From: Axinella damicornis
Taxonomy: Eukaryota > Porifera > Demospongiae > Axinellida > Axinellidae
Length of the DNA: 64,000 nucleotides
Reading direction: 5' to 3'
Assembly: GCA_963931865.1 (NCBI GenBank)
Contig: OZ007518.1
Location: forward strand, 9,166,361-9,230,360
The stretch's first letter is position 1. Every line of letters starts with the position of its first letter. This document shows, one piece after another, positions 1 through 64,000 of this stretch. Under the pieces are notes generated by a model that worked only from the letters and a program-made list of their open reading frames with translations, did not search any database and was not told the origin of the DNA. Position numbers and translations under genes: made by a program.

Positions 1-418
1 GATTCTTCTTATATTCTTCCATGTCAAGAACCGGAATCAACATTGTTGGTGCATTAATAGGGCAATTTTGGTATATAGCTACCTTGACTCATTGCTTGAG
101 GGGAGGAAGGGGTGACATTATTTTTAGCAATTAAAGTGAACTGTAGGCTATAGAGTTTGTGTAGCTATCGTGATATGTTCCCTGGAAGTTCTTTCCCTGG
201 ATAATGCCTCCCAATGTTTTACTCCAATGCAAGGTTCTGATGAAGTTGGATTATGCTGAAACATTAAGCCAATAGCTAGGGCCCCACCCACATGTACCAT
301 CCCATCACTGACACCTACACAGGATTGTCCAAACATTCATGCTGGGGTATCTCGCAGGAAAGCTCCAAATCTATTCTACAAGTCAAAACTCACAGTTAGC
401 TACCACCTAATCACTCAT

Positions 419-817
419 TCTTGTATACGTAATCCTCCAAAATTATGTCACTCCCATTATTCTCTCAGACTACACTGGACCCAGCCCCAGAAAGGTAGCT
501 AATCTATGCCTACAAAACTAGGCTGGCCATTGGTTACTTACATCTCGGCTACTGAGTTTCATGTAGCTATGGAACTGAGGCCCAACTATCTTCATAGCAC
601 AGCCCTAGGCTACGGCTTTCTTGTATACGTAATCCTCCAAAATTATGTCACTCCCATTATTCTCTCAGACTACACTGGACCCAGCCCCAGAAAGGTAGCT
701 AATCTATGCCTACAAAACTAGGCTGGCCATTGGTTACTTACATCTCGGCTACTGAGTTTCATGTAGCTATGGAACTGAGGCCCAACTATCTTCATAGCAC
801 AGCCCTAGGCTACGGCT
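419..817. repeat. 200-bp direct tandem duplication
   Basis: Two consecutive, essentially identical 200-bp units: 419-618 and 619-818. Both start at the same TTGTATACGT string (421 and 621) and end in the same CCCTAGGCTACGGCT. No convincing coding frame spans either unit; the short open frames inside are duplicated with it. The near identity suggests a recent duplication. Bases 1-418 hold no gene I can support. Confidence 0.9.
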
Positions 818-879
818 AAGCTATCCACTGCTAGCAAGTGAACTGTCCTATCCACTGATAGCACCAACCTGCTAATGCA

Positions 880-1016
880 TAATTACACTCCTGGTATAGA
901 GAAAATTGTGCCGCGTAATGTATTCTAAATATTACACTCCTGGTATAGGAAAAATTGTGCCGCGTAATGTAATCTTTACACTCCTGGTATAGGAAAAATT
1001 GTGCCGCGTAATGTAA
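880..1016. repeat. Three-copy short tandem repeat (about 45-50 bp unit)
   Basis: Three units share TACACTCCTGGTATAG followed by AAAATTGTGCCGCGTAATGTA, with slightly different linkers. The small minus-strand open frame here simply repeats one peptide and is not taken as a gene. Confidence 0.85.
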
Positions 1017-1034
1017 ATAATGTAAATAACGTTT

Positions 1035-1470
1035 GACTACTTCGGAATGGGCTACAAAGATTCTGACTACACCGTCGTGATCGCTATGATGCAGTGACAC
1101 AAAATCAAAATAATTGTGCTGAAACTCACCTCGGTGGCGGAGATACAAGCGCTTTTGTCGTGCCGTCGGCCGCCATTGCTCGATCACTGTCTTCGACGTT
1201 GGTTGCCAGTACAGTCTTACGAAGCCCCCACAAAGATTCTGGCTACACGGCCGTGATCACTGTCGTTCACTGACGCTTACATGCCGAAACTCACCGTGCT
1301 GGCTAAGTTGTGAGTGCTGTAATGTCTTGTCTTCCTTTTGGTCGTCATTGCTCGCGATCGACTGAGCGTGGTTGCCACGTGGCATGTGTGTTAATTGGAA
1401 CGAATTGCAATACCGTTCGCGCTACGGCGAGGGGTTGCAACGCGGCTATTATTCGGTATCTCTAAGTCAT
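1035..1470. repeat. Dispersed repeat, copy 1 (also near 4.7, 5.15, 26.1 and 47.25 kb)
   Basis: The block opens with ACAAAGATTCTGACTACACC and continues through GTGATCGCTATGATGCAGTG, a 'GCTGAAACTCACC' segment and a CCGTCGGCCGCCATTGCTCG segment. Closely related blocks occur at 4685-5100 and 5140-5580, and diverged ones at about 26100-26190 and 47260-47350. No open frame is conserved among the copies, so I read it as a non-coding interspersed repeat. Confidence 0.75.
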
Positions 1471-1489
1471 TTCTGATCTTCCCTATATA

Positions 1490-1774
1490 CTAGGGGCAAA
1501 AAATTTTTCCCCAAAAATTCTAGGGGATTTAGTGATGGCCTGTCACATTCCATGCACCTCATGAAAAACCTAAGAAACAAGAGGACTCATGCCATTAACC
1601 AGCCTCAGTCCCATCCCATTTATTAAAAAATGTAGAATTTAGGGATGGGATGGGACTGAGGCTGGTTAATGGCATGAGTCCTCTTGTTTCTTAGGTTTTT
1701 CATGAGGTGCATGGAATGTGACAGGCCATCACTAAATCCCCTAGAATTTTTGGGGAAAAATTTTTTGCCCCTAG
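1490..1774. mobile_element. Perfect hairpin / fold-back element H1
   Basis: The stretch reads the same on both strands apart from a short loop near 1615-1640: it starts CTAGGGGCAAAAAATTTTTC and ends in the reverse complement. Arms are about 130 bp. It shares outer ends (GATTTAGTGATGGCC) and an inner arm (CATTAACCAGCCTCAGTCCC) with the hairpin at 3180-3438, but the middle of the arms differs. The downstream flanks (TTTTTTGAGCGCATG) are also related. No coding capacity; a MITE-like fold-back element. Confidence 0.85.
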
Positions 1775-2461
1775 TTTGTGCACTTTTTTTGAGCGCATGA
1801 AATGCGTAGCTTATTAGTCATGGTATCACTTAGCCTCGTTAGGAAGGAGGCTAGGTATCACTGTAAGGGTACCCTGAGTCGCAGGAACTTTTGTAGGAAT
1901 TGGACTAGAGGAGTATCATTAGAAGTTTCTCATAATTATGGTCAAAGAATGCATTTTGTGTCACTAATTTTACTGTTATCACAACTTTGTAAGTGCTATC
2001 CACTTGAGATGCCCACTTGTACACACTTCTTATGAAATCTTGCAATTGGGGAAACATAGCAACCAATTTGCAGAGTGCAGTGGCTATCATGTATACAACT
2101 GCTCCCTTGGTCTTTGCAAAGTACAAAGGTGATGCATGTCACTAGTTTAGTCTAACCCACCAAACACCCACTTCAGGGTGGCACTATGTTAATGAATAAT
2201 TATACCTTTTGGTTTGCAGTCTATTTATTATCAACAGGTTGCTGTATGTAGGTGATGGATGTCATTGTGGACCTTCTGCTGAGCAGGCTTTGATGCTTCA
2301 TTTTGATAATATTGTTGCATGCCCATGTTGGTCTAGCTAGTTGTGATCAATGTTTAGCTGTAGTCTTTGCATGGGAGGTGGTGGGGCCTCATCAGATCAT
2401 AGAGCTCGATGTCGACAGTCATAATTATAGGTCTCGTACTTGCAATGGCTCCACGTAATTA

Positions 2462-3175
2462 AGTTCAAAACTCCAGCCTCACAGTACTGGTCAGTATTGG
2501 TACATGTTCTGCACTGTAGCTACGACATGAAAAGAAAGCCACGCCCCCATGATGGGACAGATCTTGACAAGAACAGGTTGGTTGAAAGTTCTCTCAGCGG
2601 TAGTGACCCACCAGATGGTGGATTGACAAGGATTCAGTAAGTGTGTCTGATGCAGTCATCACAAGCAAAAGAACACAACATGCGCGCTTGGATGTGAACT
2701 GCGCATGTGCAATTGGCATTGACCTTTGACCTTTGAACGCGTGACCTCTGGTTGCCATGCCTCATTGCAAAATGGCGTCGTGCTAGAATTTTGTAGCTAG
2801 CTAAAACTGCTGTTCTTGTCAGTTCGCAAACAAAAGGGCTCAAAGACTCTACTGCGGAGAAAGCGGTGTTGTTCTGTGCTTAAATGAGCTCAAGGACTCC
2901 TTCCGTTGGTGAGCTATGCTTGACTATGAGAAAGAAGAAGAAAGAAGAAGAAGAAGATGACGAAATCGGAATTTTACAGCGACTTGTCTCTCGACTCCCG
3001 CGTACTCTCAGGTACGTTTAAGAGTGTTTTTGTGAACTGCTAGGCAGTGTCATTCTGTCTGGATGCTTGGTTTGGGCCTTTGTAGCTTCTTTTGCCGTTT
3101 TCCTGCTAGTGCATCAGTATGGTAAATTCAAAATTCCTTGGCCATCCCTAAATAGAGAACGCTATCGCGTTCTCT
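2462..3175 (+). repeat. Diverged segmental duplication, copy A
   Basis: This block aligns along its whole length with 3882-4612: an AAGAAAGCCACGCC segment, the AAGAACAGGTTGG segment, a basic/acidic first-exon-like ORF, and an AGAACGCTA-CGCGTTCTCTGA palindrome at the end. Copy A is followed directly by hairpin H2; copy B is not. Bases 1800-2460 contain no gene I can support. Confidence 0.8.
2928..3011 (+). other. Putative small first exon, copy A
   Basis: An ATG opens a short highly charged peptide (basic lysine run, then acidic residues, then EIGILQRLVSRLPRTLR) that runs into CTCAG|GTACGT, a near-perfect splice donor. Past the donor the frame reaches a stop in this copy but stays open in copy B. 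The charged peptide and donor are conserved between the two copies, which supports an exon rather than chance. No downstream exon was identified, so the gene is unknown. Confidence 0.35.
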
Positions 3176-3179
3176 GATA

Positions 3180-3438
3180 CTAGAAACAAAAAATTTTCTT
3201 ACAAAAATTACAAATGATTTAGTGATGGCCACCCCGATCGACTCCCGAAAAAGCAGACAAACAAGGAATGCCATTAACCAGCCTCAGTCCCATCCCATTT
3301 AAAAATGTAGGATTTAGGGACGGGATGGGACTGAGGCTGGTTAATGGCATTCCTTGTTTGTCTGCTTTTTCGGGAGTCGATCGGGGTGGCCATCACTAAA
3401 TCATTTGTAATTTTTGTAAGAAAATTTTTTGTTTCTAG
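3180..3438. mobile_element. Perfect hairpin / fold-back element H2
   Basis: A perfect inverted repeat from CTAGAAACAAAAAATTTTC to its complement, with a short loop at about 3298-3320. It shares ends and inner arm with H1 (1490-1774) while the intervening arm sequence differs, each arm matching its own partner. It is inserted immediately after duplicated segment A; segment B at 4612 lacks it, so it arrived after the duplication or was lost from B. Confidence 0.85.
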
Positions 3439-3881
3439 TTTGTGAGGTTTTTTGAGCGCATGGAATGCGTAAGTTTCTAACGATAGGGGTAATGTATCAG
3501 AGATGGATGTATAACCAAAATGTTTGATTGAACAATCTCTAGCTAGGTCATCACCATGCAAAGGAGAGCTGCCTTGATGGATGTGGTTGAGGATCCTACT
3601 GCTTGGGGCAGCACAATTGCTCCTTCCTTATGTTGTGATTCACCAGGAAGTAATGATCCATTATTGCTAATTTTTCCAAAAGTGATGATATTGCTCTTGG
3701 GTAGAGTATATACATTATAGATATGACAAGGTAGATAGATAGATGAATACTGAACTCAGCGATCACAAAAATGCTTACTGATACCAAACTGGTAGGTACC
3801 ACTAGGATACGTTCATAGATGATAGCTCCTAGGAGTGTGCCACCAGACGACGGATTAGACAGATTCAGCAAACACTTCGAA

Positions 3882-4612
3882 GTTCAAACGCCAAAACTGT
3901 AGCCTCACTCACAGTTCTGCATGGTCAGTATTGGTACCACTGATCGGTACATATTCTGCACTGTAGTTACGTCATGAGAAGAAAGCCACGCCTCCATGAT
4001 GGCATAGTCACGATAGATCTTGGCAAGAACAGGTTGGCAGAAATTGCTTGCAGCGGTAGTGATGCACCAGATAATGGATTCACAAGGATTCAGCTGATCA
4101 GCAAGTGCCCGAAATGCAACCATCACCAGCAAAAAAGAAAGCAATGTGCGTTTGCATGTGAACTGCGCATGCGCATTTGGCACGCGTGACCTCTGGTTGC
4201 ATCAAAATGGCTTCGTGCTAGCAATTCACGGAATCGTAGCTAGCCAGAAGTGCCGTTCCTGCCAGTATGTAGTCAAAAGGGCCGAAAGGAGCTACTACGA
4301 CGAAAGCGATGTTGTTCTGTGAGTGAACTAGCTCAGGAAATGCTTTTGTTGTCCAGCTATGCTAGTCAATGAGAAAGAAAGAAGATGACGAAATCGGAAT
4401 TTTACGGCGACTTATTTCTCGACTCCCGCGTACTCTCAGGTACGTTTGCGAGTGTTTTTGTGAACTGCTAGGCAGTATCATTCTGTCTGCATGCTTGGTT
4501 TGGGGGGTAGTAGCTTCTTTGGCCGTTTTCCTGCTGGTGTATCAGTATGGTATTTCGAAATTTCCTTAGCCATCCCTAAATAGAGAACGCTACCGCGTTC
4601 TCTGATATATAG
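3882..4612 (+). repeat. Diverged segmental duplication, copy B
   Basis: Counterpart of 2462-3175, with many substitutions and small indels. Like copy A it ends in the palindromic AGAACGCTACCGCGTTCT motif. It is followed by two copies of the dispersed repeat family (4685-5100 and 5140-5580). Confidence 0.8.
4369..4569 (+). CDS. Small putative membrane peptide or first exon, copy B
   Basis: Open frame of 66 residues: a charged N-terminus (MRKKEDDEIG), RLPRTLR, then a hydrophobic stretch (about residues 30-60) able to span a membrane. A strong splice donor, CTCAG|GTACGT, lies at about residue 23, so the hydrophobic half could equally be intron. The paralogous copy at 2928 has a stop just after the donor, which favours the first-exon reading. 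I do not recognise a family. Confidence 0.3.
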   Translation: MRKKEDDEIGILRRLISRLPRTLRYVCECFCELLGSIILSACLVWGVVASLAVFLLVYQYGISKFP

Positions 4613-4684
4613 CTATCATGGTACTCATGTGATAATTGGAACGAACTGCCACGCTTAGCCTGTGCTACCGTTTAACCGCGGCTA

Positions 4685-5600
4685 CCAGGAGTGCGGATGC
4701 AGTGACACAAAATCAAAATAATTGTGCTGTAACTCACCTTGGTGGCAGAGATACAAGCGCTTTTGTCATACCGTCGGCCGCCATTGCTCGATCGCTCTCT
4801 TCGACATTGGTTGCCAGTACAGTCTTATGAAGGCCCCACAAAGATTCTGACCACACAGCCGTGATCGCTATCGTTGACTGACGCTTACATGCCAAAACTC
4901 ACCGTGCTGGCGAAGTTGTTAGCACTGTAATAAGCTCTTGTCTTACTTTTGGACGCCATTGCTGACTCGACATATCGATTGACGACTGAGAGCATGGTCC
5001 TCACGTGACATGTGCGTTAATTGGAATGAGCTGCAATACCGAACGGTTGCGCGTCCAGCGAGTTGCAACCGTTTCCAACGCGGCTACCAGGAGTGCGGTT
5101 GCCCCTCGATCTAAATAATTAATAAACGTTTGACTATTTCCGAATGGCCTACAAAGATTCTGACTACACCGTCGTGATCGCTATGATGCAGTGACACAAA
5201 ATCAAAATAATTGTGCTGAAACTCACTTTGGTGGCAGAGATATGAACACTTTTGTCTCGCCGTCGGCCGCCATTGCTCGAGCGCTCTCTTCGACTTCCGG
5301 TGGCAGTACCGTTCTTAGGAAGATTCTGACCACACGGCCGTGATCGCTGTCGTTCACTGACGCTTACATGCCGAAACTCACCGTGCTGGCTAAGTTGTGA
5401 GTGCTGTAATAATGTCTTGTCGTCCTTTTGGTCGCCATTGCTCGCGATCGACTGAGCGTGGTTGGCACGTGGCCTGTGCGTTAATTGGAACGAATTGCAA
5501 TATTTAGCTTCGCTACGGCGAGTCGCAACCGAGGTTGCAACGCGCACGCGGCTACCAGGAGTGCGGTTGCCCCTCGATGTTGTAAAAAAAAAAAAATAGC
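4685..5600. repeat. Two further copies of the dispersed repeat
   Basis: Copies at about 4685-5100 and 5140-5580, in the same orientation as the one at 1035. They share the 'GATTCTGACTACACCGTCGT' and 'CCGTCGGCCGCCATTGCTCG' segments and a terminal GCTACCAGGAGTGCGGTTGC. The long minus-strand open frame across 5164-5643 lies entirely in this repeat and is not taken as a gene. Bases 5600-6285 are otherwise unremarkable; 6010-6130 is GC-rich just upstream of the large gene. Confidence 0.75.
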
Positions 5601-6285
5601 AAGCTGAAACAATCACGACTGAACATTTCTTCTCAACTGCCAAAGCATGACAGAAAATTAGAGAGCGTTGTATGATAGCATGTTTGGATTCAGTATTAGG
5701 CCAAAAATTGTGAATCTTGTGAGAGTTGAAAGGTCTGCAGCTGGGTGGCGGGAAGGGTCATAGCTAGCCCTCAGCAGTTTGGATACATAGACCGACTGTG
5801 ACTGTGGGCCCCAAGTGCATGCTGCATATAGCCAAAGGCACACAAGAAAACGTGCACACTGATAGTGTGTGGCACCATTGAGTTCGAGCTTGGTGGTCAT
5901 GAATATTATTAACCCAGAGGGAGGGGGGGGAGGCGCACTGCATGTGTGCTTCCCCAACATCTTCATGCATCAGCACCGGAAAAACGAGTGGGGTCTCGGA
6001 CCTTAGGTAAATAGGCTTTCGCGTAGTCTCGTGCCCAGACTCTGCGCGGGCGTTCGCGCTGTTACGTCCGGCGCAGGCGGCGCCGGGCCAAGGAAAGATT
6101 AATTAACTGTGCGGCTATGGATGGGCGGGGCTGAGAATTCGAATGTTGTTGAGCGAGCTGGCCCACGAGGCTAGCTAGCTGCGCTGTTGATCTGTGATGG
6201 GAGGCTGTAGAAGTTGAGCTATCAACGTATATAGTTCACCTGTCCATCCTGGTATTAAACTTACTGCTGAAACGTGGTTCGATGA

Positions 6286-9200
6286 ATGGCGATGCAACGT
6301 GTGCAAGAGTACAACACCCACACCAGCTACCACACCGATACCTTTCTCCTGAAAACAAGGGTGACGGTGAACGGACGAATCACGTCTGTGAAGGCAGGCA
6401 GTTATGAGGAACCGACCCTCGTTTGTGGAAGTACCGTTAGCGCCAAGCTATGGCTGATCGCAAACACTATCTCACCTATTCTGCACAAGTTTGGGGTCTA
6501 TCATATGGACACATTCTATTACGAGCAGTCCCCACTTTTTCATGTTGTCTTCAGCTCCGAGTCGTGTCTGAATAAGTTTCTCCTCGAGATCAAGAGCATC
6601 AAAGACGCCATGAAGGCGGCACTTTTGAATGTAATTTTGGAATCAGATTCATCCCAGGGCTTGCTTGATGTCCATCCAGAGCTGTTTCTCGTTTTCTCTG
6701 ATCTGCAAAAGACAATGGGAGTAGACCTTCATCTCATCACAGCAGCGAACTGCTCCACCTTTGCAGCCCGCTGGAAAGACCGCAACTTGTTTGATTTTGG
6801 TATGTGTACAAGTGTCAGGCCGTTGGAATGGGTGAATTCCTAGTCTATACAAGCTAACCTTCACTTTCTCCAGCATGCGATCACTTTTAGTATGCGCGCA
6901 TGAGTCGATCCGTGCTGGAGAAAATTCGAGGGGCTAGCCTTCTAGACTAGGGGGAGGGGGTGTAACCTAAAGTCGATCTGTTGAGTATAGCAACCCATGA
7001 CAATTGAAAAGGTGGACAAATGCATTGGGGCATCACACCTAGGTAACATTTGTACATCTTACTGTAAACGTCGGTACTGCAAATAACTGAAAGTACATGT
7101 ACTAGCTGTCATATGTGTATCTATACATTTGATCTAGATTGGCACTATACAGAGAAGCAGGCACGCACACCTACATCAACTCAGCATTACATCATATTTG
7201 TACTAGATTTCATTTGCATACATGCGTGTGTGTTTCTTGAATGTAGTTCCCGGTGCTCTATCACGACAGACACACAGTACATGCTTATAACCACTAAACC
7301 CCGTAATTCTAAACGCAGCTGGGATAAATTTGTCCTTTGTTCCTCAAGGGTCGCAGTCAGCAGCAATTGACCCTTCGTGCATCCGAAGCAAAGCAGAATT
7401 GGCAGTCAATTTCCATTGCACATTGCGTGTGCAGTTAATAATGGTACAATGGTAGCCACTCACTCACATGAATGTTTGGCTGATGCAGTACATGACGTAA
7501 TGTCAGTGTAGGGCACATGCCTGCCTCCTGGTAGTTAGTTGCACATCATAACCTAGCCCTGCTGCTGCAAGCGACAAAAGCTGGCGTGGAGGCCTGGGAA
7601 TGAGGCTAACCTAGCCCTATAACCACATGTATGTACTAAGTAATATTTAGATACCACTTTGCAGTGCATTACGGGTTTTAGTGCACGAGGGCAATCTAGT
7701 TAACGGTCGAGGGCGAGATAATGCACGAGCCGAAGGCGAGTGCATTATCCGCCCGAGACCGTTAACTAGATTGCCCGAGTGCACTAAAGCCCGTAATGCA
7801 CTGCAAACTGGTATCTAAACTGCTTAGTGCAACTCACTGACCCGAGACAGCCTTTGATCTTTGAAAAGTGTGCACTATCTAGATAATGCACACTAAAGTG
7901 TGCATTAAGCTTATTAATGCTCCGTCATGTGATCGATTCTGAGGCGTCTGATTCGTTGAGGGTCACGTGAGTATGGGGGGTGATCAGTGTCAAAATGGGG
8001 GTAGCAATCTAGAGGGGGGTGATTTCAAGTTGAGAGGGGGTATACTTCAAGTTGAGAGGGGGTATACTTTGCAATAGGGGGTGTACTTCGTGTTGAGAGG
8101 GGGTATACTTCAAGTTGATAGGGGGTGTACTTCGTGTTGAGAGGGGGTGTACTTTGCATTAGGGGGTGCACTTTGCATTAGGGGGTGCACTTTGTGTTGA
8201 GAGGGGGTACACTTTGCAATAGGGGGTGCACTTCAAGTTGAGAGGGGGTACAATTCAGTAATATGGGGGTGCTCTTGTTTAATAGGGATGCGTTTATAAG
8301 TTAAGCATGTTACCTGATGTCCAGTGCACATGCGTGATGATTAACCTTTGCACCCGTGATGGTGGTCACAACTCTGAGAAGAATTGCTGAGGACTTTCCA
8401 GGATTATGACGACGTTGAAGGTTTAGTTATTTGTCTAGAGCTTGTCTTACGGGAGCTGATAGCTCAAGAACACCTTGCTGGACTAGATGAGAATGAAGAG
8501 GCAGTATGTGAGTTGGTGAAGACGTCCCTTGGATACCTCAGGGTACTAGCAGATGACAATGAGATACAGCAGGATCAAGCACCACGAGTGGCTTCACTGT
8601 TAGTAACCATTTGCAAGTGCACACCTTAACTTGTGGTTGCCATCCATATGCCACAGAGAACGAGGTGAAGGTACTTGGTACCTTCGGCGATTGACAGCTT
8701 GAAGACGTCGCATGATGCTGCCTTCAGGATCGACTCGTCTTTGAGAGTTCTCACTCGTCGCTGCTGGACTCGGAATCCACGAGAGGTCAAATGACCTTGT
8801 AGCTACTTGTTTCCACACATGGGAAAACACTGCTTTATCTCTCGTACAAAGTCATCCAACTCACTATCTGTAATAGACGAGTATTGAGCACCTATGGATA
8901 ACCCAAAGTAAACCATTCTTCTCACAGTACTGAGAGACATACCAATCAGTGATGCTATTTGGGGACCAGTGAAGCCACTCTCCACAAGGAAGTTAATCTG
9001 TTCACGAGTTATTTCAAACTTGGGACGACCAACACTCCCTGTGTATACCACAGGTGGTGCTTGATCCTGCTGTATCTCATTGTCATCTGCTAGTACCCTG
9101 AGGTATCCAAGGGACGTCTTCACCAACTCACATGCTGCCTCTTCATTCTCATCTAGTCCAGCAAGGTGTTCTTGAGCTATCAGCTCCCGTAAGACAAGCT

Positions 9201-11050
9201 CTAGTAAACCTTCAACGTCGTCATAATCCTGGAAAGTCTTCAGCAATTCTTCTCAGAGTTGTGACCACCATCACGGGTGCAAAGGTTAATCATCACGCAT
9301 GCGCACTGGACATCAGGTGACATGCTTAACTTATAAACGCATCCCTATTAAACAAGAGCACCCCCATATTACTGAATTGTACCCCCTCTCAACTTGAAGT
9401 GCACCCCCTATTGCAAAGTGCACCCCCTATTGCAAAGTGTACCCCCTCTCAACACAAAGTGCACCCCCTAATGCAAAGTACACCCCTCTCAACACGAAGT
9501 ACACCCCCTATCAACTTGAAGTATACCCCCTCTCAACACGAAGTACACCCCCTATTGCAAAGTACACCCCCTCTCAACTTGAAATATACCCCCTCTCAAC
9601 ACGAAGTACACCCCCTATTGCAAAGTATACCCCCTCTCAACACGAAGTACACCCCCTATCAACCTGAAGTATACCCCCCTCTCAACACGAAGTACACCCC
9701 CTATTGCAAAGTATACCCCCTCTCAACTTGAAATCACCCCCCTCTAGATTGCTAGCCCCATTTTGACACTGATCACCCCCCATACGTGAGTAGCACTAAT
9801 GGTAATTAAGTCATATGACCTACTAAGTACACCAATCAGATTCATGCTTAAAAACCGTTGCTTCATGATTGTACACCTAGTATCAATCACATTACGTAAT
9901 GAATGTGATATTCCACATGACTGTGTTGTGTACACATAGAGAGGGCCCGAGCAGTGCTTCCACCATAGCCATGGATTACTGGAGACCAATGGGGTAATCT
10001 CATTCTGGAAACCACTAGTGCATGACATCGCAGTGCAATTAATGCTGATGTAATACATGGGCGACCAAGTAGCCTCATTCCCAGGCTCCTCCCCCTGCAC
10101 GCACTGACGAAAAACTTTCTTCACCGCGTGCAGAGGGGAGCCTGGGAACGAGGCTAGCGACCAAGAAGGCTAAACAATTGAGGCAGTATGCAGGAGACTA
10201 CATGGACTAGGCTACACAGGCGTGAAGTATGCCACGAGAAGGCTGTCCAGAGGTTCATGAATGGTTGGGATCTGCTTATGAGCTTGTCATGGGAAGTTTG
10301 GATGCCAGTAAACTTTTTCTTTCCATGGATCTTCTTTTTTATTTTGACGCCACCAAGGGCGCATAAACCCTCAAGGGAAGAGGGCATGTAACTCTCGTAC
10401 TCGCAATGTAAACGGCAAAATTGAAAACCGCAGACCGGATATACTATTATTAGATCGACGCTACTATTGTTAGTACAACCGTATACTGAAAAAGGATGCA
10501 ATTATGCGAAATTATTGTCTAAAGCTGGTGGGCCAGCTAGCTAGCTATATAGATCGATGGAGACTCGGGAGAGACATGAGAGGAAGCGCGAAGGACCGTG
10601 AGTATAATACGCCATCCAAGGGTCCCCGGCTGGTAGCGACGTCGCCATCTGTCTTGCGAGCCGCGGGTATAGCTCGCAGGTACCGTAGGCTTCGCACACG
10701 ACCGTCACCACTGAATGATGCGGTTCGTCAGAGTTTACTGGCGAAACTTGGAAGGCTAGAAGACGACAGTGGAAGGCTGAGTTGTCCACACTGCACTGGT
10801 AGTAGTGCCGCGTATCTTGCGAACATCCGGTGTTGCTAATAATAGTAGCGACGTTCTATAAATAACGCTACTTTGAATTTTGCCGTTTACACTAGTTACA
10901 TGCCCTCTCGCCACCTTCGGTGGCTCGATACGCCCTTGACGCCACACATTACTTTCCTGCAAATGCTATGTCACCATTTTGCAACTGCAAGGAAATAGAC
11001 CATTCACCAGATTATTTTCCCCCTCCGCAAACGAAAAATGGTCTGGGAAT

Positions 11051-11081
<31 letters not shown>

Positions 11082-14000
11082 TCCATTCAGGGCTTCTGGG
11101 TTCTGATACAAGTGAAACATTGGACAACCCACTGCAAACTTAGCCATGACTGCCTGCTAAGTTACATTTTTAGGTCTGCATCAGTTATCACCATATTAGG
11201 AAGGTGGTAGCGTCACAGAGGCTACTGTAAACATGATGGAGTAGCCAGAGGGCAAGCAGATCGGCCATCAACACCATACTCAGCAGGACAGCATGTGGTC
11301 AGCAAGAAAACTGATCCAGCACATTTTAGCTGAATCTACACAGATGGTTGAATGCCGCCACAAATCAGTGGCCATCTTGCCTCTGCTGCTGCAGTACATG
11401 CAGGTTGGGTTGCTTGAGTTGCAAGTTACACCGATTAATACTTAATCCCTTGCTGGAGCCAGTGCTGCATGCACTCATCTATGCACAGTGCAGTAACGTT
11501 CATTAGTTATTTTGGTGCCAACATACTGATCTGGGTACAATATTCACAATGTTATTCGCTACCTTGCTAGGTAAATATTCATTGCATTATTGGAACTTAG
11601 TTACAATATTCATGTAACAGCTATGCATAATAGTTGTGCTTCGTAGGGCAATATATAATACATTACGGTGTTGCATGTATTATGCCTAGATGGACCTTTA
11701 AGTGACAATAGATGGGAGGCCTGGGGATGAGGCTATATGTACATCTGGGTCTGACCATGACTCACAGTTCTGCGTGTTTATGGTCCGAGTCAAGATCAAT
11801 AGTCTCTCTAAGCCAATTCAGTGCACTCGCTCAGGCTTGCCCTGCAATGCCCTGCATTCCACTACTATTCTGTCTATGTCCTTCTACCACTGATTGAAGA
11901 ATTCTAAGCTGCAGTCGTATTTCATAATTTGAGCTTCATCTTGTTGTCTTGGTCCATTAGATGTGACTGAGCGAGATCTACACATCCTTACTGAGATATT
12001 GAGGCCAGCTGCTCCCCAGTGGCATGCAATTGGAGGTGCTCTTGGCATCCTAAATTCTGACCTCAATATAATACAGCACAACCAAATGTTCACTTCGGAA
12101 GGCCCTCCTGGTTATCTCAGAGAGATGCTGAGCCAGTGGTTGAAATGGGCCCCTCCCAACCATTGTTGGCCAACTATTGAAGCTCTAACTGTTGCCGTTC
12201 GGAACACTAGGCACGAAAGCCTTGCAGTCAACCTCAAATCACTGTTTCTTCAGAAGAAAAGTGGTGAGTACTGTCATTGTCATTCTGTAATCAGCTATAT
12301 AGAAGCCTGCATGTGCCTTTGAGCTGAGACATTCAAAAAAAATTTCTTTCTTCTGCAGCTGGATCAGAAATGCCAGGTACACAATGGATGCAGCACCAAA
12401 TTGCCCAGTTAGCAAACCCTTCAGTTGCTAGCTTCCCACATGCCACACAAAACACTCAATTGCAGCAGCAGCCACCACAGAATGTGCCTCCACCTCAGAA
12501 AGTTGTTACAGCTGATTCTCATCAACCCCTCCAAGCCGCTGGCACTAGTCTTCCGGCACAGCAACCAGCAGTGAGTGATTTCTTCCCCTCACAAGGCAGC
12601 CAGACTTTTGTACCAGATAGAGGTCCAGACAAGGTACCGTATGATCACTATGAAGCGTACCCAACAGGAAACGTACGAGAAATGAAGCTGAGCTCCGACA
12701 CAGTTAAACCTGACACAAATATCAAACATTCTGCAGATCCAGGTGAAGATAGGGACGAGATGAGAGCCACACTGCATGAGGTCAAAATTAGCAACAAAGA
12801 GTGTGATAATTTGCCAGCACGAGAGGGAGCAGATGTAGTAGTGTGCCAAGGTGACAGTGATACTTCCAGCAGGTTTCCCTACCTTGACTTGAAGAAACTG
12901 AGTGAGCGAGATAAGCGTGCCCTCCAGTGCAGGCTGTTGAAGGATTCTGATGATATTATCTCAGAGTTCAGTGATCTGATTCGCTTCACTATTACCTCCA
13001 CAGCCGGCCGAGTTTCAGTTATGGAACTTAGTAACTGTTTGAACACCCTTGGAAGTTACAGTCCAACCCGTAAACCAACGCCTCTTCTCCGGAACCAGAT
13101 GGATGAGATAAAGAGAGCAGAAAGTGTCGAGGAAGTGTTTTGTGTCCTAGGTGACTACTACTCGTTTTTCAACTACGGAGTAATTGAGAAGATTATTGTC
13201 TGGTTTGGCACACCAAAGGACAACAAACGATTTGACACCTACACCAAGCATTTCAAACGATTTTGCGAGCGACGAACGTTTGAGTGCCCATCCAACATAT
13301 TTGGTTACCCTGTTGACAAGGGAAAAACTAATCTTACCGTGAAGGTGGAGAAAAGCTGGGATCCCAATGATGGGTGCTCTCTGGAGAATGTCCTACGCTT
13401 GTGTAACTCTCTTGGTGAAATTCTGGAAGTCAACTCCGAAACGCTCTACCTGTGTCAAATTGATGAAGGGTGTGTGGAGCTACTGTTCCAGGTCCCTTCC
13501 TTCATAGTGGAGGACATATTCCCTCTGTCTATGGAGCAACAGAGATCACTTGCTTCCATTGGGGTGCCCAGACTTACCTGTGGAAGCTACAGCTACTTCC
13601 AAGTACGTTTGAAAGTTTAAGGTTACAGGTAGCCTCGTACCCAGGCCCCGCCACGCCCCGCCCGGCCTGGGTACAAGGCTAGCGCCCGGCCTGGGTAGAA
13701 GGCTAGGTTACAGGATAGTTGCTGTAGGCATGTCAGGTGGGTTATTTGAACGTTGTATCTCTCACACATAGAAATTGACCCAGTACAGCAAAACGTACTC
13801 AACAAGCAATTCAGTTAGCAATTCAGTTAGCCATGTTGACTAAGGTCCCGAGCATGGACCTTAGTCAACATGGCTAACTGAATTGCTCGTTTTGAGACGG
13901 CTATTCAGTGTATTCGTAACAACTTCTGTCATGCCCTGCAACTTGTTTTTGGTTACAAAAATTCAGCATAATTATGCTTCCGGTGCCGTTCGCGCAGCTG

Positions 14001-17000
14001 TGCACACAAGTATTCCTTTTGGTAGCTTAGCATCTGTGATTGAGTGCTCATGTATTTTACTCTTATCAGCTATTGGCACCACAGTTGTCTTCCCATGAAG
14101 AAAAACAACTACAGCAAGACAGTAAGTTCAATGGGTATCCCTTTTACATTCATGGGCACAGCCATTTGTTACACGGAATGTGTAGAGAGGGTATAATGCA
14201 AACATAGTCTTGCGTGCCAGGGAAAATGAATGTCTCGACCATCAAAGCTTATGTATACATGATTAATGATAATGATCAAGTTGGACTTATGTGGCAATGT
14301 GGTATAGCTAGGCCACTGATGAACCAGGATACCTGTACTGCAATTCTGACCTCACATACGCCTTTGTTGCAAAACAACCAGCTCTCTGCAAAACAACTTA
14401 TATAGTCATCTTCAGCTAGCACACTATATAGTCTTGGGAACACCAAAGACCATGTGCATATATCATACTCACCACACAATGCCCTGCATTCACCTACTAA
14501 ATCAGGTTAGTTTGACTGGTGAGCCTCACATTATTTGTGGATGATAACCTGGTGAGTGATGTACCACAGCATACCGACTGATGTCCTCATCCATGCAATA
14601 TAACATGATCCTGCATGGACACGCCATGCTGGCGCACTTGTAGCTAGTACACAGAAGCGCAGAGCAACATGCTAGATCTGGCCAGGATTCATATAGAATC
14701 TTTTGATGGGGGGAAGCAGCTAACCAATGCCTACTGTTCAGATATCAATCATAATTGAATGAACTTATTATTAGGCATCTCAGCAGCACTGTTCTTTCTC
14801 TTTCTGCATACAGCTGATCCTCCCCGAGTCACCACACATCCAGAAGGGTTAAAGGATGCATTTCCAGGCCAACCTGTTACTTTCACTGTCCACGCCACTG
14901 GTACAGAGCCTCTGAGCTACCAGTGGCGGTGGACACTTGTTCAGTCTGGGGATAAGAGTGAGAAAGAAGAGTGGCAGCTGTGTGATGTGAAGAGGCCTAA
15001 TGGCCATACACTAACCATCTCCAGTGTTCAAAAGTCGAATGAAGGGAGCTATCACTGTGTAGTCAGCAACTGCGCTGGTAGCCAGACTTCTGAACCTGCT
15101 ACACTCAGTGTTGGTAAGAATCCAGTTTCTATAGCTAACTGTGTGCACGTGCAAATAATCACAGCTGCATTCTGCTATCTCTGTGTAGCTGAACCTCCCA
15201 GCAACTCCATTGGAACCCAGACTTCTAAGTCACCAAAGTTTAGCTTCGGTAAGAAATCCAAGCATTAATCACACGAATAATTATTGTAACCAGCATCACC
15301 ACTGCATTCTTGCTCACGTACAGCTGATCCACCCAGAATCACCACTCATGCGGAAGAGTTCAGGGATGTTGTTGCAGGAAAGCCTGCAAGTTTTACAGTC
15401 CATGCTACTGGATCGGAACCCCTGTGCTACCAGTGGCAGCATAAGCCAAGAGGTGGGAGTGAGGAGTGGCAGGTCTGTGATGTGGAGAGGTTTCCAGGAG
15501 CAGACAGCTCCTCACTAACCATCCCTAGTGTTCAAATGTCGAATGAAGGGAGCTACCGCTGCACTGTCAGCAACTGTGCTGGTAGTGAGACCTCAGACTC
15601 GGCAACACTCACCCTGGGTGAGTTAAAGTTCATGTCTCTTGGGCCAGGTGTACATGTGAGCATGGTAAACACTTAGCTACAAGTACCGTAGTCTCTCGAA
15701 AATACGCCCACCCCCCTCTGCAACACTCACTGTTGGTGAGTTAAAAAGTTCTTGTCTCTGCATGCATGCGTATACTATAGTATTCATGGTAATTGCTTCT
15801 TTTTTCGTTGGCATGCATGCAGTCCTATACATGCCAAGAGCATGCACAAGCCTTGTGTTGGATTCTTATCATTCAAACCTTGTCATATTTTGTGCTATAC
15901 CAAGTTTCACCTTGTGGCACTCAAAAGTGTCATTAAAAGAGTATTATATAGCAGTCCAACAATGACAGCATTGTTGCATAATTATGCAATTGTTACAAGT
16001 GCATGCATGGGTTGTTGTGCAGGACAGTTCAATGGAAAATACAGGACATCAATAATAATGCTTACAATACTTCCTATACAGCTGCTGAGTTGGCTGACCT
16101 TGTGAAAGAACTTCAGGAGGTCAACAATTGGATACCCTTTGGCCTCAACCTGGGCATTGATATTTCAAAATTGGAGGCCATTGAGAAGGTGTGTCCTACC
16201 ATTGAGGAGCGTCACACACAGTTGTTCATTTACTGGCAGAATCAAGTGGTTCCCACGTGGTCTGCTGTGGTCCAGGCATTGATGGCGATAGGGAAACGAC
16301 GTCTGGCTTATGAAATTGCACAAAAACATGGTAGGTACCCACTAATGGAAATATCCTTGCATACTGCATGTCTTGGTAGGTATAGATGTGAATGGAAAGT
16401 ATCCTTGCTCTATGTTATTTTTTATTTTGGGGCTCCTGATGTTATGCTGCATGTGTTTGTCACGGGATATGTACATGCATAGGAGTCACTGTACCCGAGG
16501 TGCTAGATGATGAGCCTTTGGAGCAGCTATTGAACCTTTCTCAACAAGGAGAGGTAAGAAGTTTTTCTGAGAACAAGTAATACATTACTATGCAGTGTGC
16601 ACATGATTGACTGTTCCATCATCTTCATGCAGTTGAAGGCCATCAGATCTGTGCTGCTTGCAGATGTTCAGAAACACAGAGCAGGTGTCAGAAAAGCTGA
16701 TATTGAAATGAAAGGTACAAAGGAGCAACTGAAAGATTCTCAAACCTCTAAAGCAAGTATTGATGAGAACATCAACCAGATACTCTGCAGCATCTCCAAA
16801 CTCCGTGAAAAGGTGCAGAGCATTGTCCATGAGAGAAACATCACCAAAGAGAAGCTAGAGTCCAAGCAACGAGAGTGTCAGTTGCTGTCCGAAATGCGAG
16901 ATGTGCTAACTGAAGGTATGCGAGACAGTAAGACCAAAGACCAAGAGAAAGAAGTGGCTTACAGAACGTTGCTGGAAGAGAAAATCACCAAGAAGAAGAA

Positions 17001-19168
17001 AAAGATTGAAAAGTTAGAAGAAGAGTTACAGCAAAAGGATGTCAATCTCAAGTCTGCCCAGCAAAAAGCCAGATCTCTAGATGAGAAGCTATTACAAGCT
17101 CGAGCAGAGCTGAAAGTGAAACATGAAGAAGTAAAACAGTTACAGAAAAAGACTGAAGAACTGACCTGTTCTTGCAATATTGAAAAGGAACGAGTCAGCA
17201 AGCTTGTCCAGGTCACAGTTGCTCTTACTGCTGATAAAAAGAAAATAGAGGTATGTCAACATGCATTGGTAGCTATTTTTTTATTAGCAATTCAGAATAA
17301 TTTGTCAGCACATGCGTTGCTTTACCTTCCCGTAGCAACAACTGGTCAGTACAAAAGATGAGTCAGAGATTAAATCACAACAAATCGAAGCCTGTAATTC
17401 CAGTATCACCTCTCTCAGTGAAAAGGTGGAAGCTCTATCATGTTCCCTCAAGGAGAAGGAAGCTACTGCAGTACAACTGAAGAGTGAGCTTCAGTCATCA
17501 CACCAGCAGGTTTCCAACACTGCAGAACAGCTGCTGGAGTCACTTAAACTGCAACCCCAGATTGCTGAACTAGAACGCAAGTTGCACGAAGCAGAGTACA
17601 AGAAGCAACAAGCAGTGTTGGAGAAGAGAGCTGTAGTTCAAGAGATGGAGGCCAGGCAGAAGTTTGAAGAACAGCTTCATGTGCAACTTGGTGGTGAGCT
17701 GTGAGACTTGTCATGCACGTCTACTGTATAGCCTCATTCCCAGACCCACGCTGGTTTCAGTTGAAACGGTGGGCGGTGCCTGGGAACGAGGCTATGGCTG
17801 CTGTGCCTGTCACTGTATAAGTATCATAATGTGTTCATTTTTCTTCAGACTACGAAAGGCAGAATCAGGAGTTACGTGCTTTGCTGCAACAGAGGCTTAG
17901 AAAGGGAGATCTATGGTGTGTATAGATGTGTAATGAACTTGTGTGTTTGTGTGGACTCACGTACATGTATGTGTGTGTATTTTTCATTGTAGAAAGTAGA
18001 AGTGGAGCGTGCATATAAGCATGTAGTAACACATTTTACAAATTGTTACGGAGACATGCTTGTATGGCTGGTTATCTATATAAGTTAGGTAGCCAGAGTC
18101 TCCCTCCTTTCAGGTTTCTTGTTGATGTGAATTGGCTTAGGCAGTGGAAGAAGTATGTGGGCTATGACCATGCTAGACGGCGGCCATCAGCCTACCCGGG
18201 ACCAGTTGACAATGCCAACCTTTTCAGAGGTAGAGTATTCTACTGTTGAGATTACGGGTAATGCACCAGTTGACAATGCCAACCTTTTCAGAGGTAGAGT
18301 ATTCTGCTGTTGAGATTACGGGTAATGCACCAGTTGACAATGCCAACCTTTTCATCCTTTGAACCAAATTTCACCTGTGAAGTATGAATGTATTACTCAA
18401 CAAGGTCAAGCATTTTTTGGGCGAACCAAAGTTGGCTGTGGCATTTCTGTATATTTATTCCGTACGTCGTGCTGTAAATCACTTGCAGCTGTCATTTTGT
18501 GTGTTGTTGAAGTCACTTGTCATGTGGACCGACTTCTTCAATGGCTATAGCAATGGGGTTGCAAGCTTTGGAGAGAGAGAATAATCCACAGAAAAAATTC
18601 TGGGACCAGCTGGGATTCGAACCCAAGACCTTCTGAGTACTAGTCAGACGCTCTTACCGCTAAGCCACTGGGCCCACGGCAGAGGAGTGGAAGCAAGGCT
18701 GCATATAACAGCGCAGGCTAGAGGACTTAGCCGATTCCAGCTGTCTTTCTCTCTCTCTCACGGTTGTTTCACTGCCATAAGTGGAGATCCCCTGCGGACG
18801 GGGTTACGTGCGTTATAGTTCATGTCAAACACTGCTTCAGCCTGCTTGACTCACTGTTTTGTGCAAGTGTGTGTGATTTTCAAAGGCAGTGCGTGATGTA
18901 CCTGCTTCAGCTAGCCTGACTTGCATTTCCTGTGTCATTGCATAAATTATTGTGTGTACTTTGGTGTGATATTCTGTCACCTGTGGTGGTGCTCCTTGAA
19001 TGCAGACCCTGGGTCTGATGTGCTAAAGGAAAACCTAATGGAGGAACAGCACTACAATCTCCTGCCAGAGGCTGCTTGGAACAAGCTTCTTGCCTGGTAT
19101 GGACTCTCCCAGGGCTCCACACCTATTAGCAGGTGAGACTGTTCGACTCGAACACAAAAGCCCCCCCC

Positions 19169-19199
<31 letters not shown>

Positions 19200-22100
19200 A
19201 CAGTGTACAGTGCATGGAGCACCCTCTGAATCTCAATGTCTGTGCGTGGTGCATGTGTATCTGCAGGAAGGTGGTGGAGTATGGGCTGCATATGAAGCAC
19301 CTCAAGGTGGAGGTCTACCTCCAGGAGTTCAGCCTCTACCTGTACCCTAAGTTAAAGGAGACTGTCATCAAATCTTTCAGCCATACCAGTACTATTGGTA
19401 AGCCTTATGATCCCAGGGCCTGAGTAGTAAGCAACTGGCTGCAATGCAGCTGTGTAAAGCCTATATATGGACGAGATGTAGGGGTATGCCCCCTCCCCCT
19501 CAACAATGAAACGCCTTGTAGTTTAGATGCTGAGCAGGACTATAGCTAAGACTGAATGACACCATAGATAATATCTGTGATGACACTGACAATTAATGTT
19601 ACAGGGTAGGTAGTGTGTTTGCTGTATTGTTACCTGCGCATGCGCGCAGCAGGGGCTATAAGTGATCGGTTTGTGTCTCTGTTAGTCTGTGAGCACACAA
19701 AAATCAGCAGTTTGAGCAGCGAAGGCCTTGTTGAAGGCTTACTTCAGGCAGGAGTGTATGAGCCACTGAAGGTGGCAAATGAGCATGCACACCCTAGCCG
19801 AAGTACCGGTAGTTGTCCTTCACACGTCCCAAAATTTCCTTATACGGCAAGAGGCCATTACGTAAAAGTAAATTGGCATTTGTTCATATACCGTAGTCGC
19901 GCGTTATTAGGCGCATCTCACTTAGCTAGAGGCGCATATTCACTGTTAGGCGCATGTTCAACTCTCGTCCCAGGTACTCGCTGTTAAGCGCTGCAGTTTA
20001 CTCTGCCATTTTCGATCCTACGGAGTGGAAAAAGCTATAATTCTAAATGAAGCGCACTTCCTATTCGAGGAATGTCATTATAAAAATATTCGTTATTAGG
20101 CGCATCTCGCTTATAGGCGCATATCTCCTTCCTGTGGAGTTATAGGCGCATGCGCCTAATAACGCGCGACTACGGTAAGGTATGACCGTAAGGCGTGAGG
20201 GATCACAACATGTCTATATATACTATAGATCGCCGCTCCTTCACCGCCTTCGGTGGCTCATGCCCTCCTGGTACCGGTTCAGGATAGAAGTATCAGAATT
20301 CTAGCATCTACGTAACTCACAGACCAGAGATCACTCGAGAGGCTAAGAAAGGCTGCGTGGAAGTCTTGTTTCTAATTTTTACAACTTGACCATACCCTGT
20401 TTCTAATATTACCGCCACAATTTACGGTATCTTATTCTGCATGCTGACATCGCATTAAAAACCAGTAGACCCATCATTCATGCTGTATTAATAATCAGCA
20501 GTAGGCCTCATGTCAAAGTAGTGCACGGGGTACAGAGCACCTCTAGTTTCTTACGTGAGAGGTTTGTGTACGATTAATTCAGTCTCGCCATAATTAGCTG
20601 TATCAAGCAATCAATCATCCAGATTTCCAACACCTCCCCCAGTAGTACCATGGGGTACCAAACTGTACTATCGGTGAGGGACACTCACGTTATGTGGCAA
20701 GATGCGGATGCTGATGCCCATGCAGGCCTAGGCTTGGCTAGCCACTGCATGCATTTGTGTGATATATATAGCTGCATGGTTGTGTGATTGAGTGACATCA
20801 ATAGTGTTTCACATACATACTGAGTGCTGTCTCTTCCTTTGGACTAGGTGACCTTGAAGCAGAGCTGAGGTCCACGTTTGAGGTGAGCATGGACATCGAA
20901 TGCCGTGTGTGGCGCCGCTACACAACCAGCACATGCGAGGTACTCTCAGATCCAAGTCAGACACTACAGGATGCTGGACTTGACAGTAGCCAGGTGGGTG
21001 GTAGCATGCAGGCTGTTAATTAGAAGGGAAGCAGGGAAGTAGTAGCATGCAGTAGCAAATCCTATGGAGGAAGGTTGAATATCAATCTCTATTGTTTGTG
21101 TGTTGATCTCCATGTACATGCAGAGTATATTTCTTGAGCAGAAGAACAAGAATGGCAGCTGGTCGTGCACAACTGAGTGAGTGTAGCAGTACTACATCAG
21201 ACAAATAATAACATTGTAACAGGATGTAGGGATACCAGAATGGCAAAAAGTAAGAAAACAATTAAGGTAGGGATGATTGCCCAAAACAGTGAAGTATACA
21301 ATCCCCCTTCCAGAGATCTTTTTCCATATACCGGTACCGGTATAATTAGAAAGGTATACTTCACTGTTTTGTTGCTAGCCAAAAACAGAATTGATGTACA
21401 TAATATTATAAGCACTGTATTTGCCAAATAGCTATCTTGTGTCCTTGAAATGTGATAATGCCATGCCAAGTGGGGGCAAAGACATTCCAATGGGGGGGGG
21501 GGGGGGGGGGTCATGCATGGTGGCATGCATGTCGTACTTGTGCATCAATACTGCAAGATTATACTATAGCTTCCCACCATCTTGTTTGTCCCTTGGCAGC
21601 ACAAAAGAGTGTTCTTCACATTGATGCCTATTGAAACTGGTTTGGGCTAGAGACTATTCGGTCTGTGAACCCTGTTTGTCATAAACTTAAAGTACATCGG
21701 GACTGTATGTTAAGGGACACCTAAATGCCATGTTAACAAAGATGAAAAATGTATTGTTTTTATGCCTACTTGCAGGTACGAATGTGCAGGTGTTGCCTCT
21801 TACCTGCGGAAGGAGGTGCAAGTCAACCCAGACTGTACCACCAAATCCTTTGAAACTCCGCCTAGCCTTGCCTATGATCCTGAAATAATACGCGAACTCC
21901 TCCGACATGGGGCAACCCCTGACTACCAACTTTGGAGAAAGTATCTTCCTTCAAACTACCCAATAGAGCCTCCTCAGGCAGCAGTTAAAGCGTTTGTGGT
22001 TGGTTACCCTGGTTCTGGGAAGAGTACAGTTGTAAAAGCCCTGGAAACAGAGAGCAAAGGACTATCTGCTCTTGCAAATCGAGTATCAAAAGTGTCTGGT

Positions 22101-24014
22101 GTTGACATGAATACAGCAGGCATTGTGCCTCATGACATTGAGAGCACCAAGTTTGGCCGACTCACTCTGTATGACTTTGCTGGACAAAAGGAGTTTTACG
22201 CTGGTCACGATGCAGTGCTCAGGAATGCAGTTTCTGGTTCACTTGCAGCTGTCTTTCTCATTGTTGCAGACCTACGCAAAAGTGATCAAGAATTATTCCA
22301 GGAGGTAATCCTGTACTGGTTAGCCTTCCTTGAAAATCAGGGACATCCAACTGACCCTAAGCCCCATGTTATCATTGTGTGCAGCCATGCTGACCAACTG
22401 AAGAAGGAAGCTATAGAAGAAAAGATAAAAATTGTGGATTCTCTCCAGCAATCGCCAGCCTTTTCAAGTTTCCACTTTGCAGGAGTTGTTGCAATGGATT
22501 GCCGATATGCAGCGTCTAATTCCATGTCACAGCTTCGTCAGCATCTTGCCAAAAGCTGTGAACAGCTTAGAATCAAAGTTAAAATGAGCTTTAGAAGCTA
22601 TTGCTTTTTTGTATACCTCCTTGACAAGTTTGGATGGTATCCAGCAGTTGAGCTAAGTAAGGTTGCTTCAGCCATTGCTAGTGAGTCAGCAGACAACCAG
22701 TTAGCAGCCTTCATTCCTGAGGGCATCAGTGTCGCTTCCCACATCTGCAATGAGCTGAATGAAAGAGGCAATATTCTGTTCTTTAAAGGTTCTGGAGCAA
22801 ACGAAAGCAGCTGGATCATCTTACATAAGGAAATTCTTCTTTCTCGAGTGACAGGCACAGTCTTTGCTCCCAAGGACTCCATGCAGTACCAGAATCTAGC
22901 CAACAGCACTGGCGTGGTCCCATTCTCTAAGATTCCCACTCACTTCCCAGATCTTAACCCAGACATGATTGTCCACTTCCTCTGCCATCTGGAGTTCTGC
23001 AACAATATAGCTGACTCTGAAGTCCTCCAACTCCTCCATTCAAATTCTCTAGGAGACAGTGAGCCTGTTGCAACGTCTGACCCCACTGAGAGGTTTCTGT
23101 TCTTCCCTAACCTGGTCAGCAAAGAGGTGCCCAGTGGAGTGTGGGAGAGCAGGCCGTACTTCAGCTATCAGTATGGTTGGGTCTTGCAGTGCAAGCCTGG
23201 GCAGTTCTTCACTCCTCGCTTTCTTCAAGTCCTCCTCCTTCGACTAGCCTTCTCCTATGCTTTTACAACAGATGTGCAGCAGGCAATAGGCGATGATCAA
23301 GTTACCCTCCAGAGGAAATGCAACGTATGGAAGAGTGGTATCTACTGGCAAAACCGAAGTGGAGATGAGGGATTAGTGGAGGTAGGGGAAAGAAGTAGGA
23401 GAGTCATTCTCATGCTGCGCTGCCTCAAGGGGAGACAAGTAGAATGTGCACATTTACGATCTGCCATTATAGGCATAATACTGCAAGCAAAAAGTGAATT
23501 CTGTCCGAAAGTAGCAATTCGTGAGTTTCTTCTTCGACCCTCTGATTCCAATGATTACCCTCTCAAACCGTCGACTGAGCTCACATTCATTACAATTGCA
23601 GAGCTTGCTAATGCAGTTATGAAAGCAGAACCAGGTGTTCTGGACATGGATGGAAATGGAATTAGCATTGTCGATCTACTCGGGTTTGAACCATATGCCT
23701 ACCTAGGCGAACGCATCGTCCGTGAACTCTTTGACGAACAGAATCCCAGCTACAGTGAGCAAGACTTCCTGTATGGGATCGCTGACAAGAACTATCACAT
23801 GTTCGATAACTTCAAGAAGATGCTCAATCTTTCAGTGGCTGTAGTAGACTTTCATATCGCACAGGCCCCCCCTGGAGAGGCTCATAAGATGGCCCACCTC
23901 CTCCGGTGCTGGAGGGAGAGAAGCAAGGGGTCCAGACAGTGCCTCCGCCAAACATTCGACCACTTCAGTGTGTTTGCTGGGAGAAACCCAATTGTAAGTA
24001 TTCAATCTAATTAA
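6286..24014 (+). CDS. Giant Ig / death-domain / DUSP-UBL / Roco (ROC-COR) / death-domain protein
   Basis: Model: join(6286..6799, 11961..12263, 12359..13602, 14085..14121, 14814..15113, 15189..15248, 15324..15617, 16082..16330, 16483..16553, 16633..17250, 17336..17693, 17849..17915, 18114..18229, 19006..19132, 19267..19397, 20848..20993, 21124..21176, 21776..24014), about 2,308 residues. Every junction is GT-AG and in phase. Domains by approximate residue: unknown N-terminal region 1-171; death domain 172-272; P/Q-rich 273-440; conserved 'SFFNY' module 450-687; Ig-like 700-799 and 820-917; death domain 918-1000; coiled coil 1025-1370; DUSP 1371-1460; UBL 1465-1560; ROC 1635-1810 with GYPGSGKST, DFAGQ and SHAD; COR about 1820-2150; death domain about 2215-2300. 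A GTAAGT at 23994 (phase 0) could splice on to a short last exon; otherwise the frame stops at 24014. It is likely a cytosolic GTPase-switched scaffold (inference). It could be two genes if transcripts break the chain, but the phases argue against this. Confidence 0.75.
7648..7817. mobile_element. 170-bp inverted-repeat element
   Basis: Near-perfect inverted repeat: TAGATACCA...TGCAGTGCATTACGGG and AGTTAACGG on the left mirror the right arm ending in TGGTATCTA. It lies in the first intron of the large gene, has no coding capacity, and is MITE-like. Confidence 0.85.
7972..9784. mobile_element. Fold-back DNA transposon with long TIRs and subterminal repeats
   Basis: The termini are TATGGGGGGTGATCAGTGTC and its complement, flanked by a 6-bp direct repeat CGTGAG at 7966-7971 and 9785-9790, which is the likely target-site duplication. 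Each arm (about 600 bp) contains an array of short GGGGGT-rich subterminal units (AGTTGAGAGGGGGTATACTT type) and then an inverted copy of the same ORF start (8384-8590 plus; 9060-9246 minus). The centre carries a broken integrase-core remnant. It is a non-autonomous, internally rearranged copy in intron 1 of the giant gene. The open frames at 9399-9731 are only the GGGGGT array read in the other direction. Confidence 0.85.
8640..9246 (-). pseudogene. Broken integrase-core (rve-like) transposase remnant
   Basis: The minus frame from 9246 starts MLKTFQDYDDVEGL and leads into a helix-turn-helix-like region (GRPKFEITREQINFLVESGF, then SLSTVRRM). It then meets an in-frame stop after CFPMCGNK. After a frame change, the run RRVDPEGSIMRRL ... 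VPSPRSLWHMDGNHK follows (about 8750-8640), which is the start of the integrase-type catalytic core with its first Asp. The rest of the core is missing and the sequence joins the other TIR arm. This pattern is known from integrase-core proteins scattered through fish, cnidarian and sponge genomes. The copy cannot encode an active enzyme. Confidence 0.7.
10070..10156. mobile_element. TAGCCTCRTTCCCAGGC palindromic MITE
   Basis: Begins TAGCCTCATTCCCAGGCTCC and ends GGAGCCTGGGAACGAGGCTA, with GCACGC/GCGTGC inner pairing. One of many copies in this window; TA at both ends fits a TA target. Confidence 0.85.
10345..10945. mobile_element. About 600-bp TIR element with unknown ORF
   Basis: Left arm: GACGCCACCAAGGGCGCAT ... 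AGAGGGCATGTAACT ... GTAAACGGCAAAATT. Right arm: the complement, ending CGCCCTTGACGCCAC. A fragment with CACCGCCTTCGGTGGCTCAT recurs near 20240. The interior holds an open frame of 111 residues (10504-10839, plus) rich in Arg, with a CPHC pair near its end; I recognise no family and it may be fortuitous. Confidence 0.7.
11054..11081 (+). repeat. Long poly-G tract
   Basis: About 28 consecutive G. Comparable G or C homopolymers occur at about 19163-19185 (C), 21496-21510, 25015-25043, 27731-27752, 30055-30079, 49438-49462 (C), 60645-60662 (C) and 61467-61483. None is inside an exon. Confidence 0.9.
11961..12263 (+). other. Exon 2 of the giant gene: first death domain
   Basis: The exon enters in phase 1 (G|AT GTG ACT) after acceptor TCCATTAG and leaves in phase 1 at GTGAGT. 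The encoded roughly 100 residues show the death-fold pattern: WHAIGGALGIL early, a D-containing helix, WLKWAPPN, then PTIEALTVAVRNTRHESLA near the end, the usual W..L...L....LA C-terminal helices. The same pattern recurs in exon 8. Confidence 0.75.
13630..13705. mobile_element. TAGCCTCGTACCCAGGC MITE with doubled right end
   Basis: Left end TAGCCTCGTACCCAGGCCCC; the right end GGCCTGGGTACAAGGCTA is followed at once by a second GGCCTGGGTAGAAGGCTA. It lies in the intron after exon 3 of the giant gene. Confidence 0.8.
13817..13887. repeat. Perfect 71-bp hairpin
   Basis: AGCAATTCAGTTAGCCATGT ... GACTAAGGTCC pairs exactly with the complement at 13855-13887, leaving a loop of a few bases. The sequence after it (TGCTCGTTTTGAGACGGC to TGCCCTGCAACTTG) resembles 36375-36445, so the hairpin may be the end of a dispersed element. 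Confidence 0.85.
14814..15617 (+). other. Ig-like exons of the giant gene, with a vestigial Ig exon between them
   Basis: Two phase-1 exons (14814-15113 and 15324-15617) encode I-set-like Ig domains: LSYQWRW / LCYQWQ, LTISSVQKSNEGSYHCVVSN / LTIPSVQMSNEGSYRCTVSN. The B-strand Cys is replaced by Val in both (FTVHATG). Between them, 15189-15248 is a 60-bp phase-1 exon that keeps only the start and end of an Ig domain (GTQTSKSPKFSF). A further 3' remnant without an open body lies at 15718-15745 (GCAACACTCACTGTTGGTGAG). This is a series of exon duplications at different stages of decay. Confidence 0.8.
16082..17915 (+). other. Second death domain and long coiled coil of the giant gene
   Basis: Exon 16082-16330 carries a second death domain (ELADLVKELQEVNNWIPFG ... 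TWSAVVQALMAIGKRRLAYE). Exons 16483-16553, 16633-17250, 17336-17693 and 17849-17915 then encode about 370 residues of heptad-rich, Lys/Glu-rich sequence with almost no Pro or Gly, a long coiled coil expected to oligomerise the protein. The last of these exons ends in phase 2, so that TG|G makes the Trp that opens the DUSP domain. Confidence 0.8.
17729..17794. mobile_element. TAGCCTCATTCCCAGAC-type MITE
   Basis: TAGCCTCATTCCCAGACCCA on the left and GCCTGGGAACGAGGCTA on the right, in an intron of the giant gene. Confidence 0.75.
18201..18356 (+). repeat. Tandem duplication of an exon end with its splice donor (64-bp unit)
   Basis: Units start at 18201, 18265 and 18329 (the last partial). Each of the first two contains AATGCCAACCTTTTCAGAG|GTAGAG, that is the 3' end of the DUSP exon and its donor. 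The third diverges before the donor. Two competing donors are therefore available. Confidence 0.85.
18602..18674 (-). tRNA. tRNA-Thr (AGT)
   Basis: The minus strand folds as a standard tRNA: acceptor GGCCCAG / CTGGTCC (one mismatch), D arm with TGGCTTAGCGGTAAGAGC (A box), anticodon stem TCTGA / TCAGA around loop CTAGTAC (anticodon AGT), variable AGGTC, T arm TTGGG-TTCGAAT-CCCAG (B box). A run of six T on the minus strand begins 4 nt past the end, a good Pol III terminator. It is antisense inside an intron of the giant gene. No intron in the tRNA and no SINE tail is evident. Confidence 0.8.
19889..20177. mobile_element. MITE with TACCGTAGTCGCGCG termini
   Basis: TACCGTAGTCGCGCGTTATT on the left and its complement ending CGCGCGACTACGGTA on the right. 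The interior is made of repeated TTAGGCGCAT units. A related end, TACCGTAGTCTCTCG, occurs at about 15686. It sits in an intron between DUSP-UBL exons. Confidence 0.85.
21776..24014 (+). other. Exon 18 of the giant gene: ROC-COR tandem and C-terminal death domain
   Basis: Enters in phase 2 (GA|G TAC GAA). A short ankyrin-like stretch (EIIRELLRHGATPDY) precedes the Ras-like ROC domain: P-loop GYPGSGKST at about 22002-22028, switch II DFAGQKEF at 22173-22196, and SHAD (G4 position) at 22383-22394. About 330 residues of COR-like sequence follow, then a region ending HLLRCWRERSKGSRQCLRQT with death-domain character. The order ROC-COR-death is that of DAPK1-type Roco proteins; no kinase domain is present. 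Confidence 0.85.
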
Positions 24015-25004
24015 TGATCATGTGAATGCAATGGTACACCTTGGGATCAGGAACATAAGGACTGTATAGTGCTTTATCTGATAATGGATTATAGGGTAGC
24101 TACAATCATTGTACAGCTCACATGCAACACTTACTCTGCTGAAAGAGTATAGGGAAGCACTGATTTTCTGCAAACAAAGGGTGTATCAACTGACTGTACA
24201 ATTGCGAGCTTGAATTTCCCTGGAAGCATGCAGATGCATGACACTGCTTTGTACAAAATCTACCTGAGAACAAAATTGTATCCTTAAACTTGTTGTTGGT
24301 CATTCTGCTTGTCCCCATGTTTTGCGAGAGGAATAGAATTTAAAATTTGTTGCTGCTGGTTCTAACTTCTAAGCTACATGAACTATTGTGCATGGCAATA
24401 GGATAACTTTGAGAGCACAATGTACGGTATCCATAATAATATATATTATGTTAAAATTTGTCAATGACTTGTAAGATGGTAATAGCATTATTCTTTATTA
24501 CACAGGATCTTGCTAGAACACTAGGATATACAGCTACTAGTGATACATGGCATTGATACTAAGTGAAAAGATAGTACATAGCACAATAGTTATAATTATA
24601 TCCCCCAAGGAATTGTTTTGTACAGCTTATTATTTGCTTCGTGAATGTTGATCCCCCATTTTGTACATTAATCTTGTGAGTTATCTTAATGCACATGACC
24701 ATGTCTGGCATATAATTCTATTTGATCCCAACACGCTGCATGATACTAGAATCTGGGCAGTATTATAAACAGTTATACTGCATGCATGGTGTTAAATTGT
24801 CATCTTGTGCACGTGGTCATGCATATATTATGGTGAGTGCAGACTACGTACCTACTCCATGGATTGCCTAATTGTCTAGACTCACACAAAAGTCATTTCC
24901 AGAAACAGCACACATGGGTACGGAGAAAATATATACTCAATGAATGAGGCTATAATTATACCCAACTTGATCTCTGTACCTATTAGATTGTAATTTTTTT
25001 AATT

Positions 25005-25043
<39 letters not shown>

Positions 25044-26311
25044 TGACCCTCACAAGTATATGCAAGTGGTCAAATACAGCTGGTGGTGGGAGTTAACGCT
25101 CGAGGCTTCCCACCAACTTTACATATTCCCCCATTGAATTGTTATCGAGTTCATGCATGTGCACATTTCCATGGCATGCCGGCAGTTGGCATCACCTGGT
25201 ACTGATGGACTAATGAGATCAGGATATGCACTTTTTTCTTTACTAAATTTCCCCAGATGGGCAGGAAGCAATGATTATTTGAAGCCTCTCCTGGGAAGGG
25301 AAACCAGAAAACCTGCATGGAGAAAAACCCTTCCTAGGTGCAACTGATGGGACCCGAACCTGTGGCCTCTCACACCACATACATGAAGTCGATTGCTTTA
25401 ACCACATGGCCACACAGTCACACCCGGCCGGTCTGATGGTTTAGGGGACTTGCATGATTATGTCATGAGCGGATGGACACGCCTACTTATTATGGTATCA
25501 CATACCGTACTAGTACTGCTCCATTGAAAATGTATTGGGAATTAATGGCTACCAAGGTGAGCGTTTATAAGCACAGTGAATGTGCCCGTGAGCTTGTGTG
25601 CGCAGCAGAAAATGAATCGAGATATTGGCTGTCCAGAAGTTTAGCTACAAAGTGAATCCTTCCTCGTGCGAATCGGAGAAGCAGTTGCTGAGCAATGGTG
25701 TCCAAAGCGAGTGGCACAGACCGTGGTGCCGTCCAGGTTAGTGAGAAAGACATTCCTTGAGCTTTGCTAAAGTGGCCATGACCCTAGTAGGCCATGGGTT
25801 GCTTGGTTGCTTGTATAGGTGCCATGGAGCTCCTCCCACTGTATACATGACATCACATTCTGGCGAACTCCACAGATCCATTCTGGCAGATGGAATGGGA
25901 GAAAGTCACCATACTTATGCTATACAGTAATTTAGGTCTGGTGAAAATACAGACAGAAGTACGTGGCAAGCCTGTGACAAGCAAGCAATGGTAGCCAACA
26001 GGAAGGGAAAAAATCATTGGAGGAGTGTCCAACTTGTTCATTTCCAGACTATTGACGTTTCCTAGAATATGCACACGCTGGTGACATAATTACACGTCAG
26101 CATACAAAGACTACAATGATTCTGACTACACCATCGTGATCGCTATCATGTACTGACTCAAATGTATAATTTTGGTGCTGAAGATCAGCAAGATGTATTT
26201 TCTTGAAAGTACCGCATGCACAAGATGAACGGACATGAGCTTCATTATGAGATGGAGGGAGCACACATGTCATTGTATAAATCAGTGTCACATTGTATCA
26301 TCACCATGGTA
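24015..26311. other. Gene-poor interval
   Basis: No gene supported. It holds a poly-T/poly-G tract (24990-25043), a tRNA-derived SINE-like sequence at about 25330-25415 (minus), an isolated donor-like AAG|GTGAGC at about 25556, and a diverged copy of the dispersed repeat (26100-26190). A short last exon of the giant gene could lie here but I could not place it. Confidence 0.5.
25330..25415 (-). repeat. tRNA-derived SINE-like sequence
   Basis: The minus strand has an A box (TGGCCATGTGGTTAAAGC) and a B box (GGTTCGGGTCCC) at tRNA spacing, but the acceptor and T stems do not pair, so it is a tRNA-derived repeat rather than a functional tRNA. Confidence 0.5.
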
Positions 26312-28779
<2,468 letters not shown>

Positions 28780-29007
28780 CAAGACATCTGTACTTCTACA
28801 CGGCCGCGCTGCAAGGAGGAGATGCTGATTGCCGGTTGCCTGCCTTGCTGGGGAAAAATCTAAAGGGTTAACTTCAAAAATAGATCTACACAAGGAGTTA
28901 ATATTAATTTGCGATGCTAGCTTGACCTTTGACCTGTAGACCTACAGGATCACCGAGGATCTCTGGAGACAGTAGACTACTCATGCTACTTCTATGCCAA
29001 GCTAGCC
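28780..29007. promoter_or_regulatory. Shared divergent promoter region
   Basis: 228 bp separates the TUSC2 start codon (minus) from the start codon of the secreted propeller gene (plus). No TATA box is obvious. The short head-to-head spacing suggests a bidirectional promoter; this is inference from geometry only. Confidence 0.4.
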
Positions 29008-32000
29008 ATGGAAACCAACACCTGTGTGTTTCTGCTCCTGGTGGTCGCTCTGCTGAGCTCAGAGGCCCAAACGGCGCCAAGAGCAGCGCCAAATTCCCTG
29101 GACATCCGAGTCGCAGTCACTCCCAGCTTGTTACCCTCTGACACTGTGAAGTACGCGGCCTTTTCGACTGATTTCCAGGCGGGAAAGGTTCGAGCGAGCA
29201 CGTCAGAAGATGCTTATGAGTGGGAAGATTGGTGAGTGGTTATATTGCAGAATCAGTATCGTTAATTTGACGTAAACACTGATTTTTTTTTATCGTGAAC
29301 TGCAAGATGGCTAGTCTCGTTCCCAGACCCTACTGGTCCAGATTGGGGTCTGGGAATGAGACTACGAGTCAGCCAAGTGGGTCTAAAATCATATAAATGT
29401 TTGTCCGATAACTGGCTCTGAATTATGTAGGAACAGCTTGTGTGGAACAGTACTTGCTCATGCAATCTTCCCTATGATGTTAGTTTCATAACTGTACGCC
29501 CAGCCCTGTGTTTATCTTCGATGGCCAGACCCCTTGTGGAATGGGGTCTGGCCATGTGAGCCTATCCCTGTAACGTATAATGACAGTATTCCTAATTGAA
29601 TTCAAACAACCGGATCCAGGAACACTCGAGAAATGTAACCTCATTCCCAGACTGTTTCCTCTGGTCCAGTGTATGCTCTCGCAGTATGGACTGTGCACCT
29701 GCAAATGGGGAATGTTCTTAGCCTCGTTCCCAGGCTCCCACCCGTATTTGTTGTCACTTCTGTACTGCAAATGGCAAAAGCTAGATGGTGGCCTGGGAAC
29801 GAGGCTAGGATATCGTCGGAATGAGGTTGCTGATGGAGAAGTCCATTCCATGAACTCCTACAATGACTGTAGTGGTTTTGATAAGAACTTGAGATTGTCT
29901 CTATCCAGGGTTGGCCTGACCACTACTGTGACCATAACCTCCAACCCAGTGGTCGCCAATGACAACCACACTGGTGCAATACAGGTGTTCGTCCAGGGTA
30001 CTGATGGCCAGGTGAACCATTAGTATATGTCTGTCTGTCCCAACCGTGTACCCAGGGGGGGGGGGGGGGGGGGGGGGGGATTTTGAAATGTACCCAACTC
30101 CTTTTGCAGTGGAGAACATGGGAGAGAAGGCTATATCTAGCCTCGTTCCCAGGCTCCTCCCCAGCTGTTTGTTGCATACTGTACTGAGGCTAGGCTATAT
30201 CCATCTGTTGCATGATGCAATCTCCTGCTGTTGACCTTTGACCCCTATGTCTGACATGTGACTGGGTGCATGTTACAGTTTCCTATTCCATTCTCCCATT
30301 CCAGGTGTACATGTACCAGCAGACTGGAGCCGGTGCAAGCAGCTACACTCAGATGAAGCTGAGTGCTTCCATCCCAACCACCCTACAGCCGTCCTCGTTC
30401 AGCCTGGACCCCATACAAGCCATCGTGCTCTCCAGAAACACCCACCTGTTTGCCAGATCACAGTCAAACACCTCGAGACTCTACTGGAGCTGGAATAACG
30501 GATCGGATTGGTCAGGTTGGGTTGCTATTGGCGACAGCAGCGACTACCTGGCATACGATCCGTACGTAGCTGTCAACTCCCTTGTGGATCGCCTGGAAGT
30601 GTATGGTGTGTTCCAGAGCGGATACCTGTTGCACACGTGGCAGAATAGCCAGACCAGCTTCACCGACAGCTGGCACAAACTTGGAGGACTGTTTTCACCC
30701 AAGTTCAACTCGGCCCCTGTCGTCCATCAAATGGGGCAGAGCTTCTTCAACGGGATGCTGGCAGCGTTTGTCCGCGGGGAGGACGGTGTGGTTCACCGCA
30801 TACAGCAGACCACCTGTGACAAGGTGAAGAATCCGTGGGGGCCGTGCACCTGGGACCTCTTCTTCAGCAAGCTGGGAGGTGCCCCTCCCTCCGATAAGTC
30901 GAGCAGGAACCCCTTCATTGCCAGCAGGAATATTCATCTCGGGATAGAGGCAAGTGGCTCTCTAGCTCAAACATTTTCAAACAACATAGATAAAGGACAG
31001 AATTTAGCTGTATAGTCTCATTCCCAGACTGTGGCTCAGCCCTGCCGAACGGTCTGGTGGACTCATCAAGATCCTTGGGCTTCATTTAATAGTCATTGGG
31101 CAGATATGGTACATAATGCAAGAGAAATTTGAATTTTGAACACGTGTTCAAAATTCAAATTTCTCTTGAAGTTATATCACTTTTGACTGATGTGTAAATC
31201 GACCAATGAAAATCACAGGTGTTCACAGTGGGAGCCTCTAACAACCACCTATACCATATATGGCAGTTGGAACGGGATAGCTCGTGGAGCGACTGGGACG
31301 ACATCGGGATGCTCTCCCCCTCATCTGGGTTTGCCTCCCAGCCGTACATCATCTTGGATGTGCATGGCTGGTGGCAGGCCTTCGCTGTAAGTGTCCATTT
31401 GTCTGTCTGTCCATTGGTCTGTTTGTCTGCCCTGTTGTCTGTCTTTCTGCAGCCCCTAGGCAGACATTTACTAACCAAATGCTCTCTCTCTCTCTCTCCT
31501 CCTCTTCGTCCTGTCCTCCCCTCTCTCATTTTCTTCGTCCCAACCTCTCCTCTTCATCCCGTCCTCCCCCCTCCTCTTCTTCGTCCCATCCTCTCCTCTT
31601 CATCCCGTCCTCCCCTCTGTCTCTCTGCTGACCCTCCGCAGCTCAACTCCAGTGGGCAGCTCTCCCGCTACGTCCAGAACCCCCTCAAATTTGTCCTGTC
31701 CAAAGACAGTGTCGCCTTCAACCAGAGCGTCACCGTCTCCTGGGCCATCCCCACGGATGAGGCGACACACAAGGACTGGATTGGTATGTTGTTTGTAGGA
31801 AGGGTGGTATAATAATTTACTGAGATTTACTGAGTTATGCAAGGTATACTCCCGGTTATGCTAGTATTTTTCAATGACTTATACATGCCAAAAAGCTCAA
31901 ATGTTAGATACGGGAAGGATACGATATATAGATCTGTCCCCATACCGGTGAAAGGGTATGTTACATTTCGGAAACCACACTAACTTGTACATGCCAATAA

Positions 32001-35000
32001 TCTATTAGCTTTACTATCAAATTTTAACTCCTTAGTTACAGGAAGGGTTATTCAATGAAAGGGCCAGATCTGCCCCCTTACCAGTGAAAGGGTTAAACTA
32101 CCGAGCTACCTCATTGCATGTAGATATTGCATCTGATTCTGTATGCATGCTTGATATTGCCGTGTGTCAGCATCGCCTGTAGACAGGTTAGTAACCGAAC
32201 TACCTGCCAGGTCAGGTGGGAGCCATTCGCTTGGAAGAGGTAGTGCAGCTCACTTCTCAGAACGATGTCTTAGCCTCGTTTCCAGGCTATTTCCACCACC
32301 TGTATCTGATTGCTTGCAGTGGTGGAGAAGGCCTGGGAGATCTGGCCACGTGTGATGACATCAGGTAGACAGATGGTAGACACACAGGAGGCAGAGCTCC
32401 CCCTGCAGTGTTTGCAAATACTGGTGGTAGGAATGGCCTGAGAATGAGGCTAATGATGCCTCAGACTTCTCACCTCATTTCCTCATTCCCATTCAGCGTA
32501 GCGTCGTTCCCAGGCCATGCCCCAACTAATGATGCCTCAGGCCTCACTTTACTCGCACCTCATTTCCTCATTCCCATTCAGCATAGCCTCGTTCCCAGGC
32601 CACGCCCCAGCTTTTGTCACTTGCAGTACAAGCGACAAAAGCTGGGGTCGGACGGGACCTGGGAACGAGGCTATGTGAGCACACTTCACCTTTAAGTACT
32701 GAACCTGATTGGTTAGCTTCAAACAACATTGTTACGGCTGTGTACATGTACCTGATACTGCATGGTTACCTCTCACCCCCTCCACAGGAGTCTACCCCTC
32801 GGGTGCCCCCGGGCATGGCTACGTGGACTATGCCTATGTGGGGGGCTCACAGAACCCTCTGAAGGATCCTGTCCCCCAGGGGGCTCTCACATTCACCACG
32901 GTGCTGCCAGACGGGCAGTACGAGTTCAGATACATGTGGGTAGAGTTTGTGATACTTCCTGTTCAGATACATGTGGGTGGAGTTTGTGATACTTTCTGTT
33001 CAGGAGCCATACAGTGTATATGGCCACCCACATATACACACCCCCTCACACCACACGCACACACACACACACACACACAACCACAGGGTGAACAAGGAGT
33101 ATGACGGTGTTCTGCAGGCTCCACTGACGGCCCACGATGCCACGAGGGACCTGGAGTGGGTGCAGCTGTACCGAGGCATTGCCCGGGGGCTGGGAAGCAT
33201 CAACGCCAACGTCACCCTGTGTGTGGAGGACGGCAACAGGACCGTGGAGACATTCATAGCGGCGTTTCAATCGTTTGAAGATCGGAAGATATTTGAAGGT
33301 ACCTATTTGGACAGTTGAGCTTTCCCACATGTATATACATACCAAAGCAGGTAATCTCCTTCAGATATCAGATACAAGCTGCTTCACTTGCTTCTACTGC
33401 TGCTCCCTGATCACATCTGCTTCAGCTGCTGCTCCCCGACTGTGTCCGCTTCAGCTGCTGCTCCCCGACTGCATCCGCTTCAGCTGCTGCTCCCGATTGT
33501 GTCCGCTTCAGCTGCTGTTCCCCGATTGCATCTTCTCCAACTGCTGCTCCCCGATCCCGATTGCGTCCGCTTGCAGCCCAAACTGTTCTGGAAGGTTCCA
33601 GCCCCTGTCCGTGCCCATTGTTCTTTCGTGGTAGTAATCTTGGATACATGTACTCACACACACACACAAGGTATGTTTTTATGCCAAATTAGCACATTTT
33701 GATCTCTACCGATTGTGGCACATTTTGACATGCCAATTTTGGAGTTATTGGCAGAAACAGCACTCCTGTTCTATGGGTGACTAATGTGCCATTTCTGCCA
33801 AAAATGGACCAATGAACCAATGTTGGTATTGGAACAGACTTGGAAGAGAACGTTGCACTAAGAAGGTGATGTGATGAAGCTGGGGATTGTGCCATTGTGG
33901 TCAGCATGAAAGAACGTTCAAATTATAATTTGTCAGTCGCATTTTTGTCAAGGTTTTTCATGGATTTTGAGTCAAACTACAGCAAAATGGACATCATTGG
34001 TATGTTCCTGATCACAATGGTGCAAAATTAGGCCAAATGTTTGGGCTAAATACTGTGCTAGGTATCTTGGGCTAGGAATGAGATACGACGCTGGGATTTG
34101 CACCATTGTGATCAGCATGAATTGAGCTTTCCAATGATGTCCGTTTTGCAGTAGTTTGAATTTTGACCCAAAATCATGAAAAAAACCATGGATTATAGCC
34201 TTTGGTTGAGTGCGATTTTTGGCAAAAATGTGACCAAGATTAAAAATCAATATTAGGGCATCAGTTGAAGGTTCTTTTCATGCTGATCACAATGGTGCAA
34301 ATCCCAGCTTCGTATCTCATTCCTAGCCCGAGATACCTAGCATAGTGCTTCGCTGGCTCCGTATATCCATTGTCCAAAAGAAAAACATGTTGTAGTTGTA
34401 TACCCAGCATGCATTTTCCATGCACGCACACATGCACACACTCCCACCCATCCCACCCGTCCCACCCGTACACCACTCCCACCCGTACACCTCTCCCACC
34501 CATCCCACCCGTACCGCTCTCCCACCCATCCCACCCGTACACCACTCCCACCCATCCCACCCGTACACCACTCCCACCCATCCCACCCGTACACCACTCC
34601 CACCCATCCCACCCGTACACCACTCCCAACCATCTTACCCGTACACCTCTCCCACCCATCCCACCCGTACACCACTCCCACCCATCCTACCCGTACACCT
34701 CTCCCACCCATCCCACCCACACACCACTCCCACCCATCCCACCCACACACCACTCCCACCCATCCCACCCACACACCACTCCCACCCATCCCACCCGTAC
34801 ACCTCTCCCACCCATCCCACCCGTACACCTCTCCCACCCATCCCACCCGTACACCACTCCCACCCATCCTACCCGTATACCACTCCCACCCATCCCACAC
34901 ACATCACCCACACACCTCTCCTGTGTACTAGGCCTGCACTTGCTAGCGTCGGGCCTGTCCGACTTCCGAGATGCCCTCATCCAGTGCAACGAGACGGTGA

Positions 35001-38000
35001 TCATCAAGGACCTCACCAAGTTCATAGAGAACCTCATCGCATGCACTGCAGGTCAGACACATGGTTGCCATGGTTACTAGTCTTGTGACAACAGTGGCAA
35101 TAACCACCGTGTGTACATTGAATCAAGAGTGTATAATAATAAGAAGAGAGTATCGAACTCGCTATAGGCTACGTTGAATGTATGCGGAAAGTAACGTGAC
35201 ATCCAGTATGGTGCACGTGATCCACACGGACTCGTCAACTATTGTACTCCCCGATATGGCCGAGTATACTTGCTGCACGCACGCCTTGATCGTCGAGTCA
35301 AAGAGGCTAGCTAGCTGTGGTACGGTAGCCATGGCGTCTATGTCAGGTAAGATTGTGTTTTTGACATTAGCACTATACCGGATGTCACGTTACTTTCCGC
35401 ATACATTCAACGTTAGCCTGTAGCGAGTTCGATACTCTCTTCTTATTATTATACACTCTTGATTGAATATAATGTGTGTATTATCACATGGCTCAAGTTT
35501 CTGCAAGCCCATAGTCGGGGGGGGGTGGATGGGTCTTCAGGAACTGAGTCAACAGTACCGTCTTGACCACAATTACCAATATTGCTTATAACAAAATGAG
35601 ATAATTATTCAAACAAACAATAGCACGTCACACAGTAGGCTGCTGTCTACCCTTTCCTTCTCCCCACTTATATCCGTCCCTTCTCCCCACCATCCTTCCA
35701 TCCTTCCTCTCTTCCCCATTCTCCTCCCTCTCTTCCTCTGTCCCTCCTTCCCCCTCCATATCACTCTCCCTCCATCCCTCCCTCCATCCCTCCCTCCCTC
35801 CCTTGCTCTCTCCTTCCCTTCAGATGCCTGTGTTAATTTCCTGATTGACATCGGAGTGGAGCTGATTATCCTCTACGAGCACATCTATGAGATCTACGGT
35901 GACATTCTGGGAGCAAAGAACAGTTTTAGCATCCGGGCCTATGAACAAGGTCAGTAATGGCTCCTAGAACAGTTTTAGCATCCGGGCTTATGAACAAGGT
36001 CAGTAATGACTCCTTGATCAGCTTTAGCATCCGGGCCTATGAACAAGGTCAGTAATGGCTCCTTGATCAGCTTTAGCATCCGGGCTTATGAACAAGGTCA
36101 GTAATGGCTCTTGATCAGCTTCAGCATCCGGGCCTATGAACAAGGTCAGTAATGGCTTCTTGATCAAGCCCGTAGCCAGCTACTAGTCTGAATACCCGCC
36201 AAATCCGCTACACTGTACCCAATTTGCAAAAATTAGTACCCACAAATAATAATAGTGACCTTTATTATAAGTTAAGGTTAAGGTAGTCTGACGGAAGCTT
36301 TTTCTGATAGCATAATCCTTGGCAAATATATCTGCTGTCTCGCTCGAGAAAAGCGGTAAATACGGCTTTTTGGTGAACTGAACTGCTCGTTTTTGCACGG
36401 CTATACCGCGTATCGGTAAAAGCTTCCATCATGCCCTGCACCTTGTGACAGTGTACCTCCACCGCCACAATCAAGTTGCTCACGCTCTTCGTACCAGAGA
36501 TTTTTGGTTAGCGAAACATTTCCCAACACATTTCGCACAGCGCGTGCACAAGTATCCCGTAACCTTAAGCGGGAGAGGCCTGGTAAGTTATACCGTGCAC
36601 AAGATGGTGGAAAGACTTGAAATGAATGTGGGCGTACTGGGTCTCAGAACAGCAGGATGGATGACAGTACAAGGTAACATACCACACGTATTTAGCTAGC
36701 GGGGGGCGACTGTCATACTCACCAAGTGTTGAACAACACACAAAATAATTATAGCATCTTCGATCTGACTATTTTGATTACGTCATGTTCACGTGAGGAA
36801 ACTGGTGGCCCTTCCAGCTTTTCCATACTGCAAGCTACGAAAAGCTGTGCAGGGGCCTGGGAATGAGACTGCCTGTATGAGTATATACTGTACTATTCTC
36901 TGCAGGAGGGATTTGTGTCGGTCGTGTCACCCGAGCATGTCTGACTCTCCAATAGTGAACCACTTTATTTTTTCTTGCTGCATGCTTGTGACGCAATTTG
37001 TTGTGTTGTGTATCATTCATGAAACCAAATTACCTGTAAGATGAAGTCACCCATGTTTCTGGAACGTCTTCATTTGATATTCATAGCTCAGCTAACCGCC
37101 TGAGACCGGACAGAACAGGAAGTCCTACACGTGAAATAATATACGTAATTGCAAGAGGAATTTGAATTTTCTGCAACTTCTCACTCCTAATAAAGAATTC
37201 TCTACGATTTCATTGGCAGTCTGAAATTCCTGCCTAAAAGTTAACAAAGACCGAAGTTTCTGCGCAAAGTTGCCAGATCCTCTTTCCTGCGAGGGGTGGG
37301 GTCTGGGCACGAGACTACCTACATACATGCCAGGTGTAGAAAAATGGAGAGTGTTTGAGTCTGTATGGTCACAGTACTGGTGGGAGAGTAAGCCCACAAG
37401 TCTCTAGTCTCGTTCCCAGACCCCGAATGCGTGTGTGCGTTTGGGGTCTGGGAACGAGACTAACAAAGTCTCCTGCTTAAATTCACAGCTTGAGAAAGGC
37501 TAGTTTGCAACAGTTTACAAGTGTTGTAAATGCTAGTGTACAAGGCAGTTTACAAGTTTGTAAATGAACCCCTGTATGTAAGCAATAGGAGTTCATTTAC
37601 AAACTTGTAAACTGGCTTGTACACTTGCATTTACAACACTTGTAAACTGTTGCAAACTAGCCTCTCTCAAACTGTGATTGTTACAAGAAGGTTAACAGCT
37701 ATGGTCTGGCTTGTCTAGTTCGAAGTGCTATATATGTACACACACAGAAGGGCCAGCTAATATTGAGGCAGTGCTACAGGGAAGCTACCTGGGGATCAAG
37801 CCAGTGATCATAATATTATGAGGAACACAGCTCCCTCAACTGCTGGGATGGTACTAGAGTGAAGGAACACAGCTGAAGAGTATGCTTGGAATCGGGTAAC
37901 CTTCATTGTAATTGTTAAGCTTAACAATGAAAGTTATATCCTCTTTGTAGAGTACACTAGTGATGGTGTCCATATGGGCAACCAAGCTATTATATAGCTG

Positions 38001-38186
38001 GCAGGTGGGGAGCAGATTACACGACACTGCACGCAAGGTGGTGGCAGTGTCAGGGGTGTTTTCTAGTTTTAGATGCTTTAGGCTAATTTACTACTTGTAA
38101 TAAAACCACGTGCATGTGATTTGCATATCCTATTGCTACAGCTAAAATTTAAAAATTCTCTCTCATCAGGAGGAACAACATCATAG
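29008..38186 (+). CDS. Secreted beta-propeller (PLL/tectonin-like) plus SKICH-like protein
   Basis: Model: join(29008..29231, 29909..30011, 30305..30949, 31219..31386, 31642..31783, 32788..32935, 33087..33298, 34932..35051, 35824..35949, 38170..38186), about 634 residues; the last exon is tentative. The ATG has a good context (GCCATGG). Residues 1-20 are a signal peptide (CVFLLLVVALLSS). Residues about 80-400 carry repeated blade motifs such as LYWSWNNGSDWSGWVAIG, LLHTWQNS and LYHIWQLERDSSWSDWDDIG, typical of PLL/tectonin-type lectin propellers. Residues about 405-545 resemble a SKICH-like beta domain (HKDWIGVYPSG, DGQYEFRYM). The C-terminus is helical with spaced Cys. The intron after 30949 uses a GC donor (GAG|GCAAGT). 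A secreted sugar- or surface-binding role is inferred. Introns hold several MITEs and a minisatellite. Confidence 0.75.
29312..29364. mobile_element. TAGTCTCGTTCCCAGAC MITE (53 bp)
   Basis: TAGTCTCGTTCCCAGACCC ... GGGTCTGGGAATGAGACTA: perfect short palindrome, subfamily with GTCTC ends. Confidence 0.85.
29719..29807. mobile_element. TAGCCTCGTTCCCAGGC MITE (89 bp)
   Basis: TAGCCTCGTTCCCAGGCTCC ... GGCCTGGGAACGAGGCTA, with a less conserved centre. A 5'-end-only copy is at about 30138 and another partial at about 29640. Confidence 0.85.
31119..31168. repeat. 50-bp perfect palindrome
   Basis: CAAGAGAAATTTGAATTTTG, AACACGTGTT and the exact complement, with no loop. It lies 50 bp upstream of an exon of the propeller gene. 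Confidence 0.9.
32584..32673. mobile_element. TAGCCTCGTTCCCAGGC MITE (90 bp)
   Basis: TAGCCTCGTTCCCAGGCCAC ... GACCTGGGAACGAGGCTA, with an inner AGCTTTTGTC / GACAAAAGCT pairing. A half copy precedes it at about 32497 and another is near 32273. Confidence 0.85.
32927..33000 (+). repeat. Tandem duplication of an exon end with its donor (37-bp unit)
   Basis: CAGATACATGTGGGTAGAG and CAGATACATGTGGGTGGAG start two 37-bp units at 32927 and 32964. Each contains the 3' end of the propeller-gene exon (AGATACAT) and a GTGGGT donor. Confidence 0.85.
33690..34335. repeat. Fold-back dispersed repeat (copy also at 58.8-59.45 kb)
   Basis: Contains CTGGGATTTGCACCATTGTG and, inverted about 200 bp later, CACAATGGTGCAAATCCCAG, around a core with AAAATCATGAAAA. 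The same arrangement occurs twice at 58790-59455. No coding capacity. Confidence 0.8.
34441..34900. repeat. Minisatellite, about 27-bp unit
   Basis: Roughly seventeen imperfect copies of CCCACCCATCCCACCCGTAC plus ACCACT, in the intron before exon 34932-35051 of the propeller gene. Long open frames on both strands (His/Pro/Ser/Thr or Gly/Trp repeats) are artefacts of the repeat. Confidence 0.95.
35121..35464. mobile_element. 344-bp MITE with about 90-bp TIRs
   Basis: AATCAAGAGTGTATAATAAT ... CGGAAAGTAACGTGACATCC on the left pairs with the right arm ending ATTATACACTCTTGATT. It is in an intron of the propeller gene. Confidence 0.9.
35914..36165 (+). repeat. Five tandem copies of an exon end with its splice donor (49-bp unit)
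   Basis: The 3' end of exon 35824-35949, from AGTTTTAGCATCCGGGC through GAACAAG|GTCAGT, is repeated at 49-bp spacing (anchors at 35928, 35977, 36026, 36075, 36123). All five units keep the donor sequence, so five equivalent 5' splice sites follow one acceptor. Confidence 0.9.
37405..37462. mobile_element. TAGTCTCGTTCCCAGAC MITE (58 bp)
   Basis: TAGTCTCGTTCCCAGACCCC ... GGGGTCTGGGAACGAGACTA. A right-end-only copy is at about 37295-37316. Confidence 0.85.
37483..37677. mobile_element. 195-bp inverted-repeat element
   Basis: Arms of about 85 bp: TCACAGCTTGAGAAAGGCTA ... TTTGTAAATGAAC and the complement ending CTGTGA, with a short loop (about 37570-37588). Confidence 0.9.
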
Positions 38187-38563
38187 TGCAGTTGCAGATG
38201 AGTGAACAAGTTATTGCTAATTGCTAATAAATATGCCTCGATCTTGACCTTCCCACAGCCACGTTACCAACTCCAGATCACCCTTAGTAAGTAATGGTTC
38301 TGCATTAAGCTGTTCATTTGTTCACTCATCTGCACAGACTAACATTCCTCAGTAAGCTATAACCTTGAACATTTTAATTCGAGTCAACAGAGCTATTAAT
38401 GTCACATGGTGTCATTAGAGGTATGTTAATTAATGAGTGAACAAACTTGAAACCATTTCTCTTACTAGGGGGAGGTGGCAACCTGGTTGTGGGAAGTTGC
38501 TGTTTCCAATCCACTTTTCATTTCAATTAACCTGGACTACAATTTTTCATTGTAGCTATTTGT

Positions 38564-38705
38564 TAGCCTCGTTCCCAGGCCTACCCCGTTTTTTCTGTTC
38601 TTCGGTTTCCGTTGACAATAATACACGGATGCGGAATCATCCGTGTATTATTGTCAACGGAAACCGAAGAACAGAAAAAACGGGGTAGGCCTGGGAACGA
38701 GGCTA
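38564..38705. mobile_element. 142-bp near-perfect palindrome with TAGCCTCGTTCCCAGGC ends
   Basis: The local MITE terminus plus about 45 bp of unrelated sequence (GTTTTTTCTGTTCTTCGGTT ...) is mirrored exactly on the other side of a loop at about 38630-38640. It is the longest fully palindromic member here and shows that the inner arm is not a family sequence. Confidence 0.9.
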
Positions 38706-39805
38706 GCTATTTGTGGTAGATATGTTTTGCTGTAAACACTATTTTTGATAGTAATGGATGAGCGGTGCATGTTTGCTGCTTCAGAGGTCATAGCTACCTG
38801 AGATACAGCAAGCAGTAGCTAGTCTTACAATGACGTATTTGCAGACTGCAGACTGCACAGACCTCGTTTAGCAGTCTCGTTGACCAAGCAAATTACCTGC
38901 AGGTAATTTTATAGCTAGCTAGCTAGGAGCTACATCAAACAAGTATCAAGTCTATTATAGCCTTTAACATGTTCGGGATTCCGAATCGGCACATTAATGA
39001 TATGTTTGGCAGTAGGCCCTGAAGGGGTGTTGCCCAAGCAATTCTAGATCTACATGCTTATATATTTTTCAAGCCCTGTCTGAATGCTTTATGTATGTTG
39101 TTTGGAAGGGCTTATGTAATGTACAGACGGCAACAGACCCTAATTAGGTCTTGTACATGAAAATCCACCCCAATTGAGCCTGGTCAACGTCGAAGTACTT
39201 GAGCGTGCCTAAATTTTCACCTCTCATGATCTGATGAGGTGGGTGGGAGAGGCTGTCTTTTCAAGCCCGTTCAGTTTTACTCTCTGCAGCCTGGCACTTT
39301 TAGTTGCAGCTGGTGCGGAATAACATCACCATGGGAAAACTATTTGTGCGCATGAGTACTCTCAGCCAATGGGTGCGCCCTACCTGCTGCCCCGCCCCCT
39401 CCATGTTAACCTGCTTTAACTTCATTAAAGCTCATTGTTCATGCAGGCCTTTCCTACTTCCATTTTTGATCCTGACTGCCCCCACTGCACTCCCCCTAGC
39501 TACCAGGACCAATGAGCTTAGCTACGTAGCTCCTGGAAGCAATCATGTGCACCACACAGGTTCTCAGAAGAAACAGATGACTCATGAACATTGCTTACTG
39601 GAGGTACGTACCTGCCATGGTGTGTGAGAACAGCTTCATCCAGTTCTATCACATGCAGGCTTGTTAGTAATCAATGCATAATAAATTTAGGTAAGCTCAG
39701 ACCACCCTCCTTCAATTATATGATCTGGGGTGTGGACTGGATTCTCAGCAGTGCACATTGCGATTATCCACCCATTGTGCCAGTTGCCTCTCAGTACAGT
39801 CAGGG

Positions 39806-40753
39806 TAAGGGCCCGGTCAGTGTCATGGGAAATGGGGACCTGGGGTCCCCAATTTCCCTTGAGTATGGGGACCCTTTAGTGAAAATAGGGGCCCCCTCTG
39901 TGAAAGATGTTAACACTTAACAGCGGGGAAATGGAATATTAAGTTGGAATTCAGACCTCTGGCCTCTCATAACAGTTAATCACTAACGTCATTTTTAATA
40001 GCTACACTGTACAGCAATCAGGTTTAGAAAATTTGCCAATAGAAAAATAATTGTAACATGTATAGACATAATAATGATAGTTTCTTTGATGAGGATCTTC
40101 AACAGCAAGTTGTGGAACATCCCTCTCCAGATTGTTAGAATGGTCATAGTGAGAGAGAACTAGATAGCTACATTGAGCATATAGCTCACTAACTAGCCTG
40201 CTAGACAGTGATCAGTGTCAGATTTATATACTTCAAGTTCATGATCCCCCGACATAGCTGTCAAAAAGAGATCAGCAAGCTTGGAAATTTGGCTCTTTGT
40301 TGGAGGGCTTGCACTGTCCGACTTATGTATTACAGCTATATCAGGGTAGCAACCATCGCACGTGAACTTAAGGATGATAGCTTTCAATATATATGATGAT
40401 GACATTCGAACTAAATTGTCCTTGCCCTCCAACAAAGAGTCAAATTTCTCTGTGGGTGAATTGTGGTCAAGTGGTTAACTGTGGACCAAAAGTCCCTGGT
40501 TCGAATCCCACCTATTGCTTCACTGGTGAAGTGCTTTCTTTATCCCTCCAGGTCCTCCACTTGGGAGATCATTGGCTGAGAGGTAAAACCATGGATAATA
40601 GAGCTATTATCTATATCTTTACCTTACCAAACTGTCGCTCTACATAGTGCTTTCATGCAGAGCTGTAACTACACGAACCGTGAGCATGAAAAATATAGTG
40701 AGGGGTCCCCATATTTCCACGGGGTCCCCCAAATTTTATGACACCGGCCGGGT
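39806..40753. mobile_element. Possible 950-bp TIR element containing a tRNA-like SINE
   Basis: The left end GGGCCCGGTCAGTGTCATGG ... GGGGTCCCC is mirrored imperfectly by GGGGTCCCC ... TATGACACCGGCCGGGT on the right. The interior is non-coding and includes the tRNA-like sequence at 40450-40512 (A box TGTGGTCAAGTGGTTAAC, B box GGTTCGAATCCC). Boundaries are approximate. Confidence 0.5.
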
Positions 40754-40865
40754 ATATGTATATATAGCCTCGAGGCCACACCCCTCGCATGCGTGCGATC
40801 GTGAAGGGGGTGGCCTCGAGGACAGGTACGTACAACGGCGAGATTAGCTTTCGGCTACGGTAATC

Positions 40866-43800
40866 ATGCGACGTTCTCTGTGCGTCACTGTTCTCCTGTG
40901 TGTGTTAGGGGTGGTATTCGGGCAGTACGTGCCAGTATGCGACCCCGCGAACTACATGTCCATCCCGCTGCCTAATCTCCCTACGCAATTCTCAGTGGTC
41001 ATCGAAGCTAACTTGGGACAGGAAGACAGCACCTTGAACGTCAAGGAATATTTCGATGAGGTCGGAAACAGAGGCAGGTTCGAAATAACTAGGTACGGCT
41101 TAAAAACTGTGGGGATATTTGATTACGACGATGGAGAAATCTTTAGGATTTCAGATGGCGATACCTGCGAAGTTAGCCTGATTGCTGATCCCTCCACACG
41201 TCGCTTCCTCGCTGAAACACCTATATTTGGATTCCAGGACGGCGTAAATGGATCCGTACACATCGGAACTGTTAGTGACTTCTTCCAACTGCGCAACAAC
41301 ACTGATGCGACGTGGCTCGGCGTGGAGGACGTCAGAGGAATCCCGTGCAACCGCTGGCAGACGTGCACTGTGATGGAAAACAACTCGTACACCTTGGACT
41401 ACTACTTTGCAACCGAGAACTGGGATTTTAGTCTGGGAAATGGCTCTACTCCAGTGCAAGTGATCCTCAATGCATCGATTGTCAGAAAAGGTGTAACTGA
41501 ATCACTAAACCACATCTACTCTTTTGTGGCATTTGACACTGGTCCGAGATCTGTTCCAGATGAAGTTTTCGCAGTTCCCTTTGGACTAATTTGCTCTGGC
41601 CGCATTCCCGGGCTTTCCATCCCATTATTACCAGATTACTTCAGTGCAACAATCGAGGCAGTTCAAAGAACCACACGGAGTGCATTGGTCTACAAAGTAA
41701 GTCACTGCACATGTAGCTTAGACAGCTATGGGTTTTTCATACACCCAACTGAGTGGAAGGTTGTATAGTCTGTCCCCTAGCCTGGTGCTCGGAGAGGGGC
41801 TCTACATAAGGTCAGACCAGCCTTCCGCTTGGTATACAACAAAGGACAAACTACATGAAGACTTAAAAGCCTTGACACTCGCGCATTATTAGTTTCTGGG
41901 AGTGTATAAGCCGTCGATTATTGACAACGTTTTAGCCTGCCTTCATAGCTCAGTCTGGAATGACTTGGGAACTTGATTTTTGCGGCAAACGAAAGAGTAA
42001 TCAAATCTGACTAAGAATAGCTCGTTTTGAACGGGTTACTGTGTGCACACACTACATACCAGTTGAAACCATGCAATTCTCGACCACACGTATATATAAT
42101 CGATCGCGACTGCCTGTACATTTCCCCATATTAACTATCGACCGGTATACAGCAAACTTTGTACACGGTGAAAGGAGTTTACGTAAAGAATGACACGTTT
42201 CTTGTACCAGAGTGTTTGCAAGAGCAGTATCCAAATGATTTTTGTTGAAAATGGCATGCACGAATATTACTACAAATTGTATCGAGGCTGTTTAGACTAC
42301 TAATCACCAAATAAAATCACTGAAACAAACAAAAAAAAACCAAGGTTAGGTTGCAATTCTGTTATTAGCGCATCATAATCCTTGCTGGATCTGGTGTAGC
42401 CTCGTTCCCAGGCGCTCGGTACCGAGCGCCTGGGAACGAGGCTGGATCTGGTGCTGCAACTTGTGCAATAGCCCAGTACAAAATGTATTGCAGAGTGTAA
42501 GCTTGTTTACTATACAGGTTACACAGTCATGATGAGGTTATTGGTTAGCCAAATATTCATTGCAGGTGTAATTGGAACTTAAGCTACAATATTCATGCAT
42601 CAGCTATTGCTTAGTAGGGCAAAGGTCAGGCATTATGGATAAACAAGGGGCCGGTGGCAAAAGTCAGGAGGTGGATCATGCAAAGCTATGGAAGATAATT
42701 TAGGTTGAATCAACCCTAGATTTTTTGGAGTGATATAAGTTAATGGCAAAAGTAGAATCTACACTTGCAGCTAGAAAGTTCTGCATGTTTCCAGTGTGCC
42801 TTCTTATAAGATTATACCTTGAACCATATAGCCATTCACACTAATGACCAGTTCACTGCAGGCTTAGAGGCCAATGGTATAGTGACGCACTGTTACTACA
42901 GGCCTAGGAAGCCATGTCTGCCTGTCTCTCTCCAATGTTCAACTACATCCTTCCGGAGTGGGCCAATTTGCTTGTCCAGATCCCAGCCTGGTAGCCCAAA
43001 TGTCTTGAGTGCTGCAACAGGACATCCAGCATTCGTGGGATAGTGTCTTGCTCTTCTGACAGAACCAAAAAAACCAAAAAGCGGTGAAACTTGGCGTGAA
43101 TTTAGGTACAGTTGCATGCCAGTCACTCAGGAAGAACTGCAAAACAAACAAGCGTGTGGTTGTATCATGAGGAAAAGTCGGTTTGCAAAAACCAAAATAG
43201 AGGGGATGACAGCGAAGCACTGCAGAAGTTGGTGGTGTTGGGCATCCTCGGTCAGTGCTGCATATGGATGTGTTGCCATGGAGATGAAGGCTGGATTAAT
43301 AATGACAGTAAAGGCCAGAAGGCCCATTAGTCACAGCTTAAGTGTGTACATGAATGTGATGAGTTGAATGTGATGAGTTCGGCTGCGGTTTAACCTTGTA
43401 ATTGAGCAGACCTATGCTTGAAAGCCTTGTAGCTATATAAACGAACCTAACAAATGGAGTAACTTCTTATCCTTCACTGACCACACAATAAAAATAAACT
43501 TGTCTAAAGTACTAAGGAGTGATTCAGTGTACAACAATAGTGAAGAGCGTTCCGGTAATTCCTCATACAGTTTACAAGAGAACATGAAGTGTGGTTCATC
43601 TTCGATTACTATTCCAGGCTTACTGTGCTGACTTCTTTACCTTCCCCAAAACTGTTGAGGTTGTGTTGCAGCCTGTGAAAATGTATAACACCACTGCGTG
43701 TGTCTGCTTTAAGGCATGATCTTTGTGTGTTGTGCATGTGTGTGCTTTGATGCAACTGTAGTCTGAGTTGCCACACATCGCTCATTAGTGTGTGTACAAT

Positions 43801-45317
43801 GCCCTGTATCTCTTATCTATACATTGTGTTTTTGTTAGTCATGTTGTTGCTATTTTCTCATTTAGGAGTTCTACGATTTTCCAAAACGTCTGTCACGGGT
43901 GGATGTGTATTATGATGGCAGAGGAAGAGCAGGGGATAGGCCTGGGCAACTCAGTATAATTCGAGATTCTGCTCGCAATGTTGAGTATGTCATCAACAGG
44001 CAGCTCAATAATTGTACAGTTGTGCGACGTGATTTTGATGTTGTATATTTTTATGGGTTGGAAGGGACTTCTCAGTTAGTGGCTGAACTTTCAACTCCCC
44101 CTGACTTGTTGGCTTACGTTCCATTCTTTCCATATGCCTATGAAGGAGTTACGACTGTTCGTGGAGTCACTGTAGACGCTTGGATTGGTCTGATTTCTGC
44201 TACTCCATATGAATTCACAACTCCCAATTTGGCTGGGTATCTTGATGTGAGAAATTTAACATTCGAAGTCTTCTTCACCAGACCTGGGTGGAGGATTACC
44301 AGTGACCGCACAGTCAGCATGGAACCAACAATATGGAGGCTAATTGTGAATGCACATTCTACGTACACTAATTATACGGACAATGTAACTACTAGTGGAG
44401 ATATCTCAGGGGTGTATGACATATTTGACTTCTCGGAGGAGGAACCAGACTTTGATATTTTCGACATTTCCACCTGTTTCTCTCCGTCAGAGTACCATGT
44501 ACTGAGCCTAGCCATCCCGGGGCACGAGCAGGGTCTCAACTTCAGTCAACTTCGAAACAACCTCCGATCTGCAATTGTTGACTATTCCAAAATACAGCCC
44601 TTGCAAGTTGGAAATATTCAGGTTGGTTTGTGATATTGAAAGTATGTCAGGCAAAAGTAATGAGCATAGAATAATAGGTACAAAAAAGCAAAGCCTACTT
44701 TATAATGACAGTACAAAGATCATAGCAAAATTTACTCCCTGTAGGCCTGTACTTGAAATACTGCATTTCCTTCCCTTGTTATTATAGTGTTGGTCAATTG
44801 TTGTTCCGACTGCAATCATAAATGATATTCACAGCATAACAAAATTTGTGCTAATATTAATCACTGACTGCTTGTACTCTCTCTGTAACTGCAGATTACC
44901 GGTGAGAATGGGACACACATCTTTGTCAGTTTGCACATCTCCAACCCCACCCAGCTTGCTGCAACGGACACCTCCAAAACAGCAGATGAGATTTTGCTGA
45001 TGATTCAACGCAACACGACCAATGGTAGGCTTCCATTTCAGATCTCAACAGGCTTGGGAACGACAACGGTCACTCCAGTGCTACTGAGCGTGAATCCACA
45101 GGAGTGTGATCGCACGGATGGTTCCTGCTTTGGCCTGAATACCGCGCAATCTGCTGGACTTGGAATAGGACTGCTTCTTGTAGGTCTTGCGTGTGGCATT
45201 CTTGGCATATTACTGGTGCTCCTTGTTGTCAAGCTATGCTGTTTTGGGAAGTCCACTGCTCCAAAAGAAGCTCCTGTTAGTTACGAAAAACAAGAAGACG
45301 AAGTGTCTATGAAGTAG
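40866..45317 (+). CDS. Type I membrane protein with LolA-like ectodomain
   Basis: Model: join(40866..41696, 43866..44621, 44895..45317), 669 residues, all introns phase 0. Residues 1-19 are a signal peptide (SLCVTVLLCVLGVVFGQ). The ectodomain has two beta-rich halves: residues about 25-215 (PTQFSVVIEANL, PCNRWQTC) and about 255-500 (FSATIEAV, LSRVDVYYDGRGR, NCTVVRRD). This pattern resembles the LolA-like repeats of uncharacterised invertebrate membrane proteins. N-glycosylation sequons are frequent. A transmembrane helix (GLGIGLLLVGLACGILGILL) near residue 620 is followed by CC, a basic stretch and an acidic 20-residue tail. The biochemical role is unknown; lipid or lipoprotein binding is only a guess from the fold. 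Intron 1 contains a palindromic MITE. Confidence 0.8.
42397..42443. mobile_element. Minimal palindromic TAGCCTCGTTCCCAGGC element (47 bp)
   Basis: Two termini joined almost directly through GCTCGGTACCGAGC: the shortest complete member of the family and perfectly self-complementary except at the last bases. Confidence 0.85.
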
Positions 45318-46213
45318 ACGTTAGCTAAACTGTCAGACGCTACTCTAGCCCTAGTACTCAGTGATTGTACCATTAGTTTGTGCAAGTCAACTATATAATT
45401 ATACAGTGACTGCTAGTGAGTTCAGCTCAGTAGTATTTTTGTGCCCCTTTACCCCTTTCGTGGTTGGTTGCCCCTATATAGTGAGTCATTGTGATGACTA
45501 CCTCACTGCTAAAGGTCATCTATAGGTGTAGGAAGCATAATTATGTTGTGCTGTGTAAACTTTTCTTGCCAGCAGCGAAATTATTCATAAGCATGCAAAA
45601 GTATACATAGCAAATAACAGAGTTGCATGATTTTTCCCCAGAGCGTATAATATAGTGCATGCCGAGTATTACCTTATTCTTGTTCTCAAATCGGCATTAC
45701 TATCATATGCATCAGGTTGTGTCGTTCCAAGTCCACCCACCACTCCGAAAGATTCTCCTGTTAGTTATAAGCACGATGATCACAAGCGAAGTCAGTCCGC
45801 CACCCTGAATTAATTTGTACGCTGCATTAAGTTGATTAATTGTGTATGCAAAGAGCTTACCAAAATAAGGGAGTATTGTTTCAGTACAGCTAGCTAACAA
45901 CATTGGATCCGGTAACACTAGTTACAGATGAAAATATTTTAACTAAAAGACGGCTGTGGGTGCAGTATTCCTAGACCCAAAAGCCCTAGCTAACCTAGCT
46001 ACTGCAGTTGACCTATATGAGGCCAATAATGTGTACTAGCATCAATCGACTGCATATCTGTGCGTGTGTACATGCCCCTCCCCCATGGGCCAAAGACCGG
46101 CGTCAAAGGTCGACCAGTTATTATGCAGACGTACGCGCGCCGCTGTACTGTATGCGGATCTAGGCCAAGGTCGCACAGTACAAATCACTCTAGTTTTGTT
46201 TATATGCGCACGG
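45318..46213. other. Intergenic interval between the LolA-like gene and the glypican
   Basis: Mostly AT-rich non-coding sequence. A stretch at 45710-45790 (CCACTCCGAAAGATTCTCCTGTTAGTTA) resembles the end of the preceding gene's last exon (45260-45300), suggesting a duplicated 3' fragment. No gene supported. Confidence 0.4.
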
Positions 46214-49200
46214 ATGATGATGGTGGCGAAGTTCGTTGCACTTGCGCTTACCCTCTGGCAGCTGTCGGGCGCCCAGGCACAGCCGCAGTGCGCTACACTT
46301 AACTTGGACAACCCCTTGCAAAGCCCTGCAGTCGGTAAGTTCATCGGCGCACAATCAGCCACTCCCTCAACAGTCTTCAGTGACACACATGCATGCACAC
46401 ACACACACACACACACGCACACACTCCCACTCGCACACGCCTGCCACGTGCACTCTCCACCACAATCATACTCTCACACACACACACCACACACACTACA
46501 CACCACACACATGTACAAATGTGAAGTCAACACTTCCAGTGACACCTATATGAGCCACTAGATTATTAAGACTAGCACTAATAGATAAAGTCTTTCATTC
46601 ACACACACATAAACGTGTACACACACACACCTACGTACGTAGCGGTCTCGTTCCCAGACTGTTTATCCAGCGCGTGTATCACATCCAGTATAACACGCGG
46701 AAATACTAAAAGCGATCCGTGCTGGGGTTGGTTGGGTCTGGGACCGAGACTACTACGTACGTTGCACACACACAAACATACATGTGTACACACACACACA
46801 CACACAGGTTCCAATCTCCCTGTCTGTTCAACTAACAACCTACAGTGCTGCACTCGTGAATACATTGACGATGTCACTCAGCATGCAAGACAACGTCTCA
46901 TGGATGGCCTCAGGGAGGAGTTCCAGGATCGTATTGAAGACTACGAAAGAATTGTTCAGCAGTTGATGCAATGTGAGTGAATGTGTTGATGTGTAACACG
47001 ATGTGAGCACATGTGAAGCAGTTGATGCAATGTGAGTGATGTGTAACACAATTTGAGCACATGTGAAATATCTACACATCTAACACAATATTGTGTGAGC
47101 TAGTGTTCTCATTAGGCCTGTACGTATCAGTACCCTTTGTAATGTGCTGTGTGGTTTAAAAGCATTTTTGCTGTACACTAATATTATTATATTCCCTCCT
47201 AGTAGGTAGGGGAAAATTGTGCAGCATAAATAAAGTTTACTACTTAGCAATGTCCTACAAAGATTCTGACTATACCGTTGTGATCGCTCTTGTGTGCTGA
47301 CCCGAACGTATGAATTTTGGTGCTGAAACTCACCTTGTTGGTGGAGTTATGAAGTTCACATACACTAAATTTTTACAAGTGAAAGAGTATAGCCATTTGA
47401 TGAAGCTGCTGCCCTAGCCTCCCAAAACTCAGCACTGGTTTCCCCAGAGCCATCACCAACAGGTACACCTACCGTGTGAATTTGAATGTGTCCAGTATTT
47501 GCTTGCAGGGTCGTAAATAATATGCTGACTCAGCACATATGGAAACCTGCCAAGTGTCACAGCAATTCCATGCATTGAGCTGGGTACACAGCTGTACTGT
47601 ACATGTGTTGTATGTGATGTGAGGAGTCCTCTCCTGGATGCTGGATGCACTTTGTAGAGTGCTGTGTGGTTGGGTGATGTTGCAGACACTTCACCACTCC
47701 CTTCTCTACCCTTTCCCTGTCCATCCTTCTCCCCTCTCCCACCCCTCTCTCTTCCCTCTACAATCCCCTCCCTCCTCTCTTTGCAGACTTTACTGGAGAT
47801 TTTGGTGATGCATTCCGGACCAACCTGCCCCTAACTATTCTCTTTCCTGATGATCGATTACGCTCTGCAGTTTCAGGTCAGATCCAAAACTTTCAGGACA
47901 ATATCATGATCACTCGAGGACTAGCGTACAACATTTCAGCCTTCGTCCAGAATATCACTGATCGTCTTCTAGACCTTGCAGCAGAGAATTTTGCTCCTGG
48001 AAGTATGACACAGCAAACGTGCATCACCAGTTTTATTCGGCAGCGCATAAACCAGACTGCCTTGCGCCTTGTTGACAGGGATCTTGAACAGATCAGGAGA
48101 GGCGTAACAACTGCAGTTCGAATCCTCACGTTCCTACAGAATTACAACCTCACCCTCGGAAATTTCCAACCATTGCAGCGTTGTCAACAGAGACTGGTCG
48201 AGCTTAGCTTTTGTTCGCGTTGTACCCGTCACATCCCTCCGCTCTGCAGCAACACGTGTGGGGCACTGATCCGAGCCTGCTACTCGCCCTTCACTGATGG
48301 TCTCAGGGGAGAGTTTGACAACTTGTGGAGCATAGCACGTCAGGTTGTTCGTGCCACCAACAATACGCTGATGCAGATATTCAGTGAGGAGAACCCCATC
48401 GTCATGTTCAATCCTTTAACCGTACGTCCAGTTATGATAACATGAATCTTAAGGCTACCTTAAGGTAACACATACCCCTTTACGTTAGGTTACCTTTAAC
48501 CGTCAGGTGCCCCGACGGTTAAAGGTAACCTAGGGTATGTGCTACCTTTAGCCCCATTTACACCAGGCGTTTAAACCAGGTCAGGATCTGGATTAAACTA
48601 AACCGGATCCGTGTAAACGCTTTAATCCGGATTCTAATCCAGTAAAGTAACCCGGATTAGTACGTGTAAACAAGGCTTGCATATAATACCGTATAGTGGG
48701 AAATTCACAAGATGTGCCGATAAGCCAGTCACAGTGCTGACTACAGCGTATATGGGAGTGTCATCCCCTTGTGATACGTATGACATTGTTATTCTTTTTT
48801 TTAAATTCACTGCTTACTTAATTGTACCCAGGATGTGGCGGTGCTGACACGCATGTGCGGTACTATCACAGTACCTTCGCTAAGGCAGGATGGCAACTTG
48901 TACACTCGCCGGCTGTTGCCTGCCAGTGTCATGGAGAGTCTGAGCCGGTTGCGTGGGGTGTTTGAGTATGGTAAGCATGAGTGTTCAAGTACTGTAAGCC
49001 AGTGTGACAATGACTGTGACAAGTATAGCCTCGTCCACACATGACCTTTGAACCAAGGCTATACTTGGTTCAAAGGTCAATATGTGGTTAAGAAAGTGGG
49101 GACGAGGCTATGACAAACAGTCCTCAAGACAGGTATTGACTGTCCCATGAGAACTGACCCTGGCTGGAGGAAGCTATGCTAGACTGGTATGGCCATTCCA

Positions 49201-50252
49201 GGAGCTCGAGGCTGGTAAGCAGAGGTGGCACTAGCCTCGTTCCCAGGCCGCGTGGGCTGGGAAAGAGGCTGAGGTGACACAGCAGCTCAGCTTATTCCAC
49301 GCCAAGCACAGAAATTGTTTTCATGCACTTAGCCAATCAAAAATCCTCTCATAGCATTTCAGCCCAACTATTCTCTGTCAAGGCTGTCAGCCAAATTGCC
49401 TCCCCACTTCCCTCCCTTAATTCTCTCCTCCCTCTCCCCCCCCCCCCCCCCCCCCCCCCCCCAAAGACGATGACGGTCCTGAGATTTGTGAACCTGTGTC
49501 GGATTTCCTCACTTGCAATGGTAACAGTGACGACCGAATGTGCGGCAGACGTGACGTTTGTACTGCAGCTTGCGACTGCTGGGATGGGACCATGAATCGG
49601 ACCACTAATACCTTCCGGTTCATCATGTCCACCATAGAGGGACAGGGTGAGACAGAGTGGGGCGGATTGCGTGTGCTCATGTTCAAGAGGGAGAGGGTGA
49701 GGGTTGGGGATATTAGATCTAAAGTTCGGACTCAGGTCATGTGAGCTTCCTAACCACTTTGACCCCCCACTCACACACTTGCACACTACCACATGCTCAC
49801 ACCCACCACCCACTCACACACTTGCACACTACCACATGCTCACACCCACCACCCACTGATCCCCCACTCACACACTTGCACACTACCACATGCTCACACC
49901 CACCACCCACTGATCCCCCACTCACACACTTGCACACTACCACATGCTCACACCCACCACCCACTGATCCCCATTCACTCATTTGCGTACCTACCCTCAC
50001 ACATACCACCCACTCTGATCACCCACTCTAGCGGACAACCCGGTGATACAGCTGAACCCGCAGGACCTCATGGCCCAGGCGAGTGCCCTGGATACCCCCG
50101 TCAATACCTTCCTAACCAACAACAACTTCACTGAAGTCTCTCCGGAGGGCGTGACAGCACCTCCGGCTGAGCCATATGATGGATCCGGAGCAGCGACTGT
50201 GATATCCCTCACTACGATGCTCATAGCTGCACTTCTTGCTACCACCATGTGA
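46214..50252 (+). CDS. Glypican (GPI-anchored heparan sulfate proteoglycan core)
   Basis: Model: join(46214..46334, 46808..46972, 47787..48421, 48832..48970, 49467..49646, 50032..50252), 486 residues, phases 1,1,0,1,1. The start is one of three consecutive ATGs; a signal peptide follows (FVALALTLWQLSGAQA). The Cys pattern is that of glypicans: LQCCTREYIDDVTQHAR, then LSFCSRCTRHIPPLCSNTCG, LTRMCGTI and a late CDCWDG block. LRGEFDNLWSI in the third exon also fits the family. The C-terminus has a small-residue omega-site region (YDGSGAA) followed by a hydrophobic tail, as for GPI anchoring. Only one Ser-Gly pair precedes the tail, so the usual cluster of glycosaminoglycan sites is missing. In animals glypicans modulate Wnt, Hedgehog and BMP signals. 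Confidence 0.88.
46645..46752. mobile_element. GTCTCGTTCCCAGAC MITE in glypican intron 1
   Basis: GGTCTCGTTCCCAGACTG on the left and GGTCTGGGACCGAGACTA on the right, flanked by CA repeats. Confidence 0.7.
48461..48557. mobile_element. 97-bp inverted-repeat element
   Basis: GTAACACATACCC ... GGTTACCTTTAACCGTC pairs with GACGGTTAAAGGTAACC ... GGGTATGTGCTACC. Glypican intron 3. Confidence 0.75.
49026..49110. mobile_element. TAGCCTCGTCC palindromic element
   Basis: TAGCCTCGTCCACACATGAC ... GACGAGGCTA with an inner TTTGAACCAAG / CTTGGTTCAAA hairpin; a diverged member of the TAGCCTCG family. A 43-bp typical member follows at about 49231-49272. Confidence 0.75.
49438..49466 (+). other. Poly-C tract used as polypyrimidine tract of a glypican acceptor
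   Basis: About 25 C residues followed by AAAG, then the exon that opens ACGATGACGG. Frame and phase (1) require the exon to start at 49467, so the acceptor is AAAG directly after the homopolymer. Confidence 0.7.
49760..49980 (+). repeat. Tandem repeat (about 60-bp unit) in the last glypican intron
   Basis: Four copies of ACTCACACACTTGCACACTA followed by CCACATGCTCACACCCACCACCC. The open frames through it are artefacts. Confidence 0.9.
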
Positions 50253-50523
50253 ACAGTTGTAGAGCAAATGAAATGTTGAGTTTTAATTTGTAGCTATAGC
50301 TTGATGTTGGTTTTTTCTTTAAGTAAAGGTTAATTGATTTTCCCACAGTTTGATCATTTTGACGTCATACTTTGTGTGGTCTAAGTCAGGCTTCCCTCCA
50401 CCATAGCAGTTTACATAAATTCCCTCAGCTTGGCCTGTGACCTGCAGCTGTTGTCATAACCTGTCTAACCTAATTAGCATAGGTTCATGTGACTTGGAAT
50501 TGTGAATACCACAGATATCACTG

Positions 50524-50722
50524 GCTACCGTGTTTTTCAGGTTGCTTGCTCCGTCCAAACTCGGAATGCAAAACTGCAAAGTGTCACGTGACTTGAATCC
50601 ACCATTAGAATCCAAGTTGTCACGTGACAACTTGGATTCTATTGGTGGATTCAAGTCACGTGATACTGTTGCAGTTTTGCATTCCGAATTTTTTGGGACA
50701 ACCAACCTGAAATTTACGGTAG
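50524..50722. mobile_element. 199-bp inverted-repeat element
   Basis: CTACCGTGTTTTTCAGGTTG ... CGGAATGCAAAACTGCA ... TCACGTGACTTGAATCCACC mirrors the right arm ending ACGGTAG, with a loop at about 50625. The rest of 50253-51171 shows no gene. Confidence 0.85.
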
Positions 50723-51171
50723 TTGATTGAACCTCAAACCTCAAATATTCCTACTAGGTCCAAGATATCTAATCCACTACACATACGCTAGGATTATGCT
50801 GGCGGATCGAATAACAGGGACCAGAAAGCATTGAGTAATAGTTATGCAGGTACATTTTGTCTGTGGTAGACTGGACTGACCGTGACTATATACTAGTATA
50901 TAGAGATCGTAGATCCTGACAGTTTTGCTGTGGAGTGCTAGGAGTCTGGAGGGTCGTGAGCGTTTGGAAAGCAGTGCCGAAAGTGATGGTGCTAGTTAAG
51001 TCAGTGATACGGACAGTATGACAGAAAAAATGGGGGCATAGTTTCAAATTAGGCAAATTTGGGGCAAAAAAATCTGTACAATTTTGAGCATAATGGAAGA
51101 GCATAAGGGGTGCATACGCGCATTGTACAGTTCAACAAAAGCCAGGTACAGATATAGTGTAACAGCTCAAT

Positions 51172-52431
51172 TCAGTTCTCTCCAAACATCCCCTTCTCTC
51201 CAAACAGTCGCTGGCTGTGATCATCCTCACGAGCAAACCAGAACATAAAGAGCTTTTCATTGAGCTCCTTCCTTGAGATCTTGCCCTCGTTTTCATGGTC
51301 AATTGAACTGAAAGTTTTGTCGGCATCACTGACGTCAAGTTGCCAAGCATTCGTGACTTTCCTCCACTCTTCCAGTGTTACGTGCCCTTCATGGGTGATG
51401 CCTACGGCGTCATACCAGGCATTATTCAACTTGTCGATCAGCGCATCCTCCCCCTTCCGCTTCTTCTCTATTTCACGCGGGGCATAAACAAGAATCTCTC
51501 GAATAAACTCGTATTTGGTAACTTTCTTTCCGGGAGTGAGCCCCATAGCGCTGCAAATCTCCTGCATGCAAGAACGAAGGTTCTGGATCAACTCTGGGGA
51601 CGAGTCACCATTGCTCGGCATGGGCACGTGGTCCTTCTCAAACATGTCAATCTGTGCCATGAAATCGTCCATCGACACAAATCCATCCTTATCGCGGTCC
51701 AGCCTGACAAACAGCTCTTCCATACGGCGTTGCCACCCAGGGTGGTGTGCATGCTCTTCGGAGGCGGCCACCACGGTTGGATATCCAAACATCCCCTTCT
51801 CTCCAAACAGTCGCTGGCTGTGTTCATCCTCACGAGCAAACCAGAACATAAAGAGCTTTTCATTGAGCTCCTTCCTTGAGATCTTGCCCTCGTTTTCATG
51901 GTCAATTGAACTGAAAGTTTTGTCGGCATCACTGACGTCAAGTTGCCAAGCATTCGTGACTTTCCTCCACTCTTCCAGTGTTACGTGCCCTTCATGGGTG
52001 ATGCCTACGGCGTCATACCAGGCATTATTCAACTTGTCGATCAGCGCGTCCTCCCCCTTCCGCTTCTTCTCTAGTTCACGAGGGGCATAAACAAGAATCT
52101 CTCGAATAAACTCGTATTTGGTAACTTTCTTCCCGGGAGTGAGCCCCATAGCGCTGCAAATCTCCTGCATGCAAGAACGAAGGTTCTGGATCAACTCTGG
52201 GGACGAGTCACCATTGCTCGGCATGGGCACGTGGTCCTTCTCAAACTTGTCAATCTGCGCCATGAAATCGTCCATCGACACAAATCCATCCTTATCGCGG
52301 TCCAGCCTGACAAACAGCTCCTCCATACGGCGTTGCCACGCGGGGTGGTGCGCATGCTCTTCGGAGGGGACCACCGCGGTTGGATCTCCGCGCTGCGAAG
52401 TCTGAACCGGATTGGATCTCCTATTTCCCAT
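51172..52431 (-). CDS. EF-hand protein made of two near-identical 201-residue halves
   Basis: Single-exon frame, 419 residues from the MGNRRSNP start (52431); the frame stays open to an upstream ATG at 52551, so the start is uncertain. MGN would permit N-myristoylation. Each half has an EF-hand loop DRDKDGFVSMDD, a degenerate central pair around GITHEGHVTLEEW, and a second good loop DHENEGKISRKE. The spacing fits the four-EF-hand sarcoplasmic calcium-binding / photoprotein / calexcitin superfamily. The halves correspond to a 603-bp direct repeat (period 51181 to 51784) with only a few substitutions, so the duplication is recent and in frame. It is probably a cytosolic calcium buffer or sensor. 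The last-loop acidic position is Asp in the first EF-hand, which usually changes ion preference. Confidence 0.85.
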   Translation of the reverse strand: MGNRRSNPVQTSQRGDPTAVVPSEEHAHHPAWQRRMEELFVRLDRDKDGFVSMDDFMAQIDKFEKDHVPMPSNGDSSPELIQNLRSCMQEICSAMGLTPGKKVTKYEFIREILVYAPRELEKKRKGEDALIDKLNNAWYDAVGITHEGHVTLEEWRKVTNAWQLDVSDADKTFSSIDHENEGKISRKELNEKLFMFWFAREDEHSQRLFGEKGMFGYPTVVAASEEHAHHPGWQRRMEELFVRLDRDKDGFVSMDDFMAQIDMFEKDHVPMPSNGDSSPELIQNLRSCMQEICSAMGLTPGKKVTKYEFIREILVYAPREIEKKRKGEDALIDKLNNAWYDAVGITHEGHVTLEEWRKVTNAWQLDVSDADKTFSSIDHENEGKISRKELNEKLFMFWFAREDDHSQRLFGEKGMFGEN

Positions 52432-53731
52432 CTCCTGTATATATGTGACCGTCTGTTTCACTCGATCTGAAATTAAGTACGGATCGGAATTGTCATTATA
52501 GTCATGTGACTTCCGCACGCACTTTGCACTTGTACTTTTATTGTAGCGCAACGCCGGATCGGAAATTTCGGAATTGCCATATAGCTATATGGCTGCTGCC
52601 TGGGAACGAGGCTAGGCTGCTCCAAGCCTGCATGGGCAGGAAATCTCTTTCCCGGTGGGCTGCACTACTATGCTGGTGTACATGTATTTGAGGAGCTGAT
52701 GGAGAAGCACAAGGTTGCAACCAGGGAACTAGAAGGAATGTCCTTGCCCATCCAGTAGCACCAGTACTGATGAAGAGGTTGCATCTGAGGTGAATGTCAC
52801 ATTTCACAGCTGATATCTGATCTTGACAAATGCATGCTACAACTATAAACACTTTTACAAGGAGAGATCTTGTGCACTAATAATTGTAGCTTGTTATGTT
52901 TGCCTTGTGTTTTCTCTGTAATGTCAAGTTGTTTCCTTTTGTTGCTGCCCCTTTTATTCTTGTTGCATTTCTTGCTTGTAATTATTGTACACATGCAGGG
53001 CGCTGCTGAAAACCAGCTCGCTGATGTAGCAACCCTGTTAAAAGAACATTTATACAATACAATACAATATCTAGCCTCGTACCCAGGCCTTCAATCGCGA
53101 TTGAAGGCCTGGGTACGAGGCTAGGAGAGATCATGCAGAGTAGCAAAATTATTATGATAACTACATAGTGTTGCTTGTGGAATGCACTCAGGCAAAAACA
53201 AAGGTCTTCTGGAGGCCAACCATAGATGGCTGGACGGTAGACTTCAACAACATACCACTCACTAGCTGTTTCTGCTATCACAAGCTTGACTGCAATTTGG
53301 CTGTCACTACTACAAAGTGCACCAGGGCACACGACAGATTGGGTGCAAGGCACATACGTTACGGTCTGCACCATCGCAATATACCTGGATTTCCACGTGT
53401 TCCCGCATTTCCGTGTTCTCCAGTTGCCCTGTCAAACTACATACAGACTGTGATAAGGGAATTGAATTTTAAGTCCTAATAACCTAGCTACCCTTCAAAA
53501 TATGCATTCACTAATTATAATGTACGGTGTATGACCATGCAGATGTCAATCATGTCATGATATGTGTAGCTATGTGCAGGAGAGAATGCAACGGGGAAAG
53601 TTTGGCAGGAGCCTGAGTGAGCCCACCTCTTGTTTGAGGATCTACACTGAGCTAGCAGATGAATGTCTGTCAGTACACTTACCAACTTACGCTAAAACGG
53701 CTAGCTAGCCTTACCAGCCCTCAGTTTTAGC
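52432..53731. other. Interval without a supported gene
   Basis: Holds a right-end fragment of the TAGCCTCG MITE (about 52585-52613) and a compact 52-bp palindromic member (53072-53123, TAGCCTCGTACCCAGGCC). The minus frame at about 53170-53340 (WYVVEVYRPAIYGWPPEDL) and its plus counterpart look weakly protein-like, but no splice structure or family is recognised. Confidence 0.4.
53072..53123. mobile_element. TAGCCTCGTACCCAGGC palindrome (52 bp)
   Basis: TAGCCTCGTACCCAGGCCTT CAATCGCGATTG and the exact complement: no loop, perfectly palindromic. Confidence 0.9.
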
Positions 53732-54535
53732 ATGAAACCCTCGACACAATACACACAAATCTTTAGAGGGACAAAATCAGTCATATTAACATGTATAGTG
53801 GCAAATACAACCCCTCAAGCTGACTTGTTTCTGGTCAATAATTCAACTTCTCTAGCCACAGAGATAGAGAACCTAGTCGAGAAAAGACCACATGTGATTG
53901 TTTGCTCTCTAGGGTTCGACCAGTTTAACCAGCAATTATCCAAGGCTGTTAACAAAGCGATAAATGCAGGTATCATACCTGTTTTCTCAGCTGGAAACAT
54001 TGGTCTCACTGGCAGCAATACAATCAGCTACCCCAGCAGGCTTGGAAATGGTCTCTGCATCGGAGCCCACACGTGGCACGGTACATCTCACAGCTTCAGC
54101 TCTGTGGGTCGTGAAGTCGACTTCCTTGCCCCAGGAGAATTCATGATCTTGGGCAAATACCCAGTTTCTGGCACATCATTCGCTGCTCCAGCAGTAGCTG
54201 CCTTTATTGCCCTCATCCTACAGTACGTTGACAAGATAGTCAGTGGCGAGTGGAAGCAGAGGCCACTAGAAGACAAGTATAAATCGATTGATGCTTGGTC
54301 TGAGAACCCACCAGGCAGTGACAAGTGGAGCTGGAATAAGATCCCCCTTAATGTCGCTTGTCGCAATGTCTATGTGATGCGGGAACTCCTGCGACAGATG
54401 AGCGTCCATCGCACAGAGCACTCGGACTCAGCTGGCTACGGAAACCTTGATATCAGGCGACTTCTGAAAGATCTTGAACCTGAAGATATTCACAGCATTG
54501 TCCAAAACTTCCACATACACAAGCCCTCACCCTAA
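53732..54535 (+). CDS. Subtilisin-type (S8) protease, C-terminal portion only
   Basis: Open frame of 267 residues. It contains the late subtilase landmarks: VFSAGNIG with the oxyanion-hole Asn at about residue 89, FLAPGE, and VSGTSFAAPAVAAFIAL with the catalytic Ser at residue 149 (about 54176-54178). The catalytic Asp and His segments that should precede are absent from this frame and I could not find them in the kilobase upstream. The ATG at 53732 may be internal to an exon; acceptor-like CCCTCAG and CAGTTTTAG precede it. After the Ser region, about 100 residues of unknown helical sequence end in LLKDLEPEDIHSIVQNF. It is either a truncated copy or the last exon of a gene whose 5' part is elsewhere. 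Confidence 0.7.
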   Translation: MKPSTQYTQIFRGTKSVILTCIVANTTPQADLFLVNNSTSLATEIENLVEKRPHVIVCSLGFDQFNQQLSKAVNKAINAGIIPVFSAGNIGLTGSNTISYPSRLGNGLCIGAHTWHGTSHSFSSVGREVDFLAPGEFMILGKYPVSGTSFAAPAVAAFIALILQYVDKIVSGEWKQRPLEDKYKSIDAWSENPPGSDKWSWNKIPLNVACRNVYVMRELLRQMSVHRTEHSDSAGYGNLDIRRLLKDLEPEDIHSIVQNFHIHKPSP

Positions 54536-56069
54536 AGTTGTAACCAGACCTAGGCATTATATTCATACATGTATACCAACATCAACAGCTAGGCTGCAGT
54601 TGGTGACCATTGACCATTCCTGCATATTTTTCATTGGCTGATTGAGTTCGTGCTGTAATTTCATCAAACTATCCCTTTAGCCAGCTTCAGCGTCACTTCT
54701 GGCATGCAATGTCCTTGCAATTGAGCGATAGGCCAGCAGAAAGGGTGGGTGGGGGGATCACCTTGGGGGTGAAAACATGTAGCATGGCTTGTCCGGCCGC
54801 GTGCCGAAAGCCCTTCATTGGCATTGGCTGGGCAATTGGCCCTCCTTTGCATGATCGGTCTGCATGCATGCAGGTGCAAAGAACCCTACATTATAGTTAG
54901 TGTTCCACCGATACCAAATCTTACCGATACTGTACTTCCGATTCCGATATTGCACGCAATTGCATGGAAGGATATATCGGCCAATACCGATACAACTGTG
55001 TGTCAATACATACACCCTTGAAAAGGCTATATACTTGCAAAATTTGCAAATCAGTATTCACACAGAAGTGCTCCCAAAACTCTCTCTCAACTTTCTTGGC
55101 CATTATTGATTGCTCAAGCAAGCACTTATTCGATCAGACTCATGCATGTCACAGGCCAATTATAGATCACAGAATTCCCAATACCCGATACCCACACCAG
55201 TATCAGTGTCTATATATTGAAGCAATTGATGTGGATAGCATGGCTGCAAGTAGCTATAGCTTCATTCCCAGTCCCATGCTGCATGCATGCTTGGCTTTCA
55301 TCACTACAATGTTCTCCACACATAGGTACTAGTTAATAGTGACAACTAAGAGAGGAATCCGGCCAGCCATGCAACTGTTATTATATTCCAGGCAGATGGC
55401 CAGTGATTGGCAGCTCAGGGAGACACAGACTGGGTGGTATCAGTTGCATGAGCACTGGGAAAAGTGGAGTGCAGATGAAGTCCTAAATGTTGGCAAGAGT
55501 GGAATGCTGCGTAAACCTATAATGGGATTAATTGTTATTTCTTCATGAGCAGTCTTCTGAAGTCTTCATTGGACATCTTGGTCTCTCCGCTCCCCTCCTC
55601 CTTCCCCCCTCCACTCTCCTCCTTCCCCCCTCCACCACCTCCCTCCCCCTTCCTGGCCACCACCCGGGGGAGCAAAGAAATGTGTGTTTTGCTTTTGCGG
55701 GCACTGAGAATCAAGTGTGTGTGTGTGTGTGTGTGTGTGTATGGGTGTTTGTATGTATTACTTCACCTCAATATCTCTAGCTGGTCATGAGATACATCAA
55801 CTACTACTAGGCAGCATTGACATCACCATAAAAAAACATCTGTGCTAAGCCTAAGACCTGAGCTCTAGTCTAGTCCTGATGCTCAGATCGTGGGTAGCCT
55901 CGTTCCCAGGCGGCGTGGGAGGAGAGAAGGCCACGCGGCCTGGGAACGAGGCTAATCCTGGGTACAAATGGCCAACAGCTTGTACTAGAGTGAGCACGTG
56001 TATATGGTTTACAGTAGCCATTGGAAACTATACACACTCTGTACAGTCATGACAGAGACCACCCACTCA
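54536..56069. other. Interval without a supported gene
   Basis: Contains a C/T-rich stretch (55600-55650), a GT repeat (about 55715-55740) and a palindromic TAGCCTCG MITE at 55895-55954. Short open frames here match nothing I recognise. Confidence 0.5.
55895..55954. mobile_element. TAGCCTCGTTCCCAGGC MITE (60 bp)
   Basis: TAGCCTCGTTCCCAGGCGGC ... GCGGCCTGGGAACGAGGCTA. Confidence 0.85.
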
Positions 56070-56287
56070 CTATGGATTTGCTTGTTCTGGTTTCATAGCT
56101 CTTGGTAGGAAGGTGGGCTTCACAAACCCTCCTCCCTCCCTCCTCTCTGCCCCTGGCTTCTGAGCTGTCTGTGGGGGCATCTCTCCCTCGCCTCCTCCCC
56201 TCTTGGGAGGGTTGGATATCGCCACGTTGATGCTCTTGAGGCCCAGTTGGTGATTGTCCAGTTTCAGAACTGCAGCGTTTGCTGATG

Positions 56288-56384
<97 letters not shown>

Positions 56385-56434
56385 GAGTGTGTGTGTACAT
56401 GTGTGTGTGTGTGTGTGTGTGTACATGTGTGTGT

Positions 56435-56466
<32 letters not shown>

Positions 56467-56508
56467 ACATGTGTGAGTGTGTGTGTACATGTGTGAGTGT
56501 GTATGTGT

Positions 56509-56554
<46 letters not shown>

Positions 56555-56570
56555 TGTGTGTGTGTGGGCA
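56288..56570. repeat. (GT)n compound microsatellite
   Basis: About 280 bp of GT with GTACAT and GAGT interruptions, directly abutting the acceptor of the last SART3-like exon on the minus strand. A similar tract lies at 57090-57240 next to another acceptor of the same gene. Confidence 0.95.
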
Positions 56571-57093
56571 TGCATGTGGGTGAGTGCATGTTGGGAGGGT
56601 GGTTGAATATTGGTCCAATGGTAGCTGCATTCATATTCTCATTTCATTATGGCATCAAAGAATGGTGATGACATCATCATTACCTCATTGCAGTACTCAA
56701 TGTATGCGAATCCCTTGGAGCGTCCTCCTCTGTTCCTCACCAGACGAACCTCCTTCACTTCCCCACACTGCAGGAGGTAAACACAGCCAGTCTAACAGAA
56801 CGTTGAGAGATCAGTGGCTCATTCCCAGACCCCAAACAGGAATGCTACACAGTCACACAAAGGGTTCCTGATCAGTCTTGGTGAGCGTACTTTGGGTTGA
56901 CCCCCTCCTTCTCCCTTCCCTCGGCAGGGTGACACAAACATCGGTCGGCCGTTCAGATCACTGCGGTCCAGCCCCAGAGCTTGCTGGACCGGAGCTGGAG
57001 TTGTGAACTCCACGTAAGCATAGATGTTGCTTCTTCCCGGAATCCTCCCTTTTGTCTTGATGAGACGAATCTCTGATATCTCACCGCACTGTG

Positions 57094-57126
<33 letters not shown>

Positions 57127-58495
57127 ATGTATGTGTGTGTGTGATGTGTGTGTGTGTGTGTGTGTGGTGTGTGTGTGGGTGGGTGTATGGTGTGTGTGTG
57201 GTGTGTGGTGTGTATGTGTGTATGTGTGTGTGTGGTGTGAGTTTGAATATAAACAAACCAAATTATTGAGGACCAAACTACATGTACATGTATCTGGATA
57301 CTGAGGAGTATTACTAAACTGTCTGTCAACGCACTCACCTGTGAAAATTTATCCTCCAGTTCTTTCTCAGTCGTGGCAAACAGCAGGTTGCTCATGAACA
57401 CAGTCCTATATACCCTCCATTGAGCCCTCCGCTCCTCCCTCCCTTCCTCTCTCATCCTTCGTTTCTCCAGCAGTTGTGGTTATCATTGCCTTGGCTTCAG
57501 ACGTCTCTCCCCTTGCAGCTTTAACAGGTTGTGTTTCCATGGCAACTGTAGGCTCTGTATCATGTGACTTGTGGTCATTCACTGTGTACAAAAGATCGCA
57601 TAGAATGTTGATTTGATGTATAATCTTGCCCACTTAGGATACTACATGTATACTTGTATATTCAATATCTCCTCTACCATTATTTCAAATCATGTGATGA
57701 ACGAAGGGCGCATCGACCCTCAATCATGTTGCATTGCGTTGGTTGGTGACCTCATCTCTCGTGCTCTCTCACCTCGCTTCCTTTTAGCAGGTGTTTCTCT
57801 GTCTTCGTCGCTGTCATCAAAGAACATGTGAGTGGTGGCAGGCCTCTTCCTCCCCCTCCCCTCCTCCCCCTCCCCCTCCACTTCCTCCTCCACCTCTCCC
57901 CCCTCCCCCCTGCCGAGGGTTTCCTCCGTGGTCCTGCTTGGTGTCAGCCTTCCTCTTTGCCTTCTCCGATTTCTTGCGCTGCTTCATCTCCTCTCTTTGC
58001 TGAACTTCTTTCTCAGCTGCCTGAGAAGGGAGGGAAGAGGAGGGAGTTGGAGGGAGTGGGGGGAGGGGGAGGGCGCAAGGGAGGAAGGAGGGGAAGGGGA
58101 GGAGGGAGAAGGGCAGAAAGGAGAGCAGAAAGGAGGGAGGAGAGGCCAAAAGGGGGAGGGAAGGCAAACTGAAGGGTCATGCAATTTTCAAAGCGCATGA
58201 CCATCAGTGATACTGACCAATGACAGGCACACACTATACTTTGGCACATCCCCCCACACCCACACACGAACACCCAACTCCTCACCTTCTCCCTCCTCCC
58301 CTTCACCCTCCTCAGCTGTGCTGCACACCTCTCCATGGCTCCCTCGTAGGTCTCCAGACTCCCCACCTCCCTCTCAAACTCCAGCAATGCCCGACACACT
58401 CCCTCGGGATCATCGCTAGCCGAGTTCACGGCACGCTGGAGGATCTTTCGACAGGCCTCAATATCTCCACAATATCTGAGGCAGTGTGTGAGGTG

Positions 58496-58760
58496 GTAGT
58501 GTGATGGTGTGATGGTGTGATGGTGTGATGGTGCGATGGTGTGATGGTGTGTGGGTGAGTGTGAAATCGAAAGTGGTCCAAGGTTCCAAGACACGCCCCC
58601 ATGTTTGCTCACAGGGTTTTTCATGCATCTGCAACTTAGTGAAATCCATGGTAATTGTGATGGTGTGTGGGGTGGGTGTGATGGTGTGTGAGGTGATCAG
58701 TGTGATGGTGTGAGGTGAGTGTGATGGTGGTGAGGTGAGAGTGAGATGGTATGTGACTAT
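58496..58760. repeat. GATGGTGTGATGGTGTG-type tandem repeats
   Basis: Irregular short tandem units in the intron after exon 58286-58475 of the SART3-like gene; similar GTGTGATGGTGTG arrays recur at 59555-59715. Confidence 0.85.
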
Positions 58761-58789
58761 GTGGGGTGGTATGATTGGCAGAAACAGCA

Positions 58790-59455
58790 CTCTGGTTCTG
58801 TAGGATGACTGATGTGAGCTACATTGTGCCAGCTTCACGTACGTAATGCTAGGTATCTTGGGTAGGAATGAGATACGAAGCTGGGATTTGCACCATTGTG
58901 ATCAGCTTGAATGGAGCATTCCAATGATGTCAATTTTGATGTAGGTTGAATTTTGACCCAAAATCATGAAAACCCATGGATTAGCCTTTGGTCAAGCACG
59001 ATTTTTGCCAAAAATGTGACCGGCAGTAAAAATCATTTCCAGGACATGGTTTGAAAGCTCTTTTCATGCTGATCACAATGGTACAATCCCCGGCTTCATA
59101 TCTCATCCACATACCTATATACAATGTGACTTTCTGGATACACGGAGTATGATTAGGTCAAATGTATGAGCTATGAATTAAGCTATGTATCTTGGGCTAG
59201 GAATAAGATATGAAGCTGGGATTTGCATCATTGCGATCAGCATGAATGGAGCATTCCGATAATGTCCGTTTTGCAGTTGGTTGAATTTTGAACCAAAATC
59301 ATGAAAAACCATGGATTATAGCCTTTGGTCGAGTGCGATTTTTGGCAAAAATGTGACCAACATTAAAAGTCGATTTTAGGACATCAGTTGAAGGATCTTT
59401 TCATGCTGATCACAATGGTGCAAATCCCAGCTTCATATCTCATTCCTAGCCCAAA
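58790..59455. repeat. Fold-back dispersed repeat, second locus (two tandem copies)
   Basis: The GCTGGGATTTGCACCATTGTG / CACAATGGTGCAAATCCCAGC inverted pair and AAAATCATGAAAA core as at 33690-34335, present twice (58860-59105 and 59195-59455). Confidence 0.8.
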
Positions 59456-60645
59456 GTGCTTAGCTGGCTCCGCATGTCCATATTGTCTAGACATGCATTT
59501 GATGAGCTACATATATGAAGCTGGGTATTGTTGCGAGGGTGTAACAATTAATGTGTGGGGTGAGAGTGTGATGGTGTGTGGGATGAGTGTGATAGTGTGT
59601 GGGGAGAGTGTGATGGTGTGGGGGCTGTGTATAAGGTGTAAGGTGTGACAGTGTGGGGTGAGTGGGACAGTGTGTGAGACTGTGATGGTGTGTGGGGTGA
59701 GGGTGTGACGGTGTGCACTACCTCTCCAGCTGTGCGTACTCCAGCCAGTATTCTGCCTGTTTCCCCGTGTCGTGTCATGATGTCATCCCACAGGAAGCGG
59801 GCTTCCTCCATGTTGTCATAGCAACGGGCTTCGAGGCGGGCCTGGTAGCGTGAAAGGGAGTCGGCCGGGTCACCATCATGACCATAATCTGGAGCAAACC
59901 GGGACAACCTTCAATCACACCCGGGGACAAACTACCTAATGCTCAAACCTCATATCAACGTACAGGCGTCCATGTTGTCTCTGGCTCTCTTGAAGGTCTT
60001 GCGAAGCTCCACCAGGCAGGGCATGTCCACGCCATCTGTCGGGTTGACCCTCCTCCGCAGGTAATCACAGTAGGCCGTCCACAGCTGCAGGAAGTCCTTG
60101 GCATCCGGGAAGCTTCCCTCCACAAACGTGGCTGGGTAAGGACATAGATATGGTACATGTCAATGCAAAGATTGCAGCTACATCAAACCCCACTAGCGAA
60201 ACGACATTAGAAGCCAAAAACGCATATCAGAAAAACGTTCCAAATCTCAATTTTAAAGATGCGTACCATAGGCATCTGTGTTCCGGCCAGAAATTTGTTT
60301 AAGAAGGTTACATAATGGGGTTCTTATATATCCACCTAGTGATTGTCTAGTAAAGTATTTCTAGTGGCTGCTAATAAAGGACTGGAAAAGGGTCATTTTG
60401 CTTTTAGACCAGACTACAGGACATTAGAAGCCGAAATGGCATAGTGCCCTTCGGTAGAGGCCTAGCAAGAACACTGACAGGTGTAACTCAGTGCATGTGT
60501 ATCAGCAGAAACACATTACGAATGCTGACCTTGCAAACCAGTAGGTAAACAGGTAACACTGGTTTGTACCTGCCCATCTTGAAAATGAGGTTGCCTCCAA
60601 CGAATAGCCAGTTCTATAAATTACCTACTTTGTTGTGCTGTTCCC

Positions 60646-60676
<31 letters not shown>

Positions 60677-60893
60677 ACACACAAAATAGTGCCCAAGATG
60701 AAAAGCTAAAGGCAAGAAAGCAGCTACATCACAACCCACTAGTGTACCGACTGTCTCTTCATGTTCAATTCCCAGCCGTTCCTGTGCCCTGACGTACGTA
60801 GCTGGTCCAAAACTCAACCACCCACGGGCAGTTTCTCACCGCCTGCTTGTACCCTGGCAACAGGACCGAGCTCGCCCGGCCAAAGTTCTGGTC

Positions 60894-61921
60894 CTAAAGA
60901 AGCAACGAAACCCACTGCATGAGAGGTAAATCTGTTACATGAGGATGAAAAGTGACGGAATGAAAACTGATTTTGGAATGAGGTTGAAACTTAATCTCAT
61001 ATAAACACAATTTTGAACAAGATCCACCTTTCTTGGCCTGACATTCTTGCTCCATCAAGGATGATGACCTCAAGAAGAACTTTTAGAAAGGAAATCGCGA
61101 TCCAATTGATAGATGTTTTGGTGGGACTGGAACGAGGCTGAACTTGAAACTGGTATAGGAATGAGACCTACCAGGTCATTGGCCTTGGCTCTGTGTACTA
61201 TGTACTATTGACGGGTTAGGCCTGGGAATGAGACTAGCTGAAAGTGACTTGCAGGTAACTGAAAGTGGTCTTAGAATGAGGTTCTATCCAAGTTCTATTT
61301 CTTGTTGGTTGGTAGTTCGGCACTGACTCTCGAGTGAGTTTGGAATACATGGTGAATGCGTTAGCCGTGACTGTGTATGTTTGGTGGTGTGCACTGGCTA
61401 TAGAAAATTTGGTTCCCAACGCTTGGTTGTACGTGTGATTGCAAGGTGCAGGCCCGTAGCGTCTTGGGGGGGGGGGGGGGGGGAGGGGTGTTCTGCATGT
61501 CCATGCAGCCTATGAGGGTTTATGAGACACAGTGGCGTAGCCAAGCCCGGGCCTGGTTAGTCTCGCAGGCCAGCCTCTGTGGCGAGAGGCTGGTCCGCGA
61601 GACTAGGGCCTGGTAGGGCAAGGCCCTACCCACTGTGGCCCTACCTATACAAGGCTAGGCCCGGGCAATCAGAATGGAAACTTACATGTAACTGCAGAGC
61701 ACCCTGCCAGTGTGTGAACGCGAACAGAGAACATCAGAGCAATGAGTCAGAGGACAGCCATGACCAGTAGCAGTGCATGCAAGGCCAAGGTGCATGTCAC
61801 CATCTGGAAGTAGGTACATGTACGCAAATGATGTCTATGGCAGTGATTACCGTACGACCACGCCCACAGCCCCACCCACTCATCCACGCCTCCGCAAAAA
61901 ATTTTTTTAATCGTAGTCGAG
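60894..61921. other. Interval without a supported gene
   Basis: No HAT-repeat exons that would complete the SART3-like gene were found. Contains MITE fragments (61130-61240), a G run (61467-61483) and a palindromic TAGTCTCG element at 61558-61605. Confidence 0.5.
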
Positions 61922-62146
61922 ATGGCGAGAAGGCAGGCTTTCCGAGGCAACCCTGAGTTGCAACAGTTCGTGCTCCCCGAGGCGCGCCCTACAGGGAGAC
62001 AGCTGGGCGTTGGGTCCTACGGTAGCGTGGAGGAACTCCAGGTGAAGGGGTTGGTGTGCGCGGGGAAGCGGATGCACGAGGCGCTCCTGCAGCGAGACAA
62101 CCAGGGCGTGATCAACATCGAGCGCAAGTACCTCGAGGAGTGCCAG
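61922..62146 (+). CDS. Protein kinase, N-terminal exon only
   Basis: A 75-residue open exon, MARRQAFRGNPELQQF at the start, ending at donor CAG|GTGAGT in phase 0. LGVGSYGSVEELQVKGLVCAGKR is split here as the glycine-rich loop (GVGSYGSV) and the VAxK-type lysine (CAGKR) of a eukaryotic protein kinase. NIERKYLEECQ would be the start of helix C with its Glu. The style resembles the large receptor-type or cytosolic tyrosine-kinase-like families of sponges. No further kinase exon is visible in the remaining 1.8 kb, so the gene continues beyond the window or is a fragment. Confidence 0.6.
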
Positions 62147-62929
62147 GTGAGTGTTTCCCCCCGCTCTAAACGTGGTCCCCTTCCGTGCAGACTGTCCACG
62201 GCAGAATAATTGGTCCTCCTGGGACCATCCATGGCTCTGTAAGCAGTCCCCCTTGCCGTATTTGCATGGTCCCCCTAGTTGTTGTCACTAGCCCAGGTCA
62301 ACTATGAACGTATAAGTCTGATCTTTCAGACGTGAATGGATCAAGGTTTTGCAAATTTCCTTAAATATAAAGAGGCCGTTTAGTCTAAGCTAGTAGACTG
62401 CAATGAGGTGTAGTATCATTGCATTTAGATGTGCGTAAATCACACAAGTCATGATACTTGTTCCCACGGGGGCCACAGTTACCAAATTGCCAGACGCAAT
62501 GCCACTTTAGTTGGTTGGTTGTTTCTCCCCTCGGGCAAAAAAGTACTCGGAGTGGCAATTTGGTACTTGCAGGTATTCTAGCCTTTTATGCCATCAAAAC
62601 CGCCTCCCTATCCCCCCCTAGGCCCTCTCGCTACCTCCATAATTTTCAGCTCTGCATCCATGCTGCGCACGGGCGCTGCACCACAGGCGTCCTCTTGGTG
62701 GATGTGGGCGCCCGCAGCCCACTCGCTGCCTGTACCTTCAAGTGATTCGACCCAGCCAAGTATTTTCTGACGTGATATACGCTCAGTGATGAGAGATCTG
62801 CCCCATAACTGCAGAGCTTCTTGGTAGGAGGACGCGGCCTCGGATCGTCAACGCGCTCCATTGCTCGTGTCCATTACTCGTGCACTTCCGTATATCTTAT
62901 TACTTGGACCGCATACCTCCGTATACTAC

Positions 62930-62972
62930 GCACATGTCAAAAATTAAATATACTACGCATATGTCAAAAATT
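62930..62972 (+). repeat. Short tandem duplication upstream of the last gene
   Basis: TACTACGCACATGTCAAAAA and TACTACGCATATGTCAAAAA adjoin each other just before the ATG at 62976. The interval 62147-62929 shows no gene I can support. Confidence 0.8.
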
Positions 62973-62975
62973 AAA

Positions 62976-63825
62976 AATGGCTGAAAGTGGGAGTATCCTA
63001 GTGTCTGTCCTTGAAAGCACCTACACCAAGCTTAGGAAGTTTGGTGTTCCACTACCTGTCTGCATTTGCATGCAAGACAAGGGTCTGCAGCTGGAGAGTG
63101 CTCAGTGGACAGCGAGACAGTCCTGTGGTGGCTTTTCTGTCACTTTCTTTTGGCCAGCTCCAAACCAGGAGACTAAAGCGACTGTCAAGCCATCTGCGAA
63201 GAGGAAAAGGCGGAAGAGAAGAAGACCTAAGCCTGTTGGACCCAAGAAACTGTTCACTGACTCTGTTAATGGACATGCTAGCTCGTCAATCAGCGGTAAG
63301 CAGTCGGTGCGTACTCCATTTATTGCCCATCATCTCAGTGCGAACAGTCAAAAGTCAGCCCACCCTCCTGCTCCTGATTCCAACGTAGATATCAATCAGC
63401 GTGAAGACAGCTCACTGGATCCAACACAGTGTGAGAATCCTGCTGAATATGATCAGTCCCTTGACTCAAGTGTTGCAGTCAGTGAAGCGGAGTCAAGTCA
63501 CCTAGATCTAACAAACTGTGACTCTGTGGCCTATGAAATGAAAGATGGTGTGCCTGGTATGAAGTTTACAGTGGATGGTAGTGATGGCTGGACCCCTGTG
63601 AGGAAGAGGCGATGCCGACCAAAGTCCAAAATGCGTGCTTCATCTGACTCGGAAGGCAGCAGCAGTGACGTTGATGTGTCGTGTTCTAGACTGGTCGAGT
63701 ACAGTGTGCATGATGGTGTTCCTGGTTTGACAGTCTACCGCAGGAATGCAACATGGACTCCTGTTGAGCCAAGTCCTGTGGCTTCAAGACTGAGAACTAA
63801 ATCTAGATTTAAATACCCCAATTGA
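62976..63825 (+). CDS. Uncharacterised basic protein with repeated DGVPG-WTPV motif
   Basis: Intronless frame of 282 residues from MAESGSILVSVLESTY (62976); the frame is open further upstream to 62821, but the downstream ATG gives a normal start. An N-terminal globular part (to about residue 70, with CGGFSVTFFWPAP) leads to a Lys/Arg cluster (AKRKRRKRRRPKP), a Ser-rich linker and two copies of a short motif: YEMKDGVPGMKF ... WTPVRKRR and YSVHDGVPGLTV ... WTPVEPS. I do not recognise the family. A basic, intronless frame like this could be ORF1 of a non-LTR retroelement or a nuclear protein; a reverse transcriptase downstream would decide, but the window ends 175 bp later. Confidence 0.55.
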
Positions 63826-64000
63826 GTGACAAATTTAAATTAGTTACTGGGTACACTTGAGATTAGCCTGACGCTATTTGTGTGTCCATGCTGTAATGCA
63901 GAATTGTTATATGACGTCATGGTTGGTTGTTGGTTCACAGGTCAAGGCAAAAAGGGGGATTGTGTCGGCAAAAAAGTGAACGGTGGCCCCGTGCTTGTTC

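Follow-up and report, generated by a model that had tools for sequence, protein, structure and literature searches.

The window analysed here is a stretch of 64,000 nucleotides from the sponge Axinella damicornis. On its forward strand eighteen exons lie between positions 6286 and 24014, and a base-by-base rebuild joins them into 6,942 nt encoding 2,313 residues and a stop. The joined chain has no internal stop in its 2,313 codons, GT–AG at all 17 introns and compatible phases throughout. This reproduces exactly, coordinates included, the original prediction of an 18-exon GT–AG frame of about 2,300 residues; two links it had named are also exact—TG|G (17915/18114), which makes the first DUSP Trp, and GA|G (21176/21776), through which the UBL runs on into the ROC exon. 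The prediction had proposed a Pfam search, which was run on pieces of the chain covering all exons except 4, 6 and 12. The Ig, Death (exon 8), DUSP, UBL and ROC domains that it listed passed the Pfam cut-offs, and its COR was borne out by a fold match, the window's own sequence giving no Pfam COR match. As an interpretation it holds for the single-frame architecture and the domain content, but a TRADD-N-like domain, a death-like exon 2 and an ankyrin remnant had been overlooked. Likewise DUSP-UBL is present, but its likeness to the front of a deubiquitinase gene, and the absence of the protease here, had escaped attention.

Splice sites can be selected by eye to fit, so evidence independent of chain building was sought. 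Four kinds were found: the five junctions within exons 12–17 have counterparts, identical in place and phase, in another gene of the genome; in two DUSP-UBL relatives the exon 17 donor, GA|GTGAGT, falls at an identical codon position; the exon 18 acceptor lies at the same codon in six of six clustered ROC relatives on contig C12; and exon 1 is found again in a tandem array on the window's own contig, C14. The borders of exons 2–4, 6 and 8–11 have no independent support of these kinds, and exons 4, 6 and 9–11 have no homology support, which was counted against a one-gene reading. On the genomic sequence, the eighteen exons are likely to be one gene, a reading that is well supported but short of proof.

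Exon 1 (6286–6799) encodes an N-terminal domain of 171 residues with no above-cut-off Pfam match. It belongs to a tandem exon family: a genome search gave 70 matches, the window among them, and 16 relatives besides the window are at least 72% identical, 13 of these on the plus strand of C14 (8.71–9.69 Mb). This clustering places the window gene within or beside a tandem array. An Ig exon resembling exon 5 follows less than 1.3 kb 3′ of the exon 1 copy in two of five copies examined; no Ig exon was seen in the 1.5 kb downstream of the other three. Between exon 1 and the Ig exon of those two relatives there is no match to exon 2 or 3, and this too was counted against the one-gene reading. Exons 2–4 would then be an insertion or an alternative, a phase 1-1 cassette separating exon 1 from the Ig exons; the argument here is weaker than that for exons 12–18. 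All five copies lack GT at the window's exon 1 donor site, so that in them the first exon extends past that point. Exon 1 is only weakly linked to the chain, since intron 1 is 5.1 kb long and contains a mobile-element-like stretch (7960–9800), recognised by eye from its inverted repeats and short G-rich and C-rich motifs. Related open reading frame pieces occur on both strands of this stretch, including a minus-strand frame at 8803–9252.

Exon 2 (11961–12263) is labelled death-like from hhalign, in which it matched a five-sequence Death alignment with a probability of 95.7 and an E-value of 8.9e-9. It matches no Pfam family, which counts against the label, and among solved structures no death domain was found, the best chains being ETV6 fusions and peptidoglycan-recognition proteins (E ~0.01). 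Exon 3 (12359–13602) comprises a low-complexity linker, a helical region and a TRADD-N-like domain. Its helical half matches no Pfam family, and the one solved chain that a profile search brought up has an E-value of 0.46; the label DED for this half comes solely from the account of TRADD-N proteins in the available text of PMC8195603. Three lgn proteins (P0141, P0166 and P0206) were considered as transcripts and set aside: they continue beyond the exon 3 donor site, and so look genomic.

Two Ig domains follow, in exon 5 (14814–15113; Pfam Ig_3, 2.1e-13) and exon 7 (15324–15617; Ig_3, 4.5e-12). The short linkers of exon 4 (14070–14121, phase 0 to 1) and exon 6 (15189–15248), and the linker of exon 9 (16483–16553), were placed by the chain only. 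Exon 8 (16082–16330, phase 1-1) is a Death domain by Pfam (7.5e-6; 26.4 bits, cut-off 22.6). Exons 10 (16633–17250) and 11 (17336–17693) appear coiled-coil-like by eye and have no above-cut-off Pfam match. Genome-wide profile scans for these upstream domains scored part of their candidates, 150 of 980 for Death and 100 of 172 for exon 3.

The next six exons resemble the front of a deubiquitinase gene. Exon 12 (17849–17915; 67 nt) is a conserved linker, exons 13 (18114–18229) and 14 (19006–19132) carry the two parts of the DUSP domain, exon 15 (19267–19397) ends it and starts the UBL region, and exons 16 (20848–20993) and 17 (21124–21176) contain the UBL and its end, closing in phase 2 at GA|GTGAGT. 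In Pfam the DUSP scores 71.5 bits and the UBL (Ubiquitin_3) 72.2 bits; the match to USP15 has an E-value of 1.6e-53. Three consecutive copies of the 3′ end of exon 13 run into the intron (18203–18350), and two of them have a donor, which makes decoy donors. Intron 13 also contains a tRNA-Thr-like sequence on the minus strand (18601–18675), which is probably no working tRNA but a short interspersed element of tRNA origin; it overlaps a stretch (18632–18805) that shares 88% identity with a sequence on contig C1.

Profile scans of the genome gave eight DUSP matches at six loci and UBL at four loci, the window included in both counts. The five non-window DUSP loci were read over 29.7 kb each. At C14:10.698 Mb, 1.5 Mb from the window, lie a Death exon (5.6e-8), a linker, DUSP, UBL and a USP Cys box, with another UCH match just downstream. 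Judged from order and phase rather than from RNA, these exons apparently form one Death-DUSP-UBL-USP gene. Its six linker-DUSP-UBL exons have boundaries and phases identical to those of window exons 12–17, with lengths (relative/window) of 67/67, 128/116, 127/127, 131/131, 146/146 and 53/53 nt, the gap in exon 13 amounting to four codons. Over exons 12–17, 149 of 211 residues are identical, dS is 0.83 and dN/dS 0.20, these being pairwise Nei–Gojobori values in which neither the window's own branch nor the time since fusion is isolated. A second relative, at C14:5.18 Mb (5.17–5.20), has kinase, coiled-coil-like, linker, DUSP and UBL exons and a USP box in which the Cys is read as Ser; 143 of 212 residues match (dN/dS 0.22). 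It is a possible kinase-linked pseudo-deubiquitinase. The DUSP locus at C14:5.31 Mb looks decayed, with the first DUSP exon alone found by tblastn; UCH matches adjoin the locus on C4, and none is nearby at that on C1. The window gene was rejected as a USP deubiquitinase: the window contains no UCH, a domain with 87 matches listed genome-wide (117 of 117 candidates scored).

Of the exons upstream of the linker, exon 8 shares just 32% identity with the Death exon of the C14:10.698 Mb relative and had no tblastn match (E 0.01) in the five 29.7-kb DUSP stretches, and both results were counted against the one-gene reading. Exons 1, 2, 5 and 7 had no tblastn matches there either; a weak exon-3-like match lies near C14:5.29 Mb (26% over 70 residues, other strand).

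Exon 18 (21776–24014) begins with an ankyrin remnant and continues through ROC, COR and a C-terminal helical region to the stop. Its ROC domain scores 28.2 bits with PF08477 (cut-off 27), and a ROC match at E up to 0.01 was obtained in all 52 members of the exon 18 family alignment, window included; the phmmer match to the ROC of LRRK2 has an E-value of 2.1e-6. COR directly follows ROC by fold (3dpu RocCOR tandem, E 2.5e-13; 3dpt COR, E 6.0e-6), and the structure of LRRK2 aligned with exon 18 over model residues 64–736. COR-B is matched in one of the 52 family members. The window's ROC has a P-loop, GYPGSGKS, and a DFAGQ switch, from which GTP binding would be expected. No Pfam Death match was found in the chain's own C-terminal region, whereas 5 of the 52 family members do match Death. 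Assignment of the window gene to the DAPK family was also considered and rejected, as no kinase match occurs in the scanned pieces (all exons but 4, 6 and 12).

At least 63 matches to exon 18 occur in the genome, counting the window and split pieces (59 of 203 candidates scored). The closest six among the matches listed are 74–76% identical and form one cluster on C12 at 5.36–5.62 Mb; all six start at one and the same codon and have a phase-2 acceptor, as exon 18 does. Comparison with two members of this cluster gave pairwise dN/dS values of 0.32 and 0.33 at a dS of 0.40. Upstream of the C12 ROC exons, over 1.5 to 5 kb, neither DUSP nor UBL was matched. Conversely, among the 63 matches listed none falls within the stretches read around other DUSP loci, the nearest that shares a contig with such a locus being ~0.6 Mb off; tblastn with exon 18 (E 0.01) gave no match within the five 29.7-kb DUSP stretches, and ROC is absent downstream at all three non-window UBL loci. 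Clusters of ROC-bearing exons also occur on C5, C7, C8, C11 and C12, many of them within open frames 1,000 to 5,000 residues long. The genome ROC-profile scan scored 150 of 366 candidates, and its list lacks the window's own ROC, so it is no census.

The two halves meet in intron 17, where plus-strand blastn (E 1e-4) was used to map the join, the subjects being the five DUSP stretches and two C12 loci. The USP-type gene remains similar in its DNA up to position 21186, 10 bp beyond the exon 17 donor, and DNA similarity to the C12 genes starts at 21747, 29 bp 5′ of exon 18, with the acceptor tract included. The stretch between these homology blocks (21187–21746) is the putative recombination zone. 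It contains a dispersed repeat (21203–21327), present also in two of the other stretches, and an inverted repeat (21282–21371) with perfect 18-bp arms at 21282–21299 and 21354–21371. In the C14:10.698 Mb relative the phase-2 donor GA|GTGAGT is followed by the USP exon, so that the window's ROC exon stands in the place of the protease exon and in the same phase. The homology limits, together with the repeat, make the DUSP-UBL/ROC join look like phase-2 exon shuffling, and recombination inside intron 17 would be its simplest reading. Reading through the exon 17 donor meets an immediate stop, the same as in the relative; a transcript retaining intron 17 would therefore end as a DUSP-UBL protein, which was counted against the one-gene reading.

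It is probable that the 18 exons form one exon-shuffled mosaic gene, in which a deubiquitinase-like linker-DUSP-UBL part is followed, via a phase-2 intron, by a Roco-family ROC-COR exon in place of the protease. Two or more adjacent genes might instead be present, with a Death/Ig/coiled-coil/DUSP-UBL gene finishing around exon 17 and exon 18 belonging to a different, ROC-COR gene that has its own, unseen first exon. The stop that closes the frame if intron 17 is retained would suit such an arrangement, as would an in-frame ATG 14 nt 5′ of exon 18. Nevertheless the exon 17 donor is common to the relative, where the phase-2 acceptor of a USP exon comes next; exon 18 is the next recognisable exon after exon 17 in the window and has kept the acceptor and phase that its six C12 relatives show; and low dN/dS without stops in both halves is unexpected for two broken gene ends. 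Separate genes are therefore regarded as rather unlikely.

A recent, non-functional fusion, a chimeric pseudogene left open through chance or youth, is very unlikely. The join does sit in a repeat-bearing intron, and the DUSP locus at C14:5.31 Mb does look decayed, but 2,313 stop-free codons speak against it: an unconstrained copy should hold stops at the dS reached by exons 12–17 and by exon 18, and dN/dS is 0.20 in the former and ~0.32 in the latter (pairwise, with the window branch not isolated). Least credible, at the edge of what need be considered, is an assembly misjoin of two loci within intron 17. Similarity to each relative ends within that intron, and a dispersed repeat lies there; however, the flanking exons differ in protein by 24 to 29% from the closest relatives found and are no collage of two known copies, and the contig spans 10.8 Mb.

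If the mosaic gene is expressed, one transcript would run across all 18 exons. COR usually mediates dimerisation of Roco proteins, Death and TRADD-N domains usually build death-fold or adaptor complexes, and the DUSP-UBL of USP4/15 serves in partner binding and in tuning of the protease. In the scaffold proposed here, the ROC P-loop and DFAGQ switch would bind GTP and set a COR-mediated assembly state; the Death and TRADD-N-like modules may next nucleate a death-fold complex, while the protease-free DUSP-UBL would dock the partners of a related deubiquitinase, by recruitment or by competition. The setting would be a cell-death or immune pathway, a GTP-switched scaffold being the most likely role; the innate-immune or cell-death hub of the original prediction is likewise conjectural. 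With less assurance, though still with a slight leaning in its favour, a Roco GTPase that captured a USP4/15-type substrate-docking half may represent a signalling class of a new type, whose docking platform for the ubiquitin pathway, free of the protease, would be governed by a GTP switch together with assembly of the death fold. The phase-2, repeat-bearing intron would then be the scar where two parental genes met, and the adjoining tandem array the source of the first exon.

Several known systems share parts of this architecture. The USP4/11/15-type gene at C14:10.698 Mb has in common with the window a Death exon, the linker, DUSP, UBL and the borders of exons 12–17; it has, however, a USP protease with its Cys box where the window has ROC-COR, and the window has Ig, TRADD-N-like and coiled-coil-like exons upstream. 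The C12 ROC-COR family is like the window in its single exon, its acceptor phase and its order of ankyrin remnant, ROC, COR and C-terminal helices. LRRK2, DAPK1 and MFHAS1 are Roco proteins; by comparison, the window pieces scanned by Pfam have no kinase or LRR match.

Death/TRADD-N expansions in marine animals, and lineage-specific mosaics in a sponge, have already been published (PMC8195603). As far as the available text of that paper goes, Amphimedon proteins have an N-terminal unit of Death-like and TRADD-N domains followed by a variable C-terminus, with partner domains (section 10) that include ankyrin, SH3-LRR, kinase, MATH, SH2, PDZ, caspase, PNPase and HD, and in oyster Ig repeats occur with DED-TRADD-N. 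Its Amphimedon domain list includes neither DUSP nor ROC, and 'DUSP' appears zero times in its main text. The Death-like domain of these proteins has its counterpart in exon 8 of the window, at 26.4 bits, and in exon 2 by hhalign only. The actiniarian NG3 proteins combine kinase, death, ROC/COR, SH3 and TIR domains, for which their authors suggest domain shuffling (PMC5094078). In the available text, NG3 is like the window in having Death and ROC/COR in one protein, and unlike it in having kinase, TIR and SH3 domains, with no DUSP-UBL or TRADD-N described (PMC5094078).

No description of DUSP-UBL with ROC-COR was found by title or abstract in the open-licence literature, within which the original prediction's term 'undescribed' is apt. 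A protein search with the whole chain of 2,313 residues gave 11 proteins, each covering at most 31%, from a collection apparently consisting mostly of single-exon calls. The kind of protein, a Death/TRADD-N/Roco mosaic of marine animals, thus appears known, and the pairing of DUSP-UBL with Roco appears new within that literature. To our knowledge, the origin of a given mosaic death-domain architecture is seldom visible. Here the exact intron, a common phase, a candidate repeat and, for each half, a close relative are present in one genome; because all of these can be read, it becomes possible to test directly exon shuffling as a route by which new scaffolds for immunity or cell death arise. 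If the protein is made, it would unite a Roco switch and a docking module of deubiquitinase type. Elsewhere in the window lie an EF-hand-type open reading frame of 470 residues on the minus strand (51175–52584), the halves of which are nearly identical, and a subtilase exon on the plus strand (53705–54532; Peptidase_S8, 1.4e-20).
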